DNA from: Eubacterium sulci ATCC 35585
Lineage (GTDB): Bacteria; Bacillota; Clostridia; Peptostreptococcales; Anaerovoracaceae
Length of the DNA stretch: 64,000 nt
Direction: 5' to 3'
Assembly (NCBI GenBank): GCA_001189495.1
Contig: CP012068.1
Span: 992,001-1,056,000, forward strand
The first letter of the stretch is position 1, and every line of letters starts with the position of its first letter. The position numbers and the translations under genes were made by a program. This document shows, piece after piece, positions 1-64,000 of the stretch. Under the pieces are notes generated by a model. It was not told the origin of the DNA. It searched no databases and saw only the letters and a program-made list of their open reading frames with translations.

Positions 1-2130
1 TATAGTATTAACTCTATCTCCCTCTTTTATAAGATTTTTTAAAGCAGAATTCACTTGTTTCTGAGTGGCTTCATTATCCGTTTTAATTTGTATTGCTTCT
101 TCTAAAGCACTATTGAATTTTTCTAGATTCTTTGCTTTAATTACCGAGATAGATTCCATCCAAGCATTACTATTGTAGAAGTTTATAGCATTATTAAGAT
201 CATCCTTATTTACTGATTCAACTGGATTAAATCCATCTGTTTTATTATCATAATCGATTTCTAAAATAACGTCATGATCATGTGCACCCTGTCCAGCTGC
301 ATCTATATTTAGGTTTATCTTTATTCTCTTTGTCTTTCCGTCAACACCTATTTCAATAGCAGTAGGAAATTTAACCTCAGTACCATTTATGCTAACATTA
401 TCTTTTTCTAAAACATTACCTTTAACCTTATCACCATCATTCTTATATGTATATAACTGACTAATTACACCAGCTGCATTGCCATTTCTATACATTGGTT
501 TTAGGTTTAAAACAAGCTTGCTCGTACCATTTTCTTCTGTAAGCTTAGCTCTTCCTATTAAGCATACATTTGCCATTGATTCTTTTTCATGATTATTATT
601 GTCTAAGAATCTTACATTTACCGTGTACTCTTTTTTTGTAGGCTTAGCAGTATTATCTTTTTCAAGCTTGTTAATTGCATCCTTCAAGGCTTTATTATAT
701 GTCTTGGTACTATCCTTAGAATCCTCAGTATAACAATAGTCCTGATTTTTCTTTACCCAATCTTCAGCATTAGAAAGTGCGGTTAAAAGTCTTCCATAGC
801 TTCCTGTCGTATAGCTATCGCCTGACTTCATTTTTTCTCTTGCAAGTTTAATTGTTTCTTCAAGATCAGTCATATTGTGTCTTAAGTAAAAAGCTGTTGC
901 AAATTTGTACTTTGTTGTTTCCGCTACAGTTTCTTTAAGAGATAGATTAGGTAGTTTTGCCTTTGCTTCTTTGTAATAATTTTCCAAATCCTTGATACTT
1001 TTTTCTGTATATCTTTCTGGGGTATATATTCCATTACTCAAATCTGAAATTTCAAAGTTTAACTTTCTTTCCAATGCTTTCTTAAGAGTAATTGAATCTT
1101 CAATATCCATAGCCGGATTAACAATTTCAAGATACTTTGAATATGTAAGTTCCTTTTCAGGTAGATTCATGAATGTATCTAGGTCATCCAGAACTTTTTT
1201 TATCGTAGCCTTTTGCTCATCATTGACATACTTTGCATCCTCATCTGCACTAAGCAAAGGTTGCAAATTCGTCTGCATCATCATTGCGTTACTTCTGATT
1301 GAATTATAATAGTCTGGTAAAACGTAACTTTCATCTTGAACCAAATTACCATACTTAATAAATATACCAAATGGTCCTATCTCATGCTCTACACCTGCAT
1401 TGTCAGTGTATTTAAGGCTTGTAACAGCAAGTTCTTCACCTGTTAATTCGCCAGGCACTGATACAGTAAATGCAATTCTAGCATTAGCCTCGCTTTGAGT
1501 AGGATCAGCTTGTTGATAGTCTAGATTCACAGGTTTTGCCATTATATAGTTCATGTAAACATATTCAATAGATTTCACCTTTGTTCTATCTACATCGAGT
1601 CTGACATCATATTGATTTCCTGATTTGATAATTCTAACCTTACCATCAAATAAGGATTTAATTTCATTGTTAACATCTCCCTTAGTATAAAGATTTTGAT
1701 TATGACCACCACCTATCTTTACAAGGTTACGTATCTCATATGAGCCACTGTAAAAGCCATCCTTACTTAAATCATGTGATACAGGATAAGCATATAGCTT
1801 TTCTGTATACGACATATCATTCAAAGCGTTCTTTAGCTCGTTGACTGTGCAAAACCGTGCCTTATCCTTATATCTTTGAGCTTCTTCCCATACCTGATAC
1901 CAATTTGTTTCATCTAAATCAGTATTCATTTCGTAATCTGTCAGTCTGTTTCTACTTGACAAATCATCCATGGCAAGAAGTTTATCTGCCTTTTGTTCAA
2001 CCTGCCTCATTAGGTTTTCTCTACTGTTTTCATCTCTGTCCTCAGCAAAGGACGAAACAGGTATGCCCGTCACGAGCAAAGCCATAATCAAAAGAGATAA
2101 AATCGACTTTTGAAATGTTTTTCTTTGCAT
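1..2130 (-). CDS. Secreted NEAT-domain-like surface protein, 3' end beyond the window
   Basis: The frame is open from an ATG at 2130 to the window edge, giving 710 codons and no stop, so the C-terminus (and any wall-sorting signal) is not visible. An AGGAGG-type site sits just upstream. Residues 1-28 form a signal peptide ending in a small-residue cleavage region (VSSFAED). About residues 498-620 resemble a NEAT (haem-binding) domain: a YTVNV start, an ESMAN segment, a 'Lkpm' strand and an ending of the type INLNIDA...ILEIDYDN. A more distant similar beta domain may lie at about residues 95-270. Helical FIVAR-like stretches lie between and after them. NEAT proteins in Gram-positive bacteria capture haem at the surface; haem binding here is inference, because I cannot confirm the usual ligand tyrosine motif. 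The promoter carries a metal-repressor-like palindrome. Confidence 0.7.
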   Translation of the reverse strand, partial: MQRKTFQKSILSLLIMALLVTGIPVSSFAEDRDENSRENLMRQVEQKADKLLAMDDLSSRNRLTDYEMNTDLDETNWYQVWEEAQRYKDKARFCTVNELKNALNDMSYTEKLYAYPVSHDLSKDGFYSGSYEIRNLVKIGGGHNQNLYTKGDVNNEIKSLFDGKVRIIKSGNQYDVRLDVDRTKVKSIEYVYMNYIMAKPVNLDYQQADPTQSEANARIAFTVSVPGELTGEELAVTSLKYTDNAGVEHEIGPFGIFIKYGNLVQDESYVLPDYYNSIRSNAMMMQTNLQPLLSADEDAKYVNDEQKATIKKVLDDLDTFMNLPEKELTYSKYLEIVNPAMDIEDSITLKKALERKLNFEISDLSNGIYTPERYTEKSIKDLENYYKEAKAKLPNLSLKETVAETTKYKFATAFYLRHNMTDLEETIKLAREKMKSGDSYTTGSYGRLLTALSNAEDWVKKNQDYCYTEDSKDSTKTYNKALKDAINKLEKDNTAKPTKKEYTVNVRFLDNNNHEKESMANVCLIGRAKLTEENGTSKLVLNLKPMYRNGNAAGVISQLYTYKNDGDKVKGNVLEKDNVSINGTEVKFPTAIEIGVDGKTKRIKINLNIDAAGQGAHDHDVILEIDYDNKTDGFNPVESVNKDDLNNAINFYNSNAWMESISVIKAKNLEKFNSALEEAIQIKTDNEATQKQVNSALKNLIKEGDRVNTI

Positions 2131-2191
2131 TTTGTCTTTCCTCCTAAAAACATAAATCCATTTTTCCCATCCATTCGTGTAATGAGAAAAT

Positions 2192-2220
2192 TTTAGATTA
2201 GCAAGGCTAATCTATCTCAA
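2192..2220 (-). promoter_or_regulatory. Promoter of the NEAT-like gene with overlapping DtxR/IdeR-like operator
   Basis: On the minus strand a -35 like TTGAGA (2220-2215) and a -10 like TCTAAA (2197-2192) are 17 bases apart. The spacer and the start of the -10 contain a perfect 8-base inverted repeat, AGATTAGC-N3-GCTAATCT (2195-2213). A second weaker repeat, GTTAG-N6-CTAAC, lies just upstream at 2230-2245. TTAG/CTAA dyads are typical of DtxR/IdeR/MtsR iron-dependent repressors. A repressor site between -35 and -10 fits iron repression of a haem-uptake gene. The symmetry is seen; the regulator is inferred. Confidence 0.5.
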
Positions 2221-2528
2221 TAAAAGTCAGTTAGTTTCATCTAACCAACATGCAATAAAAAAAGTACATCATGATATGTACACTGCATTTAGCTACATAT
2301 ATACCTTAGCACCACTAGATATTAGTAGCAAATATATTTTTATTGCACAAACGCTACAAATAACCCTAAATTCATTATTTTTAGTAAAATAATTGGCATA
2401 AAATCAAGCTATATATACATGTTGCTGTATTACTACAAGTATTTTTAAGTGCACTCTAAATTATCATGTGGGTGATTTTTACCTGCGTGTTGTACATACA
2501 AGAAAATTAAAGATAAAGCATTTAAAAA
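2221..2528. other. Gene-free intergenic stretch with short dyads
   Basis: No credible gene is visible. It holds the second TTAG/CTAA dyad (2230-2245), a GTACAT-N6-ATGTAC dyad (2264-2281) and an element with arms GCTAC (2292-2296) and GTAGC (2325-2329). The last element has a partial match upstream of another surface-protein gene at 37017-37050. The far end is the terminator of the FNT operon. Confidence 0.5.
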
Positions 2529-2556
2529 GCACTTCAAGCATTTGAGCTTGAAGTGC
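2524..2556 (-). terminator. Rho-independent terminator of the OPT-peptidase-FNT operon
   Basis: A perfect 11-base stem (2529-2539 with 2546-2556) and a 6-base loop are followed, on the minus strand, by a T-run at 2528-2524. It lies 17 bases after the FNT stop codon. Confidence 0.9.
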
Positions 2557-2572
2557 ACCCCAGTTTTATAAT

Positions 2573-3421
2573 TTATTTTTTTCTCATAAATGCAAGCCAG
2601 TATGCAGTTCCAACAAATATTGTTCCTCCAATTATATTTCCTAGAGTTACAGGTAGTAGGTTTCCTAGGAAGAAACTGCTCCAATCAAGATTTGCAATAT
2701 CGCTCTGTTTTACTCCTAGTTGCAAAGCTGCATCAACATATTGACTATTTTCTTTAGCGAAAAGACCCGCTGATATATAATACATATTTGCGATGCTATG
2801 CTCAAATCCAGCCGTGACAAACATCATTATTGGGAAAAAGATTGCCATTATTTTACTACCAATGTCTCTAGCCGCTGTAGATCCCCATACAGCAAGACAT
2901 ACAAGCCAGTTACACATAAGACCAAGCAATATAGCATTTGATGTTGAAAGAGAAACCTTAGCGCAAGCTATCTTAATTGTTGCTCCTCCTAGCATAGAAT
3001 TCGCAAAATCAGGTTGCCCTGCTTTAACTACCAAAAATGCTATGATTATTGATCCAACAAAGTTAGCTACATAAACAATGATCCAGCTTGTAAGAAGCTT
3101 CTGTAAGCTTATTCTCTTCTCATAAACTCCCATAAGCATGAGATTGTTTCCTGTGAAAAGTTCAGATCCACATACTACTACAAGAATGAGTCCTCCCGAG
3201 AATACAAAAGCACTTATGAGCTTTGATATTCCAAGTGTACTTGGATTATTCATTAGCTGAAAAGCTGCCGTATTAGATGCTACTGCTGCAAAAGCGATGT
3301 AAGCACCTGCTATTATTCCCAAAACTATCTTCTGAAGTAGGTTTAAATTAGCCTTATTCTCTGCGACTGTAACTAGTTCGCCTGCCACCTCATTAGGTGT
3401 TAAAAAGTTTCTTTCAATCAT
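2573..3421 (-). CDS. Formate/nitrite transporter (FNT) family channel
   Basis: The 282-residue protein has the usual FNT length and about six membrane helices. An N-terminal amphipathic segment (FLTPNEVAGE) precedes the first helix, and the glycine-rich SELFTGNN segment at about residues 105-112 is characteristic of FocA/NirC channels. FNT channels move small monovalent anions such as formate, nitrite or hydrosulfide; the substrate cannot be told from sequence alone. The ATG at 3421 has a GAGG site upstream. It follows the P1-family peptidase by 19 bases and is the last gene before a strong terminator, so the three genes 6046-2573 are very likely one transcript. Its association with peptide uptake may point to export of a fermentation product. 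Confidence 0.9.
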   Translation of the reverse strand: MIERNFLTPNEVAGELVTVAENKANLNLLQKIVLGIIAGAYIAFAAVASNTAAFQLMNNPSTLGISKLISAFVFSGGLILVVVCGSELFTGNNLMLMGVYEKRISLQKLLTSWIIVYVANFVGSIIIAFLVVKAGQPDFANSMLGGATIKIACAKVSLSTSNAILLGLMCNWLVCLAVWGSTAARDIGSKIMAIFFPIMMFVTAGFEHSIANMYYISAGLFAKENSQYVDAALQLGVKQSDIANLDWSSFFLGNLLPVTLGNIIGGTIFVGTAYWLAFMRKK

Positions 3422-3440
3422 TTTTATTCCTCAATTAAGG

Positions 3441-4424
3441 TCATAAATCTGAATATGATTTTGTTCCTAATATACCCTTCGCTGATTTTACCCCTGAAAC
3501 TATAGCCTTCTCAAGCTCCTCAGTTGCAATTACAGCTAGTGCATCAAAGCTATTATCATCAAGCTTTAGTGTTCCAGATGACATAACAAAGATTGTATCA
3601 CCATCTACGCTTGTATGCACAGGCATTATACGCCTAGCATACGCATCGTGACATATAGATGCAAGTTTTTTACACTGTGCCTTTGTTAAAACGGCATTTG
3701 TCATAATGCAACTTATAGTTGTATTACCCGAAAAAACATTCTTTGACTGGTAGATATTGTCCTTCATTGCCTGGCAAGTTGATAAGAGCTTTCCATCAGA
3801 TGACATAAGTCCTGCTATCTCTTTGCCATCAAAGTCAAATACATCACCCATTGCATTTACAGCTGATATTGCTCCAACTTGAAGTTCGCCTACCTGTACA
3901 GCAGAAGAACCGATACCGCTCTTCATCATGCCTTCTATGCCGTTATATTTACCAACTGTAGCTCCAGTTCCAGCACCGAAGTTTCCCTGCTTAAATCCGA
4001 TATTTTCTCCTTCATAGGCATTGTGAGCTGCACTATAGCCCATATCTTTATTTGGATATGAGTTTTGACCAATCTGAAGATCAAATAATGAAGCTCCGCA
4101 AACAATTGGCACCTTTCCTACGCCTACATCAAAGCCAATATCCTTTGATGCAAGATAGTCCATGACTCCGCTAGAGGCTTCAAGCCCATATGCGCTTCCT
4201 CCTGAGAGAACAACAGCATGAATAGCTTGTACCATGTTTTCGGGACTTAAAAGATCAGTTTCCCTAGTTGCAGGGCCTCCACCTCTCACATCTACTGAAG
4301 CTGTGGCGCCATCCTTTGATGAAATAACAGTCACGCCAGTTAGCTTATCAAAGTCTTCGGCTGATCCGATATGAAAATCCTTCATATCGCATACATCTAT
4401 TTGCTTTATATCCAAATTTGACAT
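3441..4424 (-). CDS. P1-family (S58, DmpA-type) peptidase
   Basis: Belongs to the DmpA/P1 family of N-terminal-nucleophile aminopeptidases, which self-cleave and release N-terminal residues or split beta- or D-amino peptides. Visible family blocks are GGGPATRETDLL, VLSGGSAYGLEA, the GNFGAGTGATVGK loop, VGAISAVNAMGDV, and the NTTI segment that carries the likely nucleophilic threonine at the auto-cleavage point, followed by TNAVLTKAQ and RIMPVHTSVDGDT. TTG, ATG and GTG codons lie in frame upstream (4439-4433). I chose ATG 4424 because GGTGA is correctly spaced before it, giving 327 residues. It starts 18 bases after the stop of the oligopeptide transporter, which suggests imported peptides are its substrate. 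Confidence 0.88.
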   Translation of the reverse strand: MSNLDIKQIDVCDMKDFHIGSAEDFDKLTGVTVISSKDGATASVDVRGGGPATRETDLLSPENMVQAIHAVVLSGGSAYGLEASSGVMDYLASKDIGFDVGVGKVPIVCGASLFDLQIGQNSYPNKDMGYSAAHNAYEGENIGFKQGNFGAGTGATVGKYNGIEGMMKSGIGSSAVQVGELQVGAISAVNAMGDVFDFDGKEIAGLMSSDGKLLSTCQAMKDNIYQSKNVFSGNTTISCIMTNAVLTKAQCKKLASICHDAYARRIMPVHTSVDGDTIFVMSSGTLKLDDNSFDALAVIATEELEKAIVSGVKSAKGILGTKSYSDL

Positions 4425-4441
4425 ATCAATCACCATCAAAG

Positions 4442-6046
4442 CTATGCTATAGCCTTAACCGCAACGATAATTGCGATTACTACACCAACTACACCTTCGC
4501 CTCCTAAGACGCCGGAAGCGATGATCTGTCCCTTGCTCTCCTTCTCAAAGTTTGGAAGGAATTTATCTACTATAAATCTAAGCGCTCCACCTATGAATGC
4601 AGTAGCAGATAGATAAAACGGTAGATATACACCAAGACCAAATGTCATAACTGGAAGCTTTAGACAATACAGAATCGCCGCTGCAACTAGTCCGAACATA
4701 AATACAGGATAGTTCGATATACCCGTAATCATAGCAGAAACTGCGTGAGCCTGCGCTGCAGCAAATGTACCATCATTGAATGCATTCCCTCCGTATGCCT
4801 TTAGCATGAAGTAGAAAACAAAAACAGATACAATTGCACCTATAAAACCACCAATAACCTCAGCAATCCACTGAGCCTTAGCATTTGTCTTAAGTATGTG
4901 TCCGGCCTTAAAATCGTTCATTACATCGCCTGTGAGACCGCATGCAATTGCAACAATTGCTGCTACAAATAGCGCCTCATTTTGGCCGATTGAACTTATT
5001 GTCTTAACAACCAGTAGAACAAATATACCGAAGATTTCCATTGGATTTATTCCTGATTGTCCCACGCACTGTGATGACATAGATGTTGTTAGCCAAACAC
5101 CTATTATAGTAATTACCGAAGCTATTATGCCTAGATTGCAAACGTATGTAAGTACAAATACGAGCAAAACAAGAAATATAGGCGCCCATCTCATTGGAAG
5201 AACTGAATCACCTGTGTTTTCCTTGCTAAACATAGCTCCAAATATCTTTTTCAAATTAGGGAGTATTCCCTTAATTAAAATACCTATTCCTGTTCCGACC
5301 ATCATTCCAAGTCCTAGTGACTGTTTGATGTCAGTGGCTTGCTGTAAAGTAAAAAATCCAAACTTTTGTCCAAAGATTAGAATTCCAAAATCACCTACAA
5401 CAGCGCCTAAGAACCATACACCTATAAATAAAGGACCTACAATATATCCAATAGCAACTAGCATAGGTGAAATATAGAATCCTCCGACAGATCCATACTT
5501 CATCATTCCCTTACTAAACCAGGTCTGAGGTATCTTAGTAAACCAATCTCTTAACACAGCAAATAGGCCAGCTATGCCAAATGATGTGAAGAGCAGTACC
5601 GATTTTTTGCCTCCCTTATCTCCTACTTCTAATAAGTCTGCAGCAGCTTGTCCCATAGCATATGGGAGTTCCTGAGTCTCTATGAAATATTTACGCATCA
5701 AAGCTGTAAATATCAAGCCTAAGGCTGTACCTCCAAGTGCGATTACAAGAAGTTGCACAAGGGAAATCTCCGCATTTGGATTAAGAATAAATATTCCTGG
5801 TATGGTGAAAGCCACACCACCTGCAACCATTGCACCTGCTGACATAGCAGTATGTGTAACATTTATCTCATTGAGACTTGTGTTACCTAGCGCCTTAAGG
5901 CAAACCATTGAAAACAGAGCCACAAACATTATTGGCCATGGAAGCGAGCTTAGCTTCAGTGCGATGAACATAGAGCTGCAAGTAATAATTACTGAACCTA
6001 TAGCACCGATAACCATACCCCTTACGGTTAGTTGTTTACCATTCAT
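4442..6046 (-). CDS. OPT/YSL-family oligopeptide transporter
   Basis: A 534-residue polytopic membrane protein with roughly 14 hydrophobic segments. It matches the prokaryotic OPT family in its RGMVIGAIGSVIIT start, the INVTHTAMSAGAMVAGG block, the PYAMGQAAADLLEVGDKGGKK loop and the GLTGDVMNDFKAGHILKT motif typical of OPT proteins. OPT transporters import oligopeptides (or metal-chelate complexes in the YSL branch) by proton coupling. The start at 6046 has an AGGAG site 8 bases upstream. It leads an operon with a P1 peptidase and an FNT channel, which favours peptide uptake followed by intracellular hydrolysis. Confidence 0.9.
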   Translation of the reverse strand: MNGKQLTVRGMVIGAIGSVIITCSSMFIALKLSSLPWPIMFVALFSMVCLKALGNTSLNEINVTHTAMSAGAMVAGGVAFTIPGIFILNPNAEISLVQLLVIALGGTALGLIFTALMRKYFIETQELPYAMGQAAADLLEVGDKGGKKSVLLFTSFGIAGLFAVLRDWFTKIPQTWFSKGMMKYGSVGGFYISPMLVAIGYIVGPLFIGVWFLGAVVGDFGILIFGQKFGFFTLQQATDIKQSLGLGMMVGTGIGILIKGILPNLKKIFGAMFSKENTGDSVLPMRWAPIFLVLLVFVLTYVCNLGIIASVITIIGVWLTTSMSSQCVGQSGINPMEIFGIFVLLVVKTISSIGQNEALFVAAIVAIACGLTGDVMNDFKAGHILKTNAKAQWIAEVIGGFIGAIVSVFVFYFMLKAYGGNAFNDGTFAAAQAHAVSAMITGISNYPVFMFGLVAAAILYCLKLPVMTFGLGVYLPFYLSATAFIGGALRFIVDKFLPNFEKESKGQIIASGVLGGEGVVGVVIAIIVAVKAIA

Positions 6047-6131
6047 TTTACATTCTCCTAAATTAATTCAAATACACGTATTACAATAACTTGCGTTTTG
6101 ATTTTATCCAATTAGAAAAACATAAAGACAA

Positions 6132-6160
6132 CAAAAGAGTAGTCAAAAACTACTCTTTTG
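6132..6160 (-). terminator. Rho-independent terminator after rpmF
   Basis: A perfect 12-base stem (6132-6143 with 6149-6160), loop of five, is followed on the minus strand by a T-rich tail. It lies 19 bases after the rpmF stop and separates rpmF from the OPT operon. Confidence 0.85.
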
Positions 6161-6178
6161 AATCCATATATTCGCTTA

Positions 6179-6364
6179 TTAAGCTTCTTCTGTTGCCACT
6201 ATTTCTTTGCCATCATAATAGTTACATGTTGGGCAAACTCTGTGTGGAAGCTTTGGCTGATGACATTGAGGGCAGATCGAAATTCCCGGTAATGATTTCT
6301 TCATATTCGGTGATCTTCTCATATCTCTTTTGGCCTTTGATGTTTTCCTCTTTGGAACTGCCAT
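6179..6364 (-). CDS. rpmF: 50S ribosomal protein L32
   Basis: The 61-residue protein begins [18 protein letters not shown], the L32 signature. It carries the zinc-ribbon cysteine pairs CPQC and CPTC (about residues 32-48), so it is the zinc-binding C+ form. A GAGGAGG site precedes the ATG. It lies 98 bases downstream of ackA. In many Bacillota a DUF177 (YceD) gene sits between ackA and rpmF and plsX follows; neither is present here. A terminator closes the unit. Confidence 0.97.
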
Positions 6365-6462
6365 TTCTACACCTCCTCGTTCGAAGTCTAATTATATATA
6401 AAATATATAATATTACGCAATAACTATTAAAGTATATCTATATCTAGCTATCTTGTCAACTA

Positions 6463-7668
6463 TTATCTATTAATTTTTCTTGCGATGCTGTATGTATCTC
6501 TTGCAATCATCAGCTCTTCGTTTGTTGGGATAAGTAGAAGCTGAACCTTAGAGTCATCTGTTGAGATCTTTGTCTCATGACCTCTTACCTTGTTCTTAAT
6601 TGGATCTAGCTTGATTCCTAGGTTACCAAGGTCTGTACAAATGATTTCTCTCATTGAGATATCGTTCTCACCTACACCAGCTGTAAAGATGATAGCATCA
6701 ACACCGTTCATCTCTGCAATGTAAGCGCCGATGTAGAATCTAACCTTCTGAGCAAAGATTCTTAGAGCAAGAGCTGCTCTTTCGTTTCCGTCATTAACAG
6801 CAGTCTCAAGGTCTCTGAAGTCACTTGAAACGCCTGAAATACCATATACACCTGACTTCTTGTTAAGTACATCGTTTACCTGTGCATCTGTTAGGCCTTC
6901 CTTCTCCTTGATGTAGTTAACGATAGCTGGGTCAATGTCACCGCTTCGTGTTCCCATTACTAGACCCTCAAGTGGTGTGAATCCCATTGATGTATTGATT
7001 ACTCTACCGTGCTTGATAGCTGTAACTGAAGCACCATTACCAAGGTGGCATGTGATAAGCTTTAGATCGTTAATGTTAACGCTCATCATCTGTGCAGCCT
7101 TCTGAGCAACATACTTATGTGATGTTCCGTGGAATCCGTATCTTCTTACACGATACTTCTCATAATATTCATATGGAAGAGCATATAGGTATGACTGTGG
7201 TGGCATTGTCTGATGGAAAGCTGTATCAAATACCGCTACCATCGGAGTCTTAGGCATAAGTTCCTTGCATGCAGCTATACCAAGTAGGTTTGGTGGGTTG
7301 TGAAGTGGAGCAAGCTCGATACAATCCTCAAGAGCCTGGATAACTGACTCTGTAATTAGAACTGATTCTGCATACATTTCTCCAGCGTGTACAACTCTGT
7401 GTCCTACAGCACCGATTTCGTCCATGTTCTTTACAACGCCATGTCCCTTATCCTGAACTGCTGCCAGAACCTGAGCGATTGCATCCTTGTGGTCCTTCAT
7501 AGGAACTTCCATTACAACCTTGTCACATCCTGTCTTAGTATGGTTGATAACTGATCCATCCATACCAATTCTCTCAACTAATCCCTTTGCAAGAAGAGTT
7601 TCATCTGTCATATCAAGAACCTGATACTTAAGTGATGAACTACCACAGTTGATAACTAATACTTTCAT
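6463..7668 (-). CDS. ackA: Acetate kinase
   Basis: Interconverts acetyl phosphate plus ADP with acetate plus ATP in the cytoplasm, the ATP-yielding last step of acetate fermentation. The start [14 protein letters not shown] is the ASKHA nucleotide-fold N-terminus. [57 protein letters not shown] and FTAGVGEND follow in the canonical order. The open frame extends to 7680, but ATG 7668 is preferred because GGAGG lies 7 bases upstream; this gives 401 residues, the normal length. No phosphotransacetylase gene is next to it. Confidence 0.98.
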
Positions 7669-7804
7669 ATATTCCTCCATGTCTGTACATATATTTATTA
7701 AACTTTACCATAAAATAATACTATATGGATGCCTTAAAATCAAGACATTGACTATATTTAGTGAAATTTTATGGATCTAAACCAAAACAATAAACTCTTA
7801 GTGG

Positions 7805-8911
7805 TTATATAAGAGCAATTGGTTTTTGCACAAAATCACTATTTTTATACAAGTCATTACCGTAAATTATGTTATACATATCGCTCGCTAAAACGTCGTA
7901 CTTTATAGTTTCTGCTATTCTCTTGTCAATTAACGCCTTAGGAATACTGTCTATTACAGGTATCTGATCTAGTTCTTTTATCGCCCTTAACAAGCTTGCA
8001 CCCTTTTTGTCAAAAGCAAGAGGTCTAGCATATAGACTAGCTTCGTTGATTATTTCGTTATTCAATCCAAACAAAGCCTGAACAAATAGCCTATTTATAC
8101 GACTATATGTGTATCTCTTTGATTTTACACGCATTACTAAGTCTTCAAGACTATGGGCATATCTAATCTCGGCCTTAATTTTATTTCCGAGTCCCTCACC
8201 TGCGGATGCTATTTTATCAATTTCTTCTGCACTCATCAAAAGCAACTTACTTCTAACAACATCAAAATATCTTTGCTCAAATTCAGCTGATTTTTGGGGA
8301 TTATCCTCTTTCCAAATTCTGCGAATATCACTAGCGGTCTCTAGATGTCCCTTACCTATCCTTTTTATCGTATAAGCATCCAAACTATCTATGTGTCTAA
8401 GATATTCCAAAGCTAGAATATTATTCGGCTCAGTTAGAATTTTTTCATCGAAATCAGGGGACATAGATGATATTAGCATACTTCTTGCTGCAGGATATGA
8501 ATATCCCTTTGATAAAATGTCCTTTAGTTCATCCGAATAATCAATATCTATCTTGGTTAATAGCTCAACCGCATTCTTGAGCTGCTTTATATTGCCTGAC
8601 TCGCTGCCAAAAGCAAGCACATCGACTACTCCAAGATTTTCTAGTATGTTAACTCCACCATATGCAAACTGCCCTGCACTGGCGCACGAAAATACAAGTG
8701 GAAGCTCTAAAACTAGATTCACTCCGCCTTCTACAGCTCTTTCCGCCCTTTGCCACTTATCAAAAAGAGCGGGGTATCCCCGCTGCATAAAATTACCGCT
8801 CATTATTGCAATCACAAAATCAGCATCCAGATTTTGTCTGGCGTTATCTATTAGATGCTTGTGACCATCGTGAAACGGATTAAATTCAGTTACTATTCCT
8901 ATAGTCTTCAT
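7805..8911 (-). CDS. tmcAL: tRNA(Met) cytidine acetate ligase
   Basis: Activates acetate with ATP and acetylates the wobble cytidine C34 of elongator tRNA-Met (established for the YlbM/TmcAL family). The N-terminal nucleotidyltransferase fold shows the HxGH-type motif in EFNPFHDGHKHLI (about residues 9-21), then MSGNFMQRG, FDKWQRAERAVEGG and LELPLVFSCASAGQFA. It is 368 residues, slightly shorter than the usual 380-400. It starts 5 bases after the preceding coiled-coil gene's stop and leads toward ackA, a natural setting for an acetate-using enzyme. Confidence 0.93.
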   Translation of the reverse strand: MKTIGIVTEFNPFHDGHKHLIDNARQNLDADFVIAIMSGNFMQRGYPALFDKWQRAERAVEGGVNLVLELPLVFSCASAGQFAYGGVNILENLGVVDVLAFGSESGNIKQLKNAVELLTKIDIDYSDELKDILSKGYSYPAARSMLISSMSPDFDEKILTEPNNILALEYLRHIDSLDAYTIKRIGKGHLETASDIRRIWKEDNPQKSAEFEQRYFDVVRSKLLLMSAEEIDKIASAGEGLGNKIKAEIRYAHSLEDLVMRVKSKRYTYSRINRLFVQALFGLNNEIINEASLYARPLAFDKKGASLLRAIKELDQIPVIDSIPKALIDKRIAETIKYDVLASDMYNIIYGNDLYKNSDFVQKPIALI

Positions 8912-8916
8912 CAGTA

Positions 8917-9495
8917 CTATTCTTCCTCAGATTTGGATTCTCCAATAGGAATATCTATTCTGTGCTTCTCTATCTCAGTATTCTGTGTCTCCTCAGCTAT
9001 GCTTCTGATGTCCTTGATATCAGACTCAAGCTTCTTTGAAATATCATTGAAGTGGGCATTTATGTCATTATACATAGCATCAAAATACTTGCTATTAAGC
9101 TCATCCATCTTGACACGGAAGTTATTCAAAACATCATCCATGTATGCATATGTTCTAAGTCTCATGTTCTTAGAATACTCATCAGCTCTTCTGTAAATCT
9201 CACCTGAAACATCTACTGCTCTCTCAGTGATTACATCCTTTTCGACCATCATGTCGGCCTGCTTCTTAGCCTCGATGATAATCTTCTCATACTCATTTCT
9301 GGCATTATCCAAGATAGTATTTTTTTCTCTTCTAATCCATTCAGCCTGCTGAACGTCATCTGGGAAGCTTAGTCTAATGTCCTTTGCTATATCCAAAATC
9401 TCGTTTGCATCGACCATGATTTTGCCTGTGAGAGGTAGCTTTGGTGCTACATTAATAATTTCTTCCAATTCTTCTAATAGTTCGTAGATTGTCAT
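8917..9495 (-). CDS. Coiled-coil protein of the 'ATPase subunit B/H-like' type, function unknown
   Basis: The 192-residue, highly charged helical protein has no membrane segment. Residues 50-170 form long heptad-like stretches (ARNEYEKIIIEAKKQADMM and so on). Such proteins between coaD and tmcAL in Clostridia are usually labelled as ATP synthase B-like, but without the membrane anchor of real subunit b this label describes only the coiled coil. An AGGAGG site precedes ATG 9495. It lies 17 bases after coaD and 5 before tmcAL, so it is co-transcribed with them. A structural or cell-envelope (DivIVA-like) role is possible but unproven. Confidence 0.75.
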   Translation of the reverse strand: MTIYELLEELEEIINVAPKLPLTGKIMVDANEILDIAKDIRLSFPDDVQQAEWIRREKNTILDNARNEYEKIIIEAKKQADMMVEKDVITERAVDVSGEIYRRADEYSKNMRLRTYAYMDDVLNNFRVKMDELNSKYFDAMYNDINAHFNDISKKLESDIKDIRSIAEETQNTEIEKHRIDIPIGESKSEEE

Positions 9496-9511
9496 CCTAA
9501 TCCTCCTATGC

Positions 9512-9994
9512 CTATAATGAGTATTTCTTCTTAATCTCGTTTAAGATATTCTCTGGTACTAAACCATCTATATTTCCATTTAATGAAACAACTTCTTTAA
9601 TCATACTTGAGCTTATAAATGAATATTTAGGGCTTGTCATCAAAAATATGGACTCAATTCCCTCATTAAATAGCCTTGCGTTCATTTGTGCCATCTGAAT
9701 CTCGTATTCGAAATCAGATGTAGCTCTTAGACCTCTTATAACAGCATTAAATCCATTCTGATTGACGTAATTTGCTAGCAGTCCATCAAAGTCGTCTACT
9801 GTAACATTAGGCAGATGCGCTATTGCAGTCTTAATTAGTTCCTTTCTCTCCTTAAGTCCAAAAAGTGGCACCTTGTTTGGATTCGAAACGACCCCCACAA
9901 CGATCTGATCAAACATCTTAGATGCACGTTCTATGACATCAAGATGTCCATTTGTCATAGGATCAAAAGATCCTGAATATAGAGCCTTAGTCAC
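9512..9994 (-). CDS. coaD: Phosphopantetheine adenylyltransferase
   Basis: Catalyses the fourth step of coenzyme A synthesis (4'-phosphopantetheine plus ATP to dephospho-CoA). The 160-residue protein has the nucleotidyltransferase motif YSGSFDPMTNGHLDVI, VIRGLRATSDFEYE for phosphopantetheine binding and the C-terminal ISSSMIKEV signature. Translation starts at a GTG (9994) with GGAG 7 bases upstream; the start overlaps the last 8 bases of rsmD, so the two are translationally coupled. Confidence 0.97.
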   Translation of the reverse strand: MTKALYSGSFDPMTNGHLDVIERASKMFDQIVVGVVSNPNKVPLFGLKERKELIKTAIAHLPNVTVDDFDGLLANYVNQNGFNAVIRGLRATSDFEYEIQMAQMNARLFNEGIESIFLMTSPKYSFISSSMIKEVVSLNGNIDGLVPENILNEIKKKYSL

Positions 9995-10571
9995 TTATCT
10001 TCTCCTCATCGTCAAAGAAATCATCTGAATCTGCCCTCTTGTATAGAGACAAGCATATTTTTCCATACTTTTTATGTTTAAAAAGTTTCAGTCCGCCAAT
10101 ATGTTCAGGCAAATCCGTCATTTTTTCGTGTTCTGCTACTATTATACCTACATCTGTTAATAAATCAAGCATATCTATCTGTTCAATGGCTTTTTCATAG
10201 AGCCCATCATGGTATGGTGGATCAAGAAAAACGATATCAACTTTTTCATCAATTCGTTTAAGAGCCTTCTTGTAATCTCCAGCAAGAACAATTGATTCAT
10301 TTTCCGCCTTACAATATTTAATGTTACGCTTGATAATATCAACGCTGTTTCTCTCGTTATCACAGAACCAGCATTTTGATGCACCCCTAGATAGAGCTTC
10401 TAGACCAAGATTACCTGTTCCTGCAAATAGATCCACGCAAACAGCATCCTCAATATCGCACATCAAAATATTAAAAATCGATTCCTTAACCTTATCGCTT
10501 GTTGGTCTTATTTCATTACCAAAAGGTGTTTCTAGCTTTCTCCCCCTGTATTTTCCAGTTATAATTCTCAT
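9987..10571 (-). CDS. rsmD: 16S rRNA (guanine(966)-N2)-methyltransferase
   Basis: The 194-residue Rossmann-fold SAM enzyme methylates G966 of 16S rRNA in the small subunit. Motifs are MRIITGKYRGRKLETP at the N-terminus, RPTSDKVKESIFNIL, the SAM-binding DLFAGTGNLGLEALSRGA and the catalytic DPPY (about residues 118-121). An AGGAG site precedes ATG 10571. The pairing with coaD is conserved across Gram-positive bacteria. It lies 8 bases after recG. Confidence 0.95.
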   Translation of the reverse strand: MRIITGKYRGRKLETPFGNEIRPTSDKVKESIFNILMCDIEDAVCVDLFAGTGNLGLEALSRGASKCWFCDNERNSVDIIKRNIKYCKAENESIVLAGDYKKALKRIDEKVDIVFLDPPYHDGLYEKAIEQIDMLDLLTDVGIIVAEHEKMTDLPEHIGGLKLFKHKKYGKICLSLYKRADSDDFFDDEEKISD

Positions 10572-10579
10572 CTTATCTC

Positions 10580-12619
10580 CTATAAATCAATACTTATATC
10601 ACTGCCGAACATCTTCTTTACCTTTTGCTTTACCATGACGCTCTCTGGTTTTTCTAGCTTGCTATCTCGCTCAATAAGCTCCCTAGCTGAGTTCATAGCT
10701 GCTTCTAGCACATCTCTATGTCTTAAGAGGTCACTTATTTTTAGCTGCGGAAGTCCATGCTGTCTCGTGCCAAAGATTTCACCAGGTCCTCTAAGCTTAA
10801 GATCTTCCTCTGCTATATCAAAGCCGCTCATCGATCCTGTCATAATGTCCATCCTCGCATTAGCAAGCTCGCTATCTGTATAGCACATCAAAAAGCAATA
10901 GGCGTCATCACTTCCTCTACCGACTCTACCTCTGAGCTGGTGAAGCTGGGCAAGTCCAAATCTTTCAGCGTTTTCTATCACCATAACGCTTGCGTTTGGT
11001 ACATTTATTCCAACCTCTATCACTGTAGTAGAAACAAGTAAATCAACCTTGCCACTTGCAAAATCCTGCATTATTTCGTCTTTATCTGCACTTTTCATTG
11101 CACCGTGGACAAGTTTGATATTAAAGTCATCAAATCTATCCTGAAGTTCATCAAATATAGCATTTGCTGATTTTGCATCTATGCTCTCAGAATCCTCTAT
11201 AAGAGGTGCAACAACATATGCTTGCCGTCCTGCCTTCATCTCTTTTTCGACAAAGTTAAAGACCCTGTTTCTTTCTCCCTGAGAACATTTATATGTATGG
11301 ATTCCCTTACGACCCTTAGGCATGGTTCTTATCTGCGATATATCTAAATCACCATATAATATGGCTGCAATCGTCCTCGGTATAGGTGTAGCAGTCATTA
11401 CAAGTATATTAACACCCTCACCTTTACCCGAAAGTTTTCTCCTTTGATTTACACCAAATCTATGCTGCTCATCAGTAATGACAAGACCTAGATTCTTAAA
11501 TACAATGTTTTCCTCTAAAACAGCATGTGTTGCTATTATCACCTTAGCTTTGCCAGAGCTTATGCTTTCCATTGCCATTCTCTTATCGGAGGCTTTCATA
11601 GAACTTATCAAAATCACCGGACTGATTTCATGATCAGATAAGTCCTTAACAAAGGTATCAAAGTGTTGCCTTGCAAGAAGCTCCGTAGGCGCCATGATCA
11701 CGCTTTGAAATCCAGAAGCAGCAGCTGAAAGCATTGCAGCTTCAGCAATTATCGTCTTACCAGATCCAACATCTCCTTGCAGGAGTCTATTCATCTTCTT
11801 TGGTTTTTGTAAGTCATCTTTTATTTCATTCCAGGACTCTCTTTGTCCACTTGTAAGCTCGAATGGAAGCTTTGATATGAATTCATCTCCTTTACTTACA
11901 TCTATTGAGATTCCTGTAACATCGCTGTCATCGCTCTTCATGTACATAAGACCAGTTTCAAGAGTAAATAATTCATCAAAGATAAGCCTATATCTGCTTT
12001 GTAAAACTTTTTTTGCATTGCTTGGGAAATGCATATTTGAAATAGCAAAGTCTAGCGACGCAAGTTTATTCTTCTCGACTATATCCTCAGGTATCCATTC
12101 TTTGATACTTGAATAAACAACCTTTATATCTCTTTGCATTCGTCTCATTTCTTTTTGAGATAAGCCCTGTCTCAATGAATACACGGGAATAATTTCTCTA
12201 ACATCGTCATTACTTCCTGCAATTGTAAACTCTGGATGTACTATTTGGAGTCTATCTAGGTTTTCGGTTACTCTGCCGTAAAAAACATATTCTTTTCCAA
12301 TATCAAAGAGTTTATTCAAAAAATATCCATTAAAAAAGACAACTTCAAGCATCCCGCTATCATCACTTACATTTAGTACTAGCGGAGTCTTTTTGTTAAA
12401 TCTATTCGCACCAATCCTCTTGTTCACAAGCCTTGCCTGAATTAGAAAGTCACTACCAGCTTTAAGTTCAGATATATGGGTTACAGTGCGTCTATCTTCA
12501 TATGATTTTGGAAAATAAAGAGCCAAATCTTCTATGGTTTTAATTCCCATATCATGAAAGATTTCTACTTTTTTAGGACCTACGCCCTTGAGCACACTTA
12601 TGCTGTCATTTATCTGCAT
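10580..12619 (-). CDS. recG: ATP-dependent DNA helicase RecG
   Basis: Branch-migration helicase that remodels stalled forks and Holliday junctions. The wedge/OB domain occupies roughly residues 1-230. Helicase motifs follow: LLQGDVGSGKT (Walker A), DEQHRFGVNQR (DEQH box), MTATPIPRT (motif III), STTVIEVGINVPNA and RFGLAQLHQLRGRVGRG (motifs V-VI). The open frame extends to 12670, but ATG 12619 (MQINDSISVLKGVGPKK) gives the typical length of 679 residues and keeps the conserved start. It overlaps the upstream Asp23-like gene by 14 bases. Confidence 0.97.
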   Translation of the reverse strand: MQINDSISVLKGVGPKKVEIFHDMGIKTIEDLALYFPKSYEDRRTVTHISELKAGSDFLIQARLVNKRIGANRFNKKTPLVLNVSDDSGMLEVVFFNGYFLNKLFDIGKEYVFYGRVTENLDRLQIVHPEFTIAGSNDDVREIIPVYSLRQGLSQKEMRRMQRDIKVVYSSIKEWIPEDIVEKNKLASLDFAISNMHFPSNAKKVLQSRYRLIFDELFTLETGLMYMKSDDSDVTGISIDVSKGDEFISKLPFELTSGQRESWNEIKDDLQKPKKMNRLLQGDVGSGKTIIAEAAMLSAAASGFQSVIMAPTELLARQHFDTFVKDLSDHEISPVILISSMKASDKRMAMESISSGKAKVIIATHAVLEENIVFKNLGLVITDEQHRFGVNQRRKLSGKGEGVNILVMTATPIPRTIAAILYGDLDISQIRTMPKGRKGIHTYKCSQGERNRVFNFVEKEMKAGRQAYVVAPLIEDSESIDAKSANAIFDELQDRFDDFNIKLVHGAMKSADKDEIMQDFASGKVDLLVSTTVIEVGINVPNASVMVIENAERFGLAQLHQLRGRVGRGSDDAYCFLMCYTDSELANARMDIMTGSMSGFDIAEEDLKLRGPGEIFGTRQHGLPQLKISDLLRHRDVLEAAMNSARELIERDSKLEKPESVMVKQKVKKMFGSDISIDL

Positions 12620-13016
12620 ATTTGAACTTAAACTCCATGTTTCTTGCTGACACATTTTCAGACTTAACACCTGTTATAACTACCGTAATTTCTCTAGGAC
12701 TTACAGTAAGTCTTTCTTGTAAATGATTTACAATCTCTTGATTTAGTTTTTTTAGTAGACTTTTGATGCTCTCGCCGAATTTTACTATAGCATAATACTT
12801 AATTCTAAATTGCTTATTATCAAAGCTAATCTCTATATTCTTAAGGCTATCGCTTGACGGTATAACATCTTCTTCTAGAAGAAACCTACCTTTAGTTGTA
12901 GATAACCATATTAATTCATCATATTCCTTAGTATCAATTACATCTATGATTTCTGTAGCGATAACTCTGTCCGAAAAGCTTATTCTGCCTTGATTAGTAT
13001 ATTTATATACAGACAT
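12606..13016 (-). CDS. Asp23/Gls24 (YloU-like) family protein
   Basis: The 136-residue protein fits the Asp23/Gls24 family in its GRISFSDRVIATEIIDV start, a variable middle and a final stretch with the family's HLQERLTVSPREITVVITGVK segment. Members are linked to cell-envelope stress and, in YloU, to membrane lipid homeostasis near fakA/yloV. ATG 13016 is chosen over 13022 for better spacing from GGAG. The order rpmB-yloU-recG is conserved, but the fakA/yloV gene normally between yloU and recG is absent here, and this gene's end overlaps recG. Confidence 0.8.
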   Translation of the reverse strand: MSVYKYTNQGRISFSDRVIATEIIDVIDTKEYDELIWLSTTKGRFLLEEDVIPSSDSLKNIEISFDNKQFRIKYYAIVKFGESIKSLLKKLNQEIVNHLQERLTVSPREITVVITGVKSENVSARNMEFKFKYADK

Positions 13017-13032
13017 ATCCATATTCTCCGAT

Positions 13033-13063
13033 AAAAAAACCGCGAAAGCAAAAGCCTTCGCGG
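13033..13063 (-). terminator. Rho-independent terminator after rpmB
   Basis: A GC-rich stem of 10 pairs with one G-T wobble (13040-13049 with 13054-13063), loop of four, is followed on the minus strand by seven T's (13039-13033). It isolates rpmB from the recG operon. Confidence 0.92.
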
Positions 13064-13079
13064 AGTTAGTCCCTATTGA

Positions 13080-13271
13080 TTAGAGGGCGCGGTCAATCTT
13101 GTTTGATCTCATGCACCTTGTGCATACATTCGCTCTTCTTACTGTACCGTTGTCATTGATTCTTACGGTCTGAATGTTAGCATTCCATTTTCTTCTTGTA
13201 TGTCTCATTGAATGGGAAACATTATTTCCGGAAACCTGACCTTTTCCACAAATCTCACACTTTCTTGACAT
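13080..13271 (-). CDS. rpmB: 50S ribosomal protein L28
   Basis: The 63-residue protein has the L28 layout: MSRKCEICGKG, the SHSMRHTRRKWNANIQ block and a late CTRC pair. The two cysteine pairs (CEIC and CTRC) mark the zinc-binding form. The open frame begins at 13280, but GGAGG lies correctly before ATG 13271. It has its own promoter (13368-13397) and its own terminator, so it is monocistronic. Confidence 0.97.
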   Translation of the reverse strand: MSRKCEICGKGQVSGNNVSHSMRHTRRKWNANIQTVRINDNGTVRRANVCTRCMRSNKIDRAL

Positions 13272-13302
13272 TTGCCGCACCTCCTTGCTAAAAATTGTAT
13301 AT

Positions 13303-13314
13303 CCCGATATCGGG
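13303..13314. repeat. 12-base perfect palindrome in the rpmB leader
   Basis: CCCGATATCGGG lies in the untranslated leader, about 35 bases before the rpmB start codon. It has no loop bases, so it looks more like a protein-binding dyad than a hairpin. Its role is unknown. Confidence 0.4.
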
Positions 13315-13367
13315 TTTATTACCTCTTAAAATGTTTGCAGGCTATAGATTGAATAACCGCAAGTAGC

Positions 13368-13397
13368 ATTATACCATAGCCAATAAGTATAATACAA
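13368..13397 (-). promoter_or_regulatory. Promoter of rpmB
   Basis: On the minus strand a perfect extended -10, TGGTATAAT (TATAAT at 13373-13368), follows a weak -35, TTGTAT (13397-13392), by 18 bases. The predicted transcript has a leader of about 90 bases. Confidence 0.6.
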
Positions 13398-13423
13398 GTA
13401 CTTTTTTGCTTGAATTCCGCGAT

Positions 13424-13966
13424 TTATACAAGCGTACGGTCAAGACCAATATATTCTGCTCTGATCATTGATTTCAGATGTAAATCATAGTACTTACCAT
13501 TCTTCTTTGTAGCACTTCTGAGTATACCCTCTGATTTAAACCCAAGCTTATCATATAGATGAGCTGCTACGTCATTCTTAACAAAGTGGTCAATAGTCAC
13601 TCTCTCCATATGCAAACTTATAAATGCATATTCAAGAATTGAAAGCAGTGCTTCCCTGCCTAGCCCTTGATTTCTAAGCTTTGGATCAGCTATATATATT
13701 CTTGTTACATCTACTGAGTCACTATGACTATCAAGTCTTGAAAGATAAATTCTGCCAATAGGAATATCACTTGGCTTCTGCAGGATGGTAAACTGTCTCT
13801 TAGTATCATCATTACTATTCTCTATGAATTCAGTAACAACCTCTTCGTAGTCCCTGCTTTCGTCAATTGAAAAGAACTCAGTTACTGCTGGATCGGATTC
13901 CCAATCAGCAAAATATGAGCAATCATTAAATGTACTTTCCCTAATAATCAAGTTCTTCGTTTCCAT
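13424..13966 (-). CDS. GNAT-family N-acetyltransferase (RimJ/RimL type)
   Basis: The 180-residue protein has the GNAT fold: an N-terminal LIIRESTFNDCSYFADWESDP typical of RimJ/RimL-like enzymes, the acetyl-CoA-binding segment RNQGLGREAL (about residues 98-107, the Q/RxxGxG/A motif) and the conserved ending NDVAAHLYDKLGFKSEG. The substrate (an N-terminal amine, or a small molecule) cannot be told. A GGAG site precedes ATG 13966, and a promoter lies just upstream. It is divergent from the PepD-like lipoprotein gene. Confidence 0.9.
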   Translation of the reverse strand: METKNLIIRESTFNDCSYFADWESDPAVTEFFSIDESRDYEEVVTEFIENSNDDTKRQFTILQKPSDIPIGRIYLSRLDSHSDSVDVTRIYIADPKLRNQGLGREALLSILEYAFISLHMERVTIDHFVKNDVAAHLYDKLGFKSEGILRSATKKNGKYYDLHLKSMIRAEYIGLDRTLV

Positions 13967-13992
13967 TGCGGTATCTCCTTTGATATGCTATT

Positions 13993-14020
13993 ATTATAAA
14001 GTATTTTTAACTTAAATCAA
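13993..14020 (-). promoter_or_regulatory. Promoter of the acetyltransferase gene
   Basis: On the minus strand, TTGATT (14020-14015) and a perfect TATAAT (13998-13993) are 16 bases apart. The start codon is 27 bases downstream of the -10. Confidence 0.6.
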
Positions 14021-14067
14021 AGGGTAATTTACAAAGTTTTTCACGATTGTTATATGGAGGTGAAAAT

Positions 14068-15516
14068 TTGAAAAAAAGAATATATATTACGCTAATTTCT
14101 TCAATGCTAATTTTAATCTTAGCATTAACAGCATGTGGAAAAAAATCTTCAAATACCGAGATTCCATTGAATGAAAAAATAGAATCAAAAGCATTTGCAT
14201 ATAGAACTGATTTGCTCGATTCAGCCGAAACTTTGACAGATAATAATAAGATACAGGAATATCTCCTCAACTGGGCTAAATCTAAGAACCTAAAATACGT
14301 AAAAGACGACCACGGTAACATTATAATGTCGATGGCTGCTTCTGAGGCATATATAGATGCAGCTCCAGTTACAGTTGTATGTAGCTACGATGCAGATAGC
14401 TTTGCTGACAGTATGGATGCCATTGCATCTGCCCTCTATATAATCAAGAACAATGAGGATTCTGGTGAGCTAAATGTTATCTTCTCACCCATATCTAATG
14501 GCAACTACAGTGCACTTGATAATCTGAGCAAAGAGTATTTTAAGGATAACACCAAAGTTATAAGTCTTTCTGGTGGACGCAAAGCTCTTTGGTCTGTTAA
14601 CTCAGGCGGAAACAGCAACTACCTCTTCTCAGGTAGCTTGACTACTGAAGCTCCAACACTAAGCACAGCATATAAGATATCGATAAGTGGATTAACAGGC
14701 GGAACACCTGATGGAAAAATTTCATCATATCCAAATCCTGTTAAAATGCTCGGCGATTTACTAGCATCTTTTAAGACGAACTCTTTGATATTTGAGCTTT
14801 CAAGTATATCAGGTGGAAATAGCTCAAGCTCATATCCGAAGAATGCTGAGATGATTATTGTTATAAGTGAAGATGATGTTGAAAAATTTACAACAAAGCT
14901 TGATAAAGCAATAGAAAAGTTTGACAAGAAATATAAGGAAGACTATCCAAAGGCTACTTACAAGTACGAGGCAGTTAGCCTACCGGCAACAGTTTATACT
15001 AAAGAAAGCCAGAACACGCTTGTAAGCTCTCTCTATACACTTTCAGACGGTGTCTTCTATAGAGATGCAGACGATGAAATAGTTACTATTTCAAACATCG
15101 GTACTATTGCAACAAGCGAGGAAGCCTTTACAATTTCAGCACAGGGTTATAGCCTTGATAAAGCAAATCTAACAGAGCTTGACAATCAGTACGCTACTAC
15201 ATGTTCCCTTGCAGGAATATCATACAATAGAATATCTAGAGTTCAACCACTTTCGACTAAATTTGATGAGAATAATGTTTCTAAATTTCAAAAGGAAGTC
15301 ATGGATGCTTATAAGGAATATGATCGCTCTAACCTAGAGTTCAAAAACAGTGTGCAGACGACTCCAGCAGTGTTTATTGCTAAGAAAAACTCAAAAGTAA
15401 ATCTTGTCAATGTTGTTATAAACAAGGATAAACTAGAAGTATATACAGGTGCAATAGTCACACTTTTGAAGAATCAAACTCACAAGGAAATAAAAAGCCT
15501 AGATGATGATAACTAA
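14068..15516 (+). CDS. Lipoprotein resembling a catalytically inactive PepD (M20C) dipeptidase
   Basis: The 482-residue protein starts at TTG 14068, 7 bases after GGAGG. A lipoprotein signal peptide ends in the lipobox LTAC (about residues 23-26), so it should be anchored outside the membrane. Its layout follows aminoacyl-histidine dipeptidase PepD: an N-terminal NKIQEYLLNWAKSKNLKYVKDDHGNII block, a VVCSYDADS block where PepD has its HxD zinc motif, a VIFSPISNG block where PepD has its glutamate pair, a SGG block after the lost aspartate, and ISGLTGGTPDGKISSYPNPVKML in place of the GGHSG dimerisation segment. The metal-binding histidine and glutamates appear replaced, so an enzyme role is doubtful; peptide binding is a guess. 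A terminator follows immediately. Confidence 0.65.
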   Translation: MKKRIYITLISSMLILILALTACGKKSSNTEIPLNEKIESKAFAYRTDLLDSAETLTDNNKIQEYLLNWAKSKNLKYVKDDHGNIIMSMAASEAYIDAAPVTVVCSYDADSFADSMDAIASALYIIKNNEDSGELNVIFSPISNGNYSALDNLSKEYFKDNTKVISLSGGRKALWSVNSGGNSNYLFSGSLTTEAPTLSTAYKISISGLTGGTPDGKISSYPNPVKMLGDLLASFKTNSLIFELSSISGGNSSSSYPKNAEMIIVISEDDVEKFTTKLDKAIEKFDKKYKEDYPKATYKYEAVSLPATVYTKESQNTLVSSLYTLSDGVFYRDADDEIVTISNIGTIATSEEAFTISAQGYSLDKANLTELDNQYATTCSLAGISYNRISRVQPLSTKFDENNVSKFQKEVMDAYKEYDRSNLEFKNSVQTTPAVFIAKKNSKVNLVNVVINKDKLEVYTGAIVTLLKNQTHKEIKSLDDDN

Positions 15517-15520
15517 GACA

Positions 15521-15544
15521 AAACCCGCCTAGAGCGGGTTTTTT
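15521..15544 (+). terminator. Rho-independent terminator after the PepD-like lipoprotein gene
   Basis: The stem AAACCCGC/GCGGGTTT (15521-15528 with 15534-15541), loop of five, is followed by a run of T's. It lies 5 bases after the stop codon. Confidence 0.92.
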
Positions 15545-15565
15545 GATTCTTGAATTTGTTATAAA

Positions 15566-16405
15566 CTATTTGACGAACATTATATTTAAATCAACATTTG
15601 TATTTATGCCATCCACTCTTCCTGTTGAAGAATACTGCCACATTGCGTAGTCATACTCGAAGCTGCTCATGGAAGTATAGTGCGCAAGCCATATCTCATA
15701 ATCACTTAAAAGAGTTAAATCAATATTGTTAGCTATCCAATCCGGGTTTCCGTAGATTAGTGTTTCCCTTCCATGCTTTTTCATAATGCACCCAAAGGCA
15801 TCTGCAACTTCAGTTTTTTGCTCTACGGTCAGAGCTTTTATCCTGTCATTTTCAGTTACTGGCTCCATATCAAATCCTATTGGTAGTGATACATTTCTTC
15901 CTTTGATATTTGAGAGCACATACTTTGCTTCCTTGACAGCTTCTTCTGTAGTTACTGCTTGCGAAAAGAAGTATACACCTACATCTATTCCGTTCTCTTG
16001 GGCTTCTTCTATGTTCTTTTCGAAGTAATCATCCATATAGATTTTACCATCTGCATAAGAGCTGAATCCAAGCCTAATATATGCGAACTCAACTCCAGAT
16101 TTCTTTACACTGGCCCAATCTATTTCTCCCTGGTGAACAGATACATCTATACCTCTCTTGGCTTTGATACCATTGTAATTATAGTTGAGGAAATTATATT
16201 CATCCCTATAGAATCCTTCACTGCTGTATTCCATTTTCGGATACTCCTTAGTCCCTCCTAGTCCATCATAAGTATTTATATATCTATATGCCTTAACCCA
16301 AATAAAAATAGCTAATACTAGAAGAATTGCGCTCAAAACTATTATTAGTCTCTGCTTATCTATTTTATTTTTCCTTCTATTTTTCTTTTTTGCTACCTTA
16401 TTCAT
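15566..16405 (-). CDS. Membrane-anchored GH25 muramidase (lysozyme)
   Basis: The 279-residue protein has a lysine-rich cytoplasmic start, one membrane helix (about residues 19-40) and an extracellular glycoside hydrolase family 25 domain (about residues 80-279). The GIDVSVHQGEIDW motif carries the first catalytic aspartate, and GFDMEP carries the aspartate-x-glutamate pair that completes the active site; AMWQYSSTGRVDGI is the usual end of the barrel. GH25 enzymes cut between MurNAc and GlcNAc in peptidoglycan. Two starts are possible, ATG 16435 and ATG 16405. Neither has a clear ribosome binding site, and a perfect extended -10 lies between them, so 16405 on a leaderless message is preferred. 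Confidence 0.9.
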   Translation of the reverse strand: MNKVAKKKNRRKNKIDKQRLIIVLSAILLVLAIFIWVKAYRYINTYDGLGGTKEYPKMEYSSEGFYRDEYNFLNYNYNGIKAKRGIDVSVHQGEIDWASVKKSGVEFAYIRLGFSSYADGKIYMDDYFEKNIEEAQENGIDVGVYFFSQAVTTEEAVKEAKYVLSNIKGRNVSLPIGFDMEPVTENDRIKALTVEQKTEVADAFGCIMKKHGRETLIYGNPDWIANNIDLTLLSDYEIWLAHYTSMSSFEYDYAMWQYSSTGRVDGINTNVDLNIMFVK

Positions 16406-16411
16406 AACGGT

Positions 16412-16420
16412 ATTATACCA
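16412..16420 (-). promoter_or_regulatory. Extended -10 promoter giving a possible leaderless GH25 message
   Basis: TGGTATAAT reads on the minus strand from 16420 to 16412. Only six bases separate it from ATG 16405, so transcription would begin at or next to the start codon. No good -35 is visible, as is usual for extended -10 promoters. Confidence 0.45.
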
Positions 16421-16457
16421 TTTTTTCCTATACATAAAATAAATATTTGATTATCAC

Positions 16458-16486
16458 TTTACAAAGACAATCATTAGTGCTAAATT
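16458..16486 (+). promoter_or_regulatory. Probable htpG promoter
   Basis: TTTACA (16458-16463) and TAAATT (16481-16486) are 17 bases apart, just upstream of the CIRCE operator, which would therefore cover the transcription start region. Confidence 0.45.
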
Positions 16487-16490
16487 ATAC

Positions 16491-16517
16491 TTAGCACTCT
16501 AGTATACCGAGTGCTAA
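16491..16517 (+). promoter_or_regulatory. CIRCE operator (HrcA binding site) upstream of htpG
   Basis: A perfect match to the CIRCE consensus: TTAGCACTC (16491-16499), nine bases, GAGTGCTAA (16509-16517). HrcA binds this dyad and represses heat-shock genes until heat or misfolded protein titrates the GroE system. It ends 21 bases before the htpG start codon. hrcA, groESL and dnaK are not in this window. Confidence 0.95.
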
Positions 16518-16538
16518 TAAATATTATGGAGGACAAAC

Positions 16539-18470
16539 ATGGCTAAAAAACAATTTAAAGCAGAATCTAAGAAATTGCTTGATTTGATGATTCACTCTAT
16601 ATACACCAATAAGGAGATATTTTTGCGAGAGCTTATCAGCAATTCAAGCGACGCCTTAGATAAACTATATTACAAAAGCTTGACATCTGGAGAGCTCGGA
16701 ATCAAAAGAAATGACTTCTATATCCGGATAACACCTGATAAGGAGCTTAGGACACTTACAATTAGAGATAACGGTATCGGAATGAGTAAAGATGAGCTTG
16801 AAAATAATCTCGGTACTATTGCAAAGAGTGGCTCGCTAGGCTTCAAGGAAGAACAGGAAAAGAATAAAGACGAGAATACTAAAGCAAAGAATATCGACAT
16901 CATTGGACAATTTGGTGTTGGATTCTATTCTGCTTTCATGGTATCTGATATCGTAAGCGTTACATCAAAGGCTTTTGGCAGTGATGAGGCATATCGCTGG
17001 GTTTCACGTGGTGCAGATGGATATACTATTGAAGAGGCAAGCCTGGATGGACATGGTACAGAAATAGTACTGACTATCAAAGAAGATACAGATGGTGAAA
17101 ACTACTCTAGCTTCCTTGAGGAATACACAATTAGAAATCTAATTAAAAAGTACTCCGACTACATCAGATACCCTATTCGTATGATGGTTGAAAAATCAAG
17201 ACCTGTAGGAGAGACAGAGGAAGGCAAAGCACCTGAATTTGAAAAGTATAATGAGCTAGAGACTCTAAACTCAATGGAGCCTATTTGGAAGCGCCAAAAG
17301 AGCAAAGTAAAGCCTGAAGAATATAACGATTACTATAAGAGCAAGTACATGGACTATATGGATCCTGCAAGAGTGATTAGAACAAATGTTGAAGGTGTTT
17401 CAAGCTTTACGGCTTTGATGTTCATTCCAGGACATGCACCTTTTGATTATTACACTAAGGAATACGAAAAAGGACTTCAGCTCTACTCTAGTGGCGTAAT
17501 GATTATGGATAAATGCAAGGACCTACTACCTGATTACTTCAACTTTGTCAAAGGACTTGTAGATAGCCAGGACCTTTCTCTCAATATTTCAAGAGAAATG
17601 TTGCAACAAGATAGACAGCTTAAGAACATTGCAAAAAATGTTGAAAAAAAGATTAAAAGAGACCTTGAGGACTTCCTAAAGAACGATAGAGATGGATATG
17701 AAAAGTTCTTTGAAAACTTCGGTAAACAACTTAAGTATGGGCTCTATGAATCTTATGGTATGAATAGAGAGGTTCTTGAGGACTTAGTTCTATTCTATTC
17801 CTCTACTGAGCAGAAAAATGTAACCCTTGCAGAATATCTTGAAAGAATGAAAGATGACCAAAATGCAATATACTATGCAGCTGGTGAATCCATCAAAAAG
17901 ATAGACCTTCTACCTCAGACTGAATTTGTTAAATCAAAGGGATATGAAATCCTCTATCTAACAGATGAAATGGATGAATTCGTTTTCAATATCCTAGGTC
18001 AGTATAAGGATAAGCCTTTCAAGTCTGTGTCTGCTGAGGACATTGCTGAAGACGATACTGAAGAAGCTAAGGAAAATATGAAAAAGCTTGAGGAGGACAA
18101 CAAAGAACTTCTTGAGGATATCAAGAATGCTCTTGGTGATAAGGTTAGCGAAGTAAAGCTCTCCCCTCGTCTAAAATCATCTGCAGTATGCCTAACTACT
18201 AAGGGAGATATATCACTAGAAATGGAAAAAATTCTAAGTGCAATGCCTATGGACCAAGGTATCAAGGCTGAAAGAGTTCTTGAACTAAACCCTGAGCATA
18301 GCGTATTTAAAGCACTAAATAAAATTAAGAGTGATGATGCTGGTGGTAAAAAACTAGAAGTTTACGCAAACCTTCTATACGATCAGGCTCTCCTCATTTC
18401 TGGAATACAGATTGATGATCCAGTTGAATTTAGCAAATCAATATGTAAGCTCATAGTTGATGCAAACTAA
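16539..18470 (+). CDS. htpG: Molecular chaperone HtpG (Hsp90)
   Basis: Cytoplasmic ATP-dependent Hsp90 chaperone of 643 residues, normal length. The N-terminal GHKL ATPase domain shows [13 protein letters not shown] (catalytic glutamate and asparagine), [19 protein letters not shown] and [13 protein letters not shown]. The middle domain has [15 protein letters not shown] with the conserved arginine loop. The C-terminal dimerisation domain contains [11 protein letters not shown] and [18 protein letters not shown] lies before ATG 16539. It is a single-gene unit behind a CIRCE operator. Confidence 0.98.
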
Positions 18471-18490
18471 ATAGAATACGCATAAATCAC

Positions 18491-18523
18491 AAAGGTGGCA
18501 ACTCATACGAGGTACCACCTTTT
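18491..18523 (+). terminator. Probable terminator between htpG and the ABC permease gene
   Basis: An AAAGGTGG/CCACCTTT stem (18491-18498 with 18515-18522) has a 16-base loop and only a short T-run. It lies between convergent genes and could serve both strands weakly. Confidence 0.5.
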
Positions 18524-18548
18524 CATTGTCCTATAGCCCTAGCCCTTC

Positions 18549-20141
18549 CTATACCTGCATTTTTTTAAATAATGACTCGCCTTTTAGCTTTAATATTATA
18601 GCCATAATTAAACAAACTATGAGATAAAGTACGAGTACAACACTTGTGAGCTGGTTAAGCTTAAATATTTCTTCTTTTACAAACAATAATAGCAGACCTA
18701 TAACTCCACCTTCTATTGCAAATCCACATAGAAGTGAAAGAAGTGGTGCACTAGACTGTTTGATTGCAACAGCCTCATTCGTCCAATTAAACTTTGGAAA
18801 ACACATGCCTAGGAGAAGTCCAATCATAGCATTTAGCAAAGTTGTTGTCATTGGAATTAGAAATACCATTACTCTGTCAACAGGATTTAAATCAATTGCA
18901 AACTGGATGATTGTACCGCTTATAACTATGAATGGCAAGCTGAACAAAAGATGTGGTATTAGCTTTGCGAATATAATATCCTTTTCCTTTATAGGAAGTG
19001 ATTTCAAAATCCAAAGAGTTTTTGCTTCTAGTGAAAAACTTGGACTAGAAATAGTCACCATTCCTGTACTTAAGCCAAGACCCATGCAGATGAATAATCC
19101 TACTACATCAATGCCTAGCATTCCTACATAGTTATTTAGGCTTTCCCCTCCAAATAGAAGGTATATGCATATTAGTGGCATAAATACCACACCAACACCT
19201 GCATTCAGTATATATGTTGGCGAACCAATAAACATTGCAAATTCCTTACTTATGAGGGCTGATTTAATACTCTTTGCCTTAACCTTCTTTTCACGATATA
19301 CAATCTTCTTTCCTCCCTTTGATCTCGTAGCAATTGATATAAAACTCTTACTGAGGAAATAGCATACGAGCGCAAATGGAACGCAACATATTAGTATAAA
19401 TAGTAATACGAAAAGAATATCAGTATCAGCAATTGCCCTTCCATATACATAGAAGATAGCTAAATATTTTTGGAATATCTCAGCTACAGCAGCTCCAGAT
19501 TTAGCCATTTCTGACATCAAATTTTGCCATGCAAAGCAGAGATAAAAATATGCAAGCATGAAAATAAGTGAAAATGCAACGATTATAATCTTTGGTTTTG
19601 CAACCTTGCTAGATATCCAAGCAATAAGCCAACCAAACATCATGGAAAATGTCATTGAAAGAACTGGCAAAAATAGTAACATCAATATAAATACAATGAA
19701 TATTCCTAAGTTAAATCCAATATCATAGATATACACAATTATCGCAGGTGCAGTTGTTGCAATTGCATATATATAATTTAGTCCAAGCAGTGATAGTATA
19801 CGTGATAAAATTATATGTATTGGCTTTATTGGCATGGACAGTAGTATTTCATTATCGTTTGCATCATATATTTGTTTTTGCGTTAGGAAAATACTTCCTA
19901 AGAAACATAGTGAAAAAACAACTATTCCGCAAAAAGCAAAATATAACCAGTCAAGTCCTATCACATTATATGGCACGCAGATAGAATGAAATATTTGCGT
20001 AAACAAAAATCCTACTGCTATGAATGCAACTAGATATAGGGCAATAAGACCTAAAATATTTGCATTCTTCTTTTTCTTTTTGCTGCCTTGCATCTGGTTC
20101 ATTATTTCCAGAAAGCGCAGCTTCATCAATATCTTAAGCAT
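18549..20141 (-). CDS. ABC-2 type exporter permease subunit
   Basis: The 530-residue polytopic membrane protein has about 12 hydrophobic segments and two basic loops (GSKKKKKNAN, and RSKGGKKIVYREKKVKAKS in the middle), consistent with a fused or duplicated ABC-2 permease. ATG 20141 is chosen because GGAGGG lies just before it and because it overlaps the ATPase gene's stop by 8 bases; the longer frame to 20216 would run well into that gene. The substrate is unknown; two-gene systems of this form often export peptides or lipids or confer drug resistance. Confidence 0.82.
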   Translation of the reverse strand: MLKILMKLRFLEIMNQMQGSKKKKKNANILGLIALYLVAFIAVGFLFTQIFHSICVPYNVIGLDWLYFAFCGIVVFSLCFLGSIFLTQKQIYDANDNEILLSMPIKPIHIILSRILSLLGLNYIYAIATTAPAIIVYIYDIGFNLGIFIVFILMLLFLPVLSMTFSMMFGWLIAWISSKVAKPKIIIVAFSLIFMLAYFYLCFAWQNLMSEMAKSGAAVAEIFQKYLAIFYVYGRAIADTDILFVLLFILICCVPFALVCYFLSKSFISIATRSKGGKKIVYREKKVKAKSIKSALISKEFAMFIGSPTYILNAGVGVVFMPLICIYLLFGGESLNNYVGMLGIDVVGLFICMGLGLSTGMVTISSPSFSLEAKTLWILKSLPIKEKDIIFAKLIPHLLFSLPFIVISGTIIQFAIDLNPVDRVMVFLIPMTTTLLNAMIGLLLGMCFPKFNWTNEAVAIKQSSAPLLSLLCGFAIEGGVIGLLLLFVKEEIFKLNQLTSVVLVLYLIVCLIMAIILKLKGESLFKKMQV

Positions 20142-20847
20142 CGCTTCCCTCCAAATTGAGGAATACATTCTCAAGTGAAGTATTTCCCTTAACTTCTTCC
20201 ATGGTTCCACATGCAATTAGCTTACCCTGCTTTATAATAGCAACCTTATCACAGAGCTTTTCTGCCACTTCAAGCACATGGGTTGAGAAGAATATTGCAC
20301 CACCATTATCGCAGTGCTTTCGCATCTCTTCCTTAAGCAGGAATGCCGCCTTAGGATCAAGTCCAACAAAAGGCTCATCCATGATAATAAGCTTAGGTGC
20401 ATGAACAAAGGCAGAAATCAAGGCAAGCTTCTGCTTCATGCCATGTGAGTATGAGCTAATTGGCTGTGCTAGATCAGATGTAAGACCAAATAAATCTGCA
20501 AATTTACGTGTTCTCTCTGCTCTATCCTCTTCTGAAACTCCAAAAATGTCTGCTATAAGATTGATATACTTGATTCCGGATAGAAATTCATATAGATCTG
20601 GATTATCAGGGATATATGCAATTTTTTCCTTACATAGCATAGGATTCTCTTTGATTGATACTCCATCGATGAAGATTTCGCCTTCATCAAATTCTAAAAT
20701 TCCACAACATGACTTGATAGTAGTTGTCTTACCTGCACCGTTATGCCCTATAAAGCCATAAATCTCACCCTTCTGTATATGTAATGTCAAGTTATCTACA
20801 GCCTTTTTGTCGCCGTATATTTTGCTTAGATTATTTATTTTTAGCAT
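20134..20847 (-). CDS. ABC transporter ATP-binding protein
   Basis: The 237-residue ATPase has Walker A GHNGAGKTT (about residues 34-42), a signature in the form YSHGMKQKLA, Walker B LIIMDEPFVGLDP and the switch histidine in FFSTHVLE. It is of the CcmA/NatA-like subfamily that partners ABC-2 permeases. Its stop overlaps the start of the permease gene by 8 bases, so the two are translationally coupled and probably form one exporter. A GGGAG site precedes the ATG. Confidence 0.95.
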   Translation of the reverse strand: MLKINNLSKIYGDKKAVDNLTLHIQKGEIYGFIGHNGAGKTTTIKSCCGILEFDEGEIFIDGVSIKENPMLCKEKIAYIPDNPDLYEFLSGIKYINLIADIFGVSEEDRAERTRKFADLFGLTSDLAQPISSYSHGMKQKLALISAFVHAPKLIIMDEPFVGLDPKAAFLLKEEMRKHCDNGGAIFFSTHVLEVAEKLCDKVAIIKQGKLIACGTMEEVKGNTSLENVFLNLEGSDA

Positions 20848-20886
20848 GTTTATCTCCCTTTAGTAATTTTTATACACAAAAATATA

Positions 20887-21762
20887 TCAAATTTTAAAAG
20901 CATTTTCAAGCCTAGCAAAAATATAAGAATTATCTATTTGCTTATCAGTAAAATACTCAAATGCCTTTACTCCTTGATATACAAGCATAGGAAGACCATT
21001 TGAATATTTAGTGCAATCCTCTCTCTTTGCCCTTTCCAAAAGTTTAGTCTCACCAGGATTATATATTAAGTCTAAAACGCATATATGCTTAGGAAGCTTT
21101 ATTTTGTCATCTAATGGATTTTTATCTATGTCTTGCCCCATTCCAAGTTTTGTTGCGTTTATTAGCAGATCAGCCTCATTTACTAGCTTTGATAGAAGTG
21201 CTTTATCTTCGGCAATATATATCTTCACATCTATGTTAAAACTATTTCTTATTTTATCTATATAAGCTTTTCTGGTTTCCATGCTTTGCTTTCTCACAAA
21301 TACACTGACCTTCTTGACATTATTTCTTGCAAGAGCGTATAAAACTGCCTGCCCAGCACCGCCAAGACCAAGAATACACACCTTGCTTGTAGAAACATCG
21401 ACACCTAAGTCTTTTATTGCCATTTCAACACCAAAGATGTCTGTATTATAGCCATATAGTCTTCCCTCCTTATTTACAACAGTATTGACTGCATTGCAAA
21501 ATCTTGCCTCTTCTGAGACATAGTCAAGATACTCTATAATAGCAGTTTTATTAGGCATTGAAATGTTTGCACCTGCTATTCCTAAAGTTCTCATAGATGA
21601 AACAGCGTCGCCAATATGCTCTTCATCTACATCAAAAGCCATGTAAGCAGCATTTATATTCAATTGTTCAAAGGCACTGTTTTGTATAAGCGGTGAAAGC
21701 GAATGCTCACACGGGCTTGCAAATAATGCGTAAAGCTTTGATCTACCATCAAGATTTCTCAT
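20887..21762 (-). CDS. aroE: Shikimate dehydrogenase
   Basis: Reduces 3-dehydroshikimate to shikimate with NADPH in aromatic amino-acid and chorismate synthesis. The 291-residue protein has the substrate motif EHSLSPLIQN, ANISMPNK (the usual NVTxPxK with serine for threonine; the catalytic lysine is kept), NAVNTVV and YNTDIFG. The NADP-binding loop is LGLGGAGQAVLYAL, and the ending is NGLPMLVYQGVKAFE. A GGAG site precedes ATG 21762. It is back to back with the shikimate kinase gene, so two consecutive steps may share one control region. Confidence 0.96.
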   Translation of the reverse strand: MRNLDGRSKLYALFASPCEHSLSPLIQNSAFEQLNINAAYMAFDVDEEHIGDAVSSMRTLGIAGANISMPNKTAIIEYLDYVSEEARFCNAVNTVVNKEGRLYGYNTDIFGVEMAIKDLGVDVSTSKVCILGLGGAGQAVLYALARNNVKKVSVFVRKQSMETRKAYIDKIRNSFNIDVKIYIAEDKALLSKLVNEADLLINATKLGMGQDIDKNPLDDKIKLPKHICVLDLIYNPGETKLLERAKREDCTKYSNGLPMLVYQGVKAFEYFTDKQIDNSYIFARLENAFKI

Positions 21763-21842
21763 CTAAATTCTCCATACTATTGAAGCAATATTACATAACC
21801 ATTATAATCTAAAGTAATTATATTGAAAATAGGTATGGATAA

Positions 21843-22343
21843 ATGGATAACTTATATATTATCGGGTTCATGGGAAGTGGCAAGTCTAGTCTTTCATTAG
21901 AGCTAGATAGAATTAATATCAGAAAACTAATTAGCACAGATGAACTAATAGAAAATCGTATTGGCATGAGTATATCTGATATTTTTGATAGGCATGGCGA
22001 AGCTTTTTTCAGAAAGCAAGAGCATATGCTTCTTTGTGATATATCAAAGAACGACGGACAAATCATAGATTGCGGCGGCGGCCTTCCATTAAATCCCCTA
22101 AATAGAGAACTCATCAAAGCAAGTGGCAGATGCATTTATCTAAAAGTAAGTCCTGAAACAGTTATATTTAGGCTTGAAAAAGATGAATCCCGACCTCTTC
22201 TAAGAAATAAAAAAAGCATAAAGGAAATATCCATTATGCTTAATGAACGTGTTAAAATCTACGAATCCATAGCTGATATCAGCATAGATTCCAATAAATT
22301 ATCGACAAAAGAAATAGCCGAAAAGCTTATTCCTTATCTGTAA
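21843..22343 (+). CDS. aroK: Shikimate kinase
   Basis: Phosphorylates shikimate with ATP, the step after AroE. The 166-residue P-loop kinase shows GFMGSGKSS (Walker A, about residues 8-16), the substrate-binding aspartate in STDELIE, DCGGGLPLN (the shikimate-binding GGG) and the lid arginine in RPLLRNK. The upstream binding site is weak (GGTATGG). It is divergent from aroE with an 80-base gap, and its last 17 bases overlap the convergent zinc-ribbon gene. Confidence 0.95.
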   Translation: MDNLYIIGFMGSGKSSLSLELDRINIRKLISTDELIENRIGMSISDIFDRHGEAFFRKQEHMLLCDISKNDGQIIDCGGGLPLNPLNRELIKASGRCIYLKVSPETVIFRLEKDESRPLLRNKKSIKEISIMLNERVKIYESIADISIDSNKLSTKEIAEKLIPYL

Positions 22344-22809
22344 GCAGTTTCTGATCACAGTAAGGACATTTCTCCGGAACCATCAGAAAACTTTTGTCAA
22401 CTCTTCCGATGCGAAGTCCCTTTCTCTCTGAGATTATCTGAGCTCTCCTATTGCCTGCTGAAGCCTTTGTTCCACTAGGTACAAAGTAAGATAAGCTCTC
22501 ATTACAGTGCGGACACTTCCAATTTTTCTTTGGAATTGCACCAGCAAGGAAATGAACTATTATATAGGCGATAATGCTGAGCGCCAAAATTAATCCACAA
22601 ATCTTACCAGCACCAGTCTCAATGAACTTGGTATCTCTTGCTTTAAAAAAAACAGAAGCTCCTGCTACGATTGCAAACGATATGCCAAAAAAGGCAATAC
22701 AGATAGTCTGAATTTTATTTATTACAATGCTCTTTCTAATCTGTTCCTTTTGGCCATCATTGATAACCTCATCTATGGATATTTTTTGGATTTCGTATGT
22801 CCTTGCCAT
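22327..22809 (-). CDS. Two-helix membrane protein with a C-terminal zinc ribbon, function unknown
   Basis: The 160-residue protein has two membrane helices (about residues 30-51 and 66-90). After them a split zinc ribbon shows CPHC (about residue 98) and CPYC (about residue 149) flanking a basic segment. It resembles small zinc-ribbon membrane proteins of Bacillota without a known role. A GAGG site precedes ATG 22809. Its end overlaps the end of aroK on the other strand by 17 bases, and a 26-residue gene lies just upstream on the same strand. Confidence 0.75.
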   Translation of the reverse strand: MARTYEIQKISIDEVINDGQKEQIRKSIVINKIQTICIAFFGISFAIVAGASVFFKARDTKFIETGAGKICGLILALSIIAYIIVHFLAGAIPKKNWKCPHCNESLSYFVPSGTKASAGNRRAQIISERKGLRIGRVDKSFLMVPEKCPYCDQKLLTDKE

Positions 22810-22825
22810 AATACCTCGATAGTTA

Positions 22826-22906
22826 CTACTTTCTCTTATATCCTGTAATCATTGCAGCAGCAAAACATCCAACTGCAGCCCATGCGAAAAATCTGTGATA
22901 CTTCAT
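22826..22906 (-). CDS. Small (26-residue) single-helix membrane peptide
   Basis: ATG 22906 is preceded by a strong AGGAGG at ideal spacing and opens a 26-codon frame ending in TAG at 22826. The peptide starts MKYHRFFAW, has a hydrophobic middle rich in alanine (VGCFAAAMI) and ends with basic residues (GYKRK). This looks like a genuine small membrane protein. It lies 16 bases upstream of the zinc-ribbon membrane gene, so they may be co-expressed. Confidence 0.6.
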   Translation of the reverse strand: MKYHRFFAWAAVGCFAAAMITGYKRK

Positions 22907-22980
22907 CTCTTTCCTCCTAAAAATTCATGAAATAATAATCTTTATCTAATTATGCTATATATGTATGAAAAAATCAAATA

Positions 22981-23820
22981 CTAATAATCTATTTTTTCCT
23001 TTAGGAAAGTGCCCTTATCCAGCTCATCAAAAGCTTCTAGTAGTTCATCCCTAGTATTCATAACAATAGGACCACCCCATACAACAGGCTCTTCAAGCTT
23101 CTTAGAACTCATAAATAGGACCTGTGCATCTCCATTATTAGCTGTAATCTTAAGTTTATCACCATCAGAAAGCTTTGCAGCAGTCTTTTCTTCTACATGC
23201 TCACCTTCAATAGAAACACTGCCTAAAAGAGTAAATATCATAACGGAACTATCTTCTTCCATATCTAACTCTACAGATTTACCGGAAGCAATGTGTATAT
23301 CATAATAATCAAAAGGTAGATAATTTCCTTTGTGACCCATGTGCTCACCAAATTGCCCTGCTAAAAGCCTAAGCTTTCCACCCTCTATATTAAATTCCTT
23401 GATGTCAGCATTCTTAATGCTATGATATTCAGGCTTGCACATCTTATCCTTAGCTGGAAGATTAAGCCAGAGCTGAACCCCTAGCATCCTCTCACTTGCA
23501 GGAAGAGCTTCTTCGTGGAGAATTCCTGATCCGGCTGTCATCCACTGAACTTCACCATCAGAAATGGTATCTTCATTTCCCATTGAGTCCTTGTGCTGCA
23601 TTCCTCCCTTATATACATAGCTTACCGTCTCAATACCCCTATGTGGGTGCATAGGAAAGCCAGCAATGTAATCCTCAGGATTCACACTATCAAAGGAATC
23701 TAGCATCAAAATTGGATCAAATGCCTCTATATCCTTATGACTCAAAACTCTCACGAGACTAACCCCTGCTCCATCTTCAGTTCTAAAGCCCTTTACCTTC
23801 TTAACTACGCTTCTATTCAT
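22981..23820 (-). CDS. Pirin family protein
   Basis: The 279-residue bicupin starts with VKGFRTEDGAGVSLVRVL and carries the metal-binding FPMHPHRGIETVSYV (two histidines, about residues 56-58) and a third histidine with a glutamate in SGILHEE. The second cupin half is less conserved. Bacterial pirins include quercetinases and regulators of central metabolism; which applies is not clear. AGGAG precedes ATG 23820. It stands alone, with gaps on both sides. Confidence 0.92.
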   Translation of the reverse strand: MNRSVVKKVKGFRTEDGAGVSLVRVLSHKDIEAFDPILMLDSFDSVNPEDYIAGFPMHPHRGIETVSYVYKGGMQHKDSMGNEDTISDGEVQWMTAGSGILHEEALPASERMLGVQLWLNLPAKDKMCKPEYHSIKNADIKEFNIEGGKLRLLAGQFGEHMGHKGNYLPFDYYDIHIASGKSVELDMEEDSSVMIFTLLGSVSIEGEHVEEKTAAKLSDGDKLKITANNGDAQVLFMSSKKLEEPVVWGGPIVMNTRDELLEAFDELDKGTFLKEKIDY

Positions 23821-23909
23821 TACATCTCCTAAAAGTAAATTTGTTCTCTATATTCTCTAATCTGAATATCCCTCTTAGAACTTATTCACTTTTTGGGTGT
23901 ATTTAATCA

Positions 23910-24680
23910 CTAAATTCTCTTTTCCTTTGAAAATGCTGTATAAGCATAGGCAGAAATAAAAGATATTATAGGTATTATCAAAACGCATCCGATTACGCAT
24001 ACGCTTATAGTCGTCACACCTTGAGCAAAATCCTTAGAATTTATCATTGTTGAAAACGAATAAAACATAAGGTAATTTACCATCAAAAGCATATACTCAC
24101 CAAAGAAGATAAATACCAGTGTATTAACAGTTGAATTTAATATCTCTTTTCCTATGTTAATGCCTGAATCAAAAAGTTCTCTCGAGCTGAGTTTTTGCTC
24201 ATGTCTATAAACCTCATACATGCCCGAACTTATAGCAACTGCTGTATCGATTATAGATCCAGCAAGAGCAAACACTACTACTGCAACCTGTACTGCGAAC
24301 ATATTTCTTCCGATGTTACCCTTATATCCATTGGTCTCATTTATATGCTCACCGCCAATAGCAGTGAATCCTTGAAGATGAGCTAATTTAACTATAAGAC
24401 ATATTAGACCAAACATCGCAAGCACAGTTAGCAGAACCGAAATAAATGCAGCGTGAGTCTTTAAATTCACCTCATTTTGATAATACACGGTTATAGCTGT
24501 TATCAAAATAACTGCTATAACTGAAATTCCTATAGGCGAAATTCCCATGTTCATAAGCTTTATGGAAATAAGCAATACAACAAAGTCAATACACACTGTT
24601 ATAAGCGATTTTGCTGTTTTATCTCCTCCTGTTAGAAGGGACAATGTAAGAAAAACTAATGCAAGAATAATTATCATCAT
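23910..24680 (-). CDS. YibE/F family membrane protein, YibF-like subunit
   Basis: The 256-residue protein with about seven membrane helices matches the second half of the YibE/F family. GSIIDTAVAISSGMYEVYRHEQKLSSRELFDSG is the family's conserved loop, and NTLVFIFFGEYMLLM follows. Its ATG overlaps the stop of the YibE-like gene in an ATGA arrangement, so they form one translational unit. The function of the family is not established; a transport role is assumed. Confidence 0.85.
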   Translation of the reverse strand: MMIIILALVFLTLSLLTGGDKTAKSLITVCIDFVVLLISIKLMNMGISPIGISVIAVILITAITVYYQNEVNLKTHAAFISVLLTVLAMFGLICLIVKLAHLQGFTAIGGEHINETNGYKGNIGRNMFAVQVAVVVFALAGSIIDTAVAISSGMYEVYRHEQKLSSRELFDSGINIGKEILNSTVNTLVFIFFGEYMLLMVNYLMFYSFSTMINSKDFAQGVTTISVCVIGCVLIIPIISFISAYAYTAFSKEKRI

Positions 24681-25747
24681 ATCTCCTTACCCCCTCTTTT
24701 TAACATTATTGAAGAAACCAAAACAGATACTGGAATAGCAATTAGAATTGCAACAGCAGCCATGAGAAATCTCACTATATCAAAATAAGCATCAAAACGC
24801 ATAACCGTCTTATATTCTATATCGTTTGCTACTGAAATTATAAACGTCGGAATTATAGCAGCTATATTTGTGAAAAGTACAACGCTTATCATCGTTCCCG
24901 TTATATCATCAGCTACGGCCTTTGCTGACCTCATAAGTTCATTTATTTGTATGTGAGGATTCTTATTTATTACTTCTGAACTTGCAACAGTAATTGTAAC
25001 CGCTACATCTATAACTGCACCTAGACAGCCTATGATAATCTGAGCAAGGAAAAACTGATTAGCTTGATTTCTTGTATAAGGCTCAGGTATGAAGTCAAGG
25101 AAATCATAATCTATCTTTGACATATATACCAAAGCAGACGCTAGTCCGAGAACAATAAGGCTTACAGCCACAGTAGCTGCAAGTGAAACTAACATATTTT
25201 TATTTATTCCATTAATAAGACTCAAAACAATAATTGTAAAACCAAGGCTTCCAAGAACCGTAAGGAGAAGTATGTTCATTCCCTTCATATAAGCAAGTAT
25301 GATTAAATAAAAGAATATAACATTGACAATAAGGCATAGCGAAGCAAGAAGCCCCTTCTTATTTCCGAATATAACAAGAAGGCTCATCAATATCATAAAT
25401 GTGATGGCTATGAAATAATCCCTTTTTAGTCCTATAATTTCTGTGTGCTTGGCATTAAGAAAAACTATATCTCCCTTGCTGTACTTCTCATCATAGACAT
25501 GAGATACATCGTATTTATTATGGACACTTACACTTTTACCTTTATCACTGGTGTTCATGAGTTTAAGCTCTATGTTTTGAAGCTGCTTATCCTTATACTT
25601 TTCTTCGCTTACACTTGCTACCTTTGCTATAGGCTTTTGATAGATAGAAAAATTATTGTAAACAAGTATACATATGGTAAGACTTACGATTAACATAAGC
25701 ACCGTTCTTAGTAAATAGCTTTTCTGTAGTTTCTCACTTATATACAT
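24677..25747 (-). CDS. YibE/F family membrane protein, YibE-like subunit
   Basis: The 356-residue protein has an N-terminal helix, an extracellular beta-like domain (about residues 35-110) and about seven further helices. The conserved YibE/F segment is LGAVIDVAVTITVASSEVINKNPHIQINELMRS, followed by DITGTMISVVLFTN. The AAAGGAAAG site precedes ATG 25747. It is paired with the YibF-like gene through a 4-base overlap, as in Lactobacillales. Confidence 0.85.
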   Translation of the reverse strand: MYISEKLQKSYLLRTVLMLIVSLTICILVYNNFSIYQKPIAKVASVSEEKYKDKQLQNIELKLMNTSDKGKSVSVHNKYDVSHVYDEKYSKGDIVFLNAKHTEIIGLKRDYFIAITFMILMSLLVIFGNKKGLLASLCLIVNVIFFYLIILAYMKGMNILLLTVLGSLGFTIIVLSLINGINKNMLVSLAATVAVSLIVLGLASALVYMSKIDYDFLDFIPEPYTRNQANQFFLAQIIIGCLGAVIDVAVTITVASSEVINKNPHIQINELMRSAKAVADDITGTMISVVLFTNIAAIIPTFIISVANDIEYKTVMRFDAYFDIVRFLMAAVAILIAIPVSVLVSSIMLKRGGKEI

Positions 25748-25924
25748 GACTTTCCTTTCGATTCATATTATCTATATTATAATCTAATTTTGTTATCAAA
25801 ATGTGTAGGAATTAAATTTTTCGCTATAATGTTTTTTATTTTTAAAAATCATAATTCGTGGTATTAATAGACTATAAGTTTCTTTATATAAAATAATAAG
25901 GATTAGAAGGTAAAAGGTTTAAAA

Positions 25925-26536
25925 ATGAATAAAAACGCACTATTTAAGATTTCATACGGCTTGTATGTTCTTACATCAAAGGATGGCGACAAGCACAGTG
26001 GATGTATCATCAATACAGCAATGCAGATAAGTGAAACTCCTTTAAGAGTCTGTATTTCAATCAACAAGGCTAACTATACTCATGACCTTGTTATGAAGAG
26101 CAAGAAATTCAATATTTCTGCCCTAAGTCAGGAAGCAGATTTTGATACATTCAAACACTTTGGATTCCAGAGCGGTAGAGATGTTGATAAGTTTGCAGGC
26201 TATGATTCATACAAGATTAGCGAAAATGGTCTTGCTTACGTAACAAAGGGTACAAACGCATTTATTAGCGCTGAGGTTGAAGAAACTCTAGATAGCGGTA
26301 GCCACACCCTATTCATTGCAAAGGTTACAGATGCAGAGATTCTTTCAGATGTTCCATCTACTACATATGATTATTACCAGAGCAACATCAAGCCTAAGCC
26401 AGAAAAGCCTGCTGAGTCTGACAAGACAGTTTGGGTATGTAAGGTTTGTGGATATAAGTACGAAGGAGAAGAACTTCCAGAAGACTATATCTGCCCTCTT
26501 TGCAAGCATCCAGCTTCAGATTTTGAGAAAATGTAA
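25925..26536 (+). CDS. hrb: Flavin reductase-rubredoxin fusion (high-molecular-weight rubredoxin)
   Basis: The 203-residue protein joins two domains. Residues 1-150 are an FMN-binding flavin reductase-like domain (ISYGLYVLTSKDGDKHSGCIINTAMQ). Residues 165-203 are a rubredoxin with the iron ligands in CKVCGY and CPLCKHPASDF. Such Hrb proteins in acetogens and clostridia pass electrons from NAD(P)H to flavodiiron proteins that reduce O2 or NO. No flavodiiron gene is nearby. It has its own transcript, convergent with nrdB, and a shared terminator follows. Confidence 0.9.
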   Translation: MNKNALFKISYGLYVLTSKDGDKHSGCIINTAMQISETPLRVCISINKANYTHDLVMKSKKFNISALSQEADFDTFKHFGFQSGRDVDKFAGYDSYKISENGLAYVTKGTNAFISAEVEETLDSGSHTLFIAKVTDAEILSDVPSTTYDYYQSNIKPKPEKPAESDKTVWVCKVCGYKYEGEELPEDYICPLCKHPASDFEKM

Positions 26537-26570
26537 TAAAAGAAGGAAACTACACGTTTCATTCTTTGAT

Positions 26571-26604
26571 AAAAAATTCCTCGCGCATAAACGCGAGGAA
26601 TTTT
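26571..26604. terminator. Bidirectional terminator between hrb and nrdB
   Basis: A perfect 9-base stem (26577-26585 with 26592-26600) is flanked by A's on the left (26571-26576) and T's on the right, so it can stop transcription from both convergent genes. Confidence 0.9.
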
Positions 26605-26608
26605 GTTT

Positions 26609-27655
26609 TTAGAGATCGTCTTCGATAGCACTGCTCTTAGCATAAGCTGTAGACTTAGCCTCAAAGAAGTCTGTCTTAACCATGTTAGCATCAGCGTACT
26701 GTGATACCCATCTCATGCTTTCTGGCTCTTCTTCATAACCCTCATATAGAGTTCCAAGTCCAAGTGATGAATACCTCTGGTTTCCGAGGTACTTGATGTA
26801 ATCCTCTACCATCTTCTCGTTGAGACCTGGTATTTCATTTCCGATTACATACTTACCCCAAGCGATTTCTTGATCTACGCCTTCCATAATCATTTCACGG
26901 AGAACAGCTAGGTTCTCATCATTGAATAAACCTGGCTCTTCTTTACGAAGCTCCATGAGCATATTTCTGAATAACCATAGATGTGTATTCTCATCTCTGT
27001 TGATGTATCTGATTTCCTGAACACTTCCTGGCATCTTGCCGTTTCTTCCAAGGTTATAGAAGAACATGAATCCTGAGTAGAAATAGATACCCTCTAAAAT
27101 GAAGTTAGCTATACAAACTCTTAGGAAGCTATCCTTGTTTGGATTATCAACGAATTCATTATATAGGTCACCGATAAAACGGTTTCTGTTAAGTAAATGT
27201 TCATCAGTCTTCCACTGGTATAGAATATCGTTCCTCTCAGTAGGATTACAGATTGTATCTAGCATATAGCTATAGCTCTGGCTGTGTATGCACTCCTGAA
27301 AAGTCTGGATTGAGAGGCATAGGTTTATCTCATTTGCTGTAACATACTGTGAGATATTAGGTAGATTTGCTGACTGAACTGAGTCTAGGTAAACTAGAAA
27401 GCTCAGAATTTTATCATATGCAGTTCTCTCCGCAGGCAGAAGCTTTGGATAATCGCTCTTATCCTGGTGCATGTTGATTTCCTCAGGAATCCAGAAGTTG
27501 TTCATAGCCTGTCTGTACCAGTCAGAAACCCACTCGTATTTCATGTTGTTGAAGTCATTGATATTTGTTGTATCAAAGTTAATAAGACTTCTATTTCTTA
27601 CATCAATATCGCCCTCTGGATTAAATAGAGGCTTTTTCATTATCATATCGCTCAT
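26609..27655 (-). CDS. nrdB: Class I ribonucleotide reductase, small (beta) subunit
   Basis: The 348-residue ferritin-like subunit holds the metal cofactor that generates the radical. Visible ligands are the aspartate in VYLDSVQ, glutamate and histidine in QECIHSQSY, the glutamate in LEGIYFYSG, and RDENTHLW. The tyrosine in SQSY matches the radical tyrosine of E. coli NrdB, so it looks like a classical tyrosyl-radical type. It follows nrdA in the same direction (51-base gap) and is probably co-transcribed. AGGAG precedes ATG 27655. Confidence 0.95.
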   Translation of the reverse strand: MSDMIMKKPLFNPEGDIDVRNRSLINFDTTNINDFNNMKYEWVSDWYRQAMNNFWIPEEINMHQDKSDYPKLLPAERTAYDKILSFLVYLDSVQSANLPNISQYVTANEINLCLSIQTFQECIHSQSYSYMLDTICNPTERNDILYQWKTDEHLLNRNRFIGDLYNEFVDNPNKDSFLRVCIANFILEGIYFYSGFMFFYNLGRNGKMPGSVQEIRYINRDENTHLWLFRNMLMELRKEEPGLFNDENLAVLREMIMEGVDQEIAWGKYVIGNEIPGLNEKMVEDYIKYLGNQRYSSLGLGTLYEGYEEEPESMRWVSQYADANMVKTDFFEAKSTAYAKSSAIEDDL

Positions 27656-27706
27656 TTGATTCTCCTAATCTCATTCTATAATAGACTTCTTTTAGATTTC
27701 TCTATA

Positions 27707-30220
27707 TTATGCTGAACAGCTATCGCAATCCTCTGGATCAAGCGCTTTAGATCTTACGTAGTAAACAGTCTTAACGCCCTCTTCCCATGCTAGTATATAT
27801 AGGTTCAGAAGCTGACTCATCTTGTAGTCATTAGTTATCCAGAAGTTAAAGCTCTGCGCCTGATCAATATGTCTCTGGCGTATACCTGCAGCTCTTACTG
27901 ACCATGTCTGGTCAATGTAGTGAGCCTGCTTGTAGTACCAGTATGTAGCCATTGAAAGTTCTGGAGCAACTCTAGGTAAGATAGCACCCTTCTTTTCTTC
28001 AAGGAAGAATCTATTCATAACTGGGTCAAGTCCAGCTGTTGTACCTATCAAAATTGAAGTTGAGCTTGTAGGTGCAGTTGCCATTATCCAAGCATTTCTG
28101 ATTCCATTCTCAGCAACACTAGCCTTTAGCTTTTGCCATCTCTCTGAGTTATATTCTCTGCGATCAAAGTACTTTCCGTCTTGCCACTCACTTCCCTCAA
28201 ATAAGCTATATGAACCCCTCTCCTTGGCAAGCTCATTGCTCGCCTTTACTGCAGCATATCCTATGTCCTCAAATACCTTATCTGCAAATGCGAGGTGTTC
28301 CTCTGATTCCCACTTAATTCTATTCTTAGCTAGCATGTGATGGTAACCTGAAACTCCAAGACCTATAGCTCTGTATTTCTGGTTTGTAAGCTTAGCATCG
28401 TTTATAGGATAGAAGTTCAAATCGATTACATTATCAAGAGCTCTGATTACAGTTGAAGTAATGTCCTCTAGCTCCTTATTGTCGTGAACGTTTATATTTC
28501 CTAAGCAAAGTGATGCGAGATTGCACACGACGAAGTCTCCTGGCTTGGTTCTTGTTACAATTACCTCATCGCCCTCGTGAGTTTCTACTGTTGTGCTTAC
28601 AATCTCAGCTTCACTCATGTTCTGAGCAATCTCAGTACAGAGGTTTGAACAGTAAATCATACCCTTGTGCTTGTTAGGATTCATTCTATTTACTGTATCA
28701 CGATAGAAAGCAAATGGTGTTCCAGTCTCAACCGCTGACTTAAGAATTAGCTTTACAAGTTCCTTAAGCCCGATTACTCTCTTGGATATTCTAACGTCAT
28801 TTACACAATCCCAATAACGCTTCTCCCATTCTTCACCAAAGGAATCCTCTAGGCAGTAACCCTTTATCTGCATGATATCATGTGGGTCCATTAGGTACCA
28901 ATCCTGGTTTAGGTTTTCCTTAGCAAGTCTCCAGAAAAGGTCTGGATAGCAAACAGCTGGAAATACATCGTGAGCCTTCATTCTGTCATCACCGTTGTTT
29001 GTTCTTAGCTGCAAGAATTCAGGAAGATCCTTATGCCATGCATCTAGGTAAACTGCAACAGCACCCTGTCTCATACCTAGCTGATCTACTGCAACAGCTG
29101 TGTCGTTAACAACTCTGATCCAGCGAATAACTCCACCGCTTGCTCCTTCGAAGCCTCTGATGCTTCCACCTCTAGATCTTACCTTACCAAAGTACATTCC
29201 CATGCCGCCGCCAAACTTGGAAACATCGGCGAACTTGGATACACTGCTGTAAATTCCATCAAGTGAATCAGGTACTGTATCAATAAAGCAGCTTGAAAGC
29301 TGATGATATGGCTTTCTTGCATTTGACTGGGTAGGTGTAGCCATTGTGACCTTCTGAAGGCTCATAATGTCGTAGAACTTTCTAACCCATGTCATTCTAT
29401 CCTCGCCTTCCTTCAGAGCAAGGTGAAGAGCTATACCTAGGTACATCTCCTGTGGTGATTCCAAAACAACATGTGAACGGTTATGAATCAAGTATCTGCT
29501 TATTAGAAGGTCTAGTCCTGCATATGTATATAGGTTATTGCGCTCATCATCGATGAACTCAAATGCCTCTTCTATTTCTTTCTTGCTGTAGCTATCTAGG
29601 ATATATTTTCCGTAAAGTCCCTCTGATGTCAAATAGCGAAGCTTCTCATAGAATGAAGTTAGACCGTAGTTTTCCTCGGTCTTCTTAAGCTCTCTGCTAA
29701 ATGTGTAGTAAAGAAGTCTACCTGCAATTTTCTCCCAATTAGGCTCCTCCTGTGTTGTAAGCTCAGCTGCTGACTTTGTCAAAAGCTCTAGTCTAGCATC
29801 TATAGTGCTATCAGGCTTCTGCATAGCAATATACTTAGCCTCAAGTCTTGTAAGGTCATAATGCTCATAGCTTGACTGAATTGAAGCAAGAACTGGAAGA
29901 AGGTTCTCGTCACCAATCTCTGCTACAAGAGCTTCTCTGATCTTACGCATCTCAGCTCTCTTCTCTCTATAAAGAATGTAGCTCTTAGCTGCATCAAAGC
30001 AACCATTAGCCATCATTACACGCTCAACTGCGTCCTGGATTTCCTCAACGCCAGCCTGCTCTCTATCTGCAAACTCTGCTTCAACCTGTCTAAGTAAATC
30101 TGCAATTAGATCAGCATCGTGCTCAACTCCGACAGATATAAACGCTTTTTCCATTGCCTTAACAATCTTATCCCCTGAATAGCGTTCCTCTGCCATACTC
30201 CTTTTAATTATTGTTTTCAT
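27707..30220 (-). CDS. nrdA: Class I ribonucleotide reductase, large (alpha) subunit
   Basis: Reduces ribonucleoside diphosphates to deoxyribonucleotides. Of 837 residues, about 1-90 form an ATP-cone (IIKRSMAEERYSGDKIVKAME) for allosteric control of activity. The catalytic core includes NARKPYHQLSSCFIDTV, GGGMGMYFGKVRSRG, SNLCTEI and TAPTSSTSILIGTTAGLDPV. The tail ends with a C-x-x-C pair (CDSC) that re-reduces the active site. The open frame begins at 30262, but AGGAG lies 9 bases before ATG 30220. Two NrdR boxes lie upstream. Confidence 0.96.
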   Translation of the reverse strand: MKTIIKRSMAEERYSGDKIVKAMEKAFISVGVEHDADLIADLLRQVEAEFADREQAGVEEIQDAVERVMMANGCFDAAKSYILYREKRAEMRKIREALVAEIGDENLLPVLASIQSSYEHYDLTRLEAKYIAMQKPDSTIDARLELLTKSAAELTTQEEPNWEKIAGRLLYYTFSRELKKTEENYGLTSFYEKLRYLTSEGLYGKYILDSYSKKEIEEAFEFIDDERNNLYTYAGLDLLISRYLIHNRSHVVLESPQEMYLGIALHLALKEGEDRMTWVRKFYDIMSLQKVTMATPTQSNARKPYHQLSSCFIDTVPDSLDGIYSSVSKFADVSKFGGGMGMYFGKVRSRGGSIRGFEGASGGVIRWIRVVNDTAVAVDQLGMRQGAVAVYLDAWHKDLPEFLQLRTNNGDDRMKAHDVFPAVCYPDLFWRLAKENLNQDWYLMDPHDIMQIKGYCLEDSFGEEWEKRYWDCVNDVRISKRVIGLKELVKLILKSAVETGTPFAFYRDTVNRMNPNKHKGMIYCSNLCTEIAQNMSEAEIVSTTVETHEGDEVIVTRTKPGDFVVCNLASLCLGNINVHDNKELEDITSTVIRALDNVIDLNFYPINDAKLTNQKYRAIGLGVSGYHHMLAKNRIKWESEEHLAFADKVFEDIGYAAVKASNELAKERGSYSLFEGSEWQDGKYFDRREYNSERWQKLKASVAENGIRNAWIMATAPTSSTSILIGTTAGLDPVMNRFFLEEKKGAILPRVAPELSMATYWYYKQAHYIDQTWSVRAAGIRQRHIDQAQSFNFWITNDYKMSQLLNLYILAWEEGVKTVYYVRSKALDPEDCDSCSA

Positions 30221-30255
30221 CAAAAAAATCTCCTGACTATTGAATACATAAAAAT

Positions 30256-30298
30256 ACAACATATATTGTTGTTACCGTAATAGTATACCCTATATATG
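30256..30298 (-). promoter_or_regulatory. Tandem NrdR boxes at the nrdA promoter
   Basis: Two sites match the NrdR consensus (acaCwATATATwGtgt type): ACAACA-N5-TGTTGT at 30256-30272 (core CATATATTG) and a CTATATATG core at 30290-30298. Core centres are 30 bases apart, about three helical turns, the usual NrdR arrangement. Box 2 overlaps the promoter, and box 1 lies downstream of the start of transcription. Confidence 0.8.
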
Positions 30299-30310
30299 CT
30301 AAAATGTCGC
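30282..30310 (-). promoter_or_regulatory. Promoter of nrdAB
   Basis: On the minus strand, GCGACA (30310-30305) and TATACT (30287-30282) are 17 bases apart; the spacer contains the upstream NrdR box. Confidence 0.6.
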
Positions 30311-30323
30311 CTATTATTTTAAA

Positions 30324-30367
30324 TAAAAGCCAAGTTTTTGCAATGTTTTTTTGCAATAAACTTGGCT
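30324..30367 (-). terminator. Terminator of the DXS-like gene
   Basis: A 10-base stem (30328-30337 with 30358-30367), with an internal TTGCAA-type dyad in the loop, is followed on the minus strand by TTTT at 30327-30324. It lies between the DXS-like stop and the nrdA promoter. Confidence 0.75.
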
Positions 30368-30396
30368 CAAAAATCTCGTTGTTGAAAATACAAGCG

Positions 30397-32163
30397 TTAA
30401 AGCGATAGCATCTCTTTTATGTCATTTAAAATTGACTCATCATCCATGCCAAGCTCCTTCAAAAGTGCTTTAGCATTGTATCTATCGTAGAACTTTTTCT
30501 CTAGTCCATAGTTTTTAACCTTAAGATTACTGGTTCCTAAATGCGAAGCTATCTTCTGTCCAAAACCACCAGCAAGAATACCATCTTCAAGCGTTATAAC
30601 TAGCTTGTGAGTCTCTGCTAATGAGTCTAATAGTTCTTTATCAATACCAGATGCAAATCTCGGATTTATCAAAGTAGGTCTAAATCCGTATTTCTCTTCT
30701 ACAGCCTTAGCAAGTCCTTCGCCCTTTTGGTAGAAACCCCCTAGCCCTATGATTGCAAGCTTTTCACCCTTTTGAGTAAGCTCGAATTTATCCAGTTCTC
30801 CAATGCTAAGAATCTGTTCTCTACTGTTTACTTCATTTCCTGGCATCAAAATCATTACAGGATGCTCTCTTTGATCTACCGACCAATCAAGAGCCGAAAG
30901 TAGCTCTTCCTTTGATGACGGTGAGATTATTACTAGGTTAGGAATATTTGAAAACTCAGCAATTCCGAAGATCCCTAGATGAGTCACATCTCTCATGCTA
31001 GCAAATGAAGCTGATGTAAGGAGAATTGTTATAGGTAAGCTATTTATACAAATATCGTGAGATATCTGGTCATATGCTCTTTGCATAAAGGTTACACTAG
31101 TAAATACCAAAGGCTTAGCGCCTGCCTTTGCTGCACCTCCAGCCATTGCTATAGACTGCTCTTCAGCAATTCCAACATCGACAAACTGATCTCCTAGTGC
31201 AATTCTATCTTCCTTAGATAAATCTAAACAACCAGGCATATTAGGTGTAATAACCATAAATGAACTGTCAGCCTTTGCCTTATTAATCACGTATTCTCTA
31301 GCTAAATCGCTATATTCTGGTTCATCGCTCCATTCAACTTTAAGCTTTCCTGTCTCTCTATCAAAAGGAAGTGTCCAGTGCCAATTTTCGCGGTCTTTTT
31401 CGGCAATCTCATAACCCTTTCCTTTGATAGTATTTATATGCATAACTATTGGATGATCTATATCCTTTAGTTTCTCAAATGCTTCTATCATTTTTGCTAT
31501 GTCATTACCGTCCTCGACATAAACATAGTCTAGACCGAAAGCTCTAAATATATTATTTTCTGACTCTCCTTGTGTCTTCCTAAGCTCTGAAAGACTTTTA
31601 TATATTCCACCATGTGTTTCAGAAATCGACTGCTGATTATCATTCACAACAATTATTAGATTTGATTCAATTTCTGAGCCAGCAACATTTAGACCTTCTA
31701 GAGCTTCTCCTCCAGATAAAGAACCATCTCCAATAATAGCTATAACATTTTCCTTCCTTCCGAGGATGTCTCTAGCCTTAGCAAGCCCTGTGGCAAGTGA
31801 AATAGAAGTCGACGTATGCCCTATATTAAACAGGTCATGCTCGCTCTCTTCTGGATTAGTATAGCCAGAGTCATCACCAAAATGCTCATCACAAATATAG
31901 CCTTCTTTTCTTCCAGTTAACATCTTATGTGGATACGACTGGTGAGATACGTCAAAAACAATCTTATCCTTAGGCGAATTAAAGACATAGTGTAGGGCAA
32001 TTTCAGCTTCAACCATACCGAAATTAGGTCCGCAATGTCCGCCTATCTTTGTTAGCCTATTAAAAAGAGCTTCTCTTATATCTTCTGCAAGATTCTCTAG
32101 CTCCTTGATGTTTAATTTTTTGACATCCTCTGGTCCATTTATTTTATTTAGTATTTCGTACAT
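30397..32163 (-). CDS. DXS-like thiamine-diphosphate enzyme (divergent 1-deoxy-D-xylulose-5-phosphate synthase family)
   Basis: The 588-residue protein has the transketolase/DXS layout. The TPP-binding half has GGHCGPNFGMVEAEIALHYV, DVSHQSYPHKMLTGR, IGDGSLSGGEALEGLN and NDNQQSIS. The pyrimidine half has VGIAEEQSIAMAGG with the catalytic glutamate. It differs from standard DXS (about 620 residues): GGHLGSxLG is GGHCGPNFG, DVGHQ is DVSHQ, and the DRAGLVGxDGxTHxG motif is replaced by TSASFASMRDVTHLG. It may be a paralogue with altered substrate; no other isoprenoid gene is near. Start ATG 32163 follows GAGGGG; the open frame runs to 32178. Confidence 0.8.
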   Translation of the reverse strand: MYEILNKINGPEDVKKLNIKELENLAEDIREALFNRLTKIGGHCGPNFGMVEAEIALHYVFNSPKDKIVFDVSHQSYPHKMLTGRKEGYICDEHFGDDSGYTNPEESEHDLFNIGHTSTSISLATGLAKARDILGRKENVIAIIGDGSLSGGEALEGLNVAGSEIESNLIIVVNDNQQSISETHGGIYKSLSELRKTQGESENNIFRAFGLDYVYVEDGNDIAKMIEAFEKLKDIDHPIVMHINTIKGKGYEIAEKDRENWHWTLPFDRETGKLKVEWSDEPEYSDLAREYVINKAKADSSFMVITPNMPGCLDLSKEDRIALGDQFVDVGIAEEQSIAMAGGAAKAGAKPLVFTSVTFMQRAYDQISHDICINSLPITILLTSASFASMRDVTHLGIFGIAEFSNIPNLVIISPSSKEELLSALDWSVDQREHPVMILMPGNEVNSREQILSIGELDKFELTQKGEKLAIIGLGGFYQKGEGLAKAVEEKYGFRPTLINPRFASGIDKELLDSLAETHKLVITLEDGILAGGFGQKIASHLGTSNLKVKNYGLEKKFYDRYNAKALLKELGMDDESILNDIKEMLSL

Positions 32164-32199
32164 TATTTCCCCTCTCAATCAAAGGTTTTGCTCTAAACC

Positions 32200-32757
32200 C
32201 TATAACTCAAATATAACCCCTATAAAACCTGATAATACTATAAGCACTATTGGATGTGGTTTCTTCCAAAGGTGAAGCGCAAGCACAAATCCTGCTAATG
32301 CAAGAGATGGCCACCTTACAAATTCGGTAATCGCTCCTGTATTACCAAAGTTAAATATTGAAATTTCTATGACGCTGAAAGCTGCTGCAAATATAAGCCC
32401 CGTTGAAGCAGCTCTAAGTCCATACATAGAATCCTGAACAAGCTTTGATTCCTTAAATTTATTTAATAGCTTTGATACAATTATTATAACTATAAACGAA
32501 GGTGCAACTATTGCTATAGGACCAAGAACAGCGCCTAAAATACCAAATTGCATGTAGCCTACATAGGTTGACATATTTATTCCAGTAGGTCCTGGAGTAC
32601 TTTGTGCAATAGCCACCATATTAGCAACATCCCCTGCAGTGTACCATCCAGTTTTTCGCCCTATTTCATATAGAAACGGAAGAGTTGCAAGTCCTCCGCC
32701 TATTGAAAACAAGCCTGTTGTAAAGAAATAGTAAATTAGTAGTGGTAACTGTTTCAT
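32200..32757 (-). CDS. Chromate transporter (CHR) family, short-chain subunit 2
   Basis: The 185-residue, five- to six-helix protein has the CHR half-domain: FFTTGLFSIGGGLATLPFLYE and AIAQSTPGPTGINMSTYVGY. Its ATG at 32757 directly follows the stop of the other subunit gene. Short-chain CHR pairs work together as one exporter, known for chromate/sulfate exchange in some species; the natural substrate here is unknown. Confidence 0.9.
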   Translation of the reverse strand: MKQLPLLIYYFFTTGLFSIGGGLATLPFLYEIGRKTGWYTAGDVANMVAIAQSTPGPTGINMSTYVGYMQFGILGAVLGPIAIVAPSFIVIIIVSKLLNKFKESKLVQDSMYGLRAASTGLIFAAAFSVIEISIFNFGNTGAITEFVRWPSLALAGFVLALHLWKKPHPIVLIVLSGFIGVIFEL

Positions 32758-33306
32758 CTACTTCACCTGCCTTTTGGCTTTGATGAGCTGAAAAACAACC
32801 CCTATAAGCCCAGCTGCAATAACTAGTATTACTGGTGAAGTTATCTTAAGAATGGCTAAAACAGCTGTCGCAACAAAGATTATTGCTGTAAAAACATCTA
32901 TAACTGACTTCTTACCCATATTATACACAGCAATCAAAATCAGAACGCATACACAGGCTCTAATTCCATTAAATGCATGTATAACGACTGGTAAATCCGC
33001 AAAATTTGTCAAAAAAGCTGCAATTATACTTATTATTACTATTGAAGGAAAAATAACTCCAAGTGTAGCGACCATTCCTCCTAAAATACCTGCCTTTTTA
33101 TATCCTATAAAAGTCGCGGTATTAACTGCAATAACACCTGGGGTAATTTGACCAATAGTAAAATAATCTAAAACTTCCTCGTCGCTAGCCCATCCTCTTC
33201 TATCGACTATTTCTTTTTGTATAAGTGGTAGCATTGCATATCCACCGCCAAATGTAAAGCCACCTATTCGCATAAATGATGTAAAAAGCTCTACCAAAAT
33301 CTTCAA
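32758..33306 (-). CDS. Chromate transporter (CHR) family, short-chain subunit 1
   Basis: The CHR half-domain shows MRIGGFTFGGGYAMLPLIQKEI and FTIGQITPGVIAVNTATFIGY. The frame can begin at GTG 33318, but TTG 33306 has the better spaced GAGGTG site, giving 182 residues. Its stop abuts the start of subunit 2. The DMT exporter gene ends 18 bases upstream of this start, so three transporter genes may share one transcript. Confidence 0.88.
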   Translation of the reverse strand: MKILVELFTSFMRIGGFTFGGGYAMLPLIQKEIVDRRGWASDEEVLDYFTIGQITPGVIAVNTATFIGYKKAGILGGMVATLGVIFPSIVIISIIAAFLTNFADLPVVIHAFNGIRACVCVLILIAVYNMGKKSVIDVFTAIIFVATAVLAILKITSPVILVIAAGLIGVVFQLIKAKRQVK

Positions 33307-33324
33307 TGTATGTATCACCTCAAT

Positions 33325-34215
33325 TTAGTCCTGTACATCCTTTGATTTAGATTTAAAAAAAGGAATATCCACTTCCATCAAAATAAGACTTATAACCATC
33401 AAAACCATACCAACATAGCTTCTAGGTCTAAGTATCTCATTTGCAAACACAAATGCAATTACAGAGGCAAATACTGGCTCTAGAGTAAAAATAAGACCTA
33501 CATGACTAGCTGTTGTATACTTCTGCTGTATAGCCTGGACAACAAATGCAATACCTGTGCAAAATAGGCCTAGAAAAAGTGCTGCTACCCATACTGACGT
33601 TGACTGAGGCAAGCGAGGTTTCTCAATAATAAATGATAAAATCAAAGTTACAATAGCAACAAAGGCAAGCTCAAAAACACCCATATTAAGGGCATCTACC
33701 CCTTCCGTTTTCACAGCCTTCTCAGTAATAATTAAATCTATAGCATAGCATAAAGGTACACCAAGAGAAATTATATCTCCTGATCTAGGTTTAAGTGTAT
33801 CGCTAAGTGTCAGAAGCGCAAGTCCAAAAACACATAGGATAAGACAGGCTAATAGCTTCTTAGATGGTTTTATCCCCTTGAATACAAATTCAAGCAAAGG
33901 TGTAAAAGCAACTGGAAGTGCACAAATGAACGCTGCGTTAGAAAGCGAAGTTCTTGATATTCCATATGCATATGAAATATATGTTCCCGTCAAAGCAATG
34001 CCTATTAAAATGCTGTATTTAATCGTGACTAAGTTAACCTTAATTATTTTTTTGAAGAACACTACTCCTAAAATCAAAAATGCAGAAATAAAGCGAAACG
34101 CATTTAGAAACATAGGTGGCATTTCTTTCATGCACAAATCAGTAAGATAATATGTTGAGCCCCAAAATCCTGTTATTATTACAAAAAGTAAATCGGCTCT
34201 CTTCTGTTTACTCAA
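33325..34215 (-). CDS. DMT-superfamily (EamA) metabolite exporter
   Basis: The 296-residue protein has ten membrane helices in two EamA repeats (about residues 8-140 and 150-285). The family marks are FWGSTYYLTD in the first helix, FRFISAFLIL, and TLEPVFASVIAF near the end. EamA proteins export amino acids, nucleotides or similar metabolites. Translation starts at a TTG (34215) after GAGGG and overlaps the stop of the NimA-like gene by four bases (TTGA). Confidence 0.9.
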   Translation of the reverse strand: MSKQKRADLLFVIITGFWGSTYYLTDLCMKEMPPMFLNAFRFISAFLILGVVFFKKIIKVNLVTIKYSILIGIALTGTYISYAYGISRTSLSNAAFICALPVAFTPLLEFVFKGIKPSKKLLACLILCVFGLALLTLSDTLKPRSGDIISLGVPLCYAIDLIITEKAVKTEGVDALNMGVFELAFVAIVTLILSFIIEKPRLPQSTSVWVAALFLGLFCTGIAFVVQAIQQKYTTASHVGLIFTLEPVFASVIAFVFANEILRPRSYVGMVLMVISLILMEVDIPFFKSKSKDVQD

Positions 34216-34703
34216 TGGTCTTCCCTCTTCTTTACTTCTTTTCTCTTAGCAGTAAATTCCTCTACTACAAGCTTATATACGGCTGTACGCGGAATTGCAG
34301 CTGGATTAAACCAAGCTTTCTTGCCAGGATGATAGTGATCCATCAAAATTTCAAGTGCTTCGAATTTTTCTTTCTCGTCCTCTATCATCAAAATATGACC
34401 TTTTCCCATTACGCTCTCATATGCATAAGTACAATAACCTCTTTCCTCAAAATACTGAAGCTCATGATTGCAGTCCATTTCAAAGCTTGCTCTATTATCT
34501 TTTTCTATAAGCTGAAGCTTCTGACCTTCTAGCGCACTGTGAAAGTAAAAAGTCAGCTTTTCGTCTTCCACACTTACTCCAAAATTTAGAGGTAAAATAT
34601 ATGGATATCCGTCATTATTTAATGCAATTCGACATATATCACAGCGTTTGATTATATCATATATTTCCATAAAATCATTTATTTGTCTATCTTTACGTCT
34701 CAT
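34212..34703 (-). CDS. NimA-like flavoprotein (pyridoxamine 5'-phosphate oxidase-like)
   Basis: The 163-residue split-barrel protein has MRRKDRQINDFMEIYDIIKRCDICRIA at the N-terminus and YPYILPLNFGV next, as in the NimA/5-nitroimidazole reductase-like group of FMN proteins, followed by FYFHSALEGQKLQLI. Members bind FMN or haem; nitroimidazole resistance is known only for some. GGAG precedes ATG 34703. It is coupled by a 4-base overlap to the DMT exporter downstream. Confidence 0.85.
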   Translation of the reverse strand: MRRKDRQINDFMEIYDIIKRCDICRIALNNDGYPYILPLNFGVSVEDEKLTFYFHSALEGQKLQLIEKDNRASFEMDCNHELQYFEERGYCTYAYESVMGKGHILMIEDEKEKFEALEILMDHYHPGKKAWFNPAAIPRTAVYKLVVEEFTAKRKEVKKREDH

Positions 34704-34796
34704 AATTTCTCCATTCCTAGCTATATATATTTATCATTGAATTACTCTATAACATATATTCTACTCTAAAGTAATATAAAATCAAATTATTACATA

Positions 34797-34825
34797 AAAA
34801 AACGCTGAACTAAGTCAGCGTTTTT
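34797..34825. terminator. Terminator after the module-repeat surface protein gene
   Basis: Stem AAAAACGCTGA/TCAGCGTTTTT (34798-34808 with 34815-34825), loop of six. On the minus strand it is followed by T's and stops the surface-protein gene that ends at 34830. Confidence 0.92.
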
Positions 34826-34829
34826 GGAA

Positions 34830-36968
34830 CTATTTCTGTTTCTTTCTTCTATATATCATCCCAGCTACGATTCCAAGTCCAGCAAGTCCTGCTGCTGCAA
34901 GGTATAGCGGAAGGTTAGAAGTATCACCTGTGTTAGGCTTATTTGGTTTTACACTATCTGTATACTTTAGTGTGAAAGTAATATTGTTGTAATCAGTTGG
35001 CGCAATTGCATCTGCTCCCTCTGGTAACTGCTTTCCATTCCATTTAAAATCAAATCTTACAGCCTTGCCATTTGAGTTCATGATAGCCTTACCAGAAAAT
35101 GCTCCACTAACTTCACCCTTTACTGTATAGTTAGTATTTGGTTTTGCAGCTGAAGTAAATACAGCACCATCAAGCTTAACTTTTAGATTATCATCAACTG
35201 ACTTTATATCACGTGACAGATCATCGTAGTTAACATAAGTCTTTGCCAGTTTGATTGTTACAGTAACCTTATTTCCGGTTTTCTGTACATTTGTAATCTT
35301 GAATACACCCTTATCTCCCTCTAGAGTAGCTCTTGGTGTTGATGAAGTAAATTCCATCTCTGCAGGCAGTTCAAGACTTGATACAAATGTTGTGTCGATA
35401 TCGCTAAGCGTTACTTGATTTCCTAAAGGATTATTGTAGAAATTTTCTATAGCTGTCATTTTATCCTTAATAGGCTTTACATCAAGAAGTCCTGTAAACT
35501 CATGTTTTACATTCTTTTTGCTCACATAAACTGCATCGTGTTCTGTTTCGTTTCCGATGAGAATATCTCCCATCAAATCTTCTTCTGACTGCATTACAAC
35601 TTCTGCTGGAAGTGAATACTTAACTGTATATGTAATCTGATCCAAATCGTTTGGTGCAATAGCATCAGCTCCATTTGCTGACTGCTTTGCAGTCCATTTA
35701 TAATCAAAGTTAATTGTCTTATTAGCGGCATTTGTAGCCTTAGCTTTAAATGTTCCGCCTAAATAACCTGTCATAGTATAATTGGTATTAGGTGTAGCAG
35801 AATCAGAGAACTTAATTCCCTTAACTGTAACAGTTAGATTGTCATCCACACTGTTAATCGCTGTTGAAAGCATGTTATATGTAGTATAGCTTGCAGAATT
35901 CTTGAGTCCTAGCTTTATTTTGATCTTATCGTTATTTACATTCTGAGACTTTATTTCAAATATTCCGTTAGCACCTGTGAGTTCAACTGTAGGATTAGCA
36001 TCTTTAAACTCTAGTCCATTTGGAAGAGTTAACGAAGCTTCAAACTCTGTATCAAGATTCTCAATCGTTACCCCTGCTGCATATGCTGTCTGGAATGTAG
36101 TCTCAAGACGTCTCATCTCATCTTTAACAGGCTTAATATTAAGTACGCCTGTCATATCAAAAACTGCATCCTTAGATGTTGTCATTACACTGTCATGCTC
36201 TGTATCGGTACCTATTGTAAGGTCACCCTCTAGAAGACTATTTGTACCGTGATCTTCAGGAAAGCTTGGTGAATCTGGAAGTCCACCTGTAAATGGTACA
36301 TTTGCAATGTCTGTTACATATGTCTGAAGACCAAACTTAAGCGTAGCTGCAATCCCATTTGGATATGTTGAAAAATCGCCATTTGCTGTTATTTTCTCAC
36401 TTTCAAATTTTTCAGCTTCTGCCTTGCTATTTGCAGTAATTGAATATGGTATCTCAAGTTTTACTGTATGAGCATCTGGGTCAGCCTTATCCGCATTATA
36501 GAAATTTAAGATTCCTGCCCAGTTAACGTCCTTTAGATGTATCTTAAAGTTAACTGTTCTTCCATTAACAGTTGAATCAATGCGATTTCCGTCTATCATT
36601 GATGCAGTGTTTGTCTTTGTGATAGTACCAATATCGACATTCTCTGGAAAAGTCACATTATATTCTATGTATGCAATCTGATTCTTTCCATCCTTACCAT
36701 GAGGATAAAGTCCAGCATTAGCAGCAGTTTGCATCTCGCTTTCAAGTGCCCCTAGCACTCTAGTCATAGGTACATTTATTGTTACCTTTCCATTGTACTT
36801 AGCTTTATTTGCGGCTACATTTTCTACCGTTCCTTCTGATCTTACATACTGAGCTATAGGTAGTACTGTTGCGGCACTAGCTGGTATAGCCGTTACTAAC
36901 TGGCTTACAATCATAACAAATGCAATTGCAAGCACAAAGAGTTTTTTACCATGCGTTTCTGTTCTCAT
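34830..36968 (-). CDS. Cell-wall surface protein with three repeated modules and PNTGD sorting signal
   Basis: The 712-residue protein has a signal peptide (about residues 1-33, ending ASA). Residues about 240-465 and 466-670 are two copies of one module (each with GD-IGxxTEHD, an INSVDDNL/IKSVDDNL stretch, a PNTNYT stretch and an ending like ADAIAP); the first 240 residues hold a more diverged copy. The C-terminus has KPNTGD at about residue 676, a hydrophobic helix and the basic tail RRKKQK, a sortase sorting signal of the (x)PxTG type. I do not recognise the module; it looks like an all-beta adhesin stalk. ATG 36968 has GGAGG; the frame runs to 37004. Confidence 0.85.
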   Translation of the reverse strand: MRTETHGKKLFVLAIAFVMIVSQLVTAIPASAATVLPIAQYVRSEGTVENVAANKAKYNGKVTINVPMTRVLGALESEMQTAANAGLYPHGKDGKNQIAYIEYNVTFPENVDIGTITKTNTASMIDGNRIDSTVNGRTVNFKIHLKDVNWAGILNFYNADKADPDAHTVKLEIPYSITANSKAEAEKFESEKITANGDFSTYPNGIAATLKFGLQTYVTDIANVPFTGGLPDSPSFPEDHGTNSLLEGDLTIGTDTEHDSVMTTSKDAVFDMTGVLNIKPVKDEMRRLETTFQTAYAAGVTIENLDTEFEASLTLPNGLEFKDANPTVELTGANGIFEIKSQNVNNDKIKIKLGLKNSASYTTYNMLSTAINSVDDNLTVTVKGIKFSDSATPNTNYTMTGYLGGTFKAKATNAANKTINFDYKWTAKQSANGADAIAPNDLDQITYTVKYSLPAEVVMQSEEDLMGDILIGNETEHDAVYVSKKNVKHEFTGLLDVKPIKDKMTAIENFYNNPLGNQVTLSDIDTTFVSSLELPAEMEFTSSTPRATLEGDKGVFKITNVQKTGNKVTVTIKLAKTYVNYDDLSRDIKSVDDNLKVKLDGAVFTSAAKPNTNYTVKGEVSGAFSGKAIMNSNGKAVRFDFKWNGKQLPEGADAIAPTDYNNITFTLKYTDSVKPNKPNTGDTSNLPLYLAAAGLAGLGIVAGMIYRRKKQK

Positions 36969-37377
36969 AATAATCCTCCATTTAATTTTTAGTTTTATCT
37001 TCATCCATAAAAAAATGCTACATATATCTATATTAAACAGTGTAGCAAAATGTATTTCCGGCTAATTTAAACGATATAGCGACTCATTTACTTCTAAAAT
37101 CGAGCCAATATATTTATACACTTTGTTAAAATAAATAAACATATTATATTGCATAAAATTAGTCAGAATATCAATTTCCATTTTAATATTGACAGACTAA
37201 TTATACCATATAAAAAAAATAATCAAAACATTCCTCTTACATAAAACTACTTATAATTCACATAGATTTAATTGCATTTAGACTATTATTGTTATGAAAT
37301 TGTTTAAAACTCACAGTTAGTGGATACGAACTATATGTTTTTTAAAAAATTGTATTGAATCGCACATAGGAGGAAAA
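36969..37377. other. Divergent intergenic region between two surface-protein genes
   Basis: 409 bases with no gene. It contains an element with arms GCTAC (37017-37021) and GTAGC (37042-37046), partly matching the one at 2292-2329. Many AT-rich hexamers could act as promoters, including a TTGACA on the plus strand near 37190, but no pair is convincing. AGGAGG for the plus-strand gene is at 37369-37374. Confidence 0.4.
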
Positions 37378-38564
37378 ATGAAAAATCCACGCTAAAAAAC
37401 AAAATATTATCTTTTGCATTGTCCACTGCACTTGCAACAACTCTTGTAATTGGAGGAACTACTCTTGCCTTTGCAGATGAGTCACACACTATAAACAATG
37501 CATCATATCAGTCACTTCAAAGTTATTACAATGCTAACAAGACTGCAATGGATAGCTCTAATGAGTGGCAGTTTGGAAAAAGACAGATTAATGTCGGAAC
37601 ATCAAATAATTCAGATCCCGAATTCGAAATCCCATCTAATATAACATCGGTAAAGGGATATGGTGATGAAACAGAAGGAACAGTTTTAAATCCATATTAC
37701 TATAACAACAATTCCATTACTATAAAAACTGCTAATAACTCAAGTACAACTCTTGATAATCTTTATTTCAACAAGGATAATAATGGCTATACAGTAAAGC
37801 TTAAAACAGGTGATAACTCAAATACAACTGTAAAAAATTCCGTTTTTGAAGGCCCTATTACAATAAGCTCTGGATCAACTCTTAATCTTACAAACAGCGA
37901 AATATATGCAGCAATGACAAACAATGGTGGAAACCTATTTATAGACAATAGTAAATTTGGTAATCTTAATTCAGGAGCAAAGCTAGAGATTAGCACTAAC
38001 AGACTCGATAATGGTACAGTAGGAACAGCATATAGTTCTACAATTAATTTCAACAAGTCTCTTGCAACAAACAATGCATCAAGCATTCAGCTAGACCCTA
38101 CACAGGCAGTTGTGAATACAGATATAGCTGGCCTTACTGCAAGACTTATCGATAATGGCAACGGTAGTTATAGTGTAGTTGTTGAAGGCACGCCAACTGC
38201 TGAGGTTACAAACGGAATTGTAAATGTTGCTCTTGTATATGGAAATGCAGCAAATGGCGGATTCAGTTTTAATATTCCATACTATGTCAATATTGCAGCT
38301 GCACAGCCTAGTCCTGTGACTCCTGTAAATCCAGTAGTAAATCCAACTAATCCTGTAGTGAATCCAAGCAACCCAGCATCTCCATCAAATAATGCTGCTT
38401 CACCTTCAACTACAAATATATCATCACAGTCAATTAAAACATCTGCTCCAAATACTGGTGATTCAAATAATATGCTAGTAGCTATTTCTGTAGTTATTAT
38501 GTCGGGACTTGCTATGGCAACATTAATTTATTCAAGAAGACGCACATCAAACTTAAACAAGTAG
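37378..38564 (+). CDS. Cell-wall surface protein with a one-base frameshift after the start codon
   Basis: AGGAGG (37369-37374) precedes ATG 37378, but this ATG reads only five codons before TAA. The body of the gene is in another frame and lacks any start near the binding site. One extra A in the five-A run 37381-37385 would restore a normal signal peptide (MKKSTLKN..., then LATTLVIGGTTLAFA). The frame from TTG 37419 to 38564 encodes a Ser/Thr/Asn-rich right-handed-helix-like domain, a Pro-rich wall-spanning segment (VTPVNPVVNPTNPV), APNTGD at about residue 358, a hydrophobic helix and a basic tail. It may be phase-variable, a recent pseudogene, or a sequencing error. Confidence 0.75.
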
Positions 38565-38576
38565 ACATGTATATCA

Positions 38577-38605
38577 AAAAGGCCTTGCATAATGCAAGGT
38601 CTTTT
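38577..38605. terminator. Bidirectional terminator between the surface protein and UDG genes
   Basis: Stem 38577-38589 with 38593-38605 around a core CCTTGCA/TGCAAGG, loop of three, flanked by A's and T's. The two adjacent genes converge on it. Confidence 0.85.
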
Positions 38606-38608
38606 AAT

Positions 38609-39184
38609 CTATTTCAAGATATTCTTAACTGTTTTTTGTAGCACTGGAACAACATTTTCTATAAACCACGGATTCTTTGCCTGCCATCTGAAGTTCAATG
38701 GACTTGGATGAACAATTGGAAAATATCTAGGCAGATATTCGTCGAAACATCTGACAGTTTCTGTAAGATTTTTTTTCATTTGTCCTTTTAAATAATAATC
38801 CATAGAGTACTTTCCTATCAAGATAGTCAGCTCAATATTTTTTAACTCATTAAGAATTGACTCATGATATTCATTTGCGATAAATTTTCTTGGAGGTAAA
38901 TCACCTGTTTTACCCTTTCCTGGATAATAAAAATCCATTGGCAGTATTGCAATTTTATCTGAGTAAAATGTATCCCTATCTATTCCCATCCAAGAAATAA
39001 GAGTATCACCCGACTTATCATTAAATGGGATAAGTGATTCCTCAACTTTCTTTCCAGGTGCTTGTCCTATAATTAAAACTTTTGCTTTACTGTTCACTTG
39101 AAGTATAGGTGGAATATTTCTCTTAGTATATTCGTAATTTCTACTATCATTTTCAATTTGACTAATTATATCATTTAGTGACAT
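38609..39184 (-). CDS. Uracil-DNA glycosylase superfamily protein
   Basis: The 191-residue protein has UDG-fold motifs: the VLIIGQAPGKK loop (about residues 36-46, the family 4/5-type GxAPG water-activating loop) and HPSPLNFRW, the HPSP leucine-loop motif (about residue 158). Between them is ILIGKYSMDYYL. It probably removes uracil or a related damaged base from DNA. It lacks the four cysteines of iron-sulfur UDGs in family 4, so its exact class is open. GGAGG precedes ATG 39184. Confidence 0.85.
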   Translation of the reverse strand: MSLNDIISQIENDSRNYEYTKRNIPPILQVNSKAKVLIIGQAPGKKVEESLIPFNDKSGDTLISWMGIDRDTFYSDKIAILPMDFYYPGKGKTGDLPPRKFIANEYHESILNELKNIELTILIGKYSMDYYLKGQMKKNLTETVRCFDEYLPRYFPIVHPSPLNFRWQAKNPWFIENVVPVLQKTVKNILK

Positions 39185-39214
39185 ATTCTCTCCTCCATTT
39201 GACTATAAATTAAA

Positions 39215-39241
39215 TACCTCACCATCATCAGTGGTGAGGTA
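39215..39241 (-). terminator. Terminator after the PNPOx-like gene
   Basis: A perfect 9-base stem TACCTCACC/GGTGAGGTA (39215-39223 with 39233-39241) is followed on the minus strand by a T-rich stretch. Confidence 0.75.
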
Positions 39242-39247
39242 AAATCA

Positions 39248-39658
39248 TTATAGTTCTATAACCTTGTTTTCTCCCTTAGAAGAGCAAAGTCTAACTGTTC
39301 CACTTTCAAAATAGAACGCTGGCATTATATCGTCTTCCTTTGAGTAAACTGAGCTTATAACATCAATATCTGAATCCATAAGTGCTATTCTTGCCTCACG
39401 ACTTTCATCCTCTTCAACCTTACCATTTATTCTTACCCATGAACCATGTGTATTCATACCACAAATCTCAACATTACCATTCTGCTTAATCTGGTCATAT
39501 ACAAGCTTGTGATTGCTTGAAATGAAGTAAATCTTATTATCATGCTCACATAAAACACTAATAGGACGAACAAAAGGTTTTCCATCTTCAACTGTTGCGA
39601 GGAAAAAATTATTACACTCCTGTAAATATTCCATTATTTCTTTCATCTTCTCTGTCAT
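39248..39658 (-). CDS. Pyridoxamine 5'-phosphate oxidase-like flavoprotein
   Basis: The 136-residue split-barrel protein has FFLATVEDGKPFVRPISVL and YDQIKQNGNVEICGM, as in small FMN-binding proteins of the PNPOx-like group common in anaerobes. Substrate unknown. GGAGG precedes ATG 39658 and a terminator follows. It is a single-gene unit. Confidence 0.85.
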   Translation of the reverse strand: MTEKMKEIMEYLQECNNFFLATVEDGKPFVRPISVLCEHDNKIYFISSNHKLVYDQIKQNGNVEICGMNTHGSWVRINGKVEEDESREARIALMDSDIDVISSVYSKEDDIMPAFYFESGTVRLCSSKGENKVIEL

Positions 39659-39766
39659 GTTTCTACCTCCATAGATTATTATTCAATCTTACTTAGCACT
39701 TCTCAGTGCAATAAATCTACTATTTGCATTATCCACCAAATTATACATAAAATCAACTACTTTGAT

Positions 39767-40078
39767 TTATTTTATATTATGTTTTTTCATTCTTTCTTCA
39801 TAGATATTATTTATAATCTGGCGGATCTCATTTTTTTCTTTTTCTGGAAGTTCTCCCTCTCTCTTTGCAACTGCAAAAAGCTCAGGATACTCTTTAGACA
39901 TAAACTCTATTGTTTTAGTTGCTGCGTGTCTTCTAACAAAGAATGGGATTTTCTTCATCCAAGCCTCTGGTACAAGCGCAAGAATTTTCTTTGCTGCTTC
40001 TTTATCACTTATAACAGCGTATGAAAGTCCTTTCTCTATTTGCTTTTGTTCAATTTCTGTGAAATCTTTCTTTTCCAT
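39767..40078 (-). CDS. Small helical protein with a PCP_red-like segment, function unknown
   Basis: The 103-residue soluble protein is mostly charged helix. The middle segment PEAWMKKIPFFVRRHAATKTIE resembles the short 'W..A...IPFFVR' domain found at the C-terminus of some protochlorophyllide-reductase-like proteins; this similarity is weak and no function follows from it. The open frame reaches 40108, but ATG 40078 has AGGAG at good spacing. It stands alone, 180 bases after the giant surface-protein gene's end. Confidence 0.6.
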   Translation of the reverse strand: MEKKDFTEIEQKQIEKGLSYAVISDKEAAKKILALVPEAWMKKIPFFVRRHAATKTIEFMSKEYPELFAVAKREGELPEKEKNEIRQIINNIYEERMKKHNIK

Positions 40079-40213
40079 TTTATCTCCTAACCCTATTGGA
40101 TGTGTCATTTAATTTTACACAATGATTATACCCCATTTTTATAAATAAATCGATATTTTGTTTAATTTATTTTGATGAAAATTATTGAATCAAAAGATTA
40201 TTTTTTTCATCCA

Positions 40214-40247
40214 GATAAAGAAGACCCTTGCATTTGCAAAGGTCTTC
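40214..40247 (-). terminator. Terminator of the giant repeat-protein gene
   Basis: Stem GAAGACC/GGTCTTC (40220-40226 with 40241-40247), extended by TTGCA/TGCAA across one mismatch, followed on the minus strand by TTTAT. Confidence 0.8.
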
Positions 40248-40290
40248 TCTTGATACTATTTAGTTTTAGATAGTTGCTTTGAGCTAGAGC

Positions 40291-43200
40291 TTATTCCTCT
40301 TCCTCTTCTTTTTTCTTCTTAAGAGCTAGAAGTGTTAGAGCTGCTCCAGACATTGCTGTAAATCCTGCATATCCAAGTAGATTTGAATCATCACCTGTGT
40401 TAGGTCCTCTTCCTCTTGATCCATTAGTACCACCATTGTTTGCTGGTGGAGCAACTGCAGGTTTTGAATTAGCATCCTTAGGATTTGATCCCTTTGCTAT
40501 CTCTTCAACATCTGTAACTCCATCGTTATCATCATCTGGATCTGTTACATCAGGATCTCCATCTCCATCTGTATCTCTCTGGACAGTGATTTCGATAGTC
40601 TTTGTAACCTTTGATCCATCAGGATTTGTTACTACAACTGGGATCTCGAATGTTCTAGTTTCCTCGTTTGGACCCCAGTCAGTTACATTAGGTGTTCCGC
40701 TTACTGTCTTTGTAGTTGGGTCATAAGTTACTCCATTTGGTAGCTTAGTCTCATCTACTGTTACAGTAGCATTATTGTTTCCAGGTGTTATTACAACATT
40801 TGTTACTGGCTTTCCATCTACAACAGTCTGTGTTGGATTTGAGATTGTTGTAGGTGCGATTGGAGTAATTACAGCTGCTGGAATTGAGTTAGCATCCTTA
40901 GGATTTGATCCCTTAGCTGCTTCTTCTACATCTGTGTATCCATCATTATCATCATCTGGGTCTGTTACATCAGGGATTCCATCTCCATCTGTATCTCTCT
41001 GGACAGTGATTTCGATAGTCTTTGTAACTTTTGATCCATCTGGATTTGTAACTACTACAGGAATCTCGAACTTTCTAGTTTCCTCATTTGGACCCCAGTT
41101 TGTTACGTCAGGTGTTCCACTGATGGTAAATGTTCCTGGGTTATATGTAACTCCATTTGGAAGCTTGGTTGTATCAACTGTTACAGTAGAATCGATATTT
41201 CCAGTTCCAATTAGGATTGGTGTTATTGGATTCTCATCGATTACAGTCTGATTCTTGTTTGAAATAGTTACAGGCTCTACAGGAACGATTATAGCTGCTG
41301 GTCTTGAGTTAGCATTCTTAGGATCTGAGCCCTTTGCAATTTCTTCAGCATCTGTATATCCATCTCCATCATCATCTGTATCTGTTACATCAGGTGTTCC
41401 ATCTCTATCAGTATCTCTCTGGACAGTGATTTCAACAGTCTTTGTAACCTTTGATCCATCTGGGTTTGTTACTACTACTGGTACTTCAAATGTTTTAGTC
41501 TCTTCGTTTGGACCCCAGTTTGTTACAGCTGGTGTTCCGCTAATTGTCTTTGAAGTTGGGTCATATGTAACTCCGTTAGGAAGCTTAGATGTATCCACTG
41601 TTACTGTAGCGTTGCTGTTTCCTGGCGTGATTACAATATTTGTAACTGGATTTCCTTCAACAACAGTCTGTGTTGGGTTTGAAATTGTAGTAGGTGCAAC
41701 TGGTGTAATTACAGCTGCTGGTCTTGAATTAGCATTCTTAGGATCTGAGCCCTTTGCAATTTCTTCAGCATCTGTATATCCATCTCCATCATCATCTGTA
41801 TCTGTTACATCAGGTGTTCCATCTCTATCAGTATCTCTCTGAACAGTGATTTCAACTGTCTTTGTAACCTTTGATCCATCTGGATTTGTTACTACTACTG
41901 GTACTTCAAATGTTTTTGTCTCTTCGTTTGGACCCCAGTTAGTTACAGCTGGTGTACCGCTAATAGTCTTTGAAGTTGGGTCATATGTAACTCCATTTGG
42001 TAGCTTAGATGTATCAACAGTTACAGTAGCGTTGCTGTTACCTGGTGTAATCACTACGTTTGAGATTGGATTTCCTTCAACGATAGTCTGTGTTGGATTT
42101 GACACTGTCGTTGGGGCAACTGGTGTAATTACAGCTGCTGGTCTTGAGTTAGCATTCTTAGGATCTGAACCCTTTGCAATTTCCTCAGCGTCTGTGTATC
42201 CATCGCCATCATCATCTGTATCTGTTACATCTGGTGTTCCATCTCTATCAGTATCTCTCTGAACAGTGATTTCAACTGTCTTTGTAACCTTTGATCCATC
42301 TGGGTTTGTTACTACTACTGGTACTTCAAATGTTTTAGTCTCTTCGTTTGGACCCCAGTTAGTTACAGCTGGTGTACCGCTAATTGTCTTTGTTGTTGGG
42401 TCATATGTAACTCCATTTGGTAGCTTAGATGTATCAACTGTTACTGTAGCATTGCTGTTACCTGGTGTAATTACAACATTTGTAACTGGATTTCCTTCAA
42501 CAATAGTCTGAGTTGGGTTTGAAATTGTTGTTGGGGCAACTGGTGTAATTACAGCTGCTGGTCTTGAGTTAGCATTCTTAGGATCTGAACCCTTTGCAAC
42601 TTCTTCAGCATCTGTGTATCCATCTCCATCATCATCTGTATCTGTTACATCAGGTATTCCATCTCTATCAGTATCTCTCTGGACAGTGATTTCAACTGTC
42701 TTTGTGACCTTTGATCCATCTGGATTTGTTACTACTACTGGTACTTCAAATGTTTTTGTCTCTTCGTTCGGACCCCAGTTGCTTACTACTGGTGTTCCGC
42801 TAATAGTCTTTGAAGTTGGGTCATATGTAACTCCGTTTGGTAGCTTAGATGTATCCACTGTTACTGTAGCATTGCTGTTACCTGGTGTTATTACAACATT
42901 TGTAACTGGATTTCCTTCAACAATAGTCTGAGTTGGGTTTGAAATTGTTGTTGGGGCAACTGGTGTAATTACAGCTGCTGGTCTTGAGTTAGCATTCTTA
43001 GGATCTGAGCCCTTTGCAATTTCTTCAGCATCTGTATATCCATCGCCATCATCATCTGTATCTGTTACATCAGGTGTTCCATCTCTATCAGTATCTCTCT
43101 GGACAGTGATTTCAACAGTCTTTGTTACCTTTGATCCATCTGGGTTTGTTACTACTACTGGTACTTCAAATGTTTTTGTCTCTTCGTTTGGACCCCAGTT

Positions 43201-46200
43201 AGTTACAGCTGGTGTACCGCTAATTGTCTTTGAAGTTGGGTCATATGTAACTCCGTTTGGAAGCTTAGATGTATCAACTGTTACAGTAGCGTTGCTGTTA
43301 CCAGGTGTAATTACTACGTTTGAGATTGGATTTCCTTCAACGATTGTCTGTGTTGGGTTTGATACTGTTGTTGGTGCAACTGGTGTAATTACAGCTGCTG
43401 GTCTTGAGTTAGCATTCTTAGGATCTGAACCCTTTGCAACTTCTTCAGCATCTGTGTATCCATCTCCATCATCATCTGTATCTGTTACATCAGGTATTCC
43501 ATCTCTATCAGTATCTCTCTGGACAGTGATTTCAACTGTCTTTGTGACCTTTGATCCATCTGGATTTGTTACTACTACTGGTACTTCAAATGTTTTAGTC
43601 TCTTCGTTTGGACCCCAGTTTGTTACTGCTGGTGTTCCGCTAATAGTCTTTGAAGTTGGGTCATATGTAACTCCATTTGGTAGCTTAGATGTATCCACTG
43701 TTACTGTAGCATTGCTGTTACCTGGTGTAATCACTACGTTTGAGATTGGATTTCCTTCAACGATTGTCTGTGTTGGATTTGATACTGTTGTTGGAAGAAC
43801 AGGTGTAATTACAGCTGCAGGTCTTGAATTTGCATTCTTAGGATTTGAGCCCTTTGCAATTTCTTCAGCATCTGTATATCCATCTCCATCATCATCTGTA
43901 TCTGTTACATCAGGTGTTCCATCTCTATCAGTATCTCTCTGAACAGTAATCTTAAATGTCTTTGTTGTAGTTCTTCCAGTAGCATCCTTAGCTTCGACAG
44001 TTACTGTAAACTCTCTTGTTTCCTCATTTGAACCCCAGTCATTTACAGCTGGTGTTCCATTAATCTTTCCATTGCTATAAGTTACACCTGTCGGAAGATC
44101 CTTAACTGTTACAGTTGCACTAGGTGTATCTGTTGTTACTGCAATTTCAGTAATAGGATTGCCCTCTACCACAGTCTGATCTGCAATAGGATTAATTCCT
44201 ATAGAAGGAATTGAGTTAGCATCCTTAGGATCTGAGCCCTTTGCAGTTTCCTCTGCATCTGTATATCCATCTCCATCATCATCTGTATCTGTTACATCAG
44301 GATTTCCGTCTCTATCAGTATCTCTTTGAACAATGATTTCAATGACCTTATTAACTTTGGAACCGTTAGGATTTTTAGCCTCTACTGGGATCTCAAACTT
44401 TCTAGATTCCTCATTAGGTGCCCAGTTAGTTACTCTTGGTGTTCCATCTATAGTATATGCACTAGAATTAAAACTTACTCCTGCTGGAAGGTATATTGTA
44501 CCAACTGTAAGCTCTGAGTCTATGTTTCCTGGTGAAATCATGATTTGTGAAATAGGATTTCCTTCTACAACAGTCTGACTTTGATTGTAGATATCAAGTG
44601 GATCAACATATCCAATTATAGTCGCAGGAATTGAACCTGAGTTCTTAGGATCTGAACCCTTTGTTGTTTCCTCAGCATCTGTGTAACCATCTCCATCATC
44701 ATCTGTATCTGTTATATCAGGTGTTCCATCTCTATCAGTGTCTCTCTGTACGGTAATCTTAAATGTCTTAGTTGTTGTATTACCTGTAGGATCCTTAGCC
44801 TCAACTGTTACTGTAATATCTCTTGTTTCTTCATTTGGACCCCAGTTATTTACAGCAGGTGTTCCGCTGATCTTTCCATTGCTATATGTAACTCCATTTG
44901 GAAGACCTGAAACAGTTACTGTAGCTGTTGGATCATCTGTTGTTACAGTAATTTCAGAAATTGCATTACCCTCAACTACTGTCTGATCGCCAATTGCATT
45001 GATTTCAGGAGCTTTAATATCTTTCCATACTGCATATACTTCTTTCGCATCAGTTATGTTTGTTAGGATATTTGCATCAGCTTCTGTTGCATTAGCAGAC
45101 GCTGCCCAACCCATAAACTGATATCCATCTCTTGTAGGTTCTTCTGGCTGTGTTGCAGTACCCGCCACTGCGTTAACTATCTTATCAGTGTTTGTCCCAT
45201 CAGCCCACTTACCACCATTGGTATCAAAAGTAACCTTGGTTGCGCCTACGTTAACCTTGGTACTTGAAACTTTTGGATTCTTACCATCTGGAGAATATGC
45301 AACAAGAATTACTTTATCCCCATCCTGGAATGTTCCTGCTGGAATATTTACAGTAAAATTACCATCTGTCAAATCAGAAAATGGTATAGTGGTCTGTGCT
45401 TTGACTGGTTGCGTTGTATAATCAGTATCATCAGCAATATACTTATATGCTTTTACAATTACATTGCCAGCGTTTGGATTTGTTGCGTTTATTTTCTTTG
45501 TTGTATCTGCAGGGTTATCATATATTGTTTTAGGTACTGTTCCCTGTATTACCTCTGCTTGATTCGATTCAATTTCTGTTGTAGTTACATTTGGCTTTGC
45601 AACTAGATATGACTTTGGATTTAGGATGTCTGTCTTATCTGTTAGATATTCCTGTGCATCAGGAACTCCGTCACCATCTGTATCAACATTAAACTTATCT
45701 GAGTCAATTTCATCCTCTAGGAAGTCATATAGACCGTCCTTATCAGTATCTAGTACCTCTAGGAATGCATTTGAATATGTGTTCTGAACAATCTTGTTAG
45801 GCTTTCCACCGTCTGGCTTTCTGATTCCCTTAAAGGCACTTGTAGAGTCAACAAAGTCAGCTGTGAGCCATGACTCAAAGTTAAGCTGCTGATTATTATT
45901 AGTGATATATTCATTAAGAGCCTTTGCAAATTCCTGATTAGAAACATTGCTCTTAAGCTTGTATTCAATAGTATAAGATCTTCTCTGACCTAGGGCTCCA
46001 TAGAAAACCTGTGAGTCTAGAGTGTTTCTTACCTGAGTAACTTTATCCCAATCTCCGCCTACTATGCTAAGCGATGGAGTATCCTTAGTTGAAATAACAC
46101 CATTTCCGTTAGGATCAACTACAAGCTTAATTGGATTAGATGCTGTTATATTTCCTGTAGGTGTTGATACGCCAAGTCTAACGTTATCAGTATCAATATA

Positions 46201-47118
46201 CTTTAGAAGTTCTTTAGGAATAACTTCGTTTATATATAGAACCCATCCAGAGTTTGCCTGAAGGAAGTTCTGGTCAGGTTTAAATGATACAGTTGACTTG
46301 ATAAGCTTGTTCTTAGCATCATAACTTACTGCCTTGCCAGTATTTCCACCTGAAAAGTTTCCGTCCTTTGACTGGGTTCCATCATTAGTAAGTAGATTCA
46401 ACCCTGTACCTAGGTAGTACTCGTTTCCGTTGCTAGGATTACTTGGAAGTGTTGGCACATTAGTATTGTTCTTTAGGATAAATCCATTGTCATATCCTGC
46501 CTTATCTGCCTTACCATCTCCTCTTACCCAAACAGTTGTAAAGTCAATTCTCTTTGATGCCATGCCTAGACTATCAAGAGTAGCACCATTCTTAAGCTTA
46601 ATTACAATATCACTATTTGTAACAACTCCAATTAATCCTGAATGAAGAGTTTGGTTATTAATAGGAACCTTCCATAGCGCTCCATTAGCTTCCTTCTCAA
46701 ACTGAACGCCGTTCACTGTTATTGATTCTATCTGTGTATAGAATTCATCATCAAAAAAATTAAGTAGATATCTTCCATTATATGGGCCTTTATTAGTATC
46801 ACCCCAGCTGTGTGCAAGCTTTGCCCACTTTGTTACTGTTAGATGTATTCCATTGCTATCTTCTTTTGTGTAATCTGTTCTTGCATAATCCAAGACACCA
46901 TCAGTTTCTCCACTAATAGTGTAGTTAGTTTCATTAATAAGTGATCTAGGCTGACCACCATCTGCATTAGCCGTAATTGGAGTTAAAAACATCATAAAGC
47001 CTAGCACACATGATACTAGCCCTACAGATAGCTTTCTCGTTCCATAACGTGGCTTCTTCTCTTCGCCTTTTCGTTTCTTTTTCTCAATTACCTGTCTAAA
47101 AATCTCAAAACGATCCAT
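40291..47118 (-). CDS. Giant (2275-residue) YSIRK-type cell-wall adhesin with eleven 140-residue repeats
   Basis: The N-terminus has a YSIRK-like signal peptide (RYGTRKLSVGLVSCVLGF, about residues 24-41), which in cocci directs secretion at the septum. Residues 54-450 form a unique region. About 461-500 carry the first DxDxDG calcium-type repeats. About 625-705 hold an InlB/Listeria-Bacteroides-type repeat (VTFDTNGGKW...GYQFMGW). About 706-2226 hold eleven repeats, each an Ig-like 'putative-Ig' domain (SNPTQTIVEGNP...ISGTP...WGPNEET) plus a thrombospondin type-3-like Asp-rich loop (DTDRDGTPDVTDTDDDGDG). GPNTGDD, a helix and a basic/acidic tail end it. AGGAGG precedes ATG 47118. Confidence 0.95.
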   Translation of the reverse strand: MDRFEIFRQVIEKKKRKGEEKKPRYGTRKLSVGLVSCVLGFMMFLTPITANADGGQPRSLINETNYTISGETDGVLDYARTDYTKEDSNGIHLTVTKWAKLAHSWGDTNKGPYNGRYLLNFFDDEFYTQIESITVNGVQFEKEANGALWKVPINNQTLHSGLIGVVTNSDIVIKLKNGATLDSLGMASKRIDFTTVWVRGDGKADKAGYDNGFILKNNTNVPTLPSNPSNGNEYYLGTGLNLLTNDGTQSKDGNFSGGNTGKAVSYDAKNKLIKSTVSFKPDQNFLQANSGWVLYINEVIPKELLKYIDTDNVRLGVSTPTGNITASNPIKLVVDPNGNGVISTKDTPSLSIVGGDWDKVTQVRNTLDSQVFYGALGQRRSYTIEYKLKSNVSNQEFAKALNEYITNNNQQLNFESWLTADFVDSTSAFKGIRKPDGGKPNKIVQNTYSNAFLEVLDTDKDGLYDFLEDEIDSDKFNVDTDGDGVPDAQEYLTDKTDILNPKSYLVAKPNVTTTEIESNQAEVIQGTVPKTIYDNPADTTKKINATNPNAGNVIVKAYKYIADDTDYTTQPVKAQTTIPFSDLTDGNFTVNIPAGTFQDGDKVILVAYSPDGKNPKVSSTKVNVGATKVTFDTNGGKWADGTNTDKIVNAVAGTATQPEEPTRDGYQFMGWAASANATEADANILTNITDAKEVYAVWKDIKAPEINAIGDQTVVEGNAISEITVTTDDPTATVTVSGLPNGVTYSNGKISGTPAVNNWGPNEETRDITVTVEAKDPTGNTTTKTFKITVQRDTDRDGTPDITDTDDDGDGYTDAEETTKGSDPKNSGSIPATIIGYVDPLDIYNQSQTVVEGNPISQIMISPGNIDSELTVGTIYLPAGVSFNSSAYTIDGTPRVTNWAPNEESRKFEIPVEAKNPNGSKVNKVIEIIVQRDTDRDGNPDVTDTDDDGDGYTDAEETAKGSDPKDANSIPSIGINPIADQTVVEGNPITEIAVTTDTPSATVTVKDLPTGVTYSNGKINGTPAVNDWGSNEETREFTVTVEAKDATGRTTTKTFKITVQRDTDRDGTPDVTDTDDDGDGYTDAEEIAKGSNPKNANSRPAAVITPVLPTTVSNPTQTIVEGNPISNVVITPGNSNATVTVDTSKLPNGVTYDPTSKTISGTPAVTNWGPNEETKTFEVPVVVTNPDGSKVTKTVEITVQRDTDRDGIPDVTDTDDDGDGYTDAEEVAKGSDPKNANSRPAAVITPVAPTTVSNPTQTIVEGNPISNVVITPGNSNATVTVDTSKLPNGVTYDPTSKTISGTPAVTNWGPNEETKTFEVPVVVTNPDGSKVTKTVEITVQRDTDRDGTPDVTDTDDDGDGYTDAEEIAKGSDPKNANSRPAAVITPVAPTTISNPTQTIVEGNPVTNVVITPGNSNATVTVDTSKLPNGVTYDPTSKTISGTPVVSNWGPNEETKTFEVPVVVTNPDGSKVTKTVEITVQRDTDRDGIPDVTDTDDDGDGYTDAEEVAKGSDPKNANSRPAAVITPVAPTTISNPTQTIVEGNPVTNVVITPGNSNATVTVDTSKLPNGVTYDPTTKTISGTPAVTNWGPNEETKTFEVPVVVTNPDGSKVTKTVEITVQRDTDRDGTPDVTDTDDDGDGYTDAEEIAKGSDPKNANSRPAAVITPVAPTTVSNPTQTIVEGNPISNVVITPGNSNATVTVDTSKLPNGVTYDPTSKTISGTPAVTNWGPNEETKTFEVPVVVTNPDGSKVTKTVEITVQRDTDRDGTPDVTDTDDDGDGYTDAEEIAKGSDPKNANSRPAAVITPVAPTTISNPTQTVVEGNPVTNIVITPGNSNATVTVDTSKLPNGVTYDPTSKTISGTPAVTNWGPNEETKTFEVPVVVTNPDGSKVTKTVEITVQRDTDRDGTPDVTDTDDDGDGYTDAEEIAKGSDPKNANSRPAAIIVPVEPVTISNKNQTVIDENPITPILIGTGNIDSTVTVDTTKLPNGVTYNPGTFTISGTPDVTNWGPNEETRKFEIPVVVTNPDGSKVTKTIEITVQRDTDGDGIPDVTDPDDDNDGYTDVEEAAKGSNPKDANSIPAAVITPIAPTTISNPTQTVVDGKPVTNVVITPGNNNATVTVDETKLPNGVTYDPTTKTVSGTPNVTDWGPNEETRTFEIPVVVTNPDGSKVTKTIEITVQRDTDGDGDPDVTDPDDDNDGVTDVEEIAKGSNPKDANSKPAVAPPANNGGTNGSRGRGPNTGDDSNLLGYAGFTAMSGAALTLLALKKKKEEEEE
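40440..45000 (-). repeat. Tandem repeat array with a 420-base period inside the giant adhesin gene
   Basis: Eleven coding repeats. From about 40560 to 43920 the conserved QRDTDRDG block recurs every 420 bases exactly; the two or three repeats at the N-terminal end (about 43950-45000) are slightly shorter or more diverged. Repeats 5 to 9 (about 41700-43800) are nearly identical at the DNA level, which indicates recent duplication or gene conversion, and the array may vary in copy number between strains. Confidence 0.92.
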
Positions 47119-47291
47119 CTAAACCCTCCTAATAAAATATCTCTAAACTCACATACTGCAATATATACATCTGAGTAAACTGACAAAACATTCATATATT
47201 AATCTTGCGCAATTAAATATTGCTCAATTATTATACACATTAATCACTAAATTGACACTGTAAATATTTTACAATTATTGATTATTTGTGT

Positions 47292-48113
47292 TTAAAGTGC
47301 ATCTACCGGACAACTTTTTACACATTCCATGCATAGTATGCATTCAGTACCATTCTTTCGTCCTCTTGAATTATCTGTTACATCTACGTCCATAGGACAT
47401 ACACGCTTACATTTTCCGCATGATATACACTTTGATGTATCACACTTAATTCTTACTACTGAAAAATAGCTTGTTGGTTTTAAAAACACTGTGATTGGAC
47501 ATAAGTATTTACAAAATGCACGATTGTCTTTGAATATGAATGCCAAGGCAATTCCAACTATATAGTAAATTATGTTCCCAACTATAAAAGATATGAACAT
47601 TATTCTTTCTATATTTGCTACGTGTGCGAGGAATAGCGTTATAACAAAGCCTAAAGACAATAGAAACATTATGTATCGAATCCAGCCTATCTTGCTTCTT
47701 ACATGATTTTCTGGCACCTTGTATGGTAAAAAGTCTAAAATCATGGCAGTCCAGCATGCATATCCACACCACCCTCTACCAAATAGCAAAGGTCCAAATA
47801 TTTTTGCTACCGCGTAGTGAATAGTTGCAGCCTGAAACACACCCATAAATAGATAGTACCAGAAACCCTCTATCTGCATGTTCTCCTGATTAATAATCCC
47901 CAGGTATACAAGCATGTATATACCTACCAAAAGTTGTACTACACGCCTGGCATGTTTATACTTAGCAATAAATAAGGCTTGTCCCATACTAATGGACAGG
48001 CCTATATAGCTGAAATTTATTAAGTAAAATAGATTGTCTTTTATTAACCATAAGCTAAATGCAATTATCTCAAATAAAATAAGCGTAGCTATTGGCATAA
48101 ATTTCTTGTTCAA
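47292..48113 (-). CDS. NapH-like membrane ferredoxin (two [4Fe-4S] clusters)
   Basis: The 273-residue protein has about six membrane helices. Cytoplasmic motifs GRGWCGYACW and FCKYLCPIT are the paired cysteine motifs of the NapH/NosR/CcoG group. A C-terminal ferredoxin domain has two clusters (CISCGKCKRVCP and CILCMECVKSCP). It should pass electrons across or along the membrane; the partner is unknown. Translation starts at a TTG (48113) after AGGA. It lies 41 bases after the DUF4261 gene, so it may be read from the immunity operon, though its function appears unrelated. Confidence 0.85.
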   Translation of the reverse strand: MNKKFMPIATLILFEIIAFSLWLIKDNLFYLINFSYIGLSISMGQALFIAKYKHARRVVQLLVGIYMLVYLGIINQENMQIEGFWYYLFMGVFQAATIHYAVAKIFGPLLFGRGWCGYACWTAMILDFLPYKVPENHVRSKIGWIRYIMFLLSLGFVITLFLAHVANIERIMFISFIVGNIIYYIVGIALAFIFKDNRAFCKYLCPITVFLKPTSYFSVVRIKCDTSKCISCGKCKRVCPMDVDVTDNSRGRKNGTECILCMECVKSCPVDAL

Positions 48114-48154
48114 CTTATATCCTAATCCTCAATATTTGTATTAAAATGCCCCTA

Positions 48155-48946
48155 CTAAATCTCTATCTTAAGAGAATCGCCTTCTAAATAGACTGCCTTA
48201 GACTCTCTAATTGTAAGCTTTTGTTCTTCAGACATTCCTATAGTTTCTCCATCAAGAAGTGTAACATCTTGATCTATAATATAATAAAGGATATTGCTTA
48301 GAAAATCAAACAAATAATTGACATCGATATCACTATTTATGATTTCCATTTCAAGTTTTCCAAATTCTGCAAGTCCATAGGAGTACATGCTAGTTTTACC
48401 ATTTTCTTGAACTAGGCCAATGTATATCCAAAGCTGTATAGGCAGCATCTCTTCGTTTAACATATCAGCAAAGTCTATGTAAACTGACTTTGGTACTAAA
48501 AGTGTTGCAGAGCCTTGATATATGCCTATTGCAGTATCGCAAGTTCTAAGTAATGAAGCATTAATTTTTGTAAGCAAAGAATACTTATCTACTGTAGAAG
48601 CATCACCGCTCATAACAGATAAAATTGCATGATGAGTATGCTCCATAACTTCTGTCTCAGCCTTATCCCACATATATGAGAACTGGCAAAGACTCTCAAG
48701 TTCTTCAGATGGGACTGGTGCAGGCATAAATGCAAGTGCAACAAGCTCACCGTCTATACTGAAGGTAGCGACCTCATCGTTTCCATCCACATCTTTAACA
48801 TCAAGCTTCCAGTAATTTTTAAGATCATCAACTATAGCATCTAATGAGTAGCCTTCCTCACCCTTAAAAAGCGGCATAGAAAGAACAAGCTTTTTTTCTT
48901 CACTCACTTTGTTATTTTCTTTATTTTTCTTGCTAAAAATTCCCAT
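48155..48946 (-). CDS. DUF4261 domain protein, immunity-type
   Basis: The 263-residue soluble protein matches DUF4261 in its ALAFMPAPVPSEELESLCQFSYMW segment (residues about 70-93), HTHHAILSVMSGDA (about 100-115) and the C-terminal YGLAEFGKLEMEI stretch. DUF4261 genes are often found in clusters with SUKH and DUF4241 genes, where an immunity role to secreted toxins is proposed. ATG 48946 is chosen after AGAGGA; the frame runs to 48961. It is the last of five closely spaced genes. Confidence 0.75.
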   Translation of the reverse strand: MGIFSKKNKENNKVSEEKKLVLSMPLFKGEEGYSLDAIVDDLKNYWKLDVKDVDGNDEVATFSIDGELVALAFMPAPVPSEELESLCQFSYMWDKAETEVMEHTHHAILSVMSGDASTVDKYSLLTKINASLLRTCDTAIGIYQGSATLLVPKSVYIDFADMLNEEMLPIQLWIYIGLVQENGKTSMYSYGLAEFGKLEMEIINSDIDVNYLFDFLSNILYYIIDQDVTLLDGETIGMSEEQKLTIRESKAVYLEGDSLKIEI

Positions 48947-48967
48947 ATAAAGTCCTCTCAATTATAG

Positions 48968-49792
48968 TTATTTACGCTTAAGTAAACGTGACAAGAGCCC
49001 CTTCTTAGGTTTGTCTACATTTTCATCATTTGAATTACCACTTGGCAATTCAGTATTTGTCTTCTGATAAACTACATTCTCAGCAATTTCGTTTTCATTC
49101 ATTCCTGTGGCTTCTTTCACCTGTTCCATAGCTACTTCTTGATATATGAGCGCACCTTCAGGATCGCAATTCATGATATCTGAATTACAACTTGAATTAT
49201 TTAAATCAAATGGATTAACCTCCATGATTTCAGTAGCTTCCATGACTCCACTGTCTGTGCTAGCAGCATCTTGAAGAGCCTTAATAAATACCCCAAGATT
49301 TGCTTCACCGAAGGCATCTAAAATAGCGCTATGAACTTTTTCATCATTCTCAATATCAGCTAGGAGTTCCTTTACCTTATCAGGACCGATAAAAACACCT
49401 GATGAATAATTCTCAGTAATTGTATCGCTTCCAGGTATTGGCACCCAGCTTGGAATCACCTCTGCCCACGGCGTGCGATATTTATCCATCTCTGGGGCTC
49501 TTTCAATCAAAAATGAAAAAGCGGATCCTCTCACATATTGATACTTGCGAAACAGGCCGATACATGCTGCCATCGCGTAGAGAATGCCTTTTTCGCTAGG
49601 AAACTCTGTGTATCTTGATGCGATATCTTTGATAATAAATTCATATTTTTCATCAAAGAAACCCCCTCCCTGAGCTTCAATTACACTCTTTAGTATACTT
49701 TCATCTCCATCTTTCATTGCCTTTACTGGCTCAAAGAACCAGCTGTTCATCTCATCAATTCTAACTGGATGATATGTTATATCAAAACCCAT
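48968..49792 (-). CDS. Unknown protein in the immunity operon
   Basis: The 274-residue soluble protein begins MGFDITYHPVRIDEMNSWFFEP. The N-terminal 200 residues look globular (alpha/beta, aromatic-rich: KYQYVRGSAFSFLIERAPEM, WAEVIPSWVPIPG), and the last 75 are low-complexity and acidic with a basic end (KKGLLSRLLKRK). I do not recognise a family with certainty. It is 17 bases after the SUKH gene and 21 before the DUF4261 gene, so co-expression is likely. ATG 49792 follows GGAGG; a TTG two codons earlier is less likely. Confidence 0.7.
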   Translation of the reverse strand: MGFDITYHPVRIDEMNSWFFEPVKAMKDGDESILKSVIEAQGGGFFDEKYEFIIKDIASRYTEFPSEKGILYAMAACIGLFRKYQYVRGSAFSFLIERAPEMDKYRTPWAEVIPSWVPIPGSDTITENYSSGVFIGPDKVKELLADIENDEKVHSAILDAFGEANLGVFIKALQDAASTDSGVMEATEIMEVNPFDLNNSSCNSDIMNCDPEGALIYQEVAMEQVKEATGMNENEIAENVVYQKTNTELPSGNSNDENVDKPKKGLLSRLLKRK

Positions 49793-49809
49793 TTGCAAGC
49801 CTCCTGTTT

Positions 49810-50361
49810 CTACTTATCTTTGTTATTTCTTTCCCTTAGCTTTTCTACTTTATCATTCTTGCGTTCTTCTAACTCTGAGATTTGATTTAGGAGGAAGCTC
49901 TCAAAGTCACCTTCAACATCTATTGTTTCATACCAATTGAAAATAACTATCTTTCCTTCTCTATCAAAGCAAAAAATTTGATCTCCATCTCCTATTACCG
50001 AAAAGAAAGGAATGTAGTCCGTAAATCCTTCATCATGAATTTGTTTCGTCTTGACGCGTATATCTAGAAATTCAGGTACTTCATTTGATATACCATAAAC
50101 CATGATTCCACGGCAAAACTCCCAAAACGGAGCAACTTCGTACTCTTTTGCCATTGGCCAGATTTCTTCTCTAACCTCCATATATAGACCGCCTAGAGGA
50201 GACATAGTAAACTCCTTAAAGTCTTCAGGTAACTTTACCTTGAACTCATCCTCATATGCCTTTATATCTTCTTCTGATGGTGAATTGCCTCCACATGCGA
50301 ATACCTGATATGTATCACGGTCATAGTTTCTAAAATAATCATAAACTTTTTCGATAGACAT
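49810..50361 (-). CDS. SMI1/KNR4 (SUKH-1) family immunity-type protein
   Basis: The 183-residue protein has the SUKH core: SPSEEDIKAYEDEFKVKLPEDFKEF (about residues 27-51), the SPLGGLY turn, IPFFSVIGDGDQIFCFDREGKI (about 118-139) and a short helix, followed by a charged coiled tail. SUKH proteins are a main group of immunity proteins that bind and neutralise polymorphic nuclease toxins. GAGG precedes ATG 50361. It is the third of five genes in the array. Confidence 0.88.
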   Translation of the reverse strand: MSIEKVYDYFRNYDRDTYQVFACGGNSPSEEDIKAYEDEFKVKLPEDFKEFTMSPLGGLYMEVREEIWPMAKEYEVAPFWEFCRGIMVYGISNEVPEFLDIRVKTKQIHDEGFTDYIPFFSVIGDGDQIFCFDREGKIVIFNWYETIDVEGDFESFLLNQISELEERKNDKVEKLRERNNKDK

Positions 50362-50371
50362 ATATACCTCA

Positions 50372-51094
50372 CTATCCTAAATAAATATACTCGCAAACTA
50401 TGTCGCATAGTCCGCCATTTGCATCATAACCAAAATAAACAGGATACCTTCCATCCCCAAAGCCTGATTGTATCATTGGAATTGACAGTTCAGAATTTGG
50501 AATCTTAAAGTTAATCCAGTCACCACCATCTCTTTGGTACAGTGGATGTTCCTTAGCGCTCTTAGCAAAGATTTCTGCAAAGAAATCGTCATATATATTC
50601 TTTCCTGGATTTGCTGCATTCCACTTTTCTTCAAAATCACAGTACGCATTTCTTGTTTCAACATCAACAATTGTTGCAAGTCCAGCATCCACATTAAATC
50701 CGAATATACTATCCTCATCAACATCATCAAGATTTTCATCGCCCTTTAGGGCCTCATAATATTTGATAGGAGCATTATCTGAGAATCTCACTCTACTGAG
50801 AACATACCTATAGTTATCCTCGCTTATCTTTGCAACCAAAGTCTCAATGCGAAAAGTTCCCTTAGGTACAGATGTTAAATAAGGCTTCTCATTCCTGTTT
50901 AGCCATACTAATGGGTCTCTTACAAGGATTTCTCCCGTAGGAAACTTTATTTCTCCCATATCTAATACAAATATTTCCTTGCCTTGAATTTCTTTCATCT
51001 CAAAGCATTCTGCATAATTTACCGGCGAAGTAAGAAGTTCCTTAACTTCTTCATATTTTGCATTCCACTCCTTTGATGGCTGTAGCTTTTCCAT
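50372..51094 (-). CDS. DUF4241 domain protein, immunity-type
   Basis: The 240-residue protein matches DUF4241: GEIKFPTGEILVRDPLVWL (residues about 47-65), VPKGTFRIETLVAKI, YVLSRVRFSDNAP, FGFNVDAGLATIVD and a C-terminal SGFGDGRYPVYFGYDANG (about 210-227). These proteins occur with SUKH-type genes and are proposed immunity proteins. GGAG precedes ATG 51094. Gap to the SUKH gene is 10 bases. Confidence 0.85.
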   Translation of the reverse strand: MEKLQPSKEWNAKYEEVKELLTSPVNYAECFEMKEIQGKEIFVLDMGEIKFPTGEILVRDPLVWLNRNEKPYLTSVPKGTFRIETLVAKISEDNYRYVLSRVRFSDNAPIKYYEALKGDENLDDVDEDSIFGFNVDAGLATIVDVETRNAYCDFEEKWNAANPGKNIYDDFFAEIFAKSAKEHPLYQRDGGDWINFKIPNSELSIPMIQSGFGDGRYPVYFGYDANGGLCDIVCEYIYLG

Positions 51095-51118
51095 ATATAC
51101 TCCTTTGTTTAGATAAAC

Positions 51119-51562
51119 TTATCCGTTAATTCCATCACATTCAATTTCGTATTTACCGCTCACTATCATATTTGCAAGATGTCCGCATAGATAATCAGGT
51201 TCTGTATCTAGATCAAATGAGAATTCACTATCTCTTCCATTAATGAAAATGTATATATTTCCTACAAATAAAGCATCTCTAAAATCATCTTCAGTAATTT
51301 CGGTATCGAATTCTTCACTGGCAAATTCTATGCATTCATAGTTTTCCTCCATGAACGCATCGATTACATTTAGCTTATTATCATTTAACCATGAAACCTT
51401 TTCTATGAACTTTTCTATTGCTTCTTCGCTTTTATCTACATTTTCGAAGATAACATCAGTTTCTCTACCCCATATATTCATTTTTCCAAGATATGCACCG
51501 CTATAGATACCATCCTCTTGCAGTTTAAACTTGTTACCTTCAATAAAAATCATATTATCCAT
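51119..51562 (-). CDS. DUF2262-like protein, first gene of the immunity operon
   Basis: The 147-residue acidic protein fits the DUF2262 style: an N-terminal beta strand set, WLNDNKLNVIDAFMEENYECI, ITEDDFRDALFVGNIYIFI and an ending DYLCGHLANMIVSGKYEIECDGING, where DUF2262 has its GH-containing C-terminus. The match is moderate. GGGGGT precedes ATG 51562. It is followed by DUF4241 after 24 bases, and a good promoter lies upstream at 51626-51654. Confidence 0.65.
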   Translation of the reverse strand: MDNMIFIEGNKFKLQEDGIYSGAYLGKMNIWGRETDVIFENVDKSEEAIEKFIEKVSWLNDNKLNVIDAFMEENYECIEFASEEFDTEITEDDFRDALFVGNIYIFINGRDSEFSFDLDTEPDYLCGHLANMIVSGKYEIECDGING

Positions 51563-51625
51563 GTATCAGACCCCCATAATAAATAAGTTAATTTAATGCA
51601 TTTAGAGCGTTTAAGATATAAGTAA

Positions 51626-51654
51626 ATTATCAGCTATTTTGATTATATTTTCAA
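51626..51654 (-). promoter_or_regulatory. Promoter of the five-gene immunity-type operon
   Basis: On the minus strand TTGAAA (51654-51649) and GATAAT (51631-51626) are 17 bases apart, the best sigma-A-like promoter in this region. It lies about 65 bases upstream of the DUF2262-like start codon. Confidence 0.65.
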
Positions 51655-51680
51655 TATAAATTTATAATTATATGCATCAA

Positions 51681-51720
51681 AAATAACCCTTGAAAAATAG
51701 ATTAAACTAAATCCAAGGGT
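51681..51720 (-). terminator. Probable terminator of the beta-helix surface protein gene
   Basis: Stem ACCCTTG/CAAGGGT (51686-51692 with 51714-51720) with an inner GATT/AATC pairing is followed on the minus strand by TTATTTTTG. Confidence 0.6.
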
Positions 51721-51754
51721 CACAGCTTAAATATTATTTTGGGTTGGTAAAAAA

Positions 51755-53779
51755 CTATTTTCTTCTCTTTATAGCTCCTGCTGTAGCAATCGTTGAGCCT
51801 GATAGAATTATAATCATCATATACAGAAAAGCATTTGAACTGTCACCTGTCTTAGGAGGTGTCTTAGGTTTTGGTGGAGTCTTTGGTGGAGGTGGTAGTT
51901 TCGGCTTATCCTTATTTGTAATCACGTAGCCACTATCCTGACTGCCTGTTATCTGCACGATAAAATCTCCAGTTAATCTTTCTTTTACAGTGTAAATGTA
52001 AAGCTTACCACTCTCATCATATTTAGGGAGATTACTAAAAGTTATCTTCCATTCTCCTGCAGGATTAGGTCTCATTGTTTCATATCCAATGTATAAAGGA
52101 TTATCTCTACTATCTTCAGTTGCACGATAAAGCTCTATTTCAATGCTTGTAGGAATAGCAGTAGCTGATGATACCTGCCATCTCTTTGTTACATCAACTG
52201 AGGTTAAGTCGCTATCTCCCATGATAACTGTGCCATTTGATCCTATGCCAGCACCTCTTGTTGCAGACTTGTTTCCTGAGATTTTGACTCTTGCAAGCGC
52301 TTTTGCATTTGCGTCATCCTTAACATCTGTAGTTAGCGAGATATAATCATTATTTATTGCCATCAGACGTCCAGATAATTTATTTAGTGGCACGGGATCA
52401 CCGTTTTCGTCCTTCCATAGATATGCTGTTCCACCCATCATAAATGGTGAAATTTCATATGCTGGATCGCCGCTATGTGTACCAAAGGCAGTACTTGCTA
52501 GAATGTACACCTCATTTGCAGAAGCAGCACTGTTATTATATAGTGCTACACCGCTTTTAACGTAAATATGCGTATCTGAGCTTGGGCAAGAAGCATAGCC
52601 TCCTCCTTCGAGCTGCGCGGTATTTTCAGTTATAAGGGCATTTTTTATCTTTAGAACACCATTATTAAAGCCAGTACTCTCTGCAAAGCCGTTTACGTAT
52701 ATTCCACCGCCTCCAAAAGCGCTGCTTCCAAGTCCTGATCCTAGCATTTCGTTATTTATAATTGAACCACCTGAGATTGTTGCTGTACCATGTGCATCTC
52801 CAATACCAGCCTGTATAAAAATACCACCACCTGATGCTCCAGACTTATTACCACTGATAGTTCCACCTGTCATAGTCAGGTTCTCTGGTGCGTTTGACTT
52901 AGTGTAAGTTCCTACAGAAATTCCACCACCTACTTCTTCTGAATAGTTATTGCGAATAACCGCATTGTCACTTATATTCAGATTGTTGAACGTCGTACGA
53001 CCAGACCATGTAGCAATACCGCCTCCAGATGCAAATGTACCAGGACTTGACAGAGCACTATTATTTTCAATAACTCCACCTGACATGTTGAAGTTTGCAC
53101 TTCCACTTAGGTAAACTCCTCCACCCCATGTAGCCTGATTATTTTTGATTGTTCCGCCCGTCATATTAACTGTGGATAAATCTATGTAAACAGCTCCTCC
53201 AACAGCTATGTTGTTGTCTTTTACGATGTTATTTTGCAAAACAGTGCCATCTTTGATATCTACATTGGCACCTCTAATATATACAAGATTTCCTACGTTA
53301 GAATTACTGCTTTGCATAGCAGCCTTATTTCCGTCGATAGTTATATCATGAAGTGTAGCATCATTATCAATTCTAAGAACATCACCTCTGAAAGATGGAT
53401 CTCTTTTAAGAATTGCATTAGTTCCGCTTAATGAAACATCCCCGCTAACAAAAACAGTACCTGTAACCCATATTGTCTTTACTCCCGGATTTGCCGCAGC
53501 AATCTCCTTAGCTTTCTCAAATGTTTGAACAGCATTTTCTGCCGTGCTAGCATCCTTTGTATCATCACCTGTATCACCATTTAGGTAGATTTCAGTAGCC
53601 GAGCTTGGCAAAGCAGCAAGTGAAAGCCTTCCTGTAACTAGCCTATTATTCACGCCCTCGCCTGCATAAGCATTAAATGTACTAAACCCAAGCGTAACAA
53701 CTAAAATAGAGCTTATTATTGCTGCCAAAATCCTAAGTTTTGCTGAATCAAAAATAAGCCCTGAGTTTGTTTTTCTCAT
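51755..53779 (-). CDS. Cell-wall surface protein with beta-helix, Cna-B domain and PPKTGD sorting signal
   Basis: The 674-residue protein has a signal peptide ending near residue 39 (NAYA). Residues about 60-480 form a right-handed parallel beta-helix of the pectate-lyase/polymorphic membrane protein kind, with repeated VxMTGGTIxNN and SGGGI turns. About 535-625 match a Cna-B domain (VDVTKRWQ...YTVKERLTGDF), a fold often stabilised by an isopeptide bond. PPKTGD at about residue 640, a helix and the tail KRRK form the sorting signal, preceded by a Pro/Lys-rich stretch. GGGGGG precedes ATG 53779. A likely adhesin; carbohydrate binding or cleavage is possible. Confidence 0.88.
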   Translation of the reverse strand: MRKTNSGLIFDSAKLRILAAIISSILVVTLGFSTFNAYAGEGVNNRLVTGRLSLAALPSSATEIYLNGDTGDDTKDASTAENAVQTFEKAKEIAAANPGVKTIWVTGTVFVSGDVSLSGTNAILKRDPSFRGDVLRIDNDATLHDITIDGNKAAMQSSNSNVGNLVYIRGANVDIKDGTVLQNNIVKDNNIAVGGAVYIDLSTVNMTGGTIKNNQATWGGGVYLSGSANFNMSGGVIENNSALSSPGTFASGGGIATWSGRTTFNNLNISDNAVIRNNYSEEVGGGISVGTYTKSNAPENLTMTGGTISGNKSGASGGGIFIQAGIGDAHGTATISGGSIINNEMLGSGLGSSAFGGGGIYVNGFAESTGFNNGVLKIKNALITENTAQLEGGGYASCPSSDTHIYVKSGVALYNNSAASANEVYILASTAFGTHSGDPAYEISPFMMGGTAYLWKDENGDPVPLNKLSGRLMAINNDYISLTTDVKDDANAKALARVKISGNKSATRGAGIGSNGTVIMGDSDLTSVDVTKRWQVSSATAIPTSIEIELYRATEDSRDNPLYIGYETMRPNPAGEWKITFSNLPKYDESGKLYIYTVKERLTGDFIVQITGSQDSGYVITNKDKPKLPPPPKTPPKPKTPPKTGDSSNAFLYMMIIILSGSTIATAGAIKRRK

Positions 53780-53967
53780 ATTTGTCCCCCCTTAAACCAA
53801 AACTCTATCAAAAAATGACCTTTGCATTAAATACACTGAATTGTAGTCCCATCGTTTCACTTGTATCTAAAAATCATTTTTCATAAAATTTTCTAATTAT
53901 AATATAACATAGTTCTCATTCATTACCAATACATTTAATTTAAAATATGCATTGATATAGAATAAAG

Positions 53968-53976
53968 TGGTATAAT
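53968..53976 (+). promoter_or_regulatory. Extended -10 promoter of the membrane protein gene
   Basis: TGGTATAAT (TATAAT at 53971-53976) lies 44 bases before ATG 54021; no clear -35. Confidence 0.5.
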
Positions 53977-54020
53977 GCTATTTAGATATTTAATCAATTC
54001 TATTTGTTGAGAGGGTTTTA

Positions 54021-55040
54021 ATGGCTTCATTCGTATTTGTTTTATTTTTTTATTTTATAGGCATTATGACACTTTCAGTTACGCTTTTCATGTATTTTAG
54101 ATTAGCATTTTCCGTTATAAGACATAAAGAAGTTCCAAGATGGATTTACAAACTTGGACAAGCTTTACAGGGACGAATGCCAATCAAATATGATAATGTG
54201 ACTGATCTAGGTGCTCTTGCCGAAGCAAGTTTTGCTATCATTACTTTGATACTGACAAACCTTGTATTAGGATATTTTTTTTATCAAAGCTCAGGTAGTC
54301 TGGATTTTGCAATATTTAAATGTCTAAAATTACAGTTCTTTATTGTATTGGTACACCGCATTGTGATGTTTATAATTAAATTAATTTATGTAAAGCTGTC
54401 ATCTAACAAGAACATCCACCTATATTCTCCAGTAAATGCAATACTCGGCGGATTCTTCATAACAGCCTTTGTCATCATGCTTTGCCTAGGTCTTTCAGGG
54501 TATCCAGAAAAACCTGTTAATGTACAGATATCAAATGTTAATGTGACCATTGGAAGCACGCAAGCCTCTGAGCTTTTGGCAAATGGCTTTAGCTTTGAAG
54601 GAAATACAGCAGATAGCAAGATCACAAACTCACGTAACGATCATTTCTTTTACGGCGAGCGCGTTCAGCTAATTCGCAACGGAAAATCCTATGGCTATGT
54701 TTACTTAACTCCAAAGTGGAATGATACTGATAAGCTAAAAGACTGTGTCATTACCCACTACCGCATATCTGGTGATAATAGTCAGCTATCTGAGGTTAAG
54801 ATAAACAATATTGATATATCAAAACTAAATCTTAGTGATTTTAAGAGCAAAGATTTAAAGAATATCTATTCTCTAGATCCTTTAAATTCAGAAGAAATTC
54901 GACTTGAAGATGACTACACTCTGGTTATGCAAACCAACGAATATTCTCTATGGAAGAGATACAGGATAGAAGCTAAGTTCTACGGTGACGGAAAACTCGA
55001 TAGTTATAGCGTTGGAGCACAATATGAAATATGGGAGTAA
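54021..55040 (+). CDS. Four-helix membrane protein with a large extracytoplasmic domain, function unknown
   Basis: The 339-residue protein has four membrane helices (about residues 3-30, 67-90, 98-120 and 137-158). Residues 165-339 form a beta-rich, tyrosine-rich domain outside the membrane with no motif I recognise. GAGAGG precedes ATG 54021. It is the only plus-strand gene between two minus-strand blocks, a single-gene unit with its own promoter and terminator. Confidence 0.75.
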   Translation: MASFVFVLFFYFIGIMTLSVTLFMYFRLAFSVIRHKEVPRWIYKLGQALQGRMPIKYDNVTDLGALAEASFAIITLILTNLVLGYFFYQSSGSLDFAIFKCLKLQFFIVLVHRIVMFIIKLIYVKLSSNKNIHLYSPVNAILGGFFITAFVIMLCLGLSGYPEKPVNVQISNVNVTIGSTQASELLANGFSFEGNTADSKITNSRNDHFFYGERVQLIRNGKSYGYVYLTPKWNDTDKLKDCVITHYRISGDNSQLSEVKINNIDISKLNLSDFKSKDLKNIYSLDPLNSEEIRLEDDYTLVMQTNEYSLWKRYRIEAKFYGDGKLDSYSVGAQYEIWE

Positions 55041-55063
55041 GCTTATAGCCACTCCCATTTTTT
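55031..55063 (+). terminator. Terminator of the membrane protein gene
   Basis: Stem ATGGGAGT/ACTCCCAT (55031-55038 with 55051-55058) followed by a T-run to 55063. It overlaps the end of the coding region. Confidence 0.75.
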
Positions 55064-55959
55064 CATTCACTTTTTTCCCAGATTATATCCTTAACAAGCT
55101 TATATGTTTCCATAAACTTGAGATGAAAAGCCTCTTTATCCCTCGTTATCTCTTCATATATATCATTGAGCGTTTTAGCCGGCGCGAGAGTCCAAAGAGA
55201 ATATGGATTAAGCTCGATTTCAGCTATTTTTTCTAATTTATCGAGTATTAGACCTAAATCCTTATGGTTAAACCAACAGTCCGTATCGACAGCAAACTCC
55301 TTACCATCGGAGTTATGTGAAATTTTGATATCAAAAATATCATCAAGACTGAAATTATCATCTAAATTTACCCCGACATTTTTAGATAAGTGTGAACATG
55401 CAATCTCGCTATTTAAAAAGTCATCCACGCTCGGCTTATCTTTTTGCAATAAACGAGTACATGCTAAGTGATATTCGATTTTTCTCGGCGTTTGATTTAT
55501 TTCGGATACAAATAGCAAACCGTATTCGTCTTCAAATTCAACGCTAATTACATCTCCCTGCGTAAAGTAAGGCTCGCGCTTTACTCTCAACTTAGGCACC
55601 TTGATAGGTCTGGGATTTTCGCTTTGAAGCTGTATAGCTAATTTATCAAGGGCCCTTTGCCTTTGTGACTTCGCCTTGCTGTCAATTTCAAGCCAAAAGT
55701 CATCAGCCCCATTCTCAATTAGCTCAAGCGCCTTAGTCTTTATATCTTCCGGAAGATGTCCTATCTTCCAAAGTGAATAAGCAAGCGCAGTCCAATAAAT
55801 TTCTGTGTAAAAATCATCCGTGCAATAATTGCTCTCCTCATCTAAGATATCAGCAATTATATTATCTATATTTTCACCGTCCTTATATCTTTCGACTATA
55901 AAATTATAGATGTCATAGCCATCGTCGCTATCTATAATCTTTACTCCATCAATCGCCAT
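55063..55959 (-). CDS. Unknown protein of the second immunity cluster
   Basis: The 298-residue soluble protein has a helical N-terminal part (residues 1-110) ending in a basic RQRALDKLAIQLQ stretch, then a beta-rich part starting PYFTQGDVISVEF (about 131-145) that faintly recalls Imm26-type immunity domains ('gDi..i.l.dg..g...V'). The match is too weak to name. It starts 6 bases after the SUKH gene and ends the operon, convergent with the membrane protein gene. Confidence 0.6.
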   Translation of the reverse strand: MAIDGVKIIDSDDGYDIYNFIVERYKDGENIDNIIADILDEESNYCTDDFYTEIYWTALAYSLWKIGHLPEDIKTKALELIENGADDFWLEIDSKAKSQRQRALDKLAIQLQSENPRPIKVPKLRVKREPYFTQGDVISVEFEDEYGLLFVSEINQTPRKIEYHLACTRLLQKDKPSVDDFLNSEIACSHLSKNVGVNLDDNFSLDDIFDIKISHNSDGKEFAVDTDCWFNHKDLGLILDKLEKIAEIELNPYSLWTLAPAKTLNDIYEEITRDKEAFHLKFMETYKLVKDIIWEKSE

Positions 55960-55965
55960 TCTGTT

Positions 55966-56550
55966 CTATAAGCTCCCTACTATGTTTTCTACAAGCTCAG
56001 TGATATCCTTTGAGGCATAGAGAATTTCATCTGGATCATGGATATAACAGATTACTTGCGCCATGTCGCCATCCTCGTCAGGATCAAAGTCTAGCATTAA
56101 ATAACAGCTATCACAGTACTGCGCAAACGGAATCCACTTCTCGTTGAAAAGATATGGCTTTATTCTCGTATCGCGCATCTCCTCAATATCTTCGTCAGAA
56201 AAATATTCAGGATAATCTGTTAGCAAAGCATTCTTATTTTGAAAATAGCTCTTGCAGTTTTCAATTTCTGAAAGGCTCATTAGATTAAAGCACATATAGC
56301 GTTCGTCAATCTCACAAGGCAAAATGCCCATGTACTTGCTTCCATTTTTGTACTTATACAGCTCCTTGAATCCATCTGGTAGGCTGATTCCAAAGCTTTC
56401 TTCAAATTTAGAAAGTTCATCATCAGAAGCTCCTTCTAGTTCAAGATACTCATCATAATATTCTTCTTCAATAGGATCATCTAAATCCCATTCATCAAAG
56501 TTCTCGCAGATATACTTCTCAATTAGCTTTATGTTTTCAATCATTCCCAT
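55966..56550 (-). CDS. SMI1/KNR4 (SUKH) family immunity-type protein
   Basis: The 194-residue acidic protein has the SUKH core: GASDDELSKFEESFGISLPDGFKELY (about residues 40-65), KWIPFAQYCDSCYLMLDFDP (about 137-156), an ICYIHDPDEI strand and a final helix. AGGAG precedes ATG 56550. It follows the ankyrin-SUKH gene by 13 bases and precedes the unknown gene by 6. Confidence 0.85.
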   Translation of the reverse strand: MGMIENIKLIEKYICENFDEWDLDDPIEEEYYDEYLELEGASDDELSKFEESFGISLPDGFKELYKYKNGSKYMGILPCEIDERYMCFNLMSLSEIENCKSYFQNKNALLTDYPEYFSDEDIEEMRDTRIKPYLFNEKWIPFAQYCDSCYLMLDFDPDEDGDMAQVICYIHDPDEILYASKDITELVENIVGSL

Positions 56551-56563
56551 TGCGCTTATCTCC

Positions 56564-57637
56564 TTATATGTCTCCGTCTATAACTTTCTGAAGGTATGTT
56601 GATATATCTTCCATAAAATCCTTGAAGCTACAAAGATCATAAAGTTCCTCATGCTCAAGGTCATATGCAGCAATCTTCTTGCTCTTAGGATTCCAAACTA
56701 TATAAAAGTGATCATAATCACCAGTTGACTTTGAAATTCTAAGAAGCTTTTTTCTTCCGATTTTCATTGGAATAGTTTCTATCAAAGGAAAAAACTCAAT
56801 ATAATCAAAATCACAGTCATCAAGTTCAAAGCGAAGCTTGTCCCCTTGTAAAAACTCAAGCAATGATTTTGGGAGCTTATATGCCTTAAGCTCATCTAGC
56901 TTATTTTGTAGGCTATAGAATTCCTCTGGCTCAAGTGATTTGAAATATTCGGCCATCTCAACATCGCCCTTTTCTACGGCAATAGTGTAAGGCCTCATTC
57001 CATCCTTTTCGGTTATTGTAACATCTGCGCCATGCTCTACTAGATATTTACACATTTTTAAATCAACGTATCTAGCTGCAACACATAGCGGAGTTGGACA
57101 AAAAGAGTAGACATCATCAGGACGATTGAAGTTGATATCTACACCTCTATCAATAAAGAAATCAACGGCCTCATAATTACCTTCACTTACAGCTTTCCTA
57201 AAAGCCGGTCCGCCATACTTTTTAACACTATGCCCTAGCTCGTCTATCAAAGCCAGATTTTCAATTTTACCTCCATACAAAGCCTGCTCAAATGCATCTG
57301 AATCGACTCTGTTTAGAACATTAATTTTCGCGCCATGTGAAACCAAATATCTGATCAAAGGCTCGTCGCAATAGCGTGCAGCTAGAAGAAATGAAGGATT
57401 ATCCTCATCATTTAGATTTGCTCCTTTTTCCACAAGCCATTCAACTGATCTAGCCTTGTTCATAATCAAAGCAAGAGCAAGTGGTGAAAGACTTGCATAT
57501 TTAGAAAACTTGATTTCTTCATCTAGGTCTAAACCCTTTGATAGTTCTTCATCAAGCATATTAATATTCTCATCTATTACATAATTAGCAAGCTCTGGTA
57601 TGCTATCATAACTACCTATGTCTTTTATTTCTATCAT
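56564..57637 (-). CDS. Ankyrin-repeat protein with C-terminal SUKH-like domain
   Basis: The 357-residue protein has about five ankyrin repeats in residues 45-235 (SPLALALIMNKARSVEWLVE, FLLAARYCDEPLIRYLVSHG, KMCKYLVEHGADVTITEKDG). The C-terminal part (about 250-357) shows SUKH traits: LPKSLLEFLQGD and the FYIVWNPKSKKIAAYDLEHEE strand pair ending in a helix. Ankyrin-SUKH fusions fit immunity loci where toxins vary. No strong binding site precedes ATG 57637. Gap to LemA is 31 bases. Confidence 0.82.
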   Translation of the reverse strand: MIEIKDIGSYDSIPELANYVIDENINMLDEELSKGLDLDEEIKFSKYASLSPLALALIMNKARSVEWLVEKGANLNDEDNPSFLLAARYCDEPLIRYLVSHGAKINVLNRVDSDAFEQALYGGKIENLALIDELGHSVKKYGGPAFRKAVSEGNYEAVDFFIDRGVDINFNRPDDVYSFCPTPLCVAARYVDLKMCKYLVEHGADVTITEKDGMRPYTIAVEKGDVEMAEYFKSLEPEEFYSLQNKLDELKAYKLPKSLLEFLQGDKLRFELDDCDFDYIEFFPLIETIPMKIGRKKLLRISKSTGDYDHFYIVWNPKSKKIAAYDLEHEELYDLCSFKDFMEDISTYLQKVIDGDI

Positions 57638-57668
57638 AGTATATCTTTTAATCCTTGCTATTCTCTAA

Positions 57669-58220
57669 CTAGAAACTAACCTTTACATTTTCGCGCTCGG
57701 CTTCGTTTTGCACCTCAAACATTGGCTTAGCAGAGAAATTAAATATCTTAGCTACAATTGCTGATGGGAAGGTTCTGCATTTGATATTAAATCTCTTAAC
57801 AACAGCATTGTAGTACTTACGTGAGTTTGCAATGTCTTCTTCAACATGATTTAGCTGGTTCATAAGTTCCTTAAAGTTTTCATTTGCCTTTAGCTCAGGG
57901 TAAGCCTCAGCTACTGCAAATAGGCTTCTTAAGGTTCCAGTAAGAATATTTTCATTTTGTAGTTTTTCTTCTGTTGTTGATGAACTTGCTACGGCAGATC
58001 TTGCAGCTACTACAGCTTCTAGAGTCTTTGATTCATGAGCAGCATAACCCTTAACTGTCTCAACAAGATTTGGAATCAAGTCATATCTTTTCTTTAGATA
58101 TACGTCCATGGTTGCAAAACCTTCTTCGCAGTTTGCAGACAACTTAATAAAACCATTGTAACTTACAATTAACCATAGTAGTAGCAATACAACTATTCCT
58201 ATAATTACATAAAGTAACAT
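57669..58220 (-). CDS. LemA family protein
   Basis: The 183-residue protein has a single N-terminal membrane helix (residues 2-22) and a four-helix bundle: YNGFIKLSANCEEGFATMDVYLKKRYDLIPNLVETVKGYAAHE, AVVAARSAV, and NSRKYYNAVVKRFNIKCRTFPS, all conserved LemA blocks. LemA partners in bacteria are often DUF2207 or TPM-domain membrane proteins, as here. Role unknown. GAGGTG precedes ATG 58220. Confidence 0.95.
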   Translation of the reverse strand: MLLYVIIGIVVLLLLWLIVSYNGFIKLSANCEEGFATMDVYLKKRYDLIPNLVETVKGYAAHESKTLEAVVAARSAVASSSTTEEKLQNENILTGTLRSLFAVAEAYPELKANENFKELMNQLNHVEEDIANSRKYYNAVVKRFNIKCRTFPSAIVAKIFNFSAKPMFEVQNEAERENVKVSF

Positions 58221-58250
58221 ATCAACACCTCATTTTCTTATTAATATAAT

Positions 58251-58265
58251 GCAATAACTTATTGC
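58251..58265. repeat. Inverted repeat upstream of lemA
   Basis: GCAATAA-C-TTATTGC, 30 to 45 bases before the lemA start codon. It could be a regulator site or a weak stem in the DUF2207-lemA gap. Confidence 0.35.
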
Positions 58266-58337
58266 TATCTTTGATATATCATAGCACCATATTGATGCTT
58301 GTACAAATATATTGGGCTTTTATTTTGCTACTTTCGC

Positions 58338-60398
58338 TTACCAGGCACCGCCACCGCCACCGCCGACACCGCCGCCTGAGAATCCGCCGCCACCTCTGAA
58401 TCCTCCACCGCCACCGGTGAATCCGCTGCCTCTACTGCGACCCATAAATCTTCCAGGGTATGTCTTTGACACTTCAATTTCTGTTCTTAGTTCAATATTA
58501 CTTATCATCGTATTAACTATCATAGGGTTTAAAGCATTTTGTCCAAATGAAGTGTAAGAGCAATGGTTAGGCACCGATATATTATTAAACTTTGAAATCC
58601 ATTTATCTGTTAACTTAAACACATATGCATAAGGTAAAACATCATAGAAATACGATGGATTTTCATCTACAAGCTCATTGAGCCTATCGAGCTCTACAGT
58701 TTCTATAAAGTTCTTAAATCCGACAATTTGACCAAATATATTTCGGTTATAATCGCTTCTGACTTTTATCCCGTTTATTAAAAAAGGAAGAAGTATCAAA
58801 TATATTATAAAAGCTAAATACAGATATATTGGTGTTAGGTATCTGGAGATTGAAAAAAAATAAACATTTAGTGCAATTGCACATATTCCATAAAGTATAC
58901 CAAACAATATTATATTACGTATATTTTTTGATGCATTACTCATTTTTCTGTATGATATTTTCTTTACTATATAACCAATCGATAAAATGCAGATAGCTGT
59001 AATTAGAATAATTCCACGTGGAGGAATATCCCAAATTTCGGTGTGCAATCTATATAAGTAAAATAGCAAGGTTGATACAATTCCGACACCTCCTAATATC
59101 TTAGCAGTCAGTTCACGTTCCTTAGATTTCTCAGAGTAGAATGATTTATCTCCTTCAAATTTTTCTATAATACTTGTGCAAATTTTATCAATAGATTTTC
59201 CTAATTTTTTACCGGCATCGTCTATGCTAATCTGTATGCCTACGCTTCTTTCATATGTCGAATCAAATAAAGCTACGTAGAAATCATTTACATAATTTTC
59301 TTCATTCTCAGGAGTCTTTAAAGATGTAATCATAATCTTGTGTTTATCTTTGTTATCCTCTATTTTTATGTATCCTTTTGATGCTAAATATAAGTAAAGT
59401 GAAACAATATCTTCATTATCGATTACTTCGTCTGCCAGATATCCGAGCTCTGCCGATGTAATTCCATCCGGCGGATTAAACATCACAGGTATTATAAGAT
59501 CTTTATTTTTGTGGTTTGCATACTTAAATACTGCAATAATAATTATAATTATTAAAAGTAAAGCCATGTTAAAATTGATATTCAATCTATTACTTGGAAC
59601 ATCAACCCAGTAGTTTTTAGGTGTATCTACTTGAAGTGTCACTCCGTAATTTGCCGGAAGCATAGTTGCCTTGTAATTCAGCGTATTGCTTTTCTTATCG
59701 TATTTCCACTTAGTAGTTTGCTTAGTACTTCCAAATTTGCCTACATAGCTTTTCATCTTTGAATACGGAAAGTCATCAGGTAACTTAACCGTTACATTTG
59801 CATTCATGATGATCATTTCCCAGTTTGTTGGTATTACATTGATATTTATCTGCTTATCTGCATTTGTTGTAACGTAATTTTCTATTTTGTATTCAATTTC
59901 ATATCTTTTTCTTCCAAATACAGTTCTATCGGGACTTCCGATTGTAATTACCTTATTACCTTTCACAATATTCACATTGTAAGTCTCAAATGGGACTTGT
60001 ATATCATTTATTTTGTAATTGCCCGTAAGTGGAATAGACCTTATAATACCATGTTTATTTCGATCTAAAATTACACCGATTTCCTCTTTAACATTATAGC
60101 TATAGTCCTTATTTACCGTGATTTCAACATTAAAATAGTTTGTCGTTGCTCCATAAGTCTTGAACTCATCTCTTGCAGCTTCGCTGTTTGGTGTTTTATC
60201 AAATATTTCATTGATTTCATTGGTTTCATTGGTTTCATCGTAATATAATTTATTATAATCATAGTATTCACTGTTCCAAATATCGCTTTCTTCTGCTTCT
60301 TCTGCAAATGCCGGTACGATGCTCAAAGCTATAAGTAACATAAGTAATGCTATAACTATCTTTACATGCCGTTTCTTATTTATATTATGCACATACAT
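58338..60398 (-). CDS. DUF2207 family membrane protein (paralogue 2)
   Basis: The 686-residue protein has a signal peptide (ends VPAFAEE). An extracellular DUF2207 domain (about residues 85-270) starts FNVEITVNKDYSYNVKEEI. One helix at about 280-300 is followed by a cytoplasmic winged-helix-like part with PVMFNPPDGITSAELGYLADEVIDNEDIVSLYLYLASKGYIKI. Two more helix pairs (about 430-560) follow, and the tail is Gly-rich with a final W. GGAGG precedes ATG 60398. It is a close paralogue of the upstream gene at 60465-62438. Confidence 0.92.
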   Translation of the reverse strand: MYVHNINKKRHVKIVIALLMLLIALSIVPAFAEEAEESDIWNSEYYDYNKLYYDETNETNEINEIFDKTPNSEAARDEFKTYGATTNYFNVEITVNKDYSYNVKEEIGVILDRNKHGIIRSIPLTGNYKINDIQVPFETYNVNIVKGNKVITIGSPDRTVFGRKRYEIEYKIENYVTTNADKQININVIPTNWEMIIMNANVTVKLPDDFPYSKMKSYVGKFGSTKQTTKWKYDKKSNTLNYKATMLPANYGVTLQVDTPKNYWVDVPSNRLNINFNMALLLIIIIIIAVFKYANHKNKDLIIPVMFNPPDGITSAELGYLADEVIDNEDIVSLYLYLASKGYIKIEDNKDKHKIMITSLKTPENEENYVNDFYVALFDSTYERSVGIQISIDDAGKKLGKSIDKICTSIIEKFEGDKSFYSEKSKERELTAKILGGVGIVSTLLFYLYRLHTEIWDIPPRGIILITAICILSIGYIVKKISYRKMSNASKNIRNIILFGILYGICAIALNVYFFSISRYLTPIYLYLAFIIYLILLPFLINGIKVRSDYNRNIFGQIVGFKNFIETVELDRLNELVDENPSYFYDVLPYAYVFKLTDKWISKFNNISVPNHCSYTSFGQNALNPMIVNTMISNIELRTEIEVSKTYPGRFMGRSRGSGFTGGGGGFRGGGGFSGGGVGGGGGGAW

Positions 60399-60464
60399 AC
60401 CTCCTTTAATATCACTTTTTAAAATAATTGAATCACTTCACAACACGTGCAGGTAGTTTACAGT

Positions 60465-62438
60465 TTACCAGGCACCGCCACCGCCACCACCGGCACCGCC
60501 GCCTGAGAAACCACCGCCTGAGAAGATACCACCACCGGCATCTGGATTTGATACAGAGATTCCATCAAAGGTAGTTCTTTCAATGCCATGCATCATCCAG
60601 TGTACATTCATGTAATTAAAGGCAGTCCTGTCGTATTCAGCGTAACCTTTATGAGATGGTAGCTTTATATTTTCGAACTTTTTGACCCATTTTTTGGTTA
60701 GTTTAAATACGTATGCATATGGCAGTACATCATAGAAATACGATGGATTTTGCTCCACAAGCTCATTTATCTTGTCTACCTCGGCTAGTTCAATGAAGTT
60801 TCTAAATCCGATGATCTCTCCATAGATTTTACGATTATATGCACTTCTACTCTTTATTCCTATTATAAAGAATGGCAAAACTAGCGAATATACTGTGATT
60901 GCTATATTTACATAAATAGGTGTATCACTTTTGCTTAAAAATAAGATTAATACATTTAGTCCTATTATGAATAATACATATGCAATAGCAGAAAATAGCA
61001 CACCAAACATACTCTTCGATGCTTTATTTGACTTTCTATAGAATATTTTCATTCTCAAGCTTTCAAGTAGTGAACCCCACATGGTAGCAATTAGTATACT
61101 CATCACTATTAGCGATATTCCTGTTACTAGATTATCGTAAAAAACTAAATGTGACTTGTATATGGTAAATAATAGTGTTGTAACAAATCCAATATATCCA
61201 ATTATTATTGACGTAAATTCGAGGTTTTTACTCTTCTTAGAATATATACTCTTTTCCCCTTCAAATTTCCATTCAATCTGGCTTTTTATCTGTTTATATG
61301 ATTCACCTATATTTTCACCAGCCGTCTCTATATCTACTTCTTTGCCAATTGTATTATGTTTAGTTGATCCAAATAGTGCTTCATAAAATTCATTAACGTA
61401 TTCTGGCTCATTCAAAGGTGTGTTTAGAGCCCTTATGATAGTATCCTTCCTGCTATCTCCCTCTATTATCTTTATGTATTCCTTTGATGCAAGATAAAGA
61501 TAAAGTGAAACTATATCTTCTCTATCAACATGCTCATCTACTAGATATCCAAGTTCTGCAGGCGTAATGCCCTCAGGTGGATTAAACATTACCGGAACAA
61601 CAATTTCCTTATCCTTTTTACTTCTAAGTTTGATGACAATTATAGCCGCTAAACAGGTAATGATGATTCCAACATTTAGTGGATTTGTCCAGCCTTTGCT
61701 TGGTGCGCCTTGCCAATAGCCTTCTGGAGCATACGCTAGTAAGGTAATGCCGTATTTTGATGGGATCATGTTCGCAGAAAAATAAAGTGTCTTATTTTTC
61801 TCATCGTATACCCATCTTCCGAAGTCACTTGTGCTTCCGTAGCCTCCGGTATAGCTCTTCATATCTGTGTATTTAAAGTCATCTGGCAGCTGTACTTTGA
61901 CATTCGCGCTCATGATAATCATTTCCCAGTTTGTTGGGATTACGTCAATATATACATGATTTTTTGCATTCGATTGAAGGTAGTTATGAATGGTATACTT
62001 GATTCTGTAGCTTTTCTCGCCTTTGACTTCTCTATCTGCATTTCCGATTTTGATTACGTAGTTACCTTCTTTTTTTCTTACTTCGTATTCGTCACCTTCG
62101 ACACTTATATTATCAATCTTATAGTTTCCCGAGATAGGTATATATCTTACAATTCCATGCTTACCCCAATTAAACAAAGCATCAATAGTCTCCGTAACCT
62201 CATAGCTATAATCCTTGTTGACCTTGATTTCAACATTGAAATATCTAGTCGTTGCTCCCTGAGTGATAAATTCATCAACAGCATATTCGCTGTTTGGGAC
62301 TTGGTAAATGATGTTTTTTAGCTCTTCTGTTGATTCACCCTCTGCGAATGTAGGAACTACAGCAAAAGCAATGAAAATCATAACCAAAATTCCAATAATG
62401 CTAATGTGTCTTTTCATATTAATCTTTAACATATGCAT
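60465..62438 (-). CDS. DUF2207 family membrane protein (paralogue 1)
   Basis: The 657-residue protein has the same architecture as the downstream paralogue: a signal peptide ending VPTFAEG, FNVEIKVNKDYSYEVTETI, PVMFNPPEGITPAELGYLVDE, DIVSLYLYLASKEYIKI and a Gly-rich end (GGGFSGGGAGGGGGGAW). Conserved RNFIELAEVDKINELVEQNPSYFYDVLPYAYVF is shared by both. The tandem copies are a duplication. GGAG precedes ATG 62438. It is 14 bases after the PQQ-like gene. Confidence 0.92.
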   Translation of the reverse strand: MHMLKINMKRHISIIGILVMIFIAFAVVPTFAEGESTEELKNIIYQVPNSEYAVDEFITQGATTRYFNVEIKVNKDYSYEVTETIDALFNWGKHGIVRYIPISGNYKIDNISVEGDEYEVRKKEGNYVIKIGNADREVKGEKSYRIKYTIHNYLQSNAKNHVYIDVIPTNWEMIIMSANVKVQLPDDFKYTDMKSYTGGYGSTSDFGRWVYDEKNKTLYFSANMIPSKYGITLLAYAPEGYWQGAPSKGWTNPLNVGIIITCLAAIIVIKLRSKKDKEIVVPVMFNPPEGITPAELGYLVDEHVDREDIVSLYLYLASKEYIKIIEGDSRKDTIIRALNTPLNEPEYVNEFYEALFGSTKHNTIGKEVDIETAGENIGESYKQIKSQIEWKFEGEKSIYSKKSKNLEFTSIIIGYIGFVTTLLFTIYKSHLVFYDNLVTGISLIVMSILIATMWGSLLESLRMKIFYRKSNKASKSMFGVLFSAIAYVLFIIGLNVLILFLSKSDTPIYVNIAITVYSLVLPFFIIGIKSRSAYNRKIYGEIIGFRNFIELAEVDKINELVEQNPSYFYDVLPYAYVFKLTKKWVKKFENIKLPSHKGYAEYDRTAFNYMNVHWMMHGIERTTFDGISVSNPDAGGGIFSGGGFSGGGAGGGGGGAW

Positions 62439-62452
62439 ATTTTCTCCTTAAT

Positions 62453-63301
62453 TTATTCAATATCTGTACAAACTGCATATGGGATATTTTCTTTTCCTGC
62501 AATAACGTAAAGCTTGTTACCATCAATCAACATTTGTTGATATACTGACATTTCAAATTTATCAAACTCAAGTCTTTTATATAGGCTTCCGTCTTTCCGA
62601 TCTATCAAAATCGGTTTATTTTTCTCATCGGACAAAAGCACATAATTCTTGTAATATAGAAAGTTAGATGTTCCCTTGGTATTATAGCTATATTTTATGC
62701 TCCCATCAGCCAGATTCAGTGCAAAGAACTTTCCGCCTTTTCCATCCGTTCCAAAATACAATATGCCGTCTTTCTCATCAACATCTGTATAAAGATATGC
62801 ACCAAGTTTAGTCTTCCACATGACTTTTCCTGAATCAGCCTCTCTACATGCCATTATAAAAGCTGAATGCATATAAACCTCTAGATTTCCAAATTTATAT
62901 ACCTTACTGTCACTGTATAAATTATCTAAAGGTTCAGGTGCATCTCCTATAACTTTGAACTGCGTATCAGTCACCTCTATCAATTTCTCTAATGACTTTC
63001 TATACCCCTTATATTTCTTTGTATTAATTATGAATCTCCCATCTTTCTCGTAAAGCTCGCAATCCAGAGCCGAAATATCGTCTAGATCCATAAGACGAAT
63101 CTGTCCATGATTCGTAAAATTAGTGGAAAAATTGGTAAGTATAAATCCATGCATATAGTCTTTTGTATCATCTACCTGAGCAGTATAAGATACACAGCTA
63201 AGCACTGCGATTTTATTCTTTATCTTATATATTCCTATAGTATTATTTGCTCTTAGTTCAATGTCATCCCAAGTCAAAGGATATGCTATTAAATGATTCA
63301 T
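62453..63301 (-). CDS. Unknown protein with PQQ-like beta-propeller features
   Basis: The 282-residue soluble protein lacks a signal peptide. The C-terminal half (residues 140-270) contains repeated beta-propeller-type strands: GKVMWKTKLGAYLYTDVDEKDGILYFGTDGKGGKFFALNLADGSIKYSY and a third copy LIDRKDGSLYKRL. The N-terminal half is unassigned. The ATG overlaps the previous gene's stop (ATGA). It resembles cytoplasmic WD-like proteins of unknown function. Confidence 0.65.
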   Translation of the reverse strand: MNHLIAYPLTWDDIELRANNTIGIYKIKNKIAVLSCVSYTAQVDDTKDYMHGFILTNFSTNFTNHGQIRLMDLDDISALDCELYEKDGRFIINTKKYKGYRKSLEKLIEVTDTQFKVIGDAPEPLDNLYSDSKVYKFGNLEVYMHSAFIMACREADSGKVMWKTKLGAYLYTDVDEKDGILYFGTDGKGGKFFALNLADGSIKYSYNTKGTSNFLYYKNYVLLSDEKNKPILIDRKDGSLYKRLEFDKFEMSVYQQMLIDGNKLYVIAGKENIPYAVCTDIE

Positions 63302-63495
63302 ATTTCTTCTTCCCCAAGCTTTCTAAAGTTATCTATATGATATCCGAAATAGCTTTTTCCGGATTTTCCAATAAAAATTCCATGCTCAGGCATATTAGTG
63401 ATTTCACCTAAGAAAATCATAGGTAAATCATCGGAAAAAGGATATTCAATTTGTATATCTTCCTTTATCGTAACAAGTGTTTTTTCTTTAATCAT
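63298..63495 (-). CDS. Small unknown protein (65 residues)
   Basis: ATG 63495 follows GGTGA at good spacing; the open frame extends to 63528 but overlaps the upstream gene. The acidic protein has IQIEYPFSDDLPMIFLGEI and no membrane helix. It overlaps the beta-propeller-like gene by 4 bases and starts 20 bases downstream of the 134-residue gene, so the three are one transcript. Family unknown. Confidence 0.6.
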   Translation of the reverse strand: MIKEKTLVTIKEDIQIEYPFSDDLPMIFLGEITNMPEHGIFIGKSGKSYFGYHIDNFRKLGEEEI

Positions 63496-63514
63496 CCAAA
63501 TCACCAAATTAATC

Positions 63515-63919
63515 CTAATAAACCTCATATATCAAGTCTTTATCAGCATTAAGTTCATCATCAAATTTAACTAGCAAATATAACTCTCCTGCGTGAGATT
63601 CACCTGCATAGTATCCTAAAGCAAAGGCGCCATAACACCCACTAATATCAAACATTACATCTGTAAGTTCAAGTTTTTTCGTTTTATCATCATCAAGCTT
63701 TTCTTTTATGGTTTGAAGAGCAAAATTATCAAGAGTCTCAAGCTCTGCAGATAGTTTTGTCATTAGGCTTTCTTTGATATTACTTAAGCTATCTTCATTG
63801 TAACCTGTAAAGCTAAATTGTACTTTTTTTGAAAGCATGTGGCTAGTAAAATATATGCCTCCTGAGGTTTCTTCCCAGTTTATGCCATTAAACAAAGTTA
63901 GTAGTTCATCTTTATACAT
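63515..63919 (-). CDS. Unknown soluble protein (134 residues)
   Basis: An acidic alpha/beta protein with GGIYFTSHMLSKKVQFSFTG at the start and SHAGELYLLVKFDDELNADKDLIYEVY at the end. A GxALGYYAGESHAGE stretch precedes the last strands. It recalls small immunity-type proteins but I cannot assign it. AAAGGTG precedes ATG 63919. It is the most upstream gene of the 63919-55063 run seen here; more may lie beyond the window. Confidence 0.6.
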   Translation of the reverse strand: MYKDELLTLFNGINWEETSGGIYFTSHMLSKKVQFSFTGYNEDSLSNIKESLMTKLSAELETLDNFALQTIKEKLDDDKTKKLELTDVMFDISGCYGAFALGYYAGESHAGELYLLVKFDDELNADKDLIYEVY

Positions 63920-64000
63920 AAATCACCTTTCTTTGTTATGATTCTAAGTTGCATATTGCTAAACTATCATTCCCATCGCATATGAACGCATGATTTCCCC

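Follow-up and report, generated by a model that had tools for sequence, protein, structure and literature searches.

The locus

The window that was analysed is a stretch of 64,000 nucleotides, positions 992001-1056000 of CP012068.1, the single contig (1,739,380 bases) of Eubacterium sulci ATCC 35585; positions given below are those of the window unless they are marked as genome positions. E. sulci is a species of the mouth. Between a divergent and a convergent neighbour lies a gene for a surface protein, with the following features at and around it.

34830-37004, minus strand: divergent neighbour, a PNTGD surface protein gene (the closest relative, G005, has its counterpart in the same position, 65% identical)
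37359-38564, plus strand: the surface protein gene as an open frame between two stops, closed by TAA 38562-38564 (translation, codon bias, homologue)
37368-37373, plus strand: Shine-Dalgarno sequence AGGAGG, then four A before the ATG (read directly)
37373-37386, plus strand: 7-base unit GAAAAAT in two tandem copies across the ATG (sequence inspection)
37378-37395, plus strand: start codon ATG 37378-37380 and the five-codon frame MKNPR, with stop TAA 37393-37395 (read directly)
37381-37385, plus strand: five-A run AAAAA, where start frame and gene frame diverge by one base (read directly)
37383-37475, plus strand: signal peptide KSTLKNKILSFALSTALATTLVIGGTTLAFA (gene-frame translation, ends set by eye)
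37482-38309, plus strand: predicted beta-helix-like part, then Ig/cadherin-like part (AlphaFold model and VIA-align)
38445-38564, plus strand: sorting signal APNTGD, membrane stretch and RRR tail (translation, TIGR01167)
38577-38605, plus strand: terminator-like stem-loop, a 13-pair stem with a T tail
38609-39184, minus strand: convergent neighbour of 191 aa, a candidate uracil-DNA-glycosylase-like gene by eye (83% identical in G005)

The gene frame and its product

The gene frame is open from just after a TGA at 37356 and continues for some 390 codons without a second stop. It is a coding gene, as is evident from a genome-like codon bias, a low third-position GC (0.41/0.44/0.22 by codon position) and a 30% identical homologue. 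Its N-terminus reads KSTLKNKILSFALSTALATTLVIGGTTLAFADE..., a normal-looking signal peptide, and its C-terminus joins an LPXTG-like motif, PNTGD, to a hydrophobic membrane stretch and the basic tail RRR; the translation of the shifted frame thus bears out both the signal peptide and the sorting signal that an earlier note on this DNA had described. The C-terminus scores 16.4 bits with TIGR01167 (cut-off 15.9), and the protein is not among the matches of Pfam PF00746. On the leader the signal-anchor model TIGR02184 gives a weak 18.5 bits, below its cut-off of 25. Two sortase genes are present in the genome. Judged from sequence, this is an otherwise complete, lineage-restricted gene for a predicted sortase-anchored surface protein.

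An AlphaFold model (mean pLDDT 77), made from an alignment of two sequences, consists of short beta-helix-like strands followed by an Ig-like part. In VIA-align comparisons residues 1-198 of the model resemble the phage tailspike 6c72 (Z 11.9, rmsd 2.8, 155 aligned) and residues 165-275 resemble modules of SraP/GspB (Z about 8), and this second resemblance may be one of common arrangement only. A Foldseek search of the PDB with the model returned no match at E 0.001 or better, the best E in a PDB sequence search was 0.78, and a search of 36900-38800 with Rfam at gathering scores found no RNA family.

The start region

The ATG at 37378 stands four nucleotides behind its AGGAGG, and the same spacing occurs in 10 of the 129 AGGAGG-led open reading frames of at least 60 codons in a sample of 854,000 bases (854 kb, 49% of the genome), in which genes were predicted by codon bias. 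Read directly, this ATG opens only the five codons MKNPR, and the gene body lies one base off it at the A run, so that the signal peptide is not in frame with the start codon; both points had been made in the earlier note, and both hold. The tandem pair of GAAAAAT that spans the ATG is absent from the output of Tandem Repeats Finder.

The TTG at 37419 is the sole ATG, GTG or TTG in the gene frame as far as the 30th codon of the coding signal. It lies 23 bases 3' of the stop of the five-codon frame, and a search for a Shine-Dalgarno match to it found none. A start there would cost the leader its lysine-rich part, leaving a remainder that is hydrophobic. In a pattern search of the 854 kb, nine of ten genes with NTGD-type sorting signals have in-frame Shine-Dalgarno starts and signal-peptide-like leaders, the tenth being the present gene. 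Taken together with the TTG's want of a Shine-Dalgarno match and the loss of leader that it would entail, this makes ATG 37378 very probably the true start, with a frame at odds with that of the gene body.

The offset between the start codon and the gene body is more than a chance arrangement. Among the 171 AGGAGG-ATG sites in the 854 kb, 129 open frames of at least 60 codons, 7 open frames of 30-59 codons and 35 open fewer than 30, and by their translations only one of these 35, that of the present gene, begins with an ATG followed by five A. Of the other short frames led by AGGAGG, two on the plus strand, at genome positions 284246 and 386688, encode similar peptides of the form NPQRYxNGD and are possible small peptide genes. 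Within the window, at about 22826-22906 on the minus strand (genome about 1014906 downwards), a 26-residue frame encodes a small one-helix membrane peptide directly 5' of another gene.

Relatives and distribution

In the closest relative (G005) both neighbours are kept, and the distance between them is less than 100 bases as against 1.6 kb here, which means that the surface protein gene is absent from that genome. The gene is, from such sequence comparisons, evidently accessory. Elsewhere in the window, at 40291-47118 on the minus strand, lies a gene for a YSIRK-type surface protein of 2275 aa that contains He_PIG and bacterial TSP3 repeats; it too is without a counterpart at that place in G005.

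The sole homologue found is in Mogibacterium timidum ATCC 33093 (G253; NZ_JALU01000016.1), at 30% identity and E 1.2e-30. The module was found in two of 349 family genomes with the own genome included (one of the 348 others) and in one of 398 phylum genomes, that one being the own. The protein as query matched nothing in the contigs of named genomes, a query made of the two-sequence alignment matched M. timidum only, and a plasmid search gave no match. Two of the 61 relatives searched, G001 and G007, were rejected as homologues, their match being confined to the C-terminal sorting-signal region. No strain of the same species was found among the 61 relatives, the 349 family genomes or the 398 phylum genomes, the own genome being counted each time. 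The M. timidum protein shares the beta-helix/Ig-like module and ends in a GTGD sorting signal, and it alone has an FMN_bind-like part (21.3 bits, below the cut-off of 22) and a Flg_new repeat. Unlike the present gene, its gene starts in frame and is without a five-A run after the ATG, so the break is not conserved in the single homologue.

Frame breaks elsewhere in the genome

The same half of the genome was searched for comparable breaks in two passes. The first, over 454 kb, gave 102 same-strand frame changes and 346 genes; three of the 102 frame changes were without a close Shine-Dalgarno start and were read as ordinary overlaps (two of them were opened), and five of the 346 genes were without such a start. 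The second, over the full 854 kb, took in 708 genes (40 listed as without a good start) and 362 pairs of same-strand neighbours (24 listed), the entries being judged by eye and four of them opened. With transposase-like genes set aside, at least two of the 708 predicted genes have a start out of frame with the body, the present gene and a sirtuin gene described below. Two is a lower bound, since entries that start later, or at an in-frame ATG without a Shine-Dalgarno match, were accepted as ordinary. No mid-gene frame break was recognised outside transposase-like genes among the 362 pairs (24 listed), with a detector whose positive controls were two transposase-like cases only, the entries 667958, a transposase (rve), and 486438, a candidate judged transposase-like by look. 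Such breaks are scarce in this half of the genome.

Runs of exactly five A or T, for their part, are abundant. There are 1585 of them in the 708 genes, 104 starting within the first 30 nt, and of all A/T runs of five or more bases 170 of 2135 start within the first 30 nt of genes. The five-A run at 37381-37385 is accordingly no special tract, such runs being common in these genes. Runs of eight A stand right after the ATG of two other genes, both in frame, one of them a surface protein gene. At genome positions 659485-666640 on the plus strand there are three tandem PNTGD surface protein genes with leaders and tails alike, and the first of the three begins with an ATG followed by eight A, in frame. 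Phase variation is more plausible for that gene than for the one considered here.

The other broken gene of the same kind is on the minus strand and is taken here to be of the SirTM type, the name given to it in this analysis.

Genome about 1081375-1082338, minus strand: SirTM-type sirtuin gene with an offset between the frames of its start codon and its body

It matches the sirtuin 5a3a at E 9e-52 and lies directly 3' of a macrodomain gene (Macro, PF01661). Its start frame and body frame separate next to a run of five A, no more than about eight codons from the ATG. A homologue in a sister genome (G008) is 77% identical and has an in-frame start in the same overlapping arrangement. The gene occurs in four of 13 genomes of the genus, the own included, and not in G005; three other genomes of the genus carry it, G002 among them, and the copy in G001 has a stop inside the match.

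The cause of the offset

Four causes had been offered in the earlier note: sequence error, a new null mutation, ON/OFF slippage and transcriptional slippage. The first two fit best, and the other two fare poorly because the run of five A falls short of the 7-nt and 8-A limits discussed below. The likely meaning of the offset is mundane. We put at about even the chance that it is a sequence error, a one-base indel in the five-A homopolymer of the deposited assembly. Such an error would set start codon and body at odds by one base, and the living strain would then probably make the protein normally, an assembly indel error being the likeliest cause. Were the base count real, translation from the strong start would end after five codons and the protein would not be displayed.

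Everything about the gene but its frame looks intact, from the Shine-Dalgarno sequence and signal peptide through the roughly 390 codons with their codon bias to the sorting signal and terminator, and the nine other NTGD genes are in frame, including one whose ATG is directly followed by eight A. The break was observed in one genome only. In this it resembles the singletons of the GeneTack study, each confined to one gene in one genome with no homologue cluster that has the same break, and the authors' discussion holds singleton frame breaks in non-orphan genes to be likely indel mutations or sequencing errors (PMC3711429). The method as described there scores pairs of overlapping coding stretches, and a five-codon upstream frame is probably below its reach. 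The break in the SirTM-type gene, of the same kind and beside five A, also points to error, its 77% identical relative being in frame. The papers listed in a literature search did not reveal how CP012068.1 was sequenced; in the one Pseudomonas long-read assembly described in PMC12007338, deletion errors most often followed four to five identical bases, most of all A and T. Two such sites in 854 kb would be a plausible residual error rate, and we infer an error rather than a mutation.

Against this, uniform errors should fall mostly mid-gene, yet no mid-gene break was recognised among the listed pairs that were judged by eye, transposase-like genes set aside, and both breaks are at gene 5' ends. 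The present gene was preselected and the 5' census was focused on starts, which leaves the second break as the only one that could count as independent; the chance of its falling at a 5' end is about 0.08, which is not strong. Both broken genes, moreover, are accessory, a fact as compatible with real loss as with error, and the G001 copy of the SirTM-type gene has a stop as well. A recent, real one-base indel in the type strain, leaving a dispensable surface protein with a null allele that was perhaps fixed in laboratory culture, is accordingly to be considered, and we regard it as possible if rather unlikely. The gene looks dispensable, being absent from G005 and having a homologue of its module in only one of the other 348 genomes of the family; the SirTM-type gene is accessory too; and in the account of Listeria inlA such alleles are real and recurrent (PMC2831843). 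A null allele would, however, have to be recent, because the frame holds no second lesion, and the half of the genome examined has few broken genes, two recognised among 708.

It is improbable that the gene is phase-variable through slipped-strand mispairing, at the five A or between the two 7-base units, and that a clone in the OFF state was sequenced. A surface protein broken just after its start recalls inlA, where out-of-frame A6 and in-frame A7 alleles coexist and A6 changes to A7 at about 5.5e-7, and A/T tracts of 5-8 bases lie nearer gene 5' ends in the pooled genomes treated in the same report (PMC2831843). The switch would need a shorter run than that of inlA, however, and the five A (like the two copies of a 7-base unit) are not the hypermutable repeat of 7 nt or more that the GeneTack study states as its criterion for phase variation (PMC3711429). 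Runs of this length are, as noted, 1585 in number, the eight-A runs after the ATG of two other genes are in frame, and no second length variant was seen. On/off switching by a tract of five to six A, or by the 7-base pair that contains the start codon, is improbable too. Least probable of all is that the protein is made from the sequence as deposited, whether by transcriptional slippage on the run, by ribosomal slippage or by re-initiation at TTG 37419. The frame is intact for it, and the TTG follows the five-codon stop by 23 bases with a hydrophobic remainder of leader behind it, but that codon lacks a Shine-Dalgarno match and forgoes the lysine-rich part. Nor, by eye, does the run match the heptamer at which known -1 ribosomal slippage occurs. 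In the reporter assays of PMC6260861, slippage by E. coli RNA polymerase was undetectable on fewer than 8 A, a limit measured in E. coli only and not reached by five A, and in a large share of genomes selection against A/T runs is described as evident once they reach nine bases (PMC1088944).

Implications and comparison with Listeria inlA

What the offset would mean depends on the base count. If the count is an error, the preferred reading, the complete genome of an oral species may lack one of its surface proteins or annotate it wrongly. If it is real, the strain would be a natural knock-out or, less likely, would carry a switch of the inlA kind in a tract of unusually few A. Were such a switch true, reversible switching by 5' homopolymers would reach down to run lengths that are usually left uncounted, and short runs, common as they are, would act as low-rate switches in a commensal of the mouth, the SirTM-type gene being a second example.

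By analogy, the closest precedent is inlA of Listeria monocytogenes (Orsi et al. 2010), whose product carries the sorting motif LPXTG; no relation of the present protein to InlA was found. For inlA, tracts of six and of seven A are each found among strains and a reversion rate was measured, in contrast to the five A in one genome here. Each of the two genes is one for a sortase-anchored surface protein. In each, as PMC2831843 describes for inlA, the protein is set one base out of frame in an A tract near its start, such that translation from the start codon yields a peptide of a few residues.
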